Assembly (NCBI GenBank): GCA_001563325.1
Contig: LRSK01000253.1
Coordinates: 1 to 38,400 of the forward strand
DNA length: 38,400 nucleotides
Direction: 5' to 3'
Source of the DNA: Candidatus Thorarchaeota archaeon SMTZ1-83
Lineage (GTDB): Archaea; Asgardarchaeota; Thorarchaeia; Thorarchaeales; Thorarchaeaceae
Each line of letters starts with the position of its first letter. The stretch's first letter is position 1. Shown in pieces: positions 1 to 38,400 of the stretch. The translations under genes and the position numbers were made by a program. The notes under the pieces were generated by a model. That model ran no database searches, was not told where the DNA came from, and saw only the letters and a list, made by a program, of their open reading frames with translations.

Positions 1-936
1 TGGTTACTCAACCAGTCTATTCCGATATTGCTCACGGATTCAGAAGGACAGCTCGAAACATACTCTTCAGTCAATGCTAACACACATTTCGAGATTCTCC
101 TCAGCATCGACCAAGATGTTTCTCTAGGTCCCCATACAGTTACAATTGAGATCGAAGACACGTCATTTCAGCTTACAGAGTCCTCCAGTTTCGAGTTGTA
201 TGTATACGGCAAAATCAATACTCAAGTCGAAATGGCTGTAGCGTATTATGCAGAAGAAATCAGCATGGCTCTCAATATCACAGATGACAACAGTCAACCT
301 GTATCTATGACCAACCTCAGTCTGTGGGTTGATAATCTGACGGCTCCCGCAGTCTATGTCGAGAATGTAGACACCCTATCTCCCGTTAATTTCCTTCTAC
401 CAAGTTGGATTTCTCCTGGCCCACATGAAATGGTAGTTGATGTAGAGAGTCTTTGGTGTGGAAGGGCCAACGTATCAATGTCAGTGGTCGTCTGGATGCG
501 CACCAGCATTCTCGTCGTTGTAGTAGATGACTATGAACTACCAGAGATGTTAGGAGTCAACCAACTTCCGTCAAGTCTTCAGACAGAACCAGCGGTTCTT
601 TCAATGATTTCCGCTGGTTCAATCATTCGACCCCCTCCAATCTTGGTCAACGATACAACATCCACTGAACTACCTACAGCCCGCGAAACCTCCCGAAACA
701 GCTGGCCCAGACTTAGTTCAGGTACCAACAAAGATTCGACTGACCGCGCGAACTCTGCTAGTTCGGCATCAGGGAAGGGCCAGAGCGTTCTCAACCTGAG
801 GGACCTGACACTCACTGAACTGTTTGTCATGACTTCCTCAACAGACCTGGACGTACATCCATACGAAACAATTCCCCATTCTGCAGAATTCGGCCCAGAC
901 AACACCACATCAGTAAGCAGTTCTCGTTCATTCTGA
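1..936 (+). CDS. C-terminal part of Ig-like repeat surface protein (5' truncated by window edge)
   Basis: The reading frame is open from the first base, so the true start lies upstream of the window. Two repeats of roughly 100 residues are visible, each with a GPH turn followed by an alternating hydrophobic strand. They end near YVYGKINTQVEM and VVVWMRTSI, which is typical of tandem Ig-like/beta-sandwich domains in archaeal cell-surface proteins. Asn-X-Ser/Thr sites are frequent. No C-terminal membrane anchor is seen. From about base 579 onward the frame lies opposite korA, and the sequence becomes low-complexity Ser/Thr/Pro-rich text that looks like antisense korA rather than a protein domain. 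The natural protein may have ended near 560-600, and the gene may have lost its original 3' end. The surface role is inferred from the repeats; no specific ligand or function can be assigned. Confidence 0.5.
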   Translation, partial: WLLNQSIPILLTDSEGQLETYSSVNANTHFEILLSIDQDVSLGPHTVTIEIEDTSFQLTESSSFELYVYGKINTQVEMAVAYYAEEISMALNITDDNSQPVSMTNLSLWVDNLTAPAVYVENVDTLSPVNFLLPSWISPGPHEMVVDVESLWCGRANVSMSVVVWMRTSILVVVVDDYELPEMLGVNQLPSSLQTEPAVLSMISAGSIIRPPPILVNDTTSTELPTARETSRNSWPRLSSGTNKDSTDRANSASSASGKGQSVLNLRDLTLTELFVMTSSTDLDVHPYETIPHSAEFGPDNTTSVSSSRSF

Positions 937-1706
937 ACCTTCCCAGTGATTCTGCGGATCAAATTATTGTGAGTTTCAGGATCAGCAGTCCTTCTGAAAC
1001 CCAGTTCGTCATGAGTGGACCCAGTGACTAGCAAGTCATGTCCATCACCGAACCGGGGCATTATTGACATTCCGTTGTCGGTTCCACCATAAGGTGGCTC
1101 CCCGCTTCTAGCGAAGCGACGTTTCAGTCTGGCATCGCGGTCAAAGTCTATCATAACCCTTTCACGGGAGTGTGCCACGATTTCATCTGACAACAATATC
1201 ACTGGATGTCTGAGCTTCTCTGAAAGAAAGAATGCACGCAATGTTAGTTCATAGGTTTCTTGTGCAGAGTAAGGTGCCAGCACTATGCTCTCGTGATCTC
1301 CATGAGTCCCCCATCCCGCCTGCATGAAATCCCCCTGAGCTGCTTTCGTGGCCTGCCCAGTGCTAGGACCCGCCCTTTGTACATTAACAATTACACAGGG
1401 GGTTTCAGTCATTATTGCATACCCGATGTTCTCCTGCATTAGACTGAAGCCTGGCCCCGACGTAGCAGTCATTGAGAGCGCTCCTCCCCAAGAAGCACCG
1501 ATGACCGCAGAGATGGCTCCTATCTCATCTTCCATCTGTAGATAGGTTCCTCCAACCTGCGGAAGTCGAGAAGCCATAATCTCTGCAATCTCTGAGGCTG
1601 GTGTTATTGGATAACCAGCGAAAAATGTGCAACCTGCCGCAATTGCAGCTTCTGCACACGCCTGATTTCCCTGCCAGAAGTCTACTCTTGTGTCTTCAGG
1701 GGACAT
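579..1706 (-). CDS. korA: 2-oxoacid:ferredoxin oxidoreductase, alpha subunit (KorA-type)
   Basis: This is the alpha (pyrimidine-binding and domain II) subunit of the 2-oxoglutarate or related 2-oxoacid:ferredoxin oxidoreductases, which oxidatively decarboxylate a 2-oxoacid to acyl-CoA and reduce ferredoxin in the cytoplasm. The N-terminal half carries the family signatures GYPITPASEI, MEDEIGAISAVIGAS, TSGPGFSLMQE and QRAGPSTGQ. The C-terminal domain ends with the usual KIGG...EPAEIIE segment. Length (375 aa) is normal. The ATG at 1706 is followed at once by conserved sequence. The catalytic beta subunit normally sits directly downstream, but here the downstream DNA holds a gene on the other strand, so this copy is an orphan or its partner lies elsewhere. 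The substrate (2-oxoglutarate or another 2-oxoacid) cannot be decided from the alpha subunit alone. Confidence 0.88.
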   Translation of the reverse strand: MSPEDTRVDFWQGNQACAEAAIAAGCTFFAGYPITPASEIAEIMASRLPQVGGTYLQMEDEIGAISAVIGASWGGALSMTATSGPGFSLMQENIGYAIMTETPCVIVNVQRAGPSTGQATKAAQGDFMQAGWGTHGDHESIVLAPYSAQETYELTLRAFFLSEKLRHPVILLSDEIVAHSRERVMIDFDRDARLKRRFARSGEPPYGGTDNGMSIMPRFGDGHDLLVTGSTHDELGFRRTADPETHNNLIRRITGKVQNERELLTDVVLSGPNSAEWGIVSYGCTSRSVEEVMTNSSVSVRSLRLRTLWPFPDAELAEFARSVESLLVPELSLGQLFREVSRAVGSSVDVVSLTKIGGGRMIEPAEIIERTAGSV

Positions 1707-1808
1707 CTCTAAGCATCTCTCTAGGGAATGCGCGGTGTCCCAAGTTCAAGATAAGCATTGACATTAGACACCACCCAACTGCCATTTTGCATAGGAGAGT
1801 AACGATAC

Positions 1809-1817
1809 TCTTTTATC
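1809..1817 (+). promoter_or_regulatory. TATA box for tRNA-Gly
   Basis: The A/T-rich element CTTTTATCA lies 24-32 nt before the tRNA 5' end, the usual archaeal TATA position. Confidence 0.5.
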
Positions 1818-1840
1818 AAGACATCTGAGTGAGGTGTCCG

Positions 1841-1917
1841 GCGACTGTAGTCTAGCTTGGTTAGGACGGAAGCCTCCCAAGCTTCCAACCCGGGTTCAAA
1901 TCCCGGCAGTCGCACCA
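1841..1917 (+). tRNA. tRNA-Gly(CCC) with encoded CCA
   Basis: A complete cloverleaf can be folded. The acceptor stem GCGACTG pairs with CAGTCGC. The D arm is GTCT/GGAC. The anticodon stem GAAGC/GCTTC encloses loop CTCCCAA, giving anticodon CCC (glycine, codon GGG). The T arm CCGGG/CCCGG encloses TTCAAAT. The discriminator A at 1914 is followed by an encoded CCA. No intron is present; the mature tRNA without CCA is 74 nt. The 220 bases between this tRNA and the orc1 remnant hold only a TATA-like CTTTTAAG near 2095 and nothing else recognisable. Confidence 0.95.
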
Positions 1918-2139
1918 CGTTCTCAGTGAAACTTAAGGCTGAAGCCACGCTATAATTCACTGGCGAGTGATGACTAACATGACCCCAATGAGTCCAATAG
2001 GACGATGATATGGATCTTGAGTTAAGAACTCGCCACAATTACTTTCGGCAACCTCCCCTGTCATTGTACTTTTAATCGAACACTCCACACAACTCTTTTA
2101 AGGCTTGTAGACCCAGCTACCCTCGGGCTGTGATGACTC

Positions 2140-3193
2140 GTGACTCATGACTACATTGAAGATGAACTGAGTCGGCAAAGTGTATTCAAGTCTGAACAGC
2201 TACTGTCCATAGACTATGTACCGTCACGTCTCCTGGTCGTACGAGTCAGAAGTTCATAATCGAGGGCCCTGTTGGGACTGGTAAGACAGCTGTCACTAAG
2301 CGCTTTGCGGAGCAGATGATTCAAGCTGCTGAGCGGCGTGGCATAAGACTACATAAGCTCCACATTAATTGCCGTGTAAGTAAGAGCGCATATCTAGTCT
2401 ACCTTAGGATACTCAGGGAGTTCAAGCCAAGGTTTCCTCGTAGAGGGCACTCACCAGAAGAACTTCTTCAGATGATCGTTGAAGTCCTAGACGAAGAAGA
2501 TCGCTATCTCTTGCTGATGCTTGATGAGCTTGACTACTTTATCCGCCAACGGGGCGCCGACATACTGTATGATCTCACTAGACTCATGGATGACAGACTG
2601 AACGTCCCACAACGTCTCTCAATGATTGGCATTGGACGAAAGGTCCCCTTGAGCGAAGACATACTGGACTCGAGTACGCTTAGCACACTTCAGCGCAACA
2701 TACTTCGTTTCGAGCAATACAGCTCCGAGGCGCTCTACGACATTCTAAAAGAAAGGTCAGATGTGGCATTCAGAGAGAACACAGTTATGGATGAAACACT
2801 TCAGCTGATTTGCGATATCGCTTCAGACCGGGGGGACGCTCGTTACGCAATTGAGCTTCTTTGGAGGGCAGGAAAACAAGCTGACAGTACAGATTCCGGA
2901 AAGGTGATTCCAGATTACGCAAGGAAGGCCAAGGCCGACTGAAGGAGAATCGAGGCGCCTACATCACCATGGGTGAACTGGAGGAGATGTACCAATCCGT
3001 ATGCGAGGAGTACAATGAGGAACCGAGAGCTCACACCCAAGTCTGGGAATGGGTTCAGGACTTGAATTCTCATGGATTGATCGACACAAAACGGTCAGGG
3101 GTCGGGCAGAGAGGCCAAACGACACTCATAGGCCTGTCAGATGTGCCTGCGGAACTGCTGGAGCACTACTTATTGGAGCTACTTGGAAAATAG
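2140..3193 (+). pseudogene. cdc6: Broken Orc1/Cdc6 replication initiator (two internal deletions with frame changes)
   Basis: Orc1/Cdc6 is the archaeal origin-binding AAA+ protein that loads MCM. Three fragments in three frames are recognisable. A GTG-started N-terminal piece (2140-2259) contains SVFKSEQLLS and DYVPSRL. A second piece (from about 2223 to 2942) carries Walker A GPVGTGKT, Walker B LLMLDELD and the AAA+ lid. A third piece (about 2937-3193) contains RLKENRGAYITMGELEEMY and the C-terminal winged helix. Compared with family members, about 20 residues are missing between DYVPSRL and the Walker A strand, and about 20-25 between the lid helix (ARKAKA) and the winged helix. Both junctions change frame, so a full-length protein cannot be made by normal translation. 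It could be a decaying paralogue, a real but inactive locus, or an assembly artefact. Family identity is secure; functional state is inferred. Confidence 0.8.
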
Positions 3194-3497
3194 GGGGTTT
3201 CTGACAATTACCGGCGACTCTGCTAACGCGTCGCGTGTATCCATTGAGGAGATATTCTCGTCAAGAGGCAGAATCAAGATTCTGAAAGAGCTAGCCACCT
3301 CCAGCGAGCTAAACATATCAGAACTCTGTAGGAGAGTTTCCTTGAACCACAGCTCAACCAAATCGCATCTCGAGGTACTGATTGAAGCAGGTCTCGTTGA
3401 AGAGAAGATGTTTGGAAGAATCAAAATCTATCGGTATCGTATTGAAGACCATCGGGCACGGGCACTTAGAAACCTGTTCGGCCTATGGCAGTCATAA
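3183..3497 (+). CDS. Small winged-helix (ArsR-like) transcriptional regulator
   Basis: A protein of about 104 aa with one winged helix-turn-helix. IEEIFSSRGRIKILKELA is the first helix pair, followed by ISELCRRVSLNHSSTKSHLE as the recognition region and GLVEEKMFGRIKIYRYR as the wing. It is probably a DNA-binding regulator of the ArsR/MarR type without a visible metal or ligand motif. The frame opens upstream at ATG 3141 inside the orc1 remnant. TTG 3183 gives a protein that begins just before the conserved domain and overlaps the orc1 stop by a few bases, so it is preferred. truA starts 16 bases downstream and the two are probably cotranscribed. The target is unknown. Confidence 0.65.
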   Translation: MENRGFLTITGDSANASRVSIEEIFSSRGRIKILKELATSSELNISELCRRVSLNHSSTKSHLEVLIEAGLVEEKMFGRIKIYRYRIEDHRARALRNLFGLWQS

Positions 3498-3513
3498 TGG
3501 AGAGACCGGTCCT

Positions 3514-4344
3514 TTGACTTCCTATGTTGCCCGCGTGTGCTATCTCGGAGGGCGATACCATGGATCACAATATCAGCCAGGACTTGACACCATACAGAGT
3601 GAACTGATTGAGGCCGTGAGCAAATGGAGCGGGGATTCCCATTCAACTCAGACAGTTCAACTCGCGGGAAGGACAGATAGGGGCGTCCATAGCATAGGTC
3701 AGATTGTCCAGATTGTAACTGAGAGGCCTCTGGACATAGACCGAATCAACAGGCACCTCCCATGGGATATCACACTCTGGGCATACGCGCCAGCCCCAAG
3801 AGACTTTCGACCACGATTCGACGCTCTTATGCGTCATTACAGATACTACTTCGACGTTCCCTCCTCTAGCTTCAATCTATCACCCATGCGCTACTCATTG
3901 CAGCTCATGGAAGGATCTCACAACTTTCACCAACTTGCGAAACCAGATGGAAACCGACCAACTACCTCAACAATCCTCAACGCATGCCTGATTGAACACA
4001 ATGGAGCACTCGTGTTGGATCTATTCGGAACCAATTTCCTGTGGAAGTTTGTGCGAAAGACAGTGTCCTTGCTACAGGAGATTGGAGAAGGGAAATCGAG
4101 CCCTTCTCTCATAACTGACATACTTTCGGGACAGAGTGTGATTCCTAGTGGGATTAGACCAGCGCCGTCTGAGAACCTCGTCCTTGTGGAAACAGTCGTT
4201 TCCCTTCGAATGAAACCCAGCAGATTCGCCATAAAGAGAATCCACAAGCATATTGGTGATCATCTGAAATTCCTCGATAGATTCAAGCTGACGCTTACGG
4301 CCGTCGCCAACGACTACCTCTCTAATCTAAGAGACTTCCCTTGA
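3514..4344 (+). CDS. truA: tRNA pseudouridine(38-40) synthase TruA
   Basis: TruA isomerises uridines at positions 38-40 of the tRNA anticodon stem to pseudouridine. The family core YLGGRYHGSQYQPG is followed by the catalytic loop AGRTDRGVHS, whose Asp is the nucleophile. Later family segments FDALMRHYRYYF and TNFLWKFVRKTVSLLQEIG are also present. The frame is open much farther upstream, but that part overlaps the HTH gene. TTG 3514 gives a protein of 276 aa starting next to the first conserved strand, with a GGAG about 12 bases before it. The 3' end overlaps rfcL, which is convergent, by 23 bases. The downstream half is intact and no key residue is missing. Confidence 0.88.
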   Translation: MTSYVARVCYLGGRYHGSQYQPGLDTIQSELIEAVSKWSGDSHSTQTVQLAGRTDRGVHSIGQIVQIVTERPLDIDRINRHLPWDITLWAYAPAPRDFRPRFDALMRHYRYYFDVPSSSFNLSPMRYSLQLMEGSHNFHQLAKPDGNRPTTSTILNACLIEHNGALVLDLFGTNFLWKFVRKTVSLLQEIGEGKSSPSLITDILSGQSVIPSGIRPAPSENLVLVETVVSLRMKPSRFAIKRIHKHIGDHLKFLDRFKLTLTAVANDYLSNLRDFP

Positions 4345-5524
4345 CACCGAGCCAACTGGAGAAGGTCTTTCTGAATCTCGGACTGCGCTTGACAATCTCG
4401 GTCATAGCGTTCCCATAGGTTTGAATCGCCCTATCCCTTGAAACCCCTGCAACTGCTGATAGGGCCGCGAGAAGGTCCTTCTTCTTATCGCGTTTCCTCT
4501 TACCCTGCCACAACAACAGCGGCCAAGTTGGTCGAGAGTACTGAACATTTCGGAAGGGCGTATCTGTTCGGCTTGTGGCAATCCCAGCAGACAAGAAGTC
4601 ATAGACATATGCAAGGAGCTTCCAGTTCTGCCCTCTCATGATTCTTCCCAACGATAAGTCTGCCAAGGATAGGAACTCAAATCCAAGATCCAACTCCTTT
4701 GGGGTCAATAAATGGAGTTGAACGTTTTCTTCAAGCCACAACAACAGTTCTCTGTGATCAACATCCAGTTCAGAAATAACTTGTCTGGCTGCACCAGAGT
4801 CTGTTGTCATGAAAAGGCGACGAAAGACCTCTTCCACATCGCGTCGAATGTCTCTAGATGCCAGTATCTCTTCAGGTAGATGTTCTCCTACCAAGACAGT
4901 TTCGAGGTCTGAGATTGCTGCACGAAGATCACCACCAGACTGTTCCACAATCTCCTCCATTTTATCTTCAGATAACTCAGCTCCCTGAATGGCTACGATC
5001 TTTCTTAACACATCCATCATATGCTTGGGCTCAATGGAAGAAAAAGTGAATATCTTACACTTCTTGATCAAGCTGCCTAGACGCGGACTATGAGGGTCGT
5101 TTGCGGTCATCACAATTGGATGACCTGTTTCATCTATAATCTTCAGAATCGCATTGACTCCCCCTCGGTCACTCGTCCCCGACAGACCATCGACCTCATC
5201 CAAGAGGATAATTCGTAGGCGCCCATCTAATGTCTGTTGAGTTGCCGCTTTCCATACATGATCCTCTATGGCGCCCTTGTTTCGTTTGTCACTGGAGTTG
5301 AATTCCACGAGCTCGAGATTGTAGTCCCGAGAGAGAGCACCGATGGACGCGGTCTTTCCAACACCGGGCGGACCTATCAACAATACTGCCTTGACACTAG
5401 GTGTTCCTGTAATCCAAGACTCTATCCAATCTTTGAGCCCCTTGACTGATGCGGTGTTCCCGACTATATCCTTGATAGATTCGGGCCTATACCTCTCAGG
5501 CCAAGGAAGCTTCTCATTTCTCAT
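4322..5524 (-). CDS. rfcL: Replication factor C large subunit
   Basis: Large subunit of the archaeal clamp loader that opens PCNA and places it on primed DNA. The protein (400 aa) begins with PWPERYRPESIKDIVGN, the RFC box near the N-terminus. It carries Walker A GPPGVGKT, Walker B LLDEVDGL, a sensor-1 region (MTANDPHSPRL) and the AAA+ lid, followed by the helical collar domain. The C-terminal region has no clear PIP box, unlike many archaeal RfcL. The start codon overlaps the rfcS stop by four bases (ATGA), so the two are translationally coupled with rfcS first. The 3' end is convergent with truA. Confidence 0.93.
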   Translation of the reverse strand: MRNEKLPWPERYRPESIKDIVGNTASVKGLKDWIESWITGTPSVKAVLLIGPPGVGKTASIGALSRDYNLELVEFNSSDKRNKGAIEDHVWKAATQQTLDGRLRIILLDEVDGLSGTSDRGGVNAILKIIDETGHPIVMTANDPHSPRLGSLIKKCKIFTFSSIEPKHMMDVLRKIVAIQGAELSEDKMEEIVEQSGGDLRAAISDLETVLVGEHLPEEILASRDIRRDVEEVFRRLFMTTDSGAARQVISELDVDHRELLLWLEENVQLHLLTPKELDLGFEFLSLADLSLGRIMRGQNWKLLAYVYDFLSAGIATSRTDTPFRNVQYSRPTWPLLLWQGKRKRDKKKDLLAALSAVAGVSRDRAIQTYGNAMTEIVKRSPRFRKTFSSWLGVKGSLLD

Positions 5525-6480
5525 GGCTGATCTTGCTCCAGTCCGATATGGGCCAGAAGTGCGGATATCTGAATCTCACCACTAGCTCCTTCTCCTATTC
5601 GGAATTCAGCCTCAGCAGTCTTCTCCAGAATCGCCATCTTTTGTGACTCTGGAATCTCCATTCGCAGCACCTCTCTGTGCATCTGTCTAGCCAAGTCTAC
5701 CGGAGAAACTCCTTGCTGATAGACCAAGCTCCTGAGGTTCTCAAGTGACGCTTCATAATCTCCCTCGCTAGCAAGGTCCAACATGTTTCTGATAGCCTTT
5801 GGATTGGCTTTCCCTGCTATGGCGTAAACGACTGTTTCGGTGACTTTCTCTCCCGCCGAAGAAGCCGCTTGAAGGAGATTGATTGCAGACCTCATATCGC
5901 CCTCTGCAAGATACAAGATAGCATCCTTTCCGGTTGCATCAAGAGCCACCTTCTCTTTCTCAGCAATGAACCCGACCCTTTCCCCAACTGCATCGTTGCT
6001 CAGACGGGGAAACCTGAATATTGCACACCTTGATTGGATTGGAGGAATGATTCTACTGGAATAGTTGCAGATCAGAATCATTCTACAGGACGCTGCATAT
6101 GACTCCATTGTACGCCTGAGGGCGTGCTGCGCATCGGATGTGAGATGATCCGCCTCGTCCAGTACCAGAATCTTGAATGGGGCATCCCCGGCTGGCACAG
6201 TTCTAGCAAAGGTCTTGATTTGATTTCTAACTACGTCAATACCTCTCTCATCACTTGCATTCAGTTCCATGAAGTTTCGGCCGAATGTATCTCCAAATAG
6301 ATCTCTTGCCAACGCCATCGCGGCAGTGGTCTTGCTCGTGCCTGGCGGTCCTGCAAAGAGGCAATGAGGGACATTGTTAGTTTCCACAAACTTTGTCAAG
6401 CTCTCAATGATAGACTCCTGTCCAACGATTCCGCTCAGGGTGGGAGGACGATACTTCTCGGTCCAGAGTTCCATGCTCAT
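5521..6480 (-). CDS. rfcS: Replication factor C small subunit
   Basis: Small subunit of the RFC clamp loader, first gene of the rfcS-rfcL operon. After ATG 6480 the protein reads ELWTEKYRP (RFC box). It then has GPPGTSKT as the P-loop (residues 44-51), ELNASDERG, Walker B LVLDEADHL, sensor-1 ICNYSSRI, the arginine-finger motif SRC, and the collar. The P-loop has Ser where RFC normally has the last Gly of GxxGxGKT. Everything else, including length near 320 aa, is normal. ATG 6519 would add 13 unconserved residues and remains possible. The 195-base gap upstream (to 6714) is a divergent promoter region that holds a small inverted repeat CAAGGAGTCCTTG at 6631-6643. Confidence 0.93.
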   Translation of the reverse strand: MSMELWTEKYRPPTLSGIVGQESIIESLTKFVETNNVPHCLFAGPPGTSKTTAAMALARDLFGDTFGRNFMELNASDERGIDVVRNQIKTFARTVPAGDAPFKILVLDEADHLTSDAQHALRRTMESYAASCRMILICNYSSRIIPPIQSRCAIFRFPRLSNDAVGERVGFIAEKEKVALDATGKDAILYLAEGDMRSAINLLQAASSAGEKVTETVVYAIAGKANPKAIRNMLDLASEGDYEASLENLRSLVYQQGVSPVDLARQMHREVLRMEIPESQKMAILEKTAEAEFRIGEGASGEIQISALLAHIGLEQDQP

Positions 6481-6680
6481 TCTAGTTTCCGTCCCTTCTC
6501 GTGTATCTTGAGTCTGCATTCTCAGTTGATGAATGCCACGTTTCTTGTAACCCTAATAGATTCTCCGGAGCATTCGCATATGAAATAACTCAGAAATGAG
6601 CGCCTATTCCTGTATTCAAAGAACCCTCGTCAAGGAGTCCTTGGATCTAAACGGTAACAACTCTCGGACAAAGAACAAGG

Positions 6681-6689
6681 CCTTTATGG
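6681..6689 (+). promoter_or_regulatory. TATA-like element for GINS gene
   Basis: CCTTTATGG lies about 26-34 nt before GTG 6715, which would make the transcript nearly leaderless. The assignment is by position and composition only. Confidence 0.35.
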
Positions 6690-6714
6690 TTTCCTGCCCG
6701 TCCGAAAGAAGACT

Positions 6715-7281
6715 GTGGGAACTATGATAGCTCGAGAGAGTTCTGAAGAAGTAAGAGCCCGATTTAGGATGCTTTTCCTGAACGAGCTTCGACCATGTGT
6801 CTTCCGAGAGGATGTTCCGGAAGTCAATGTTGGTGACAAGAGGATAGGTCCCTTCAAGGCCGGAACAACCGAGAATCTACCAAACTGGGCAATAGAGATT
6901 CTAATGGCACACGCATTGGTGGATTTGGATCCGAAGAAAGCATACGATTCGCTCACAGAAATTCAGGAACGGTACGACGCTCAACGCAGAAACCCACACA
7001 TACTGAAGGAACTTCCTAGCGCATTCTACTCTGGATTGAGTCGAAGACTGCAACTGATACAACGCGACAAAACTTCTCTAGACCCTGAAATACGCGACGC
7101 GATTAAGCACCGCCAACGGTTTGTAGAGATGCTGTCTCAGATGCGACTGACAAGTATAATACAGGTTGCTAGGTCTGGTGCTGATCAGGATAAGCGCCGA
7201 AGGATGAGTCATGAAGAAAGGTGGTTGTGTGATGAACTCGAAATACTATTGTCTTCTTGGCGCGAAATAGTTACAGAATAG
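6715..7281 (+). CDS. GINS complex subunit (probably Gins23-type)
   Basis: Archaeal GINS joins MCM and the Cdc45/RecJ-like protein in the replicative helicase. The segment VFREDVPEVNVGDKRIGPF followed by LPNWAIEILMAHALVDLD matches the small beta-rich B domain of GINS. It sits near the N-terminus (about residues 28-70) and a helical region follows (about 75-188). The B-then-A order is that of the Psf2/Psf3 (Gins23) branch. Position directly upstream of mcm on the same strand strongly supports the call, since archaeal gins and mcm genes are often adjacent. GTG 6715 and ATG 6724 are both plausible starts. The family is divergent and the exact branch is not certain. Confidence 0.62.
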   Translation: MGTMIARESSEEVRARFRMLFLNELRPCVFREDVPEVNVGDKRIGPFKAGTTENLPNWAIEILMAHALVDLDPKKAYDSLTEIQERYDAQRRNPHILKELPSAFYSGLSRRLQLIQRDKTSLDPEIRDAIKHRQRFVEMLSQMRLTSIIQVARSGADQDKRRRMSHEERWLCDELEILLSSWREIVTE

Positions 7282-7386
7282 GCTGTAGGGAACTGTGATT
7301 GGTGGACAGAATGCTTTGGTCCACGTGAAGCCATCATATACTCTGGCAGAGTTAAAAAGGCATACTCGTAAGAAACGAGGACGGGT

Positions 7387-7394
7387 TTTAATAT
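7387..7394 (+). promoter_or_regulatory. TATA box upstream of mcm
   Basis: TTTAATAT lies in the 218-base gap between the GINS gene and mcm. It would place a transcript start near 7420 and leave a leader of about 80 nt before ATG 7500. This suggests that mcm can be transcribed independently of the GINS gene. Confidence 0.4.
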
Positions 7395-7499
7395 CCGGCC
7401 CGACAAAGACACTGTGAGAGCCCGACTGACACTCAAGCTTCATTCGGAATCGCTCAACCACGAATCTTGCAGACTAGATTTGGAGTGTTCAAAAACATC

Positions 7500-9499
7500 A
7501 TGACAACTGAAAGAGGGTCTCCAGAGGAACTCTTCGAAGAGTTCTTGCGAACCTATAAGGACAGACACAATGAGCTGCTCTATTGGAAGAGTCTACAGAG
7601 GATTTCTACCGAGGAAACCTCTCTCCGGGTGAATTTTGGGGACCTAACCAGATTCGAACCAGTCTTTATGCAGCTTGTCACCGAGGATCCCGAATCATTC
7701 TTTGAAATGGCAGACCGAGTTCTGCGGTCAGTATTGCGGACATTGAAGAGAGAGCTAGTGGAGGATATTGAAGAGGAGCTCAGAGTCCGTCTTGTCAACT
7801 TCGCCGAAGAAGAAATGCATAGAGATATGCGAGTGAAGTTGAGGTACATACGGTCCAAACACATAGGACGCCTAATCCGCGTCGACGGTATAATGATGCG
7901 TGCCAGCGAAGTCAAGCCGCTGCTAGTAAATGCAACATTTCAGTGCAGAGTGTGTATGACCGAAATACCTCAGGAACAGGAGGAGGGAAGATACACTGAA
8001 CCCGCACAGTGCCTCACTTGTGGTAAGAAGACTCCAATGAAACTGCTACTTGAACAGTCTAGGTTCATAGACTGGCAAAAGGTCAGAATACAGGAGCGTC
8101 CTGAGGAGCTGCCTGCAGGACAGATGCCTCGGTCAGTGGACGTAGTACTCATGGGTGATATTGTGGACATATCTCGCCCAGGTGACATGGTAAAGATTAC
8201 TGGACTCCTCAAGACGACTCCTGATTTCACGCGACGCGGAGGAAGACTGGCCACGTTCAGAGTATTCATCGAGGCTAACTCAGTGGAGATTGCTGAGAAA
8301 GAATACGAGCTGCAAGAGCTCTCTCCAGAGGACAGAGAGAGGATTGACGAGTTGTCCAAAGACCCCTTCGTTCATAAGAGAATCTTCCGGTCCATTGCCC
8401 CATCAATTCAAGGCTACGATTTGGTGAAGGAGTCAATAGCTCTGCTGCTTTTTGGAGGGGGCGATAGACCACTTCCCGGTGGTACTCAGATGAGAGGCCG
8501 CTCGAATATTCTCATGATTGGCGATCCTGGAACAGGTAAGAGCCAGATTCTGAAGTTCGTTGCAGGTCTTGCGTCAAGGGGTCTCTATACTTCAGGAAAG
8601 GGTACTACTGCGGCGGGACTCACGGCAGCGGTTGTTCACGAAACGGACACAGGAGCCATGACCCTTGAAGCGGGAGCACTGGTCCTGGCAGATCAGGGCA
8701 TCGCATGCATTGATGAGTTCGACAAGATGGATCCGAATGACCGCACAGCTATTCATGAAGCCATGGAACAACATACTGTGAGCATAGCTAAGGCTGGCAT
8801 TGTGGCAACACTGAATGCACGAACCTCAATTCTCGCAGCTGCGAATCCGATTCTCGGCCGATACAACATCAATGAGTCTTTGCAGAACAACACCAGGTTG
8901 CCTGTCACGATACTGTCAAGGTTTGATCTAGTCTGGATAATGATTGATACTGTTGATGAAACTGGCAGATTTCATACTAAGAATGGTTCAGGAAAAACAG
9001 ACTCCCACAGAGGATGAAATTCCGCCGATTGGTTCTGAGCTCCTTAAGAAGTACATAAGCCATGCCATTAGCCTGGAGCTTCGTCCGACACTCAGTGTTG
9101 AGGCGGCCGAAGAAATAGAGAACTATTATGTTGAAACCCGGGCAAACGCACCGGCCGGTACCATCCCAATCACAGCACGTCAATTGGAATCTCTAGTTCG
9201 TTTGGCAGAAGCAAGAGCAACTGCGCATGGTTGCGACTGACCCGATTTCAGGTATTGTGGATTGGGACAGCGCCTACTCAGCTATGGGGGCCAGACAGCG
9301 AAATCTATCCGAGGTAGTTCGAAGAGCAGTTCGTGAAATGGAAGACGAGGGCATGACTACAATAGACGAAGGAGAACTAGTTCAGAGAGTCACTACAGCC
9401 ACTTCTCAAGCACGCGAGAGTATTGAAGAGGTAATCAGCAAACTTGTGGATCAAGGAGTTCTGTATAGACCCCGTGACGGAAAGATTCGTCGCGCTTAG
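7500..9499 (+). pseudogene. mcm: Broken MCM replicative helicase (two internal deletions with frame changes)
   Basis: MCM is the hexameric replicative helicase. The first frame (7500 to about 8960) has the N-terminal domain, a C-x2-C...C-x2-C zinc site (FQCRVC...QCLTCGKK), Walker A GDPGTGKS, Walker B ACIDEFDKM and the arginine finger LSRFDL. After TVDE the protein continues only in a second frame (about 8962-9222: LADFILRMVQ, ELLKKYISHA, PITARQLESLVRLAEARA). After that it continues only in a third frame (about 9215-9499: LRMVATDPISG and a C-terminal winged helix). About 3-4 residues are missing at the first junction and about 20-25 at the second. In the frame given by the DNA, translation stops at 9017, after the arginine finger. 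GTG/ATG starts inside could give fragments. ATG 7500 is chosen over TTG 7467 because the conserved N-terminus begins there. Family identity is certain; whether the lesion is real needs read support. Confidence 0.85.
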
Positions 9500-9524
9500 A
9501 GCTGAACTCCCACCAGTAGCAACA

Positions 9525-11777
9525 ATGGAGTTGAATACAACGCAGCTCGAGGACCTTCCAATCAACCAGAAAATCATCAGGTTACTTCAGGATGTGGGTA
9601 TCTCGAGCCTATTTCCACCTCAAGTGGAGGCCTTCAACACTGGCGTGCTTGATGGGAAGAACTTGGTTCTTGCGGTTCCTACGAGCGCAGGTAAGACTCT
9701 CGTAGCAGAGGTCTGCATGCTAAAGACCGTACTTGCGGGCCGGGGCAAGGCGCTCTATCTCGTTCCGCTGAGGTCCCTTGCGAGAGAAAAATACTCGGAC
9801 TTCAAGAAGTATGAAGGACTTGGAATGACAGCAGCCATGTCAGTTGGGGACTATGACTCACCGGGGACGCGATTGAGAGAGGCTGATATCGTAGTACTGA
9901 CCACCGAGAGAGCTGACTCATTGGTGAGACACAAGGCTGAATGGCTGAGCGATGTCGGTATCATCGTGGTCGATGAGGTACACTTGATAAATGACCACAA
10001 GCGCGGACCAACACTTGAGATGGTCGTTGCAAAGATGAGGCAGATTCTTCCAAACGTCCAGATTGTCGCTCTGAGTGCCACAATCTCCAACGCAAACGAG
10101 ATCTCTGAATGGCTCGATGCCGAGCTTGTAAAGAGCACATGGCGGCCGGTGCCCCTGAGGGAAGGTGTGTTCCTCGACAGTCAGATAGCCTTCAGTGACA
10201 ACAGCAAGCCAAGAACGATTGTAAGAAAGAGGCACGAGGCGGTCATAGATGCCATTTGCGACATTCTAGACGAGGGAGGGCAGGTTCTTGTATTCGTTTC
10301 AAGTCGACGATCCACTGTCGCAGTGGCAAAGAGGGTTGCACAATCCGTAAGGTCCTATCTCAAGAAGGAAGCTCAAGAGGTATTGGCAGATGCTGCAAGG
10401 AAGGTGGTTTCTAAGCCCTCAGTTCCAGACTCATCAAGGATACTTGCACGTCTAATCTCATCCGGAGTTGCATTTCATCACGCCGGTCTTGATAATACAG
10501 AACGGGCACTTGTTGAAGATCATTTCAAGGACAATCTACTCAAGGTAATCGTCGCCACACCCACTCTGGCAGCTGGAGTGAATCTTCCGGCCAGGAGAGT
10601 GATAGTTCGTGACTACCGCAGATACGAGGCAGGTAGAGGCAACTACCCGATTCCTGTTCTCGAGTACAAGCAAATGGCTGGCAGAGCCGGACGCCCCAAG
10701 TATGACAAGTATGGGGAGGCAGTGTTGATTGCCAAGTCCGATGAAGAGTACGACTTTCTCATGGACGAGTACCTTCTGTCCGAACCAGAGAGAATCACTT
10801 CGAAGCTTGCATCTCCATCAGCACTACGCTCACACATCTTGTCATCCATAGCAACCGACATGACGCGTAATCGAGAGGAGGTTGACCATCTAATATCCGA
10901 AACGCTGTTCTCATCTCAGTTTGATAGCCATGACATTGACCACCACGTTTCCTCGGCACTTATGTTCCTAGAAGAAGGAACTCTAATCCAAAGTGACAGT
11001 TCAGATACCTATTCTGCCACCCCGCTGGGTCATAGAACCTCAAGGCTTTATATCGAACCACAGACAGCAATACTGTTTCGAGATGCACTCTCCAAGGCAG
11101 AGTCACTCTCGGTGTTAGGCGTCTTTCATCTTGTGTGTCATTCCCCCGATCAACCAATAGCCTATCTGACACGAGGAGACCTTGAAGAGTACGAAATCCT
11201 GGTTGAGGACAACCAAGACATCTTTCTCATCGACCTGCCTGAATGGAACGACTTGGACGACCATGCCAGATTCCTCGCCGAGGTTAAGACTGCCAGACTT
11301 CTTGAAGACTGGATATCCGAAATGCGTGAGAAGGACATCACTGATAGGTTCAATGTTGGCATGGGTGATGTTCACCGATATGTGCGGACTGCAGAGTGGC
11401 TAGTATATTCTGCATCGGAGATTGCCAGAGTAATAGGCGTTGGCCAACACATACCAACTCTACACAGTCTCAGATCCAGACTTCAGTATGGAGTGAAGCC
11501 CGAACTACTTGAGCTTGTCAGATTGAGAGGCGTCGGACGTATCCGCGGCAGGATGCTTTACAATCATGGTCTGAAGGGTCTTGCCGATTTATATCAGACC
11601 CCTATTGAGAAGATAGGAGCTGTTCCGGCCATTGGAACAGCACTTGCAGAGTCAATCAAGCGGCAGCTTGGTGTTGATGTCAAGTCGGGCCAGAAGAGCA
11701 GTATCGAGGTTGATGACGAAGAGTTCTCGTTCTCGATACAGACACTTCTCGAAGACTTCGAGCCGGAAGACGACTAG
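9525..11777 (+). CDS. hel308: Hel308/HelQ-type superfamily 2 DNA helicase
   Basis: ATP-dependent 3'-5' helicase acting on stalled replication forks. The motifs appear in order: the PPQVEAF Q-motif region, Walker A PTSAGKT, VPLRSLAREK, DEVHLI (motif II), LSATISNANE (motif III), FHHAGLD and VATPTLAAGVNLPARRV (IV-V), and QMAGRAGRP (VI). Winged-helix and ratchet domains follow, then a helix-hairpin-helix segment LRGVGRIRGRMLYNHG...IGAVPAIGTALAESI. Length is 750 aa from ATG 9525. The frame is open to 9444, but that part overlaps the mcm tail. The extreme C-terminus, IQTLLEDFEPEDD, resembles a weak PCNA-binding motif (Q-x-x-L-x-x-F). It ends four bases into the convergent deacetylase gene. It is intact, in contrast to mcm just upstream. 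Confidence 0.94.
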   Translation: MELNTTQLEDLPINQKIIRLLQDVGISSLFPPQVEAFNTGVLDGKNLVLAVPTSAGKTLVAEVCMLKTVLAGRGKALYLVPLRSLAREKYSDFKKYEGLGMTAAMSVGDYDSPGTRLREADIVVLTTERADSLVRHKAEWLSDVGIIVVDEVHLINDHKRGPTLEMVVAKMRQILPNVQIVALSATISNANEISEWLDAELVKSTWRPVPLREGVFLDSQIAFSDNSKPRTIVRKRHEAVIDAICDILDEGGQVLVFVSSRRSTVAVAKRVAQSVRSYLKKEAQEVLADAARKVVSKPSVPDSSRILARLISSGVAFHHAGLDNTERALVEDHFKDNLLKVIVATPTLAAGVNLPARRVIVRDYRRYEAGRGNYPIPVLEYKQMAGRAGRPKYDKYGEAVLIAKSDEEYDFLMDEYLLSEPERITSKLASPSALRSHILSSIATDMTRNREEVDHLISETLFSSQFDSHDIDHHVSSALMFLEEGTLIQSDSSDTYSATPLGHRTSRLYIEPQTAILFRDALSKAESLSVLGVFHLVCHSPDQPIAYLTRGDLEEYEILVEDNQDIFLIDLPEWNDLDDHARFLAEVKTARLLEDWISEMREKDITDRFNVGMGDVHRYVRTAEWLVYSASEIARVIGVGQHIPTLHSLRSRLQYGVKPELLELVRLRGVGRIRGRMLYNHGLKGLADLYQTPIEKIGAVPAIGTALAESIKRQLGVDVKSGQKSSIEVDDEEFSFSIQTLLEDFEPEDD

Positions 11778-12829
11778 AAGTGTATCCCTTTCAAGTTACT
11801 CTTGACTCTACGAATCAGCGACTCTGTGTATTCAGTGCAGGTCTGACTCTCTGTGTGAGCATCACCATACTCCGTGACCTTCGAACCGGAGAGCTCCTCC
11901 ACAATGTTCTGTGATCCCTTACCCACAATCTCGAGCTCATAGCCCCCCTCCAAGAAGAAAGCCAATCTCCCTTTGGAGTGCTTGTTGGCTATCCCCTTGA
12001 GTCGAGAGTTCATCATCGCAATGCCCGAAGTTGTCAGTCCAAGCACCGTCAGAGGGTCACTGAAGTGCCCATCGAATCCTGTTGAAACAAGCACGAACTC
12101 TGGCTGAAACGAATCACTTACCTGCTCGACAATCTCGGAAAACGCCATCTCGTAGGAGGTATCGCCGGCTCCAGGATACATTGCAAGATTGACATTGTAT
12201 CCCTTACCATCTCCAGAACCTATCTCATCCGGGAAGCCTGACCCTGGAAAGAGAGTCCTTCCATCTTGGTGGAGTCCAACATATAGCACGTTATTGCTAG
12301 AGTAGAAGGCATTCTGGGTTCCGTTTCCGTGATGTGCGTCATAGTCTACAATCAGCACTCTCTCTAGCCCGTGCTGCTGAATCAAATGCAATGCAGCAAC
12401 AGCTATGTTGTTGATGAAACAGAATCCAAAGGCCCTCTGGTATTCAGCATGATGTCCCGGAGGGCGGCACAAGACATACGCATTCTCAGATTGACTCGCC
12501 ATAATCCTATCCATAGCCATGTTACCTGCACCGGCGGCCAGAATCGCCGCATCATACGTGTATCTGTTCACCGAAGTGTCTAGTGTGAAATGCCCTCCAC
12601 CGCTCTTAGAGCTCTCTCGCACCTTCTCAAGGTAGTCCCTGTCGTGTAGAGGATAGACCGAGGACAAGTCAGCAGGTTCTGGCTTAACCAACGCCACCTT
12701 GGATGTTTGCAGAAGATTCGTTCGTTCGATGTAGCTCATGGCCGTGGTCAGGCGTTCTGGCCGTTCTGGATGCCCCGGTGACATAACGTGCTTAGTGAAC
12801 ATCTCATGATAGAGCAAATCTGTAGTCAT
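11774..12829 (-). CDS. Histone deacetylase superfamily protein (AcuC/Hda-like)
   Basis: Zinc-dependent deacetylase of the classical HDAC/acetoin-utilisation family. Substrates in archaea may be acetyl-lysine proteins or acetylpolyamines. Visible active-site segments are HPERPERL near the N-terminus, RPPGHHA with the catalytic His pair, DYDAHHGNGTQ with zinc Asp and His, STGFDGHFSDPL with the third zinc ligand, and LEGGYE with the transition-state Tyr. At about 351 aa it is of normal length. ATG 12829 is chosen because the conserved N-terminus starts there; ATG 12847 adds six residues. It is convergent with hel308, with a four-base overlap. An 18-bp perfect palindrome lies about 105-122 bp upstream of the start and may be its operator. 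Confidence 0.9.
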   Translation of the reverse strand: MTTDLLYHEMFTKHVMSPGHPERPERLTTAMSYIERTNLLQTSKVALVKPEPADLSSVYPLHDRDYLEKVRESSKSGGGHFTLDTSVNRYTYDAAILAAGAGNMAMDRIMASQSENAYVLCRPPGHHAEYQRAFGFCFINNIAVAALHLIQQHGLERVLIVDYDAHHGNGTQNAFYSSNNVLYVGLHQDGRTLFPGSGFPDEIGSGDGKGYNVNLAMYPGAGDTSYEMAFSEIVEQVSDSFQPEFVLVSTGFDGHFSDPLTVLGLTTSGIAMMNSRLKGIANKHSKGRLAFFLEGGYELEIVGKGSQNIVEELSGSKVTEYGDAHTESQTCTEYTESLIRRVKSNLKGIHF

Positions 12830-12933
12830 TGTGATTACTCTCTGCACACCTGATGTTTGGTTTCTTGCGGCGCCATTTGCTTTGAATGCTTGCAGATAAG
12901 TGTAGACTATGAATTACACGTTCCTATCCAACG

Positions 12934-12951
12934 TTAGAACACGTGTTCTAA
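12934..12951. promoter_or_regulatory. 18-bp perfect palindrome in the HDAC/tRNA-Pro intergenic region
   Basis: TTAGAACACGTGTTCTAA equals its own reverse complement over all 18 bases. It sits between the divergent deacetylase gene (start 12829) and tRNA-Pro (start 13004), so it is placed to bind a dimeric regulator controlling the deacetylase gene. No known motif could be assigned. Confidence 0.5.
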
Positions 12952-12969
12952 GAGCTCCATGCAACAACG

Positions 12970-12978
12970 TTTATCTTA
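12970..12978 (+). promoter_or_regulatory. TATA box for tRNA-Pro
   Basis: TTTATCTTA lies 26-34 nt upstream of the tRNA 5' end, the canonical archaeal spacing. Confidence 0.55.
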
Positions 12979-13041
12979 GTGTCAGACAACGAAACGATAA
13001 CACGGGTCGGTAGTCTAGCTTGGTATGATTCTTGCTTGGGG

Positions 13042-13073
13042 CGACTAAGGACCTAGGACCTCAAGTCACAGAA
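13042..13073 (+). other. tRNA-Pro intron 1 (anticodon loop, 37/38)
   Basis: A 32-nt insertion between G37 and T38. An internal GACT/AGTC helix and the flanking three-base bulges fit splicing by the archaeal tRNA endonuclease. The central helix has three pairs of four. Confidence 0.8.
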
Positions 13074-13095
13074 TGCAAGAGATCGGGAGTTCAAG

Positions 13096-13125
13096 TGTGC
13101 ACAGAAATACTCTGTGCATTGAAAA
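13096..13125 (+). other. tRNA-Pro intron 2 (T loop, 59/60)
   Basis: A 30-nt insertion in the T loop. The BHB is canonical: a 4-bp central helix TTCA/TGAA, two three-base bulges, and a 9-bp inner stem closing an AATAC loop. Confidence 0.85.
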
Positions 13126-13208
13126 TCTCCCCCGGCCCACCACCAGAATTCCCACTAGTTCTACAGAGAATCAGCCACCTCAGGTTAGATGCCTTAGAGA
13201 ATGGAGGA

Positions 13209-13259
13209 GAGTTCCGGTGTCAACAAGGGACACCACTCAAACCCCATGACACCGGACTC
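13209..13259. other. Stable stem-loop with an alternative pairing, between tRNA-Pro and thpR
   Basis: CCGGTGTCA (13214-13222) is perfectly complementary to TGACACCGG (13247-13255). The stem extends to GAGT/ACTC (13209-13212 with 13256-13259) around one bulged T, giving 13 pairs. A second GACACC at 13229-13234 can pair with the same GGTGTC (13216-13221), so two exclusive hairpins are possible. There is no U-run on either strand. It lies in the 180-base gap between tRNA-Pro and the end of thpR. It may be a 3'-end structure for thpR or part of a small RNA. Nothing else is recognised in this gap. Confidence 0.4.
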
Positions 13260-13322
13260 ATCACAAGTCTGTCCTGCCAAACCCTAATAAGCACCACAAA
13301 AGCAATGGTTCTGATCGATTGG

Positions 13323-13886
13323 CTATCTGCTCCTCACTTCCCACATAGTCTCATAGATTGGTCCTGCTTGAGTCAGAGTGCTCCGAGTTAGCCTGAAACA
13401 ATCCACAGACATTGTGCCTACTGACTCAGCGGCCATGCCATCAAGATTCCCGAAAACCCGTTCACGGTCTCTGACAGATCGCACTCGAGCTATCGTTACA
13501 TGCGCATGAAACCTCCTGTCAGATGGATAACCTAAGTTCCCCAGCAGGTCGTCTATCGAGAGTTTGAGTTTCACGAGTCTCTCTGCGTTCTGAGTGACAC
13601 CAACCCAGATAACGTTGGGTCGCCGTTTGCTGGGAAATGCTCCTACCCCCTCGATGCTGATTGTGAACGGGCTGAACTCGACCTTCTCAAGCGCATGTCG
13701 GATTTGTACTATCTTGCTAAGTGGGGTGTCCCCGAAGAATCGAAGCGTGAAATGGAGGCTGTCTGGTTCAACAATCTTCATCTTTGCAGCTTGCCTGTCC
13801 AGCTTCTGCTGGATATGCGCAATCCTTGAGATTAGTGCGTTATCTTCGATGTCTACACTCAGAAATGCTCTGATTGCCTCAGACAT
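13323..13886 (-). CDS. thpR: RNA 2',3'-cyclic 3'-phosphodiesterase (2H/LigT family)
   Basis: 2H phosphodiesterase that opens 2',3'-cyclic phosphates, such as those left by tRNA splicing endonuclease, or ligates tRNA halves. The two catalytic H-x-T motifs are present: HFTL (in LHFTLRFFGDT) and HVTI (in FHAHVTIARVRSV). The N-terminal strand RAFLSVDIED and the segment RRPNVIWVGV are typical. ATG 13886 is chosen because a strong GAGGTGA lies six bases before it and the conserved domain starts at once; the frame is open to 13925. The protein has 187 aa. Its neighbour, a tRNA gene with two introns, produces the kind of ends this enzyme handles, but that link is only suggestive. Confidence 0.9.
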   Translation of the reverse strand: MSEAIRAFLSVDIEDNALISRIAHIQQKLDRQAAKMKIVEPDSLHFTLRFFGDTPLSKIVQIRHALEKVEFSPFTISIEGVGAFPSKRRPNVIWVGVTQNAERLVKLKLSIDDLLGNLGYPSDRRFHAHVTIARVRSVRDRERVFGNLDGMAAESVGTMSVDCFRLTRSTLTQAGPIYETMWEVRSR

Positions 13887-14008
13887 GACTTCACCTCGTA
13901 CTCCATAACGCTTGGCATGATGCATAGATATATCGTATGACTCTGCTTAACCACAAGGATTAAGCACAATGTAGGAGTCTGGGCATTCGCGTCTTGGAGT
14001 CTACGAAG

Positions 14009-14548
14009 ATGAAGCTTCTAGTACTGACCGGAATGCCTGGTTCCGGAAAGAGTTCCGTGGCCGATGTCTTCCGCAGGGCCGAAGTTCCAGTAATCATTAT
14101 GGGGGACGTGATTCGTGCAGAGGTCGAAGAACGCGGCTTGGAGCCCAATCCCGCAAACACTAAGGACGTGATGCTAGAGCTTCGCGAACGTGATGGGCTT
14201 GGAGCAGTAGCGAAACGCTGCATAGAGAGTCTGAAGGCCTCTAGTTCCGATTTCTTGGTGATTGAAGGATGTAGAAGCCTCGAGGAAGTAGAGGTCTTTG
14301 ATAAACACGCCGAAACACTATGGACTGTGTGCATACATTCCTCTCCCAAGACGCGATTCTCAAGACTGAAGGACCGTGGTCGAGAAGATGACCCCAAGGA
14401 TTGGAGTGTCTTCAGGGAACGCGATTTGCGAGAGATATCCGTTGGTCTTGGAGCCGTAATAGCACTGAGTGATATTGTAGTCATCAATGAAGGAACCCTT
14501 GAAAAACTGGAGAAAGAGGCTGAACGGCTTGTGCAGAGGTTCATCTGA
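14009..14548 (+). CDS. UPF0200 family P-loop nucleotide kinase-like protein
   Basis: A protein of 179 aa with the N-terminal P-loop LTGMPGSGKSS and an adenylate/dephospho-CoA-kinase-like core: VIIMGDVIRAEVEERGL (NMP-binding region), LVIEGCRSLEEVEVF (Walker B region) and a lid segment RLKDRGREDDPKDW. This is the archaeal UPF0200 family. A kinase acting on a nucleotide or CoA precursor is likely by fold, but the substrate is not established. ATG 14009 is directly before the first strand; TTG 13994 would add five residues. The next gene begins one base after the stop (UPF0201), a pairing common in archaea that suggests a shared role. Confidence 0.8.
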   Translation: MKLLVLTGMPGSGKSSVADVFRRAEVPVIIMGDVIRAEVEERGLEPNPANTKDVMLELRERDGLGAVAKRCIESLKASSSDFLVIEGCRSLEEVEVFDKHAETLWTVCIHSSPKTRFSRLKDRGREDDPKDWSVFRERDLREISVGLGAVIALSDIVVINEGTLEKLEKEAERLVQRFI

Positions 14549-14549
14549 G

Positions 14550-14969
14550 ATGCACATAGTGGCCAGTACAATCATTCATCCTACTGAAGATGCAGAACGA
14601 GTGGGGGCCGCTCTAGGAAATCTCTTTCTTCCAACCTCCCTGCCGGCAGAAACAGAAGGGCATCAGATTAGAATCACTTCTACGAATAGAGATTCCCTTG
14701 ATTATGTCAGAAGCAAGATTCATTCAGTTCGGATAATCGATGCTGTTCGTTCACGGTTGCTATCTAACTGGGACGGCGAAGAAACGACTCTGTGCTTTGA
14801 CAAGCAGGCCGCGTATCACGGGAAGCTAAGACTGGTCGATGATAGACAAGAAGAGCCTCCCTTGGGGCCTCTCGAGCTTACGTTAGGATTCGCGTCTGAA
14901 GAAGAGTTCGAAGCCTTCCTTGCTTGGTTCGCACCGCCCACGAAGGACGGTCGTGTCATAAACCGCTAG
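14550..14969 (+). CDS. UPF0201 family protein
   Basis: A protein of 139 aa of the archaeal UPF0201 family. It starts with the strand MHIVASTIIHPTEDAERV, which leads into a ferredoxin-like alpha/beta fold. A central segment DAVRSRLLSNW and FDKQAAYHGKLRLVDD follow, and then LGPLELTL. The known family fold resembles RNA-binding ribosomal L5-like domains, so RNA binding is possible. It starts one base after the UPF0200 stop and is surely cotranscribed. The frame is open upstream to 14487, but that part overlaps the kinase gene. Its end overlaps the convergent trmG10 by four bases. Confidence 0.78.
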   Translation: MHIVASTIIHPTEDAERVGAALGNLFLPTSLPAETEGHQIRITSTNRDSLDYVRSKIHSVRIIDAVRSRLLSNWDGEETTLCFDKQAAYHGKLRLVDDRQEEPPLGPLELTLGFASEEEFEAFLAWFAPPTKDGRVINR

Positions 14970-16015
14970 AACTGAACCGTTGAAACCTCTCGAGTGAGAC
15001 CACTGTGTACACGAACTTCTAGGCGATTTGCGATCTCAAATCCGAGCTCAAGGACCATTTCACTCACGTTCATGTCACTGCTTCCACAGATACACATTCT
15101 CCCACCGATTCGAATCATGTCTGGCACAAACTCCAAGAATGCCCTGACTAGGTTCACTGCTCTCGCTCCGCGAGTTGAGCTTGTTCTACCATATGGTGGG
15201 TCTGTGACAATACAGTCGAGTCGTTGTCTACCAACAGGAGATGCGCTTGCGTCAGCTTGGATGAGAGTGGTGTCGCTATCAGGCATAGCAGCAAGATTGA
15301 TTCGCGCTCCCATGATAAGCCGCCAGTTGAGATCTATTCCAACGGCCTTGGCACCCAGTGCCACAACCTCGCAAAGAATTCCACCACCTCCACAGAATGG
15401 ATCAAGTACTAAGCTGCCGGGGTGGACCCCCGCAAGATTGCACATTGCTCTGGCTAGTTGGGAATTCATCATTGATGGATGAAAGAAGGTCTTCCTCCCT
15501 GGTTCTCTCAAACTCAGCTCCTTACGCAGTAATGACTCTCTTGATTCACACAAGATGGTTCCGGATGAAGTCAGAATAACAACCAGCTTGACATCGGGGT
15601 TGTCCAGTGACACTCTTGCTCCGGTTGTTCTACGAGTCCGAGTGCCCAGGAGTACTGTCAACTCATCCCTAACATCAACCTCTCTGTTTCCTGTCAGTGA
15701 TTTACTTCGTACACAGAATGAACTCTGAGGACCTATGCGGTTCATAAGGATGTCATCACTTATCCAATCCAATGTTCTGCCAGAGGATGGGTCCTTGGCG
15801 AGTATGATTCCCGCTTCTTTGATCATGGCTGCTCTATCAAGCAAGAAGGTCGTGGGATCGCTGTCCATTTCAATCAGAGCCAATGGCCCGGTCCAAGACA
15901 CAATAGCATTCTCATCTAGAACTCGGATGAGTAAATCGAGTTCTGCCTTTGCCAGCTCGATGTTCTCACCTGAAGCAAATACAAAATACCCTACCAACCG
16001 CAAAGCCCCACTCAA
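14966..16015 (-). CDS. tRNA (guanine(10)-N2)-methyltransferase, THUMP domain (Trm-G10 / Trm11 family)
   Basis: The N-terminal half (about residues 1-160) is a degenerate THUMP-containing region that positions tRNA. The C-terminal half is a class I methyltransferase with the SAM-binding loop LVLDPFCGGGGILCE, the motif GIDLNW, and the catalytic TDPPYGR typical of N2-guanine methylation. The family is archaeal Trm-G10, which makes N2-methyl- or N2,N2-dimethylguanosine at tRNA position 10. The start is TTG at 16015, overlapping the GPN GTPase stop by four bases (TTGA), so the two genes are coupled. Length of 349 aa matches the family. The exact methylation product (m2G or m22G) cannot be read from sequence. 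Confidence 0.88.
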   Translation of the reverse strand: MSGALRLVGYFVFASGENIELAKAELDLLIRVLDENAIVSWTGPLALIEMDSDPTTFLLDRAAMIKEAGIILAKDPSSGRTLDWISDDILMNRIGPQSSFCVRSKSLTGNREVDVRDELTVLLGTRTRRTTGARVSLDNPDVKLVVILTSSGTILCESRESLLRKELSLREPGRKTFFHPSMMNSQLARAMCNLAGVHPGSLVLDPFCGGGGILCEVVALGAKAVGIDLNWRLIMGARINLAAMPDSDTTLIQADASASPVGRQRLDCIVTDPPYGRTSSTRGARAVNLVRAFLEFVPDMIRIGGRMCICGSSDMNVSEMVLELGFEIANRLEVRVHSGLTREVSTVQF

Positions 16016-16776
16016 ACAATGATATTGTCACCACCCAAGAAGGTACGTTGTAATTCTCCATACAAGGTTTCTACTCCCGTCATCTGCTTGGCTGATACCG
16101 GCACAACAGCCCCACTCGTATCTATTTCATTCAGCATTCTCAAAATTGATTCAGAGTATTCCCTGAGAAGGCCCTCGGACGTGCCATCTAGTGCCTCTTC
16201 CAAAAGATATGGGTCGTTTGACCAAGATAGAATCTCTTCGACCTGCTCATCCATTAGGATATCCGACTTACTAAGTACGTTTAGTTGAGGAAGACCAAAA
16301 CGGATGCTTATCGAGATTCCGAGCAGCATCGACGAGAGATACCCTGTTGGAGTGCGGGCGATATTGGAGTCAAGTAGATAGAGGGAAACTGCTGGATCTT
16401 GCCCCCTCAGGCCAGATACCATCATTGGACCAGAGTTGCGGTAGGCGAAGAGCTCCATCTGCCCAGGACAATCTACGAGAACGTAGTCCCGCTCTAACTC
16501 GAAGATCTCATCTCGCAGGTCACTCGAATGACTCACGGCCATATCCAATGAGGCCACCAACGCTCCATTCGGGCCTAGGTTGAATCTCCTCATCACCTCT
16601 CCATAGTTAACATATTCACGGATATCAACGTCGCTGGTGTACGGCGGATCATCAACACCTGGATCAAGATTCACCACTGTTACGCTTATCTCATCGGCAA
16701 CCAACCATCTCTCAAGAGTAGAGGTGAGAAGCGACTTGCCGGAACCTGCTGTGCCAACTAAGAATACGTAGTACAT
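16012..16776 (-). CDS. GPN-loop GTPase
   Basis: A GTPase of 254 aa. It has the P-loop VGTAGSGKSLL, the switch region VNLDPGVDDPPYTSDVDIRE, the diagnostic GPN loop (RFNLGPNGAL), DCPGQMEL as G3, and VLSKSDI as the G4 region. In eukaryotes GPN proteins help assemble RNA polymerase II; the archaeal homologue forms homodimers and its client is not settled. It is the first gene of a two-gene operon with trmG10. Between this start and the COG1709 gene (16777-16940) nothing beyond divergent promoter sequence is seen. Confidence 0.92.
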   Translation of the reverse strand: MYYVFLVGTAGSGKSLLTSTLERWLVADEISVTVVNLDPGVDDPPYTSDVDIREYVNYGEVMRRFNLGPNGALVASLDMAVSHSSDLRDEIFELERDYVLVDCPGQMELFAYRNSGPMMVSGLRGQDPAVSLYLLDSNIARTPTGYLSSMLLGISISIRFGLPQLNVLSKSDILMDEQVEEILSWSNDPYLLEEALDGTSEGLLREYSESILRMLNEIDTSGAVVPVSAKQMTGVETLYGELQRTFLGGDNIIV

Positions 16777-16940
16777 GGTCTCTGACCGAACTCACATCAT
16801 GTCAATCCCTCTTTGAGTGCTTCGGTGTACTTACAGTTGACATGATGCATGCGAAGACCCATTCATCTAATCACCACCCAAAGGCTCTCCTCTGTCACTT
16901 CTGCGTAAGTCTTATCAGCGATGCCCACGGGATTTCAATT

Positions 16941-17681
16941 ATGGAGCAGAATGAGGCACTCGAAAAACTAGCAGAGGCTATGGCCGGTGAGATATGCCTC
17001 GCAGAGAACGATCCCGGAGCAATCATGAAGCGCTGGCGGGAGCGTTTCCAAATCTCACAGAAGCATCTGGCGAAGCATCTAGGAGTGTCTCCGTCCGTGA
17101 TAAGTGACTATGAGAGTGGTAGAAGAAAGTCACCAAGGGTGGACACCATCAGGAGGTTTGTGGAAGGTCTGATAGAGATGGATGCAGTCAACGGCGGCAG
17201 AGTTGCGTCAGCTCTAGAAAAGCTGGTAGCCCCCGAGATTGCGTCCGACGCCATACTTGACATCCGGGACTTCGGATTTGCAGTACCAGCACGTCATCTG
17301 ACTGACCAACTGGAATGCACGATACTTACACACAACGACCTACTGGACCGTCCTATCTACGGGTATACTGCACTTGACAGTGTGAAGGCTATAGTGAGCC
17401 TAACACCACAGCAGCTACTTCGTCTGTATGGTGGGACTACTCAGAGGGCCGCCATTCTGACAAATGTCAAGACAGGAAAGACTCCGATGGTTGCCATAAA
17501 GACCAGCCAGATTGGAACATCGACTGCAATGAAACCAGCAGTTGTGGTACTCCAAGGTGTAGAGGAGCTTGAGCCTCTAGCCGTTCGGATTGCAGACAGC
17601 ATCCATCTGCCACTCTGCATTTCAAATCTGAGCTCAGATGACCTCATCCGGGAGGTTAGATCATTTAATCCGCAGATGTGA
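16941..17681 (+). CDS. HTH transcriptional regulator, COG1709 family
   Basis: The N-terminal XRE-type helix-turn-helix (about residues 35-75) contains RERFQISQKHLAKHLGVSPS followed by VISDYESGRRKSP. A C-terminal alpha/beta domain of about 160 residues follows, with FGFAVPARHLTDQLE and several glycine-rich turns, as in the archaeal COG1709 family of predicted regulators. ATG 16941 is preferred, giving 246 aa. The frame is open to 16842, but the first 33 residues are not family-like. It lies 19 bases upstream of the HD-domain gene and on the same strand, so it may regulate or be cotranscribed with it. The ligand and targets are unknown. Confidence 0.82.
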   Translation: MEQNEALEKLAEAMAGEICLAENDPGAIMKRWRERFQISQKHLAKHLGVSPSVISDYESGRRKSPRVDTIRRFVEGLIEMDAVNGGRVASALEKLVAPEIASDAILDIRDFGFAVPARHLTDQLECTILTHNDLLDRPIYGYTALDSVKAIVSLTPQQLLRLYGGTTQRAAILTNVKTGKTPMVAIKTSQIGTSTAMKPAVVVLQGVEELEPLAVRIADSIHLPLCISNLSSDDLIREVRSFNPQM

Positions 17682-17700
17682 GTTCTTAGAGGAGATATCA

Positions 17701-18996
17701 ATGGATTTTGTCATGGAGGTCAACGACCCTATCCACGGTTTCATTGGATTGACGGAAATCGAGGCGAAAGTAGTCAATTCCGCACCATATCAGCGTCTAA
17801 GAAGAATCAAGCAGCTATCTGGGGGTCACTTCGTGTACCCTACTGCAGAGCACACTAGATTCGGACACTGTATTGGCGCTTTACATCTCGCAGGTCTTAT
17901 GGGCAGACGCTTACTAAGACAAATGAAGCTGGGCGACGACGCTCTTCAAGAGGTAAGGATCGCGGCTCTCTTGCATGATGTGGGTCATGGACCATTCAGC
18001 CACGTCTTCGAAGAATCCCTCATAGAACGAAGAGGATGGAATCATGAAGACGTCACTGAGTGGATCATTCGCGAGAGCGAGATAGGCGATCTACTTGAAG
18101 ATGGTGGAATATCAAAGAACAGAATTGCTAACTTGGTCCGTGGACGGCGTAAGAAGAAGACGGACAAGGCAGTCAGTTCAATCGTTGCTGGACAAGTAGA
18201 TGCTGACAAGATGGACTATCTCATTCGTGATTCTTTCTACTGCGGAGTGAACTATGGGCTTGTGGACATTCACCGTCTGATTAACAGTCTAGAGGTATCC
18301 GATGACCTAACGCTCGAGTTCGATTTGGCTGCCCGCGGCGCACTTGAGGCCTTTCTAGTTGCCAGGTATGAGATGTTTCTGAATGTGTACTATCACAAGA
18401 CAGTACGAAGCGTTGAAGTCATGCTCATCAAACTGATGAATGCTGCAGACCGTGTGTTGGGACTAACAAGCTTCTCGACTCCCGAGGAGTTCTTGGCTCT
18501 GGATGATATGTCACTCATATCTCGAATCAGAAGAATCGACCCCTCAGAATCGGAGTCTGCCCAAGAGGCCGTTACTATGGTGAATATGCTAGACTCTCGC
18601 ATTCTTTACAAGTCCGTTTTCGAGAAAGTACTGCATACAGAGGACCGTTTTGTTTCTAGGATTCTAACCAAGCGCAAGGTCAGAGAGAGCATCCAAGAGG
18701 AGATAGCTGCAAGCGCAGGAATCCCTCCCGACGAGGTCATTGTGGATGTTCCTACACTCCCTTCTGTCCCTTACAACCCGCATCAGCTGAACCCAATGGA
18801 GATTAAGATATTTGAGAGGTTCGAAGGCAAGAAGATACCTCACAATCTGTCAGAATATTCGAATATTGCAGAGATGATGAAGGTGTATCTCGACGTCATC
18901 AGAGTATACACATTCGATCGTCACAGAACCGAGGTCGGTCTTGCGGCGAGGAAGATCTTCGAAGAGCTACCTGACGCCGCTTTAATACACATGTGA
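17701..18996 (+). CDS. HD-domain phosphohydrolase, SAMHD1/dGTPase-like
   Basis: A protein of 431 aa with a full HD metal site: His in TRFGHCIGALHLA (about residue 56), the HD pair in ALLHDVGHGPFSH (about 92-93), and the Asp-rich QVDADKMDYLIRDS. The N-terminal NDPIHGFIGLTEIEAKVVNS and QRLRRIKQL segments are typical of the SAMHD1-like branch that hydrolyses dNTPs to nucleosides and triphosphate. ATG 17701 follows GAGGAGAT at a good distance; the longer frame from 17638 overlaps the upstream gene. The substrate is inferred from the family. An allosteric SAM domain is absent, so regulation would differ from that of human SAMHD1. Confidence 0.87.
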   Translation: MDFVMEVNDPIHGFIGLTEIEAKVVNSAPYQRLRRIKQLSGGHFVYPTAEHTRFGHCIGALHLAGLMGRRLLRQMKLGDDALQEVRIAALLHDVGHGPFSHVFEESLIERRGWNHEDVTEWIIRESEIGDLLEDGGISKNRIANLVRGRRKKKTDKAVSSIVAGQVDADKMDYLIRDSFYCGVNYGLVDIHRLINSLEVSDDLTLEFDLAARGALEAFLVARYEMFLNVYYHKTVRSVEVMLIKLMNAADRVLGLTSFSTPEEFLALDDMSLISRIRRIDPSESESAQEAVTMVNMLDSRILYKSVFEKVLHTEDRFVSRILTKRKVRESIQEEIAASAGIPPDEVIVDVPTLPSVPYNPHQLNPMEIKIFERFEGKKIPHNLSEYSNIAEMMKVYLDVIRVYTFDRHRTEVGLAARKIFEELPDAALIHM

Positions 18997-19023
18997 TATT
19001 GCAGTCGGAGCCCAGTGTGGAGG

Positions 19024-19030
19024 TTATATA
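19024..19030 (+). promoter_or_regulatory. TATA box for the roadblock/GTPase operon
   Basis: TTATATA lies about 55 bases before the TTG start of the roadblock gene. An imperfectly spaced ATGGTC/GACCAT inverted repeat (19033-19038 with 19054-19059) spans the expected transcript start. Confidence 0.45.
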
Positions 19031-19082
19031 GTATGGTCAGAAGCTCTACTTTGGACCATCAGCCAGGTCCGGAGCCGGATTA

Positions 19083-20030
19083 TTGACCGACGAGCTGACT
19101 GAAACACTGCAAAACATCAAGGTGATTACAGGCGTTGAGAACGTAGTCCTAATCCAGAAGGATGGACTTCCAGTTGCGAGTGCAGGAGTGTGGTTTAGCA
19201 AAGAAGAGGTGTTTGCAGTTGCATCATCGACCTGCGCGATATATGGAGTTGCTAGACTCATCCATGGTGAGTTCAAGTATCTACTGATGGAGTCCGAAAC
19301 GTCTAAGGTCTTTTTGGCCTCTCTTCCAAACGATCGGGACTACTTTCTCACAATAACAACGGCACCTAGAGTGAATCTGGCTGCCCTCTTCATAGAGATG
19401 AAAGACAGCCTCTCCCGCATGGCATTCCTCCTACGTCAGCACGTCGATGGTAGGCTGCCCCCTCTGCGTTCCTACAGCACAGACGAAACAAGCCAGGTAT
19501 TAAGGGGCTTCTCTGTGTCTGAGGGGCAGAGTTGTTCCTATTCCACCTCAAGGTCAATCATCTCTCTCGATCGCTCACAGGCCCTGGCACTAAGGGCATT
19601 ACTGAGACAGATTCATGACAGCATCCCTGACATCAACTCAGTATTCCTTTCTCTAAGTGGAGGAATCCGAGTTTCTCTTGAAGGGTTCACAAACGATAGG
19701 CTTGCCGCGATGTCGTTTGCTCTTCATGATGCGTCCGAACGGGTCGTTAGAACCCTCAGGAACAGCTCTCTCCAAACCGTTCTCTGTGAGGCAGGAAGCA
19801 CTCGACATTTCACATATGCAGTCCCTAACGGCGTATTCAGTATGTGGGTGAACCGAGATGGCCAGAAACTTGGAATGATGAGAATACTACTGAGACACTA
19901 CATCGATGAGATCAAGAGAGTCCTACTTGCCACAGAAGGAATGAAGCCTGCCGTACCTGATGATCTGAAAGAACTGCTTCTGGCAGGAGGGACCGAAAAT
20001 GGAATCGTAATGGCGAGGCGAGAACCATGA
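19083..20030 (+). CDS. Protein with two roadblock/LC7 domains
   Basis: The N-terminal domain (about residues 5-115) is a clear roadblock/LC7 fold. LQNIKVITGVENVVLIQKDG is its first helix and strand, followed by AVASSTCAIYGVARLI and the terminal helix FIEMKDSLSRMAFLL. A serine-rich linker follows, then a second, more divergent roadblock-like domain (about 160-285) with INSVFLSLSGGIRVSL and LLRHYIDEIKRVLL. Roadblock proteins such as MglB dimerise and act as activators or scaffolds for small GTPases. Here an MglA-like GTPase is two genes downstream, which supports that role. The start is TTG. The stop overlaps the next gene's ATG by four bases (ATGA). Confidence 0.78.
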   Translation: MTDELTETLQNIKVITGVENVVLIQKDGLPVASAGVWFSKEEVFAVASSTCAIYGVARLIHGEFKYLLMESETSKVFLASLPNDRDYFLTITTAPRVNLAALFIEMKDSLSRMAFLLRQHVDGRLPPLRSYSTDETSQVLRGFSVSEGQSCSYSTSRSIISLDRSQALALRALLRQIHDSIPDINSVFLSLSGGIRVSLEGFTNDRLAAMSFALHDASERVVRTLRNSSLQTVLCEAGSTRHFTYAVPNGVFSMWVNRDGQKLGMMRILLRHYIDEIKRVLLATEGMKPAVPDDLKELLLAGGTENGIVMARREP

Positions 20031-20947
20031 CTTATTCGGTAATGCATATGATTGAATTGATGGGAGATGACTTTCCACTTCTGTTGAACTCGGTACTAAA
20101 TCGAATCCCCCTTCTTGTCACAGGCCAAGACGTTGAGTTGGTGGATGACATTTCTGAGAGTCTTACGATGCTCTGTCCTCATCACCATAAGCTAGTCTTC
20201 TGGCGTGATTTCACATCTGAGAGCGAGCTGCTCTCTGTATGGGAGGAGGAGAAGCACAATCACGAGGTTAGTAGGACAGTGGTATGTGGTCTTTCGTCCA
20301 ATCTCAGATTAGCCATCGAACGCATAACGCGTTTCACGAGCTGGATTCTGGCAATACCAATCGGGGCCAGTGTACTCGGTATTCAAGTTGATGAGGAGCT
20401 TATGCAGACAGTCATTCATCGTGTGCTTCAACACACTCAGAACTGTGGGATACTCAGAGTCACTTCGCCGTCATCGATCAGCTTCTCTCTTGTAGAGCCC
20501 TGTGTCAGTAGCCTTGAGGTAGAGAAGAAGATTGTGAGCAAGATCCTCACAAGGAAACGACAATCATTGGAGAGAATTCGAAGACTCCTCAGAAAATCAC
20601 TCCGGGGTCTACATGTTTCCAAACACATCATGAATGCGATCCTGAAACTGGATGACGAGTCTGAGAAGCTGACTCACGATGTGTTTGATGAGGAGGTGAG
20701 CAACTACGTTCATGCGGCCAGAAGGGCCGTCACACTTCTCTCAAGGATACGTCTGGCGCGCGAACTGGGGGCCTCCACGACGCTTACTGAACGCAATCTC
20801 TACGAAGCCATTGGTTGGGAAGGCGGAAATATGTCTGACTTGATTCGGTTCATCCGGGCTGAATGGCACGAGGACTTCTCCGACTGTGTGAAATCAGGCA
20901 CTCTGTCTGGACTCGGAGCGTGGGTTGACAGCATGTGGGGAGCCTGA
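20027..20947 (+). CDS. Unknown protein between roadblock and MglA-like genes
   Basis: I do not recognise this 306-aa family. The N-terminal half has an alpha/beta pattern, RIPLLVTGQDVELVDDISES then HHKLVFWRDF then RTVVCGLSSN then WILAIPIG. It looks like a P-loop ATPase or receiver-type fold, but without a GKT/S P-loop. The C-terminal half is helical and basic (KILTRKRQSLERIRRLLRKSL), with a second helical region of ARRAVTLLSRIRLARELG type ending near SLGAW-like sequence. There is no signal peptide or membrane segment. It is translationally coupled to the roadblock gene (ATGA overlap), and the GTPase starts 16 bases after its stop. It is therefore probably a partner or effector of that GTPase switch. 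A function is not assigned. Confidence 0.6.
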   Translation: MTYSVMHMIELMGDDFPLLLNSVLNRIPLLVTGQDVELVDDISESLTMLCPHHHKLVFWRDFTSESELLSVWEEEKHNHEVSRTVVCGLSSNLRLAIERITRFTSWILAIPIGASVLGIQVDEELMQTVIHRVLQHTQNCGILRVTSPSSISFSLVEPCVSSLEVEKKIVSKILTRKRQSLERIRRLLRKSLRGLHVSKHIMNAILKLDDESEKLTHDVFDEEVSNYVHAARRAVTLLSRIRLARELGASTTLTERNLYEAIGWEGGNMSDLIRFIRAEWHEDFSDCVKSGTLSGLGAWVDSMWGA

Positions 20948-20963
20948 GAAGGAGGAAGAAGGG

Positions 20964-21545
20964 GTGATTATTGACTACGGCACAAGGACAGTTGGTCTTA
21001 AGATAGTGTTCTTTGGACCCGCAATGAGTGGGAAGACTACAGCAATTAGGTGGCTCTTCATGAGCCTAGATTATGCAGACAAGCTCACGTCTATCGAGAA
21101 CACCGTCGGCAGAACGATGTTCTGCGACTTTGGCACAATCCCATTTCCCATCGGGAACACTTGGACAATCAATGCACATGTCTGGTCTGCGACAGGTCAA
21201 GACTTCTATAGGTCGACTAGGGAGGTTGTACTGGTTGGTGCTGACGGAGTCATTTTCATGGTTGATTCTCAAGAACATCTGCTTGATGAGAATCTGGCCA
21301 GCTGGAATGAGCTAATGACCTTGGTCGCAGAAGAAGAGAGGCCCCTCCCAGTCGTGGTCTGTCTCAACAAACAGGATCTTCCTGGGACTTTTCAAGAAGA
21401 GCATATGAGGTCGCACCTGAAGCTACCCTACTCCGTACCCATCTTCAAGAGTATTGCCAAAGAAGGTTTCAATATACTTGAGGCCTTTCAACATCTCTTC
21501 CGAGATGCAATGCGTGCCAGTGTCCTTGCCCAGCCTATCTCATGA
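20964..21545 (+). CDS. MglA-like small GTPase
   Basis: A Ras-superfamily GTPase of 193 aa from GTG 20964. It has the P-loop GPAMSGKT (residues 18-25), a switch-I region NTVGRTMFCDF, G3 as ATGQ (76-79) instead of DxAGQ, a hydrophobic strand GVIFMVDSQ, and G4 NKQD (135-138). The ATGQ motif, the strand order and the long beta hairpin before G3 match the MglA/SAR1-like branch common in Asgard archaea and bacteria. No C-terminal prenylation motif is present. GTG 20964 follows a strong GGAGGAAGAAGG, so it is preferred over the upstream TTG 20925 that overlaps the previous gene. It is third in the roadblock operon. Confidence 0.85.
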   Translation: MIIDYGTRTVGLKIVFFGPAMSGKTTAIRWLFMSLDYADKLTSIENTVGRTMFCDFGTIPFPIGNTWTINAHVWSATGQDFYRSTREVVLVGADGVIFMVDSQEHLLDENLASWNELMTLVAEEERPLPVVVCLNKQDLPGTFQEEHMRSHLKLPYSVPIFKSIAKEGFNILEAFQHLFRDAMRASVLAQPIS

Positions 21546-21587
21546 ATGATAAACTCAACCTCAAGAAACCCTATTCTCAACGAACGA

Positions 21588-21593
21588 TTTATA
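21588..21593 (+). promoter_or_regulatory. TATA box for pyrG-nurA-herA
   Basis: TTTATA in the 131-base gap after the GTPase gene would start a transcript near 21618. That would give a leader of about 59 nt before TTG 21677, which has GGAG about nine bases upstream. Confidence 0.45.
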
Positions 21594-21676
21594 CGAGCCT
21601 CATGCAACTGCCGCTAAAGCCTTAGATTCCATTGAGGAGCAATTGGTAATCTACGTGCCAATACGAGGAGTCATAC

Positions 21677-23353
21677 TTGAACTCAATACACAGTGAAACG
21701 CGTTTCATCTTTGTCACGGGAGGGGTACTGTCCGGAATCGGGAAGGGCGTCACGACGGCTTCAATTGCCAAGTTAATGCAGTTTCGTGGCTACCACGTTT
21801 CCATCATCAAGATTGATCCCTACCTCAACATCGACCCAGGAACTCTAAATCCTATCGAACATGGTGAGGTCTTTGTCACGGACCAGACTTGGATATTCAA
21901 GCCCGCTGAAGGATTTGAGTTCAAGATATCTGAGATTGACTTGGACTTTGGAACATATGAGCGATTCACGGGGATGGAGGTCCATCCATCTCAGAATATC
22001 ACCTCTGGCCAGATTTACACATCAGTGATTCTAGGCGAACGAAAGGGAAGCTTCCTCGGTCGTACCGTCCAAATCATTCCTCATATCACTGACAGAATCA
22101 AGAAGCGGATATGGGATGTTGTAGAGGAGCAACAGCCCGACGTAATGCTAATTGAGATTGGAGGAACGGTCGGCGATATCGAAGCAATGCCCTTTCTCGA
22201 AGCGGTCAGACAGATGATACGTGAGGTGGGGAGAGAGAGGGCGGCACTTGTTCATGTCACCCTTGTTCCGTACCTGCAATCGGTTGGTGAGTTCAAGACG
22301 AAACCTACACAACACAGTGTCAGGACCTTACAGGGACTCGGTCTGCAGCCCTATGTCATGATCTGCAGGGCTGAAGAGGAACTCTCGGATTCCGCAAGAC
22401 AGAAGATTGCTCTCTTTTGCAACGTACCTGAAGAACGTGTGATATCGAATCCTGATATTCCAGTCATCTATCGGTTACCTCTGTCATTCGAGGAGCAGAG
22501 TCTCGGAAACACACTCACGAAGCATCTAGGACTGGAAGAGCGAACCCCTGAAACGAAAGAGTGGCTTAAGATGGTCAACTCATTCGAAACTCTCTCAGAA
22601 ACTGTTGTAATTGCAATGCCAGGCAAGTACACAACGCTTAGTGACTCCTACAAGAGTATCAATGAAGCTCTCTCTCACGCTGGGGCCGCTTGTGGAGCAG
22701 AGGTTGAGATAAAGTGGATTCGAACTGAGGAACGCTGCGATAGAGAGAGTATACAGGAGGAATTGGGGGATGTAGACGGCGTTCTTCTGACACCCGGATT
22801 CGGCGAACGTGGTGTCGAAGGCATGATCTGTGCTGCTGCAATGACATTCGACATGAAGATTCCTATGCTTGGAATATGCTACGGTGCCCAGCTTGGCACA
22901 GTTGCATTTGCTCGAAACGTTATGGGCTGGGACGGAGCTCACACCACGGAGGTTGATGCTGACAGCCTATATCCTGTTGTGGACCTGATGGATGGACAGA
23001 AGTTGACTACTGACAAGGGTGGAACTATGCGTCTCGGTGGTCATGAGGTCAAACTCGTTGAGGGAACACGACTTCACGCTATCTATGGAGAGAATCAAGT
23101 CAGAGAGCGGTTCAGGCATAGATTCCACTTGATTGACCGCTACGTTGGAAAGATGAAGGAACAGGGACTGATCATCTCAGCATATGACTCGACGGGCGAT
23201 ATCATCAATGCAATTGAGCTAGTTGACCATCCTTTCTGGATTGGGGTCCAATTTCATCCCGAGTTCAAGTCACGTCCTGATGTCCCACACCCACTCTACT
23301 TGGGCCTTATTAGAGCAGCTCTCGAATACAAGAAACTGAGAGGGAAGAAGTAG
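21677..23353 (+). CDS. pyrG: CTP synthase
   Basis: CTP synthase makes CTP from UTP, glutamine and ATP. The N-terminal synthetase domain has [14 protein letters not shown] (P-loop region), [12 protein letters not shown], the metal Asp in [11 protein letters not shown] (about residue 90) and [11 protein letters not shown]. The C-terminal class I glutaminase has GICYGAQ with Cys401 and FHPEF with His527/Glu529. At 558 aa it is about a dozen residues longer than usual in the loop just before the metal Asp (about residues 70-87), where family members read DDGAET or similar. The start is TTG with a GGAG ribosome site. The last base of its stop codon is the first base of the nurA GTG. All catalytic residues are present. 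Confidence 0.95.
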
Positions 23354-24510
23354 TGGACCGGAACCTCGACTCGATGATTGCTATTCTAGTTGAGGAGATA
23401 GAGAAGATTGAGAGCACAAGAAGGAGATTCGGAACCGCCTTCAACAAGATAAAGGGAGATCTGAATCTCGGGAAGTTTCCTGCCCTCGTACCAGATGCGG
23501 TAGAAACCAAATTCTCAAAGAAGATTGAACCAACTGGACTGTCGGGTCTGAAGATTGCCGGGATAGACGGGGGGCTAGTAAGAAGACGTTTCAGGTCCAT
23601 GGACTTGTTGTTGACACGTGGAATTGCTGTCGTCTTTCACTTCGGATCCGAAGAGGGGCCGCGTGTTGACTTTTTCCCGAGGGCATTTCCGGAGCCAACA
23701 ATCAAGCCGGTCATGCTGACCCTTTCAGGGCCCGAATTGGACCAACTGGCATCACTGGAACGAATTGAAGCGGAGCTCAGAGTGGCCCTGTCTGTTCTAG
23801 ATGAGGTTCATGTCGACGTTATCCTTGTAGACGGATCGCTGTTCCACCATCCAAGAGACCGTCCTCAGATTGGTTCTCTAGCCTATGAGAAATTCCAAGA
23901 AGTGACTGCACTATACAGACTACTCTATAATCGAACCATGAAGAAGAATGTAGTCTTGGCTGGCATTGTTAAGGACAGTCGTTCAACCCGCCTGGTAAAC
24001 ACGTTGGGCGATATTCTTCCACATGTCATGAGGAACCCCTCCGTTTTCGAGATGCTGCAGGGTGTTGACTATCGCTGGCTTCTCAAGATCTCTAGAGATT
24101 GCGATCTGCTTGACACATTCCTAGAAGAGGGTGAACGAACCTATGCATTCAGGTACTCGTCAGAACTTCCACAGGACTCGAATACCTCTTCGGATGACAT
24201 GTCTTCGTGGGCATCCTCAATCTGGGTTACCTACCTGAAGACGGCACGGGACGACCTGCCACTTAGAATAGAGGTTCTCGTTGACGAAGACAACGGAATA
24301 GCACAACTCGACAGAGCCCTCTCTGTGATACTTCCTCTATCTTGGCAGCATCCAGAGTATGGTGTTCCATCTCCAATCCTAGAGGCCGATGCCCGGGCAA
24401 GAATCAGTAACAACGAAACGCAGATGGTCATCGATAGACTGATGGCATTGTCGGGTCTGACCTACGCCACACTAGAGAGAAGACGTTCCAGAAATCCATT
24501 TGGAGGATAG
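23353..24510 (+). CDS. nurA: NurA 5'-3' nuclease
   Basis: NurA is the nuclease partner of HerA in archaeal double-strand break end resection. The catalytic Asp segment KIAGIDGGLVRRR (Asp72) and the second acidic strand VILVDGSLFHHPRDR are visible. Conserved downstream pieces include VLAGIVKDSRSTRLVNTLGD and the C-terminal PSPILEADARARI with a final acidic/basic helix. Length is 385 aa. GTG 23353 overlaps the pyrG stop by one base, and herA begins four bases after the nurA stop. The gene order nurA-herA is typical, but mre11 and rad50, which often accompany them, are not in the window. Confidence 0.9.
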   Translation: MDRNLDSMIAILVEEIEKIESTRRRFGTAFNKIKGDLNLGKFPALVPDAVETKFSKKIEPTGLSGLKIAGIDGGLVRRRFRSMDLLLTRGIAVVFHFGSEEGPRVDFFPRAFPEPTIKPVMLTLSGPELDQLASLERIEAELRVALSVLDEVHVDVILVDGSLFHHPRDRPQIGSLAYEKFQEVTALYRLLYNRTMKKNVVLAGIVKDSRSTRLVNTLGDILPHVMRNPSVFEMLQGVDYRWLLKISRDCDLLDTFLEEGERTYAFRYSSELPQDSNTSSDDMSSWASSIWVTYLKTARDDLPLRIEVLVDEDNGIAQLDRALSVILPLSWQHPEYGVPSPILEADARARISNNETQMVIDRLMALSGLTYATLERRRSRNPFGG

Positions 24511-24514
24511 TAGA

Positions 24515-26029
24515 TTGACTGAAAACAAGCCCTATGCTAAGATTGGAACCGTCATCTGCGAACATGACTCGCCCAACGTCATGAACTTCTCCTTTGTAGT
24601 CGAAGGCGATGATCAGGATCTTGTTGTTCGAAGAGGTGAGTTTGTTATTGTTGATACCAAGGATGGAACAGTCATAGCAAGAGTTCAGAACCTTGTCAGA
24701 GTGAACCGCTACTATCAGCATGCTGAGGCTGTGAGAGAATACCAATCACGCGGTGAGCCTTTGCGTTCGATATTTCCCACGGACCGATGGCAGTACACCG
24801 TTGCAAAGGTGCAAGTGTTAGGACTCTGGTTTGAGAATAGAACTCTACGGCCGTATTTCGCCGTTTCTCCGGGGGCACAAGTCCGAAGAGTGAAAGATGA
24901 CATTCTTGCAGCCTTCTTGAAACTCGATCCTGAGGAAGGACTCAGACTTGGTAAGCTTGCTCATCACGAGCTGGAGTTCAGTCCATCGATTGATCGACTG
25001 CTCTCCAAACACCTCGCAATCCTGGCCATGAGTGGCGCCGGCAAGTCCTATTTCGTATCAGTGTTACTGGAGGAGATGTTGGCACGCAGAAAGGAACAGG
25101 GAAGATTGGCAACAATCGTGGTTGACGTGCATGGAGAGTACACGTATCTCAAGGACCTGACTCCGAGTGCACTAGACATGCAGGATGGACACATTGATGT
25201 AGAGCATGTTCGTGCATCCCATATTCAAATCCCTGTGAAGTCTCTAGCAGCAGAGGCGATAGGCGCACTTGTTGCTGATATGAGCCCAGTTCAAGTGAGA
25301 GATTTGAGAAGAGTAGTCGCTGAAATGCGCAATCAGAAACAGAACGGCTACACACTCAATGACATCATTGACTACGTTCGAAGTGATGAAACCATTAGTA
25401 AGAACACGCGAGAGGCACTTGTTGGCTGGCTCATCAACTTGGAAGACACGGGCCTGTTTGGCCGAGAGGCTTTGCCAGATATAGCGAACACGGTGAGATC
25501 AGGGAAACTCACGCTAATCGATCTGAGCGACTTCATAAGTCTCAAGAAGAAGCAGATTGTTGTATCTCATCTGGTAAGCGAACTCCTCCGTCTGCGTCGT
25601 CGAGGGACAATACCCCCGTTCCTACTGGTCCTTGAAGAGGCTCACCAGTTTTGTCCTGAGAGTCGCCATGAACTTGCTCTTCCGAAGAGTCGTATTGAAA
25701 CAATCGCTAGGGAGGGACGCAAGTTCTTTGCACTGCTCTGCTTGGTATCCCAAAGGCCCGTGAAGCTATCCACCACAGTTCTGAGCCAGTGTAGCAATCA
25801 AGCCATTCTACGGGCCACTAACCCTTACGATCTTGAGCATATCGGCCGCAGCAGTGAGGGCATTGATCGAGAAGCCCTAGATACAATAACTACCCTAGAG
25901 GTGGGCGAGGCACTCTTTGTTGGAGAAACAGTTTCGGTTCCTACCTTCGTAAGGGTACGTAAGAGGCACTTCGAGCCCACTGGTACCATTCAAGACCTAT
26001 CGCAGGCCATGAAGAAGGCGGACAAGTAG
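24515..26029 (+). CDS. herA: HerA hexameric DNA translocase
   Basis: HerA is the FtsK/HerA-family hexameric ATPase that drives NurA along DNA. The N-terminal HAS-barrel (about residues 5-110) starts KIGTVICEHDSPN. The ATPase core follows with Walker A MSGAGKS (about 172-178), VVDVHGEYTYL, Walker B FLLVLEEAHQF, and the later segments RKFFALLCLVSQRP and LSQCSNQAILRATNP. TTG 24515 is chosen because GGAGG lies about nine bases upstream and the HAS barrel starts at once; 24500 would overlap nurA. Length is 504 aa. It is the last gene of the pyrG-nurA-herA set. Confidence 0.93.
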   Translation: MTENKPYAKIGTVICEHDSPNVMNFSFVVEGDDQDLVVRRGEFVIVDTKDGTVIARVQNLVRVNRYYQHAEAVREYQSRGEPLRSIFPTDRWQYTVAKVQVLGLWFENRTLRPYFAVSPGAQVRRVKDDILAAFLKLDPEEGLRLGKLAHHELEFSPSIDRLLSKHLAILAMSGAGKSYFVSVLLEEMLARRKEQGRLATIVVDVHGEYTYLKDLTPSALDMQDGHIDVEHVRASHIQIPVKSLAAEAIGALVADMSPVQVRDLRRVVAEMRNQKQNGYTLNDIIDYVRSDETISKNTREALVGWLINLEDTGLFGREALPDIANTVRSGKLTLIDLSDFISLKKKQIVVSHLVSELLRLRRRGTIPPFLLVLEEAHQFCPESRHELALPKSRIETIAREGRKFFALLCLVSQRPVKLSTTVLSQCSNQAILRATNPYDLEHIGRSSEGIDREALDTITTLEVGEALFVGETVSVPTFVRVRKRHFEPTGTIQDLSQAMKKADK

Positions 26030-26136
26030 CTCATCGACCCCCATCTAGGATATGAAACCTCTCCCAATAACAGTCAAAAAGAAAGAGCACTAGCTACCTC
26101 CTGTAATCAAACCGAAGAATTCGAGGGTTCGAGTCG

Positions 26137-26664
26137 ATGTCGGAAGAGAACCTGGCAGAAATCAAGAAACTCATTGACAGTATGCAGTCAGGACTAGTGG
26201 AGCTTTTCGATCAGCTCCGCGAGCTGAGACGTCTTCTGGGCTCGACCGACGAATCTCCTACATCTGACTCGCTCACATCCTCCTCACTGTTCTCCGAGAT
26301 TTCGCCATCTACGCCAACCGAAGCCACAGCAGGGGATATAGACACAACTGATGATGAGCCCTTAACAGACTCTGGAAGTTCAATTGTAGTAGATGAAACA
26401 GTATCTCTTGTTCTTGATCCCATTACAAATGAACTCCAATCAAGCGATGCACCAGCTGACGTCATTGCTGGATATGTTCAGGCAGCAAAGGACTTCCTGA
26501 TAAAGGAGGAATCCTCCAACAACAAGGTAGCCCATGACATGGACGTCGTTTTGAAGTTCCTCCATGCAAGAGGAACGAAAGGGATTCGTCCCAAGGAACG
26601 CGATAACATTCTCAAGAGAATCAAGAGATGGAAAGTTCACCTCTCCGCTCATGCTGAAAGCTGA
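26137..26664 (+). CDS. Unknown protein: coiled coil, Ser/Thr-rich linker, helical C-terminal domain
   Basis: I recognise no family. Residues 1-35 form an amphipathic coiled coil (LAEIKKLIDSMQSGLVELFD and the helix after it). Residues about 38-105 are Ser/Thr/Asp/Glu-rich and look disordered. The last 60 residues are a compact, basic helical piece with VLKFLHARGTKGIRPKERDN. There is no membrane segment. It sits 107 bases after herA on the same strand, so a role with HerA-NurA is possible but unproven. The three-part layout suggests an adaptor or scaffold. Its 3' end faces the ArsR gene across a hairpin. Confidence 0.55.
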   Translation: MSEENLAEIKKLIDSMQSGLVELFDQLRELRRLLGSTDESPTSDSLTSSSLFSEISPSTPTEATAGDIDTTDDEPLTDSGSSIVVDETVSLVLDPITNELQSSDAPADVIAGYVQAAKDFLIKEESSNNKVAHDMDVVLKFLHARGTKGIRPKERDNILKRIKRWKVHLSAHAES

Positions 26665-26710
26665 TCCTTCTGAGAGCAGACCTTTTGTCCTCTATCCAAT
26701 CACGAAAAGC

Positions 26711-26728
26711 CATCCGGTATCCCGGATG
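26711..26728. terminator. Hairpin between convergent genes
   Basis: CATCCGG-TATC-CCGGATG forms a perfect 7-bp GC-rich stem with a 4-base loop between two convergent stops (26664 and 26747). Read on the minus strand it is preceded by a T-rich ATTTTTTGGTTT and followed by CTTTTC. A bidirectional terminator or 3'-end stabilising hairpin is the simplest reading. Confidence 0.5.
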
Positions 26729-26746
26729 AAACCAAAAAATAGCCTA

Positions 26747-27037
26747 CTACTCCAGATCGATGATGATTCTCTTGACTTTGGTCCAAGAGATCTTCTTCAG
26801 ACCATGCTGTCCTGGCTCGTAGCGGCAGTCCAACAGTTTCGCTTCATGCAGAATCTTGATTTGAGCGCTGGCATTCGCCTCTGTTCCACCGAGGTGTCTT
26901 GCCACTCGAGTAACATCCTTCTCTTCTTGAAGAAGGAGCTGCAGAATCTTTAGTCTAGTCCCAGAAGAAAGTGCGCGTCCGATCTTTAGTATAGTGTCAT
27001 TGTCGCTGATTTGTAGTGTTTCTGACAGTTCTAACAC
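26747..27037 (-). CDS. ArsR-family winged-helix transcriptional regulator
   Basis: A protein of 96 aa with the classical ArsR layout. LKIGRALSSGTRLKILQLLL is the first helix pair, then DVTRVARHLGGTEANASAQI is the recognition helix region, then LLDCRYEPGQHGLKKISWT is the wing. No cysteine-based metal site is visible, so it may respond to something other than a metal, or to nothing. It is divergent from the DUF460 gene. An inverted repeat over its own TATA box suggests autoregulation. Confidence 0.78.
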   Translation of the reverse strand: MLELSETLQISDNDTILKIGRALSSGTRLKILQLLLQEEKDVTRVARHLGGTEANASAQIKILHEAKLLDCRYEPGQHGLKKISWTKVKRIIIDLE

Positions 27038-27063
27038 CTCGTATGAGTATCAACTGTTGCTCA

Positions 27064-27086
27064 AGCAAGTCTTTATTATACTTGTT
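27064..27086 (-). promoter_or_regulatory. Inverted repeat over the TATA box of the ArsR gene
   Basis: AGCAAGT (27064-27070) and ACTTGTT (27080-27086) pair over seven positions with one G-T. They flank TATAATAAA (minus strand), which lies 35-43 bases before the ArsR ATG. An ArsR dimer bound here would block TBP. This is inference from position; binding is not shown. Confidence 0.4.
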
Positions 27087-27176
27087 GTTTGGGAATGTCT
27101 CTCTGCCTAGTACACCTCTGTAGAGATGTGAATCCTTATAGCCAAAACACCGAACTCGCATCTGAGTGCTGAGCCC

Positions 27177-29195
27177 ATGGGCGATGACCACGAGTTCATA
27201 GTCGGCTTTGACATCCTGCCAAGTCAAAGCCCTAGGTCGAAGAGAAGTCCAAAGTTTGCATGCGTCACCATGCACGGGGGAGTAGTACTTGGTGAACATC
27301 CTGAGATCTCCCGCGGAGCACTTCTCAAGATTGTAAGGGAAATTCGGCCAAAGTGGCTCTGTACTGACAACATATTCGAGATAGTTCCCGACAGCAAATC
27401 CCTATTTCGGCTCGTAGACCGAATACCCTCGGAAACTCGAGTTGTACAGGTTACTGGTATACCGCCACGCCAGGTGTCTCTGAAAAGACTTGCAAAGAAA
27501 CATGGACTACACGCACGTGGAAGACTTGGACCTCTTGAGTCTGCAAAGATTGCGGCCAAGCTGGTATCATTAGGCGTCGGACACAGCCTCGAGTGCTTTG
27601 GCGAGCAGACAGAGATCAAGATCACACGTGGTAGGAAACCAGGACGCGGCGGTCAGAGTGCCAATCGCTTCAGACGGAAGGTACACTCTCAGATTCAGCA
27701 GATGACACGTTTCATCGAGGATCAAGTCAAGGCTTCGGATATTGAATACGAAATGGATATTCGAAAGTCCGACTTTGGGTACGCTAGTGCTCGGATTATT
27801 GCTTATGCTCCCCTACCTGCAATCCGCGGGCTTGTAGAGCCGAAACGTGGTGGAGACTTCAATGTTATAGTATCCCCTGTCAGGAAGACAGTCGAGTTTC
27901 TACCCTTGGAGCCCAAACCCGTGCCAAGCTCGCCTCGCCCCAGATACTTCATCCTAGGGATAGATCCTGGGTCTACTGCTGCAATCTGTCTGCTGACCCT
28001 TGAAGGAAGAATCCACCTTCTGAACAGTGGCAAATCTTTGACTAGGACCGACATAATAAGACAGGTCTATGAGAATGGAGTTCCAGTAGTGATTGCCACT
28101 GATGTACGCCCCGTTCCCCATTTTGTGAAGAAGATAGCAAGCACCGTGAATGCAGAACTCTTTGTACCAAAGAGGGAGATCTCTGTTGCCGACAAGCAAG
28201 AGCTCGCTAGAGAGTTCTCTGAAGGGACACGAATCAAGAACGCCCATGAGCGCGATGCTCTGACGGCTGCGGTATATGCGTTCAGAAGCATACAATCAAA
28301 GCTACAACAGATAGACAAGAAGATACGCGAGGAGCAGATTCCAGTTGACAGAAACCAGCTAAAAGCTCTGGTGATCAAGGGAATGCCCGTAAAGGAGGCC
28401 ATAAATAGTCTGCTTCATGAGGAGTCGGAAGAAGCCGATTTAGTCCCAGAACCTGCACCAACTGAAGAACCCCTCACCCAAGAACGATATGATGCCCTAC
28501 TCGGAAGGTATAGAGATGCTCAGGCCGAGAATGCGTTACTTCAAGAGAAGATCGAGGACTTGACCCGCTTTGTAGAGTTCCTACAGTTCAGAGAGAGCGA
28601 GATGCTTGACAGTCTGGAGATTGTGAGAAGTAAGAATTACTGGAAGGTCAGACGAGACCGTGAAGTGGCAAAGAAGGAGAAGGAGCTGAGTCATGTAAGA
28701 CGCGAAACTCAGAAACTTCAGAAAGACCTAGAAGCTCTAAGGAAGCGGCTTGAGCTTCTGAGAGGAGTCAAACGCCTTGAGATTCGAGGTGACATGCTTG
28801 CCGTGAAGCTAATTCCACACTTCACAAGGGAGAGTATCGAAGAGTACATTCAGAAGGTAGGCCTCAAGGCAGGTGACATTGTGCTCTTTGAAGACGCAAG
28901 CGGAGGCGGTCCGCAGACGGCGGGACTGCTGGTGGAGAAGGAGATCCGCGCAGTCATTGTTGACACACCCCTTTCACACCTCTCTGAGGAAGAACTGACT
29001 CAGGCTACAATACCTGTGATAAATGCCAAGAAGGTGGAACTACAGAGGATTGATGAGTTCGCCTTCATAAGTCGAAAGAAGTTCGAGCAGCAGCTACAGA
29101 GATTCATCAAAGAGGTTCGTGAACGGGCCCGTCGAAAGGGCGAAGACGAGCTTGTTGAGCTTGTTGAGCGCTACCGTCGGGAGATAGAACGGTGA
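27177..29195 (+). CDS. DUF460 (COG2433) protein, two RNase-H-like domains and a coiled coil
   Basis: An archaeal protein of unknown role, 672 aa. Residues about 5-130 form a first RNase-H-like fold (FIVGFDILP). Residues about 255-372 form a second one of RuvC/YqgF type with acidic residues in the expected places: LGIDPGS (Asp263), VVIATD (Asp309) and HERDALTAAVYA (Asp360). A long coiled coil (about 433-530) follows. The C-terminal domain (about 535-672) has AVKLIPHFTRESIEEYI and a Lys/Arg/Glu-rich tail. The acidic triad suggests an active nuclease or resolvase-like enzyme, but no reaction is established. ATG 27177 has a TATA-like CCTTATAG about 40 bases upstream. Confidence 0.8.
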   Translation: MGDDHEFIVGFDILPSQSPRSKRSPKFACVTMHGGVVLGEHPEISRGALLKIVREIRPKWLCTDNIFEIVPDSKSLFRLVDRIPSETRVVQVTGIPPRQVSLKRLAKKHGLHARGRLGPLESAKIAAKLVSLGVGHSLECFGEQTEIKITRGRKPGRGGQSANRFRRKVHSQIQQMTRFIEDQVKASDIEYEMDIRKSDFGYASARIIAYAPLPAIRGLVEPKRGGDFNVIVSPVRKTVEFLPLEPKPVPSSPRPRYFILGIDPGSTAAICLLTLEGRIHLLNSGKSLTRTDIIRQVYENGVPVVIATDVRPVPHFVKKIASTVNAELFVPKREISVADKQELAREFSEGTRIKNAHERDALTAAVYAFRSIQSKLQQIDKKIREEQIPVDRNQLKALVIKGMPVKEAINSLLHEESEEADLVPEPAPTEEPLTQERYDALLGRYRDAQAENALLQEKIEDLTRFVEFLQFRESEMLDSLEIVRSKNYWKVRRDREVAKKEKELSHVRRETQKLQKDLEALRKRLELLRGVKRLEIRGDMLAVKLIPHFTRESIEEYIQKVGLKAGDIVLFEDASGGGPQTAGLLVEKEIRAVIVDTPLSHLSEEELTQATIPVINAKKVELQRIDEFAFISRKKFEQQLQRFIKEVRERARRKGEDELVELVERYRREIER

Positions 29196-29229
29196 GCCAG
29201 AAAGGGACCTCGAAACTGTCAGAGTGCCG

Positions 29230-29445
29230 TCACGAGGGAATTTGAATCCAGAGTATGTTGTTCCCACGCAAGAGAAGTTGACCATACTTGGCTTTGGTCT
29301 CATCATTCTCCAGCTCTTCCGCGTCAGTAAGTGTAAGGTTCATGTACATGTCACATCTCGTCAAACGACCACGGAAGGTTCTCTGGTCCTTTAGCTTGAT
29401 TGAGATGACATCGTTGAGAACCGCTTCTAGGGCTTTAATGGGCAT
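29230..29445 (-). CDS. Sm-like archaeal protein (LSm)
   Basis: A protein of 71 aa with both Sm motifs. Sm1 is VLNDVISIKLKDQRTFRGRL with CDMYMNLTLTDAEEL; Sm2 is GQLLLRGNNILWIQIP. Archaeal Sm proteins form hexa- or heptameric rings that bind U-rich RNA. ATG 29445 starts directly before the first helix; TTG 29457 would add four residues. The gene is divergent from kae1, with a shared TATA region near 29491-29499. It is convergent with the DUF460 gene across 34 bases. Confidence 0.9.
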   Translation of the reverse strand: MPIKALEAVLNDVISIKLKDQRTFRGRLTRCDMYMNLTLTDAEELENDETKAKYGQLLLRGNNILWIQIPS

Positions 29446-29490
29446 ATTCTGCGACAAGAGCCTCGCCTCAACTCAGGGCCAGTTGTGTGC

Positions 29491-29499
29491 ATTATAAAG
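29491..29499. promoter_or_regulatory. Shared TATA element for LSm and kae1
   Basis: ATTATAAAG reads as CTTTATAAT on the minus strand. It lies about 46-54 bases before the LSm start, and as TTATAAA about 85-91 bases before kae1. A bidirectional promoter is likely. Confidence 0.4.
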
Positions 29500-29525
29500 T
29501 CTTTGCTGAAATTGAAGCAGAATTC

Positions 29526-29537
29526 TTGACGCGTCAA
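29526..29537. promoter_or_regulatory. 12-bp perfect palindrome near the expected kae1 transcript start
   Basis: TTGACGCGTCAA is self-complementary over 12 bases. It lies 27-45 bases downstream of the shared TATA element. It is a possible operator; no regulator is known. Confidence 0.3.
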
Positions 29538-29582
29538 CGTTAAGTGTGGACCAGGTTCCTAATCACACGGAAACGGGTCAAA

Positions 29583-30581
29583 ATGCCTCTGATTTGTCTG
29601 GGTCTTGAAGGGACTGCCCACTCCTTTGGTGTTGGTATTGTATCTAGTGACGGATCCATACTATCCAACGTCTGGGACATGTTCTCGCCACCCTCGGGTG
29701 GAATCCATCCACGTGAAGCTAGCCGTCATCATTCTGACGTAGGACCTACAGTAATTCGAAGCGCATTGGAGAGAGCAGCCATCAGTCCCCAAGAAATCGA
29801 CCTGATAGCTTTCTCCAGAGGCCCCGGACTTGGTCCTTGTCTGAGAACTACAGCAACAATAGCACGCACATTATCTCTCAGGCTATCTGTTCCTCTGGTC
29901 GGAGTAAACCACTGCATTGCTCACATAGAGATTGGGAGTCTTGAGTCTGCCTTTCAAGACCCCGTTACCGTGTATGTTTCTGGAGGGAATACTCAGATTA
30001 TCGCCTATGCTGGGAAGCGTTACCGCACTTTCGGTGAAACACTAGACATCGCCGTAGGGAATATGCTTGATACCTTTGGCCGAGCAGTAGGCATGCGTTT
30101 CCCAGCAGGTGCTGAGATTGAACGGAAAGCAAAGGAAGCATCCAGTTACCATCAGCTTCCTTACTCCGTGAAAGGAATGGACCTAAGCTACTCGGGGATG
30201 TTGACTGCAGCCAGAAAACTGTACTCTGAAGGAACACCTCTCTCCGAGATTTGCTTTAGTCTTCAGGAAACCGCTTTCGGAATGCTTGCCGAGATTGCTG
30301 AGCGGGCCATTGCACACACTAAGAAGAGAGAACTTCTTCTGACTGGAGGGGTCGCCCGTAACGACCGACTCACGGACATTCTCAAAGGAGTAGCCGGTAG
30401 GCATGATGCCCTGTTTCATAGGGTGTCCCCATCGCTTGCTGGCGACCAGGGTGCAATGATTGCTTGGACGGGAGTGGTACAATATGGAGCCGGGGACACA
30501 CTCAAGGTCTCTGACTCTCATGTCTTGCCGAAATGGCGTACTGATGAACAGGACGTAGTCTGGAGGGAAGTTGATGACTGA
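29583..30581 (+). CDS. kae1: KEOPS subunit Kae1 (tRNA t6A synthesis)
   Basis: Kae1/TsaD transfers threonylcarbamoyl to A37 of ANN-decoding tRNAs. The ASKHA-fold motifs are LGLEGTAHSFGVG (phosphate 1), GGIHPREASRHHSDV with conserved His residues, FSRGPGLGPCLR, NHCIAHIE with metal His residues, VSGGNTQI (phosphate 2), GETLDIAVGNMLDTFGRAVG, and LLTGGVARNDRL with DQGAMIAWTG. ATG 29583 gives 332 aa and starts two residues before the first strand; the frame is open to 29544. The stop overlaps bud32 by eight bases. Kae1 and Bud32 are separate proteins here, whereas many archaea fuse them. Confidence 0.95.
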   Translation: MPLICLGLEGTAHSFGVGIVSSDGSILSNVWDMFSPPSGGIHPREASRHHSDVGPTVIRSALERAAISPQEIDLIAFSRGPGLGPCLRTTATIARTLSLRLSVPLVGVNHCIAHIEIGSLESAFQDPVTVYVSGGNTQIIAYAGKRYRTFGETLDIAVGNMLDTFGRAVGMRFPAGAEIERKAKEASSYHQLPYSVKGMDLSYSGMLTAARKLYSEGTPLSEICFSLQETAFGMLAEIAERAIAHTKKRELLLTGGVARNDRLTDILKGVAGRHDALFHRVSPSLAGDQGAMIAWTGVVQYGAGDTLKVSDSHVLPKWRTDEQDVVWREVDD

Positions 30582-31200
30582 GCAGCTTACTCTTGGTGCT
30601 GAGTCCATAATCTTCAGACTTGAACAATGGGGTCGAGAATTCATTCTCAAGCATCGCCCCCCAAAGCCGTACCTACTGAAGAAGATTGATGATCTATTGA
30701 GACTGTCCAGAACAAGTAGAGAATGCAAGATGTTGACCGTGGCACGGAGCCTAGGTGTTCCTACACCATCAGTACTGTGGATTGACAGGAAACAACACAC
30801 ACTTGTCATGGACCTAATCGATGGAAAGCAGCTGAAACAACTCGTGGGCGTGGTCTCTGAGGGCGAGTTGCGCGAGCTATGTGAGGAGTTTGGGCGACTA
30901 ATCGGCCTTCTACATAAGGGCGGAGTTGTTCATGGAGACCCGACCACTAGCAACGTGATAGTTGACAAACAGTCCAAACTATGGTTGATTGACTTTGGAC
31001 TGGCTGAGATGAACGCCACCGTAGAAATGAAGGGGGTGGACATCCACCTGATGCGTCGGGCTTTCGAGACTACTCACTGGGACCACGAAGAAATCATCTT
31101 GGAATCTGCGTTAGTCGGCTATAGACGGACGATGAGGGAGGAGGCTGAGGAAGTCTTGTCAAGGGCGAGTGAGATTCGTACCCGTGGTCGCTACCATTGA
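30574..31200 (+). CDS. bud32: KEOPS-associated kinase/ATPase Bud32
   Basis: A small atypical RIO-like kinase of 208 aa that works with Kae1 in t6A formation. The visible kinase motifs are LGAESIIFRLEQW (glycine-poor P-loop), FILKHRPPKPYLL with the catalytic Lys, RECKMLTVARSLGVPTPS, VVHGDPTTSNVIV (catalytic loop HGDxxxxN) and LIDFGLAEM (DFG). The C-terminal helix VLSRASEIRTRGRYH is typical. ATG 30574 overlaps the end of kae1, so translation is coupled. Function is well established for the family. Confidence 0.93.
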   Translation: MTEQLTLGAESIIFRLEQWGREFILKHRPPKPYLLKKIDDLLRLSRTSRECKMLTVARSLGVPTPSVLWIDRKQHTLVMDLIDGKQLKQLVGVVSEGELRELCEEFGRLIGLLHKGGVVHGDPTTSNVIVDKQSKLWLIDFGLAEMNATVEMKGVDIHLMRRAFETTHWDHEEIILESALVGYRRTMREEAEEVLSRASEIRTRGRYH

Positions 31201-31234
31201 TTATGTGATGTAGAAGAACGCGACAGAAGACAAT

Positions 31235-31242
31235 CTTTATAT
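31235..31242 (+). promoter_or_regulatory. TATA box for the rpsO-DHH-pcc1 operon
   Basis: CTTTATAT lies 66-73 bases before the uS15 ATG. The predicted leader is about 40 nt. Confidence 0.5.
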
Positions 31243-31307
31243 CGACAACCATTTGCGATGGGGCAGACCCGGTGTTTTGGGACTATTACACCTTAGAGGT
31301 ATTCTCA

Positions 31308-31769
31308 ATGGCCAGAATGCACACTAGACGAAAGGGCCAGTCTGGAAGCAGACGACCTTCCACTCTACGCGTACCTGAATGGATGGACAAGGAAAAGAAC
31401 GCTGAGTGGGTGGAGACAAAGGTGGTTGAACTTGCGAAGGCCGGCAACTCGCCATCAATGATAGGAATGATTCTCCGAGACCAGTATGGTGTGCCATTGG
31501 TGAAGGTCCTTACAGGAAAGAACATAATGACCCTCATCAAAGAGCATGCTCTTGAGCGACAAGTCCCAGAAGACCTACGCAATATGATTGCAAAAGCAGT
31601 CAGAATAAGACGACACCTCGAGGAAAACAAGAAGGACTTTGTGTCAAAACGAGGACTTCAGCTTGTGGAGAGCAAAATCCACAGACTATCCAAGTACTAC
31701 AGAAGGAAGCACGTCTTACCGTCAGATTGGAAGTACAGTCCTGACCAAGCAGCTGTTCTCTTGAGGTAG
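31308..31769 (+). CDS. rps15: 30S ribosomal protein uS15 (S15P/S13e)
   Basis: Archaeal uS15, which binds 16S rRNA in the platform of the small subunit. The archaeal N-terminal extension MARMHTRRKGQSGSRRP is followed by the core with GNSPSMIGMILRDQYG. The C-terminal RNA-binding helix pair contains RGLQLVESKIHRLSKYYRR. The length of 153 aa is typical. ATG 31308 starts at MARMHTRRKG, the usual archaeal N-terminus; the frame is open to 31272. It heads the uS15-DHH-pcc1 order, which is common in archaea. Confidence 0.96.
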   Translation: MARMHTRRKGQSGSRRPSTLRVPEWMDKEKNAEWVETKVVELAKAGNSPSMIGMILRDQYGVPLVKVLTGKNIMTLIKEHALERQVPEDLRNMIAKAVRIRRHLEENKKDFVSKRGLQLVESKIHRLSKYYRRKHVLPSDWKYSPDQAAVLLR

Positions 31770-31803
31770 CTTTATCATCAAGGGCATGACTTAGACCCCC
31801 AAG

Positions 31804-33150
31804 ATGAGTGGAAAAAGGGGAAAGGCTGCTAGTTTCAAGACCATCACGAAGCAACAGGATAGTCTGACCATAGACCCACGGAAGCATTTCCTTGTAGCTA
31901 GTTCTACTCTACCTGAGGCAACTATGTCGGCCTCGTTAATCTGCAGATCGATCTTGAGGTCAGATGGGCTTTTCCAATTGACCTTCTTAGAACCTGTCAT
32001 GACCGTTGAGGAGGTCAACGCTCTTCGAAAGACACACTCTAAATCCACAGTAATCTTGATTGGCATCGACTTGGCAGGAAAGAAGCGTGTGAAAAAGGGG
32101 ACTGGTTATCCAATCCTTGTCGGCGGCACTCATGACTCTAGTCAGGCTGAATCACTAAGAATCGGTGATGAACACACAATCTCAGCAGCGGCCTATGTCA
32201 TTGCCAAGGAGAACCTGAATGCCACTTCCCAAGAACTGCAGTTGGCAGCCGCAGCAACACTGGTTGGCAACTTCTCATGGAGCAAGGGGTTTGATGTCCT
32301 AGCCCAGTTGAAGGGTGCTGCAAAGTCTCTTGTTTCATCAGCACAGAAAGAGAAACTCATAGAGGAGCATAGAGGCTACAGAATATTCGGAGCGAACTTC
32401 ACGCCTCTCAACGAGGTCCTTGAATACAGTATCCGTCCATACTTGCAGGGCTTGAGCGGCAGGCATGAGAATTGTGAGCGAACCTTGGAAGAGGCTGATG
32501 TCCCGTTCTCGAAGCTTCGAATGCCCATAAGTTCACTCACAAACGAAGAGGCGAAGAGACTCAATGGCATTCTCCTTCCCAATCTTGACTCGAACACAAC
32601 TCACTACATCCTGGGCCAAGACTTCTCACTTGCTCAAGAACGGAAGGAAAGCCCAATGCGACTGGTCTCTGGAATAAGGTCCATATCTGAGATTGCCTTG
32701 ACTCTCCAGGAGATCGGCACTTCTTCCGCCATATACATGGGTGACCGCGCACAACAGCTACAGAGCTTCTTGAACTCCTACCTGACCTACTCAAGAGAAC
32801 TTATCCGGGCCTTTCAAGGACTCCGTATGTCACTAGAGAATGAGATCCCAGAGATAAGAGACTCCCTGGCCATTATTCAGACCAGCGAAGGTAAGAGAAA
32901 GATGCTGGGAGACCTCGGCCGTATCATACTGGAAACAGACCTTGTATTAGCCGACATGGTGATGATATTCACAGAGGGCGAGGGGATAAGTGTCACCTGG
33001 AGGCCCGGCGTAGTTCATCTACAGAGTCTACTTCGCATCATGAAGACAAAGGGAATTAACGCTACTACTGTTTCCACAAATTCAATCCTGACTGATGATA
33101 CATCTAAGGAAACACGAAACAATCTCCAAGAAACCCTTCTTGAGCTATGA
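31804..33150 (+). CDS. DHH/RecJ-like protein lacking catalytic residues (possible Cdc45-like)
   Basis: A protein of 448 aa in the place where archaea carry a RecJ/DHH-family gene (between uS15 and pcc1). The fold pattern of the DHH domain can be followed: strand FLVASST, helix ASLICRSILRS, strand VILIGIDL, then ISAAAYVIAKEN and AAAATLVG. The metal-binding motif I (DxDG) is replaced by STLPEAT (about residues 34-40). The DHH motif is replaced by GTHD (108-111). This argues against nuclease activity. Inactive DHH proteins act as Cdc45-like parts of the archaeal CMG helicase in other lineages, so that is the leading hypothesis. It overlaps the ATG 33147 frame of pcc1. Confidence 0.72.
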   Translation: MSGKRGKAASFKTITKQQDSLTIDPRKHFLVASSTLPEATMSASLICRSILRSDGLFQLTFLEPVMTVEEVNALRKTHSKSTVILIGIDLAGKKRVKKGTGYPILVGGTHDSSQAESLRIGDEHTISAAAYVIAKENLNATSQELQLAAAATLVGNFSWSKGFDVLAQLKGAAKSLVSSAQKEKLIEEHRGYRIFGANFTPLNEVLEYSIRPYLQGLSGRHENCERTLEEADVPFSKLRMPISSLTNEEAKRLNGILLPNLDSNTTHYILGQDFSLAQERKESPMRLVSGIRSISEIALTLQEIGTSSAIYMGDRAQQLQSFLNSYLTYSRELIRAFQGLRMSLENEIPEIRDSLAIIQTSEGKRKMLGDLGRIILETDLVLADMVMIFTEGEGISVTWRPGVVHLQSLLRIMKTKGINATTVSTNSILTDDTSKETRNNLQETLLEL

Positions 33151-33164
33151 TGAGGCGGTGCAAG

Positions 33165-33404
33165 ATGCTTGTTCGAATAGAGCTTCAACTTCAATCTCAA
33201 AAGGATGCGGCAGAAGTAGCACAGGCAATATCTCCAGATAACCTTCCCCTGCCGAATGGTCTTGCAGTCAATACAGATCACAATAGAAGCATGCTGTCCA
33301 TCCAAATCAGTTGTTCTAGGGAGCTGAAGAGTCTTGGAGCAACCATTGAAGACATAATGAGTGCAATTGATCTCTCTCTGAGAACAATTCAGGTCGTCGA
33401 CTAG
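33165..33404 (+). CDS. pcc1: KEOPS subunit Pcc1
   Basis: A protein of about 79 aa. It starts with LVRIELQLQSQKDAAEVAQA, followed by ISPDNLPLPNGLAV, the PDN motif of Pcc1, and a final helix GATIEDIMSAIDLSLRTIQ. Pcc1 is the dimerisation and tRNA-positioning subunit of KEOPS. ATG 33147 or 33150 are also possible and would overlap the DHH gene. The tight coupling with the DHH gene and the presence of kae1 and bud32 three genes upstream support the assignment. Cgi121 is not seen in the window. Confidence 0.8.
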   Translation: MLVRIELQLQSQKDAAEVAQAISPDNLPLPNGLAVNTDHNRSMLSIQISCSRELKSLGATIEDIMSAIDLSLRTIQVVD

Positions 33405-33413
33405 ACAGAAAGA

Positions 33414-33429
33414 AGGGCCATATGGGCCT
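33414..33429. terminator. Inverted repeat between convergent pcc1 and FAU-1 genes
   Basis: AGGGCCATATGGGCCT is self-complementary except for one G-G position. It fills most of the 26-base gap between two convergent stops, so it is probably a 3'-end structure for both transcripts. Confidence 0.35.
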
Positions 33430-33430
33430 C

Positions 33431-34915
33431 TTAGCTCGAGGACTTACTCTGGCTGCCACTCTGGAGCATCAAGTCATCGTAAATGGCATCAGCTTTTGCC
33501 CGCGCTTGATCTGCCATCTTTTTCGTTATGAACCCCCTCTGAACGGCCCGTTTCAACAAGTGCTGGTCGATGACACGAATCTCTTCGTTTTGCTCTGATG
33601 GTGTCTTTATCACGTCAATCTCCAGGTCAATGTACCGGATGCGGCCTGGGCCGCTACCATCCTCAGGATAGAGCTCCACACCCGTATTGACATTTATGTA
33701 AGTGCCCTTGAGCTGACCGTCCACAGAATAGTAACTTGTGACAAGCGTCATGGACCCTGGAACCACCTGCGTCAGAGCATAATCACCCTCGCCTCGGGGA
33801 ACCTCAATATCCCCAGGATAGTCCTGCACTATCTTGAGTTTGCGATTAGTATGGCGAAACTGTCTTCGAATCACTAGGCCCTTAGGAGTAATCTCCACAA
33901 CTCTCCCCTTAGTGAGAAGTATTGACCGTCCGTCCAGTTTCACATGCTCAATGTTGATTGGGTCATCAACCTGTGGCATGTCCAGACCAACCACCTTCTC
34001 AATCTTTGACGTCATATACGCCCTCTCTTCAGGACGGTCCTCAATCACCATCTCTGCTAGATCCACCAGGGGCGTATATCCAGCACTCTTGAAGAAGTGA
34101 TGTTTGTCGATAGTAGGTTTGATCTTCGCCCTAGTCTTGTCCAAGACTTCCTTGACCTCTGATGGGAACTCAATGTCAGCATTGCTAGTCCCTTCAAACA
34201 GGAGCCCTGCCCCATCCAAATCATTGTACTTCGAGTAGACTCGTTGTGCCATATCCAATAGATCATCAATCTCGTTGCGCAGCTCTTCTTCCGTGAGTCG
34301 ATGGGCTGCAGTGCGCCATAGAATACCCCAGTTCTCAGTGTGTTCACGAATCTTTCGACCGAGATTCAAAAGGCCATCCCTTGTATCAACGTCCTTTATC
34401 TTCGTACTAAGTCGTACGACTGGTTCGGGCAGCAGAACAGCAGCACGTCCTGGTATTGTTATGCTTGAAGAGAGAACTGGTGCTTTGCGTCCGTAGTCGT
34501 GGGCGCGAATCTGAACCATTAGGTCATCCCCGCGTTTCAAGCCCCTGTCTGGAAGTAGTCCTGAGATCACTCCTAGGTCGACTCTGTTCTGCCCCGTCCT
34601 TTCATCCCTACCCAGCACATATCCCTTGTAAATCGAGCTCTTTGCAACTCTTGGCGTGCGGGTTATAACCCATCCGAGTCTTCTGCGTAAGACTTCGGTC
34701 AGTCGGTTCAGGATTGACTCATATGCAATTGCCACAATGCCCTGCAAATCACTTCGGTCCCAAATGTCCACATCGGGAATCTCGTTTCTGAATGGCAACC
34801 CGAACCGTCTTGCCACTTCAGGAGTGGGCTGAACCATTTCGAAGTGATTTTGCAGTAGAATCTGTGTCAATGACTGCGAGTATATTCCTCTTATCCGCGC
34901 TTTTATCATCGGCAA
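33431..34915 (-). CDS. FAU-1/RNase E-G-like RNA-binding protein with DUF402
   Basis: A protein of 494 aa of the archaeal FAU-1 (AU-binding, RNase E/G-like) family. The N-terminal region MIKARIRGIYSQSLTQILLQ leads into an S1-like domain. The central helical region has WRTAAHRLTEEELRNEIDDL, and HHFFKSAGYTPLVDLAEMVI follows. The C-terminal DUF402 domain has EVPRGEGDYALTQVVPGSMT, YYSVDGQLKGTYINVNTGVE and RYIDLEIDVIKTP. The family binds AU-rich RNA and has been reported to act in rRNA processing. A Ser/Lys-rich tail ends the protein. It is convergent with pcc1. ATG 34909 (MIKARI) is an equally good start. Confidence 0.78.
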   Translation of the reverse strand: MPMIKARIRGIYSQSLTQILLQNHFEMVQPTPEVARRFGLPFRNEIPDVDIWDRSDLQGIVAIAYESILNRLTEVLRRRLGWVITRTPRVAKSSIYKGYVLGRDERTGQNRVDLGVISGLLPDRGLKRGDDLMVQIRAHDYGRKAPVLSSSITIPGRAAVLLPEPVVRLSTKIKDVDTRDGLLNLGRKIREHTENWGILWRTAAHRLTEEELRNEIDDLLDMAQRVYSKYNDLDGAGLLFEGTSNADIEFPSEVKEVLDKTRAKIKPTIDKHHFFKSAGYTPLVDLAEMVIEDRPEERAYMTSKIEKVVGLDMPQVDDPINIEHVKLDGRSILLTKGRVVEITPKGLVIRRQFRHTNRKLKIVQDYPGDIEVPRGEGDYALTQVVPGSMTLVTSYYSVDGQLKGTYINVNTGVELYPEDGSGPGRIRYIDLEIDVIKTPSEQNEEIRVIDQHLLKRAVQRGFITKKMADQARAKADAIYDDLMLQSGSQSKSSS

Positions 34916-34989
34916 ACACTGGCCCCAGGCAAAGCCTTCGATTCTCCACCACGATTGTCCAAGACTGACGTGAATTCGAAACGTCCTGT

Positions 34990-35256
34990 TCAGGCGTCAC
35001 GTATTGGCTCCAAGTAGCTCAATACGCGCCAGATTCTCGTTCGAGCGTAATTTGGACAATTCGGGTCCTGATTTGGCTCATCCAGGATTGCTATGGCATT
35101 CTGCGCCCTTGCAGCAGGCGAATCATCCTCGCTTTCAAGGGCGGCAATGGCTTCGTTGGCGGCTCGTCTGATGTTGCGGGGAACCGAGTTGTTTTCAGAT
35201 ATCTGCTTCAAAAGCTGCTTGCTAAAATTCATGCTCTCTTGTGCTTCGGGGTCCAT
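34990..35256 (-). CDS. UPF0147 family protein
   Basis: A small helical protein of 88 aa with the family hallmarks NNSVPRNIRRAANEAIAAL, then a segment of the RAQNAIAILDEPNQDPNCP type, then ARTRIWRVLSYLE. UPF0147 proteins are nearly universal in archaea, and their role is not established. It is probably cotranscribed with the downstream FAU-1 gene (74-base gap, same strand). No nucleic-acid or metal motif is visible. Confidence 0.85.
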   Translation of the reverse strand: MDPEAQESMNFSKQLLKQISENNSVPRNIRRAANEAIAALESEDDSPAARAQNAIAILDEPNQDPNCPNYARTRIWRVLSYLEPIRDA

Positions 35257-35376
35257 TAGGACTCACCTCTGAATTGTCTCTACGCACAGATGGTGTGCGA
35301 AATACAATTGTGAGAGCATGCCACTTACCATATCAAGATTTTGGCATAGCAATGAGTCCAGGACGCCTTGGGATGT

Positions 35377-35383
35377 CTTATAT
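35377..35383 (+). promoter_or_regulatory. TATA box for zinc-ribbon gene
   Basis: CTTATAT lies 33-39 bases before ATG 35416, which implies a very short leader. Confidence 0.45.
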
Positions 35384-35415
35384 CAGACTGCGTTTCTCAC
35401 TCATCTGTGGCCATT

Positions 35416-35769
35416 ATGACTGACGAGAGTGAGAATTCCATAAAGAAGATGGCTGAGCTTCTGCGCCGTGGAGCGACAATGTTGGCTCAGTCTTGTCCAC
35501 AATGCGGTTCACCTTTACTGAAGGTGGAAGATGACATCTACTGTGCAACATGTGACAGAAGGGTAGTCATTGTAGAGTCGGATCGTGAGGCCGAAGCCGA
35601 GGCAGTCAAGGTCCTAATCCCGAAACTCAGAGAAACACTGATCAGAAAACTCTCAACGCTGACCAACGTGCTTGAATCTGAGGACAATCCTGAGGAATTG
35701 ACCAAGCTCGCTAATCTTATGGTGCTACTTCTGCAGGCGCTGGACAGACTAGAAACCATCTCGGATTGA
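35416..35769 (+). CDS. Zinc-ribbon protein of the Sjogren/scleroderma autoantigen 1 (p27) family
   Basis: A protein of 117 aa. An N-terminal helix KKMAELLRRGATMLAQ leads into a zinc ribbon with CPQCGSPLLKVEDDIYCATC (two C-x2-C knuckles). A coiled-coil C-terminal helix ends the protein. This matches the archaeal homologues of SSSCA1/p27 (UPF0148). The role is not known. ATG 35416 starts at MTDESEN; the frame is open to 35368. It is convergent with eS1 across nine bases. Confidence 0.82.
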   Translation: MTDESENSIKKMAELLRRGATMLAQSCPQCGSPLLKVEDDIYCATCDRRVVIVESDREAEAEAVKVLIPKLRETLIRKLSTLTNVLESEDNPEELTKLANLMVLLLQALDRLETISD

Positions 35770-35778
35770 GTGTGCTGC

Positions 35779-36423
35779 CTATTCCTTCTTGGTACCTCTT
35801 CGAAGCCGGGCTCTTCGAGCCTTTACTTCCTCTGGCCCCTTCAGGACCTTGCTCTTCCTAATCTCACACTCTCGGACTGGGATGATCTTCTTGACCTCTT
35901 CGTGAACCTCTGAGGCCAAATCTCCAAGAAGTACCTTCTGAACCAGTTCATCAAAGACATGTTTGTTCGCATGAGCTCTGATTATGCGTTCAATGGTCTT
36001 TCGCACTGCATGCTCCTGACTTGTCTTTGACCGAGTTGTGGTGAAGACAATGACTGAGATGCGCATGAGGAAGTCGTCCTTTGTCAGAATTGGGCCAATC
36101 CAGTCTATCCTCGAAGTGCCTCTTCTGACAAGACCTCTAAGGTAGTCCGAGCTCCATTCATGTCCATGAAAGACCGTCTGGGCCTGCTGTCCCGTGACTT
36201 CCAGTATCTTGAATCGGATCTTCACATGAATCTGGTCAAAGTCCCCAGTTAGATCATAGAGCGTTGGCTGTACTGTACGACCAATCAGCAGTTCAGGGCT
36301 GCCGGCTGGCGTGGTGCCCATTTCCTTACTATCGAAGTACTCCGGTGCAAGTACCTGATACCAAGTCTTCTCACGCCACTTGTCTCGGGTCCTTGCCGCT
36401 GCCTGTCTACTTCTTGAGGACAT
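35779..36423 (-). CDS. rps3ae: 30S ribosomal protein eS1 (S3Ae)
   Basis: A small-subunit protein of 214 aa shared by archaea and eukaryotes. The motifs are RDKWREKTWYQVLAP, then a hydrophobic strand pair around LIGRTVQPTLYDLTGDF, then LRGLVRRGTSRIDWI, then the helix RKTIERIIRAHANKH. The basic C-terminus RRARLRRGTKKE is typical. It lies close to pcc1 and uS15, as in other archaea. The transcript leader region holds two tandem inverted repeats. Confidence 0.95.
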   Translation of the reverse strand: MSSRSRQAAARTRDKWREKTWYQVLAPEYFDSKEMGTTPAGSPELLIGRTVQPTLYDLTGDFDQIHVKIRFKILEVTGQQAQTVFHGHEWSSDYLRGLVRRGTSRIDWIGPILTKDDFLMRISVIVFTTTRSKTSQEHAVRKTIERIIRAHANKHVFDELVQKVLLGDLASEVHEEVKKIIPVRECEIRKSKVLKGPEEVKARRARLRRGTKKE

Positions 36424-36473
36424 CTGACCATCACGCTCATGATGTAACTACTAGTGAATCCAAAGAATCACGA

Positions 36474-36520
36474 CGGTTGACGGTCTAGGCCGTGAACCGC
36501 GCCGACTATCAATGAGTCGG
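36474..36520 (-). promoter_or_regulatory. Two tandem stem-loops upstream of eS1
   Basis: CGGTTGACGG (36474-36483) pairs with CCGTGAACCG (36490-36499) with one mismatch around TCTAGG. CCGACT (36502-36507) pairs perfectly with AGTCGG (36515-36520). A minus-strand TATA-like CTTTTTAA is at 36521-36528, so the first hairpin would lie at or just after the expected transcript start. It may be an operator pair or an RNA leader structure for ribosomal-protein feedback. Confidence 0.4.
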
Positions 36521-36585
36521 TTAAAAAGATTGTGACATGCACAGCATCTCTGGCTAGCACAACCGTTGATTGTTAGTTGGACGAA

Positions 36586-36604
36586 CTTAGACATTGAGTC
36601 TAAG
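36586..36604. repeat. Perfect hairpin across the tnpB stop codon (probable right-end element)
   Basis: CTTAGAC (36586-36592) is perfectly complementary to GTCTAAG (36598-36604), with an ATTGA loop. It covers the tnpB stop. IS200/IS605 elements carry such subterminal hairpins at the right end, and omega RNA 3' ends map here. The precise element boundary is not visible. Confidence 0.5.
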
Positions 36605-38366
36605 CAGTCCACCCACCAACGGCAGTGGGTTTCATAGGTTGTTTGACATGCATAATGTTCCGCGCAGCATTCACATCAGCATGAAAGTATTCATCACACT
36701 TTTCACAGTAGAAGTACTCACCACCTCTCCTCTCAGAGGTAGACATTTCATCCTCCACACGAACCCCCCGCTCTCCACAGACATGACAGGTTTGAGAAGT
36801 CCACGCCGGTTTGACCAGCCAGACACCTCCGTCACGATGACCTAGGGCCTCCCGCCTGTAGCGCACTCCCTCAATCATCATCCCCCATAGATTGGTGGAG
36901 AGGTTCCAGCTGTGTCTTCTCATCCCTCCCGCCCCCTGGAAGGAACGGAGGTCTTCGAAGTAGATGGTCTTTACGCCATGATGCTCACATAACCACACAG
37001 TTTCAGCGGCGACCTGATGGGAGATTTCTTTGTCTAAGCGACGGACCTTTCTCCATACTGACTCCAGTTCTCTCTCTTTCTTCAGGATGATAGCTGGAGG
37101 CTGCTGCCTAGCATGTTTCTTCTCCCAGTTGTTACGCTTCAGTGCCACTTGCGACATCAAGACTCTGGTCTGTTGTCTGAGTCGCTCTCTCTTTTCGTAC
37201 AACTCTTGTCTTCCAATCAATCTCTCCTCGTAAGCATCATCGCCGTTCTTCACCGATACCACCATTGAGTGTCGCAGTCCCCTGTCAACGCCAGCCCTTC
37301 TCTTTCGAGCTACAGAAGATGTGAGAGTATCCTTCAACATCTCATCACTTGGAGGTACAAAAGGAATTGATAGTGTTACTTGCTTTCCAACAACCTTGAT
37401 GAGCGGAGGAGCTGAACGTCGCGACTTCTTCAAGGCGTTAATTGCAGTCTTCAAGTCATCTATTTGAACTCTATTCTTCTCAGGTTGTACTCGTTCTCTT
37501 GCGAGCTCACGAGTGAACTGTTGGAGCTTTATTGTGTTCTTGAGTTGCTCACCCATGTCCTCAAAGCGAGCAGCTCGATAGTCAAGTTGGAACGCTCGCT
37601 GAATGTGACCTTTTGCTCTTGCCTGTTGCGCTTTTCTCCTTGCTCTTTTTGCTTTTCGAGGAAACCAGTTTAGAAATCGCAGTCGCACAGTCTGACTCTT
37701 GTATGGTGAATCTGTGTCCAACTCATGTCCTAGTATTCCAGGGGGCGTCTTGATGTAGAGGATAATCTCATCCTCTCGTTCTGGGTCTGGCTTGAACCAG
37801 TATCCCTGTCCAGTCGCGTTCTCAGTGGAGGCCGAAAAGTCAAGCGTGTTTCTTCGGAATGTTGGAGTGGTGAAGGGGAATCCCTCCTTCTTCCACTTTC
37901 TGACTTGGTTAATGATCAGCGTCTGAGTCTGTAGTCTTTCGGGGGAAGTCGTTTCTAGTAGCTCACGTGTGCTTCTTCTTCTCTCACCTTCTTCTAATGG
38001 ATAGGCCTCGCGTACTTTGGTCCTTAGTACACTCCTCACCTGCCGACAGGCTGAGAGTGCATAATGATATGACCCATTAGATTTCCTCTCAATGGTTTCC
38101 TTCACTCTTCGAACGAGATCCGAAGGAATTCTTCTATTGGCCATCAGACGTAGGAGTTGTGCATCATCAGAAACAAGGAGGTCCAGCAGCGAATTGACCA
38201 GTATCCGGCGAGTATAGTGTGCATAGACTATTCGGGCTGCAGTTTCGAGAGCGTTGCGGTGTAATCGCTCATACACCAACTCCCCGAATTCATTATCAGG
38301 TTTCCATTTGAAACATCGCTCCTTTCGAAGAACGAGATATGCCATACCTCTTGACTGTTCAAGCAT
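36600..38366 (-). CDS. tnpB: Long TnpB-like RNA-guided nuclease of the IS200/IS605 superfamily
   Basis: TnpB proteins are RNA-guided DNA nucleases, the ancestors of Cas12. The RuvC residues are visible: GVDRG with Asp361, IYFEDLRS with Glu471, and HADVNAARN with Asp564. The zinc finger uses Cys527/Cys530 and Cys554/Cys557. At 588 aa it is well above the usual size near 400, because of an N-terminal half with long helical, basic stretches (for example RKAKRARRKAQQARAKGH). ATG 38345 is an alternative start. No tnpA gene lies in the window. The left end would be beyond 38400. A second hairpin, ACCCAC/GTGGGT (36611-36630), lies in the last codons. The element sits directly upstream of the eS1 promoter. 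Confidence 0.85.
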   Translation of the reverse strand: MLEQSRGMAYLVLRKERCFKWKPDNEFGELVYERLHRNALETAARIVYAHYTRRILVNSLLDLLVSDDAQLLRLMANRRIPSDLVRRVKETIERKSNGSYHYALSACRQVRSVLRTKVREAYPLEEGERRRSTRELLETTSPERLQTQTLIINQVRKWKKEGFPFTTPTFRRNTLDFSASTENATGQGYWFKPDPEREDEIILYIKTPPGILGHELDTDSPYKSQTVRLRFLNWFPRKAKRARRKAQQARAKGHIQRAFQLDYRAARFEDMGEQLKNTIKLQQFTRELARERVQPEKNRVQIDDLKTAINALKKSRRSAPPLIKVVGKQVTLSIPFVPPSDEMLKDTLTSSVARKRRAGVDRGLRHSMVVSVKNGDDAYEERLIGRQELYEKRERLRQQTRVLMSQVALKRNNWEKKHARQQPPAIILKKERELESVWRKVRRLDKEISHQVAAETVWLCEHHGVKTIYFEDLRSFQGAGGMRRHSWNLSTNLWGMMIEGVRYRREALGHRDGGVWLVKPAWTSQTCHVCGERGVRVEDEMSTSERRGGEYFYCEKCDEYFHADVNAARNIMHVKQPMKPTAVGGWTA

Positions 38367-38400
38367 TTCTCCTAAGCTGACAGCGTAGGATGTATCAGAG

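Follow-up and report, generated by a model that had tools for sequence, protein, structure and literature searches.

A tRNA-Pro(GGG) gene of Thorarchaeota with introns at 37/38 and in the T loop at 59/60, and T-loop introns in other tRNAs of its class

Can a stretch of archaeal DNA that reads as a proline tRNA only when two inserts are taken out, one of them from inside the T loop, be a functional gene, and if it is, does it stand alone? The stretch analysed here, called the window, comprises 38,400 nucleotides of contig LRSK01000253.1. The Asgard origin suspected for it is borne out, as the nearest organism-named Hel308 proteins and the closest named contigs are those of Thorarchaeota, and the window encodes Roadblock and Arf-type proteins. 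In the nearest genome found, G039, Hel308 is 92% identical and the DNA is 85-88% identical over aligned stretches. Runs of 100 N precede tRNA-Pro in G039 and the pieces flanking them are collinear with the window; because of that length and that collinearity they are taken as assembly gaps. The window itself has a broken MCM gene (7467-9443) in which, by comparison with the intact G039 frame, 14 nt are missing near 8957 and a further 68 nt near 9219, each loss being frameshifting, and this reflects either an assembly error or real damage. It also has a gene for a TnpB/OrfB-like transposon protein whose TNB domain is Cas12f1-like (36600-38366) and, just downstream of the tRNA gene and on the opposite strand, a LigT or 2′-5′ RNA ligase-like gene (13323-13925) with a conceivable link to tRNA end processing.

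The tRNA-Pro(GGG) gene, recognized from sequence and fold, is on the forward strand at 13004-13142, has two introns and encodes its own CCA. Exon 1 (13004-13041; tRNA positions 1-37) contributes the 5′ strand of the acceptor stem, the D arm, the 5′ strand of the anticodon stem and TTGGGG. Exon 2 (13074-13095; positions 38-59) contributes the 3′ strand of the anticodon stem, the variable loop, the 5′ strand of the T stem and TTCAAG, and exon 3 (13126-13142; positions 60-76) contributes T60, the 3′ strands of the T and acceptor stems, A73 and CCA. The acceptor stem is GGGTCGG/CCGGCCC and the anticodon is GGG. The preliminary description had put 32 nt at 37/38 and 30 nt at 59/60, and that is exactly where the inserts lie: intron 1 occupies 13042-13073, and intron 2, within the T loop, 13096-13125. 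The assignment and its exact boundaries are upheld by the sequence, by a standard tRNA finder applied to the spliced form and by orthologues.

Removal of both inserts yields a predicted tRNA-Pro(GGG) of 77 nt, which ARAGORN reports as tRNA-Pro(ggg); from the unspliced gene the same program makes no call. When 120 first-order Markov windows were scanned on both strands with a custom tRNA-finding script having intron limits of 60 nt, two hits resulted, the better of which scored 24.2 against 32.5 for the tRNA-Pro gene. The predicted product is identical at 77/77 positions to the exons of an orthologue, L001, that naturally lacks the T-loop intron and whose anticodon intron was removed computationally, and at 75/77 positions to an orthologue with neither intron, L145, the two differences being one compensated T-stem pair. 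As L001, with its plain T loop, and the intronless L145 match the predicted product, both cut sites are supported, and the boundaries at 59/60 are fixed by orthologues without the intron, beyond what folding alone provides. Failure of the Rfam model RF00005 to report the gene was considered as a sign of its introns and rejected; it is uninformative on them because at the gathering score RF00005 misses the intronless L145 too. The gene is real but is no isolated oddity, since relatives keep or lack an intron at the same site and carry similar introns in other tRNAs.

Among the 47 genomes of the class to which G001 belongs, tRNA-Pro(GGG) could be read in 38, with the T-loop intron present in 21, the sister genome G039 included, and absent in 17; no state was assigned in the other nine. 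The gene is downstream of Hel308 in 18 of 22 Thorarchaeota loci (L001-L022), ten of the 18 having the T-loop intron and eight being without it. A quick Hel308 tree, built without bootstrap and having some long branches (40 rows, of which 34 were scored, 19 with and 15 without the intron), requires at least nine changes of state, five of which well-supported branches make unavoidable. With shuffled labels the mean number required is 11.4, and in 53 of 500 shuffles nine or fewer suffice, so the intron state is only weakly clustered on the tree. Either the clade of the window gained the intron or its sister clade, G001 and G002, lost it. One genome, G015, shows both states in two tRNA-Pro(GGG) genes (L117 and L160), though the copy with the intron, on a 6-kb contig like that of G047, is perhaps a binning error. 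Twenty other tRNA-like places were sampled in relatives, five of them from G039, and the 15 that could be parsed, among the matches listed, comprise 11 Pro (ten CGG, one TGG), three Val and one Ile genes, with no second GGG gene. The reverse of the tRNA-Pro distribution is seen with tRNA-Gly(CCC): the window gene (1841-1914) is intronless and its counterpart at L001:2168-2270 has a 30-nt T-loop intron.

The location of the intron in the T arm, and the frequency with which its state differs between relatives, are in keeping with the idea, attributed in the accessible text of PMC3293823 to Randau and Soell, that such an intron is kept as protection in that it interrupts the tRNA 3′ half, which viral and plasmid integrases use as their attachment site. 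These features are equally well matched by neutral gain and loss, and protection, which would give the spliced intron a function and replace nothing in the reading of the gene, is considered unlikely here.

The T-loop intron was described at the outset as having a textbook bulge-helix-bulge (BHB), and every element of it is there, at 13090-13126 of the forward strand. The four-bp helix is formed by TTCA (13090-13093) and TGAA (13120-13123), the bulges are AGT (13094-13096) and AAT (13124-13126), each of three nt, and the inner stem (13097-13105 with 13111-13119) has nine bp, one of them G-U. The T-arm hairpin is unusually stable (z = -5.98; none of 200 shuffles was equally stable); in the minimum-energy fold the TTCA/TGAA helix is open by 0.1 kcal/mol and in the centroid three of its four pairs form, so its energy is marginal. 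With a BHB at its splice sites, a standard tRNA on its removal and a position other than 37/38, it is, by sequence and predicted structure, an archaeal non-canonical BHB tRNA intron. Many relatives have instead, on the 3′ side, a three-bp helix and a five-nt bulge, and because this departs from the textbook BHB their exact 3′ cut is ambiguous. For many of them splicing at 58/59 is the likelier register, as 69 of the 93 T-loop introns in the collection conform to a TTC/GRR three-bp helix with a five-nt 3′ bulge, and the same register might be supposed for the window. Against that, the window intron fits the canonical motif of four bp and two three-nt bulges, and a cut at 59/60 leaves TTCAAGT, the T loop of sister-clade genes without the intron, whereas 58/59 would leave TTCAAAT; splicing of the window gene at 58/59 is very unlikely.

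Pairing in the inner stem has been maintained as its sequence changed. The T-arm alignments used 22 of 23 T arms, L136 being omitted. In the six introns that share the canonical register of the window intron, itself included, eight of the nine inner-stem pairs vary on both sides, and the share of cells that pair is 94.4%, falling to 42-56% when the partner is slid by one to three columns; in the 16 introns of the other register all nine pairs vary on both sides. The covariation score was reached by none of 500 shuffles, though such counts are not probabilities because the sequences are related. Across the 210 pairs formed by 21 intron-holding genes (the window in, G039 out), exons have a mean identity of 97.5% and T-loop introns of 60.0%. 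That the insert is never removed, the gene being a decaying pseudogene or its mature tRNA having an enlarged T loop, would accord with the silence of ARAGORN on the unspliced gene, but is highly improbable given the retention of the insert with compensatory changes in 21 of 47 class genomes, the disparity between exon and intron identity, the occurrence of exactly the spliced T loop in orthologues without the insert and, G015 with its two genes excepted, the lack of another GGG gene among the 15 parsed of the 20 places sampled from the matches listed in relatives.

For the anticodon intron a relaxed BHB with one mismatch had been proposed, and this too holds: its central helix is TTGG/ACAG, in which G35 stands opposite A. 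Of 26 aligned sequences, 23 lack a standard pair at the mismatch site and three have G-C. Covariation is weaker than for the T-loop intron, with three of four counted inner pairs varying on both sides in this alignment, which holds 26 of 31 distinct sequences, five deviating ones being omitted. The intron is missing from the orthologues in G030 and G031 (L145 and L147).

Covariance models built from intron-containing T arms were run against the class and the phylum. At E ≤ 1e-4 one of them, R1, matches in at least 42 of the 47 genomes of the class, with training sequences drawn from 14 of them, and in at least 61 of 180 other Asgard genomes, where most matches are uninspected; the genome counts are lower bounds because few candidates per genome were scored. 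At the same threshold matches to R1 only number six in G008, two in G039 and one in G022. Plain T arms served as internal control, their 28-nt model matches being near or below 33 bits. Of archaeal genomes with non-Asgard titles two of 40 matched (40 of 50 such loci), both Bathyarchaeota. The two Bathyarchaeota loci, L292 and L293, are tRNA-Lys(TTT) genes, each with a parsed T-loop intron of the same kind.

From the class 78 loci, some of which repeat known Pro genes, were taken, and in 47 a complete tRNA with a T-loop intron could be parsed. Inspection by eye of the 31 unparsed ones revealed a T arm with an insert and an acceptor end, often with extra introns, and according to a script the T stem is paired throughout in 30 of them. 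From outside the class, six of 20 places parse and the other 14 were read by eye. T-loop introns were parsed within the class in tRNAs for 11 amino acids: Pro, Gly, Tyr, Val, Thr, Ser, Ala, Ile, Lys, Leu and Trp. L257 parsed as Ala though its body is that of Ser, and L209, whose parse was an Asp tRNA on the opposite strand, was not counted. Several genes for tRNA-Ile(GAT) and tRNA-Val (L204, L237, L240, L261, L265 and others), in addition to the intron in the T loop, seemingly have others, in the D loop or at other sites. Low-scoring RF00005 places from G005, G022 and G023 (n = 16) yielded four that parsed with a T-loop intron, and five tRNAs with T-loop introns score 18.5-31.7 bits with RF00005.

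The collection of 93 T-loop introns derives from 43 class genomes and the window; identity labels of the 31 unparsed loci in it were assigned by eye, L133 was dropped for a wrong pick, and L248, with one T-stem mismatch, gave no pick. Their lengths are 28-32 nt, the visible range being narrowed by the search model and the picking limits. A triplet able to pair with T54-T55-C56 is present in 92 of the 93, a feature that model and picking rule favor. The core GGGATTTCCC occurs exactly in nine of the 93, in six tRNA identities, against a mean of 0.00 for shuffled cores, though the model contains the consensus and the shuffle ignores pairing; that the core marks an intron sequence family is suggestive, with a bias from the search model. 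In G039 tRNA-Ile(GAT) is present twice with the same body, one copy (L327) having the T loop TTCAAAT and the other (L253) a 29-nt insert, removal of which at 58/59 gives TTCAAAT, the T loop of L327.

What enzyme might act on these introns? The family of the tRNA splicing endonuclease EndA, PF01974, was found in all 23 relatives' genomes searched and in two copies in 20 of them. G039 has two such genes, the α of which keeps both loop signature and catalytic residues. The best PDB matches of α are 3p1z (7e-45), 3ajv, 2zyz and 2cv8, from the crenarchaeal Aeropyrum, Aeropyrum, Pyrobaculum and Sulfolobus respectively. The loop GIRKPK is present in 20 of 21 α loci and in G039, L100 having a misread frame and being left unjudged, and its Lys-Pro-Lys aligns with Lys44-Pro45-Arg46 of the Crenarchaea-specific loop. 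The α of relatives keeps the catalytic Tyr, His and Lys of EndA, and the nine β sequences are without the His. Two paralogous subunits, one of them catalytic, and a loop with Lys followed by Pro or Val and a basic residue place the relatives' predicted enzyme with the (αβ)2 type. In the available sections of PMC12397907 that loop signature is given as Crenarchaea-specific and linked to broad specificity, and in those of PMC4090602 and PMC4033280 the (αβ)2 type is linked to non-canonical introns. To judge by sequence, the relation to the crenarchaeal-type α is clear. Thorarchaeota relatives share with the (αβ)2 EndA of Crenarchaeota the α loop signature and a second subunit type without the His; they differ in being Asgard hosts, and their complex is a predicted one. 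The suggestion that the gene implies an endonuclease of relaxed specificity does not follow from the gene itself, because its T-loop BHB is canonical; the relatives nevertheless encode an enzyme type linked to relaxed motifs.

The window gene is almost certainly a functional Thorarchaeota tRNA-Pro(GGG) gene, transcribed as a precursor with two BHB introns that are spliced by protein enzymes. A tRNA splicing endonuclease, most likely (αβ)2, would cut both bulges of each BHB, in the T loop between AG and T and between AA and T. The exons would then be joined to give the 77-nt tRNA, archaeal tRNA exon ligation being the work of RtcB, and the introns would be released as small RNAs, probably circles. 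In the central helix of the T-loop BHB, T54-T55-C56, here with A57 as well, would pair with TGAA near the 3′ end of the intron and may hold off elbow formation until the intron has been removed. The T-loop modifications and the RNase P steps depend on the elbow and would come after splicing.

As the T-loop intron supplies one side of the splice motif only, it could fit almost any tRNA: its 3′ end, GAA or the like, would pair with the TTC that almost all tRNAs have in their T loop. It may even be that in Thorarchaeota and the rest of the Asgard archaea T-loop introns make up a single portable family, with units of about 30 nt able to enter and leave any tRNA without prior adaptation of the exons, a tentative proposal on which we lean slightly to the side of doubt.

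That a T-loop intron in an Asgard genome would broaden the known range, as first thought, is not borne out in that form: position 59/60 is already among the archaeal tRNA intron sites listed in the accessible part of the review PMC4090602, and Asgard genomes in which 92-95% of tRNA genes hold introns, often non-canonical, were published in 2024 (PMC11291895, available text). Introns of the Thermoproteales type at 59/60 share with that of the window gene the position, the BHB, a short length and the occurrence of more than one intron per gene; the text of PMC4090602 at hand gives for tRNA-Pro(UGG) of P. islandicum introns at 25/26, 37/38 and 56/57. They differ in host, and the Thorarchaeota T-loop introns span 11 amino acids in one class and form a set of 28-32 nt (n = 93, lengths narrowed by model and picking limits). 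The Atabeyarchaeia and Freyarchaeia of PMC11291895 are likewise Asgard, with many non-canonical positions and multiple introns per gene, and are named classes other than that of the window. Caldiarchaeum subterraneum, according to the accessible portion of PMC3293823, likewise has T-arm tRNA introns, and there an intron has been gained or lost inside a single population; it is non-Asgard, its polymorphic gene is tRNA-Thr(GGU), and integration of mobile elements is proposed there. The tRNA intron transposition in Thermoproteales of Fujishima 2010, as cited in the available text of PMC4090602 and PMC4033280, likewise involves similar introns across tRNA identities and recent gain; in Thorarchaeota, where transposition is a candidate process, shared structure and the search model account in part for the likeness between introns of different identities. 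A limited search of open-licence PMC literature, supplements excluded, found no description of Thorarchaeota T-loop introns, nor did we see there a stereotyped intron of this kind, the TTC of the T loop as half of the splice motif, or frequent changes of state at one such site.

Taken by itself the gene adds one case to the non-canonical tRNA introns of archaea, and what follows from it matters more. A stereotyped T-loop intron of an Asgard class can escape common tRNA finders. Pairs with and without the intron at one locus are clean material for the study of intron gain and loss and of the movement of BHB introns between tRNAs, and if the portable family is real, the two tRNA-Ile(GAT) copies of G039 make gain by transposition directly testable. 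The introns and the enzyme genes of the relatives also offer material for the co-evolution of endonuclease and intron in those archaea that are regarded as the closest to eukaryotes.
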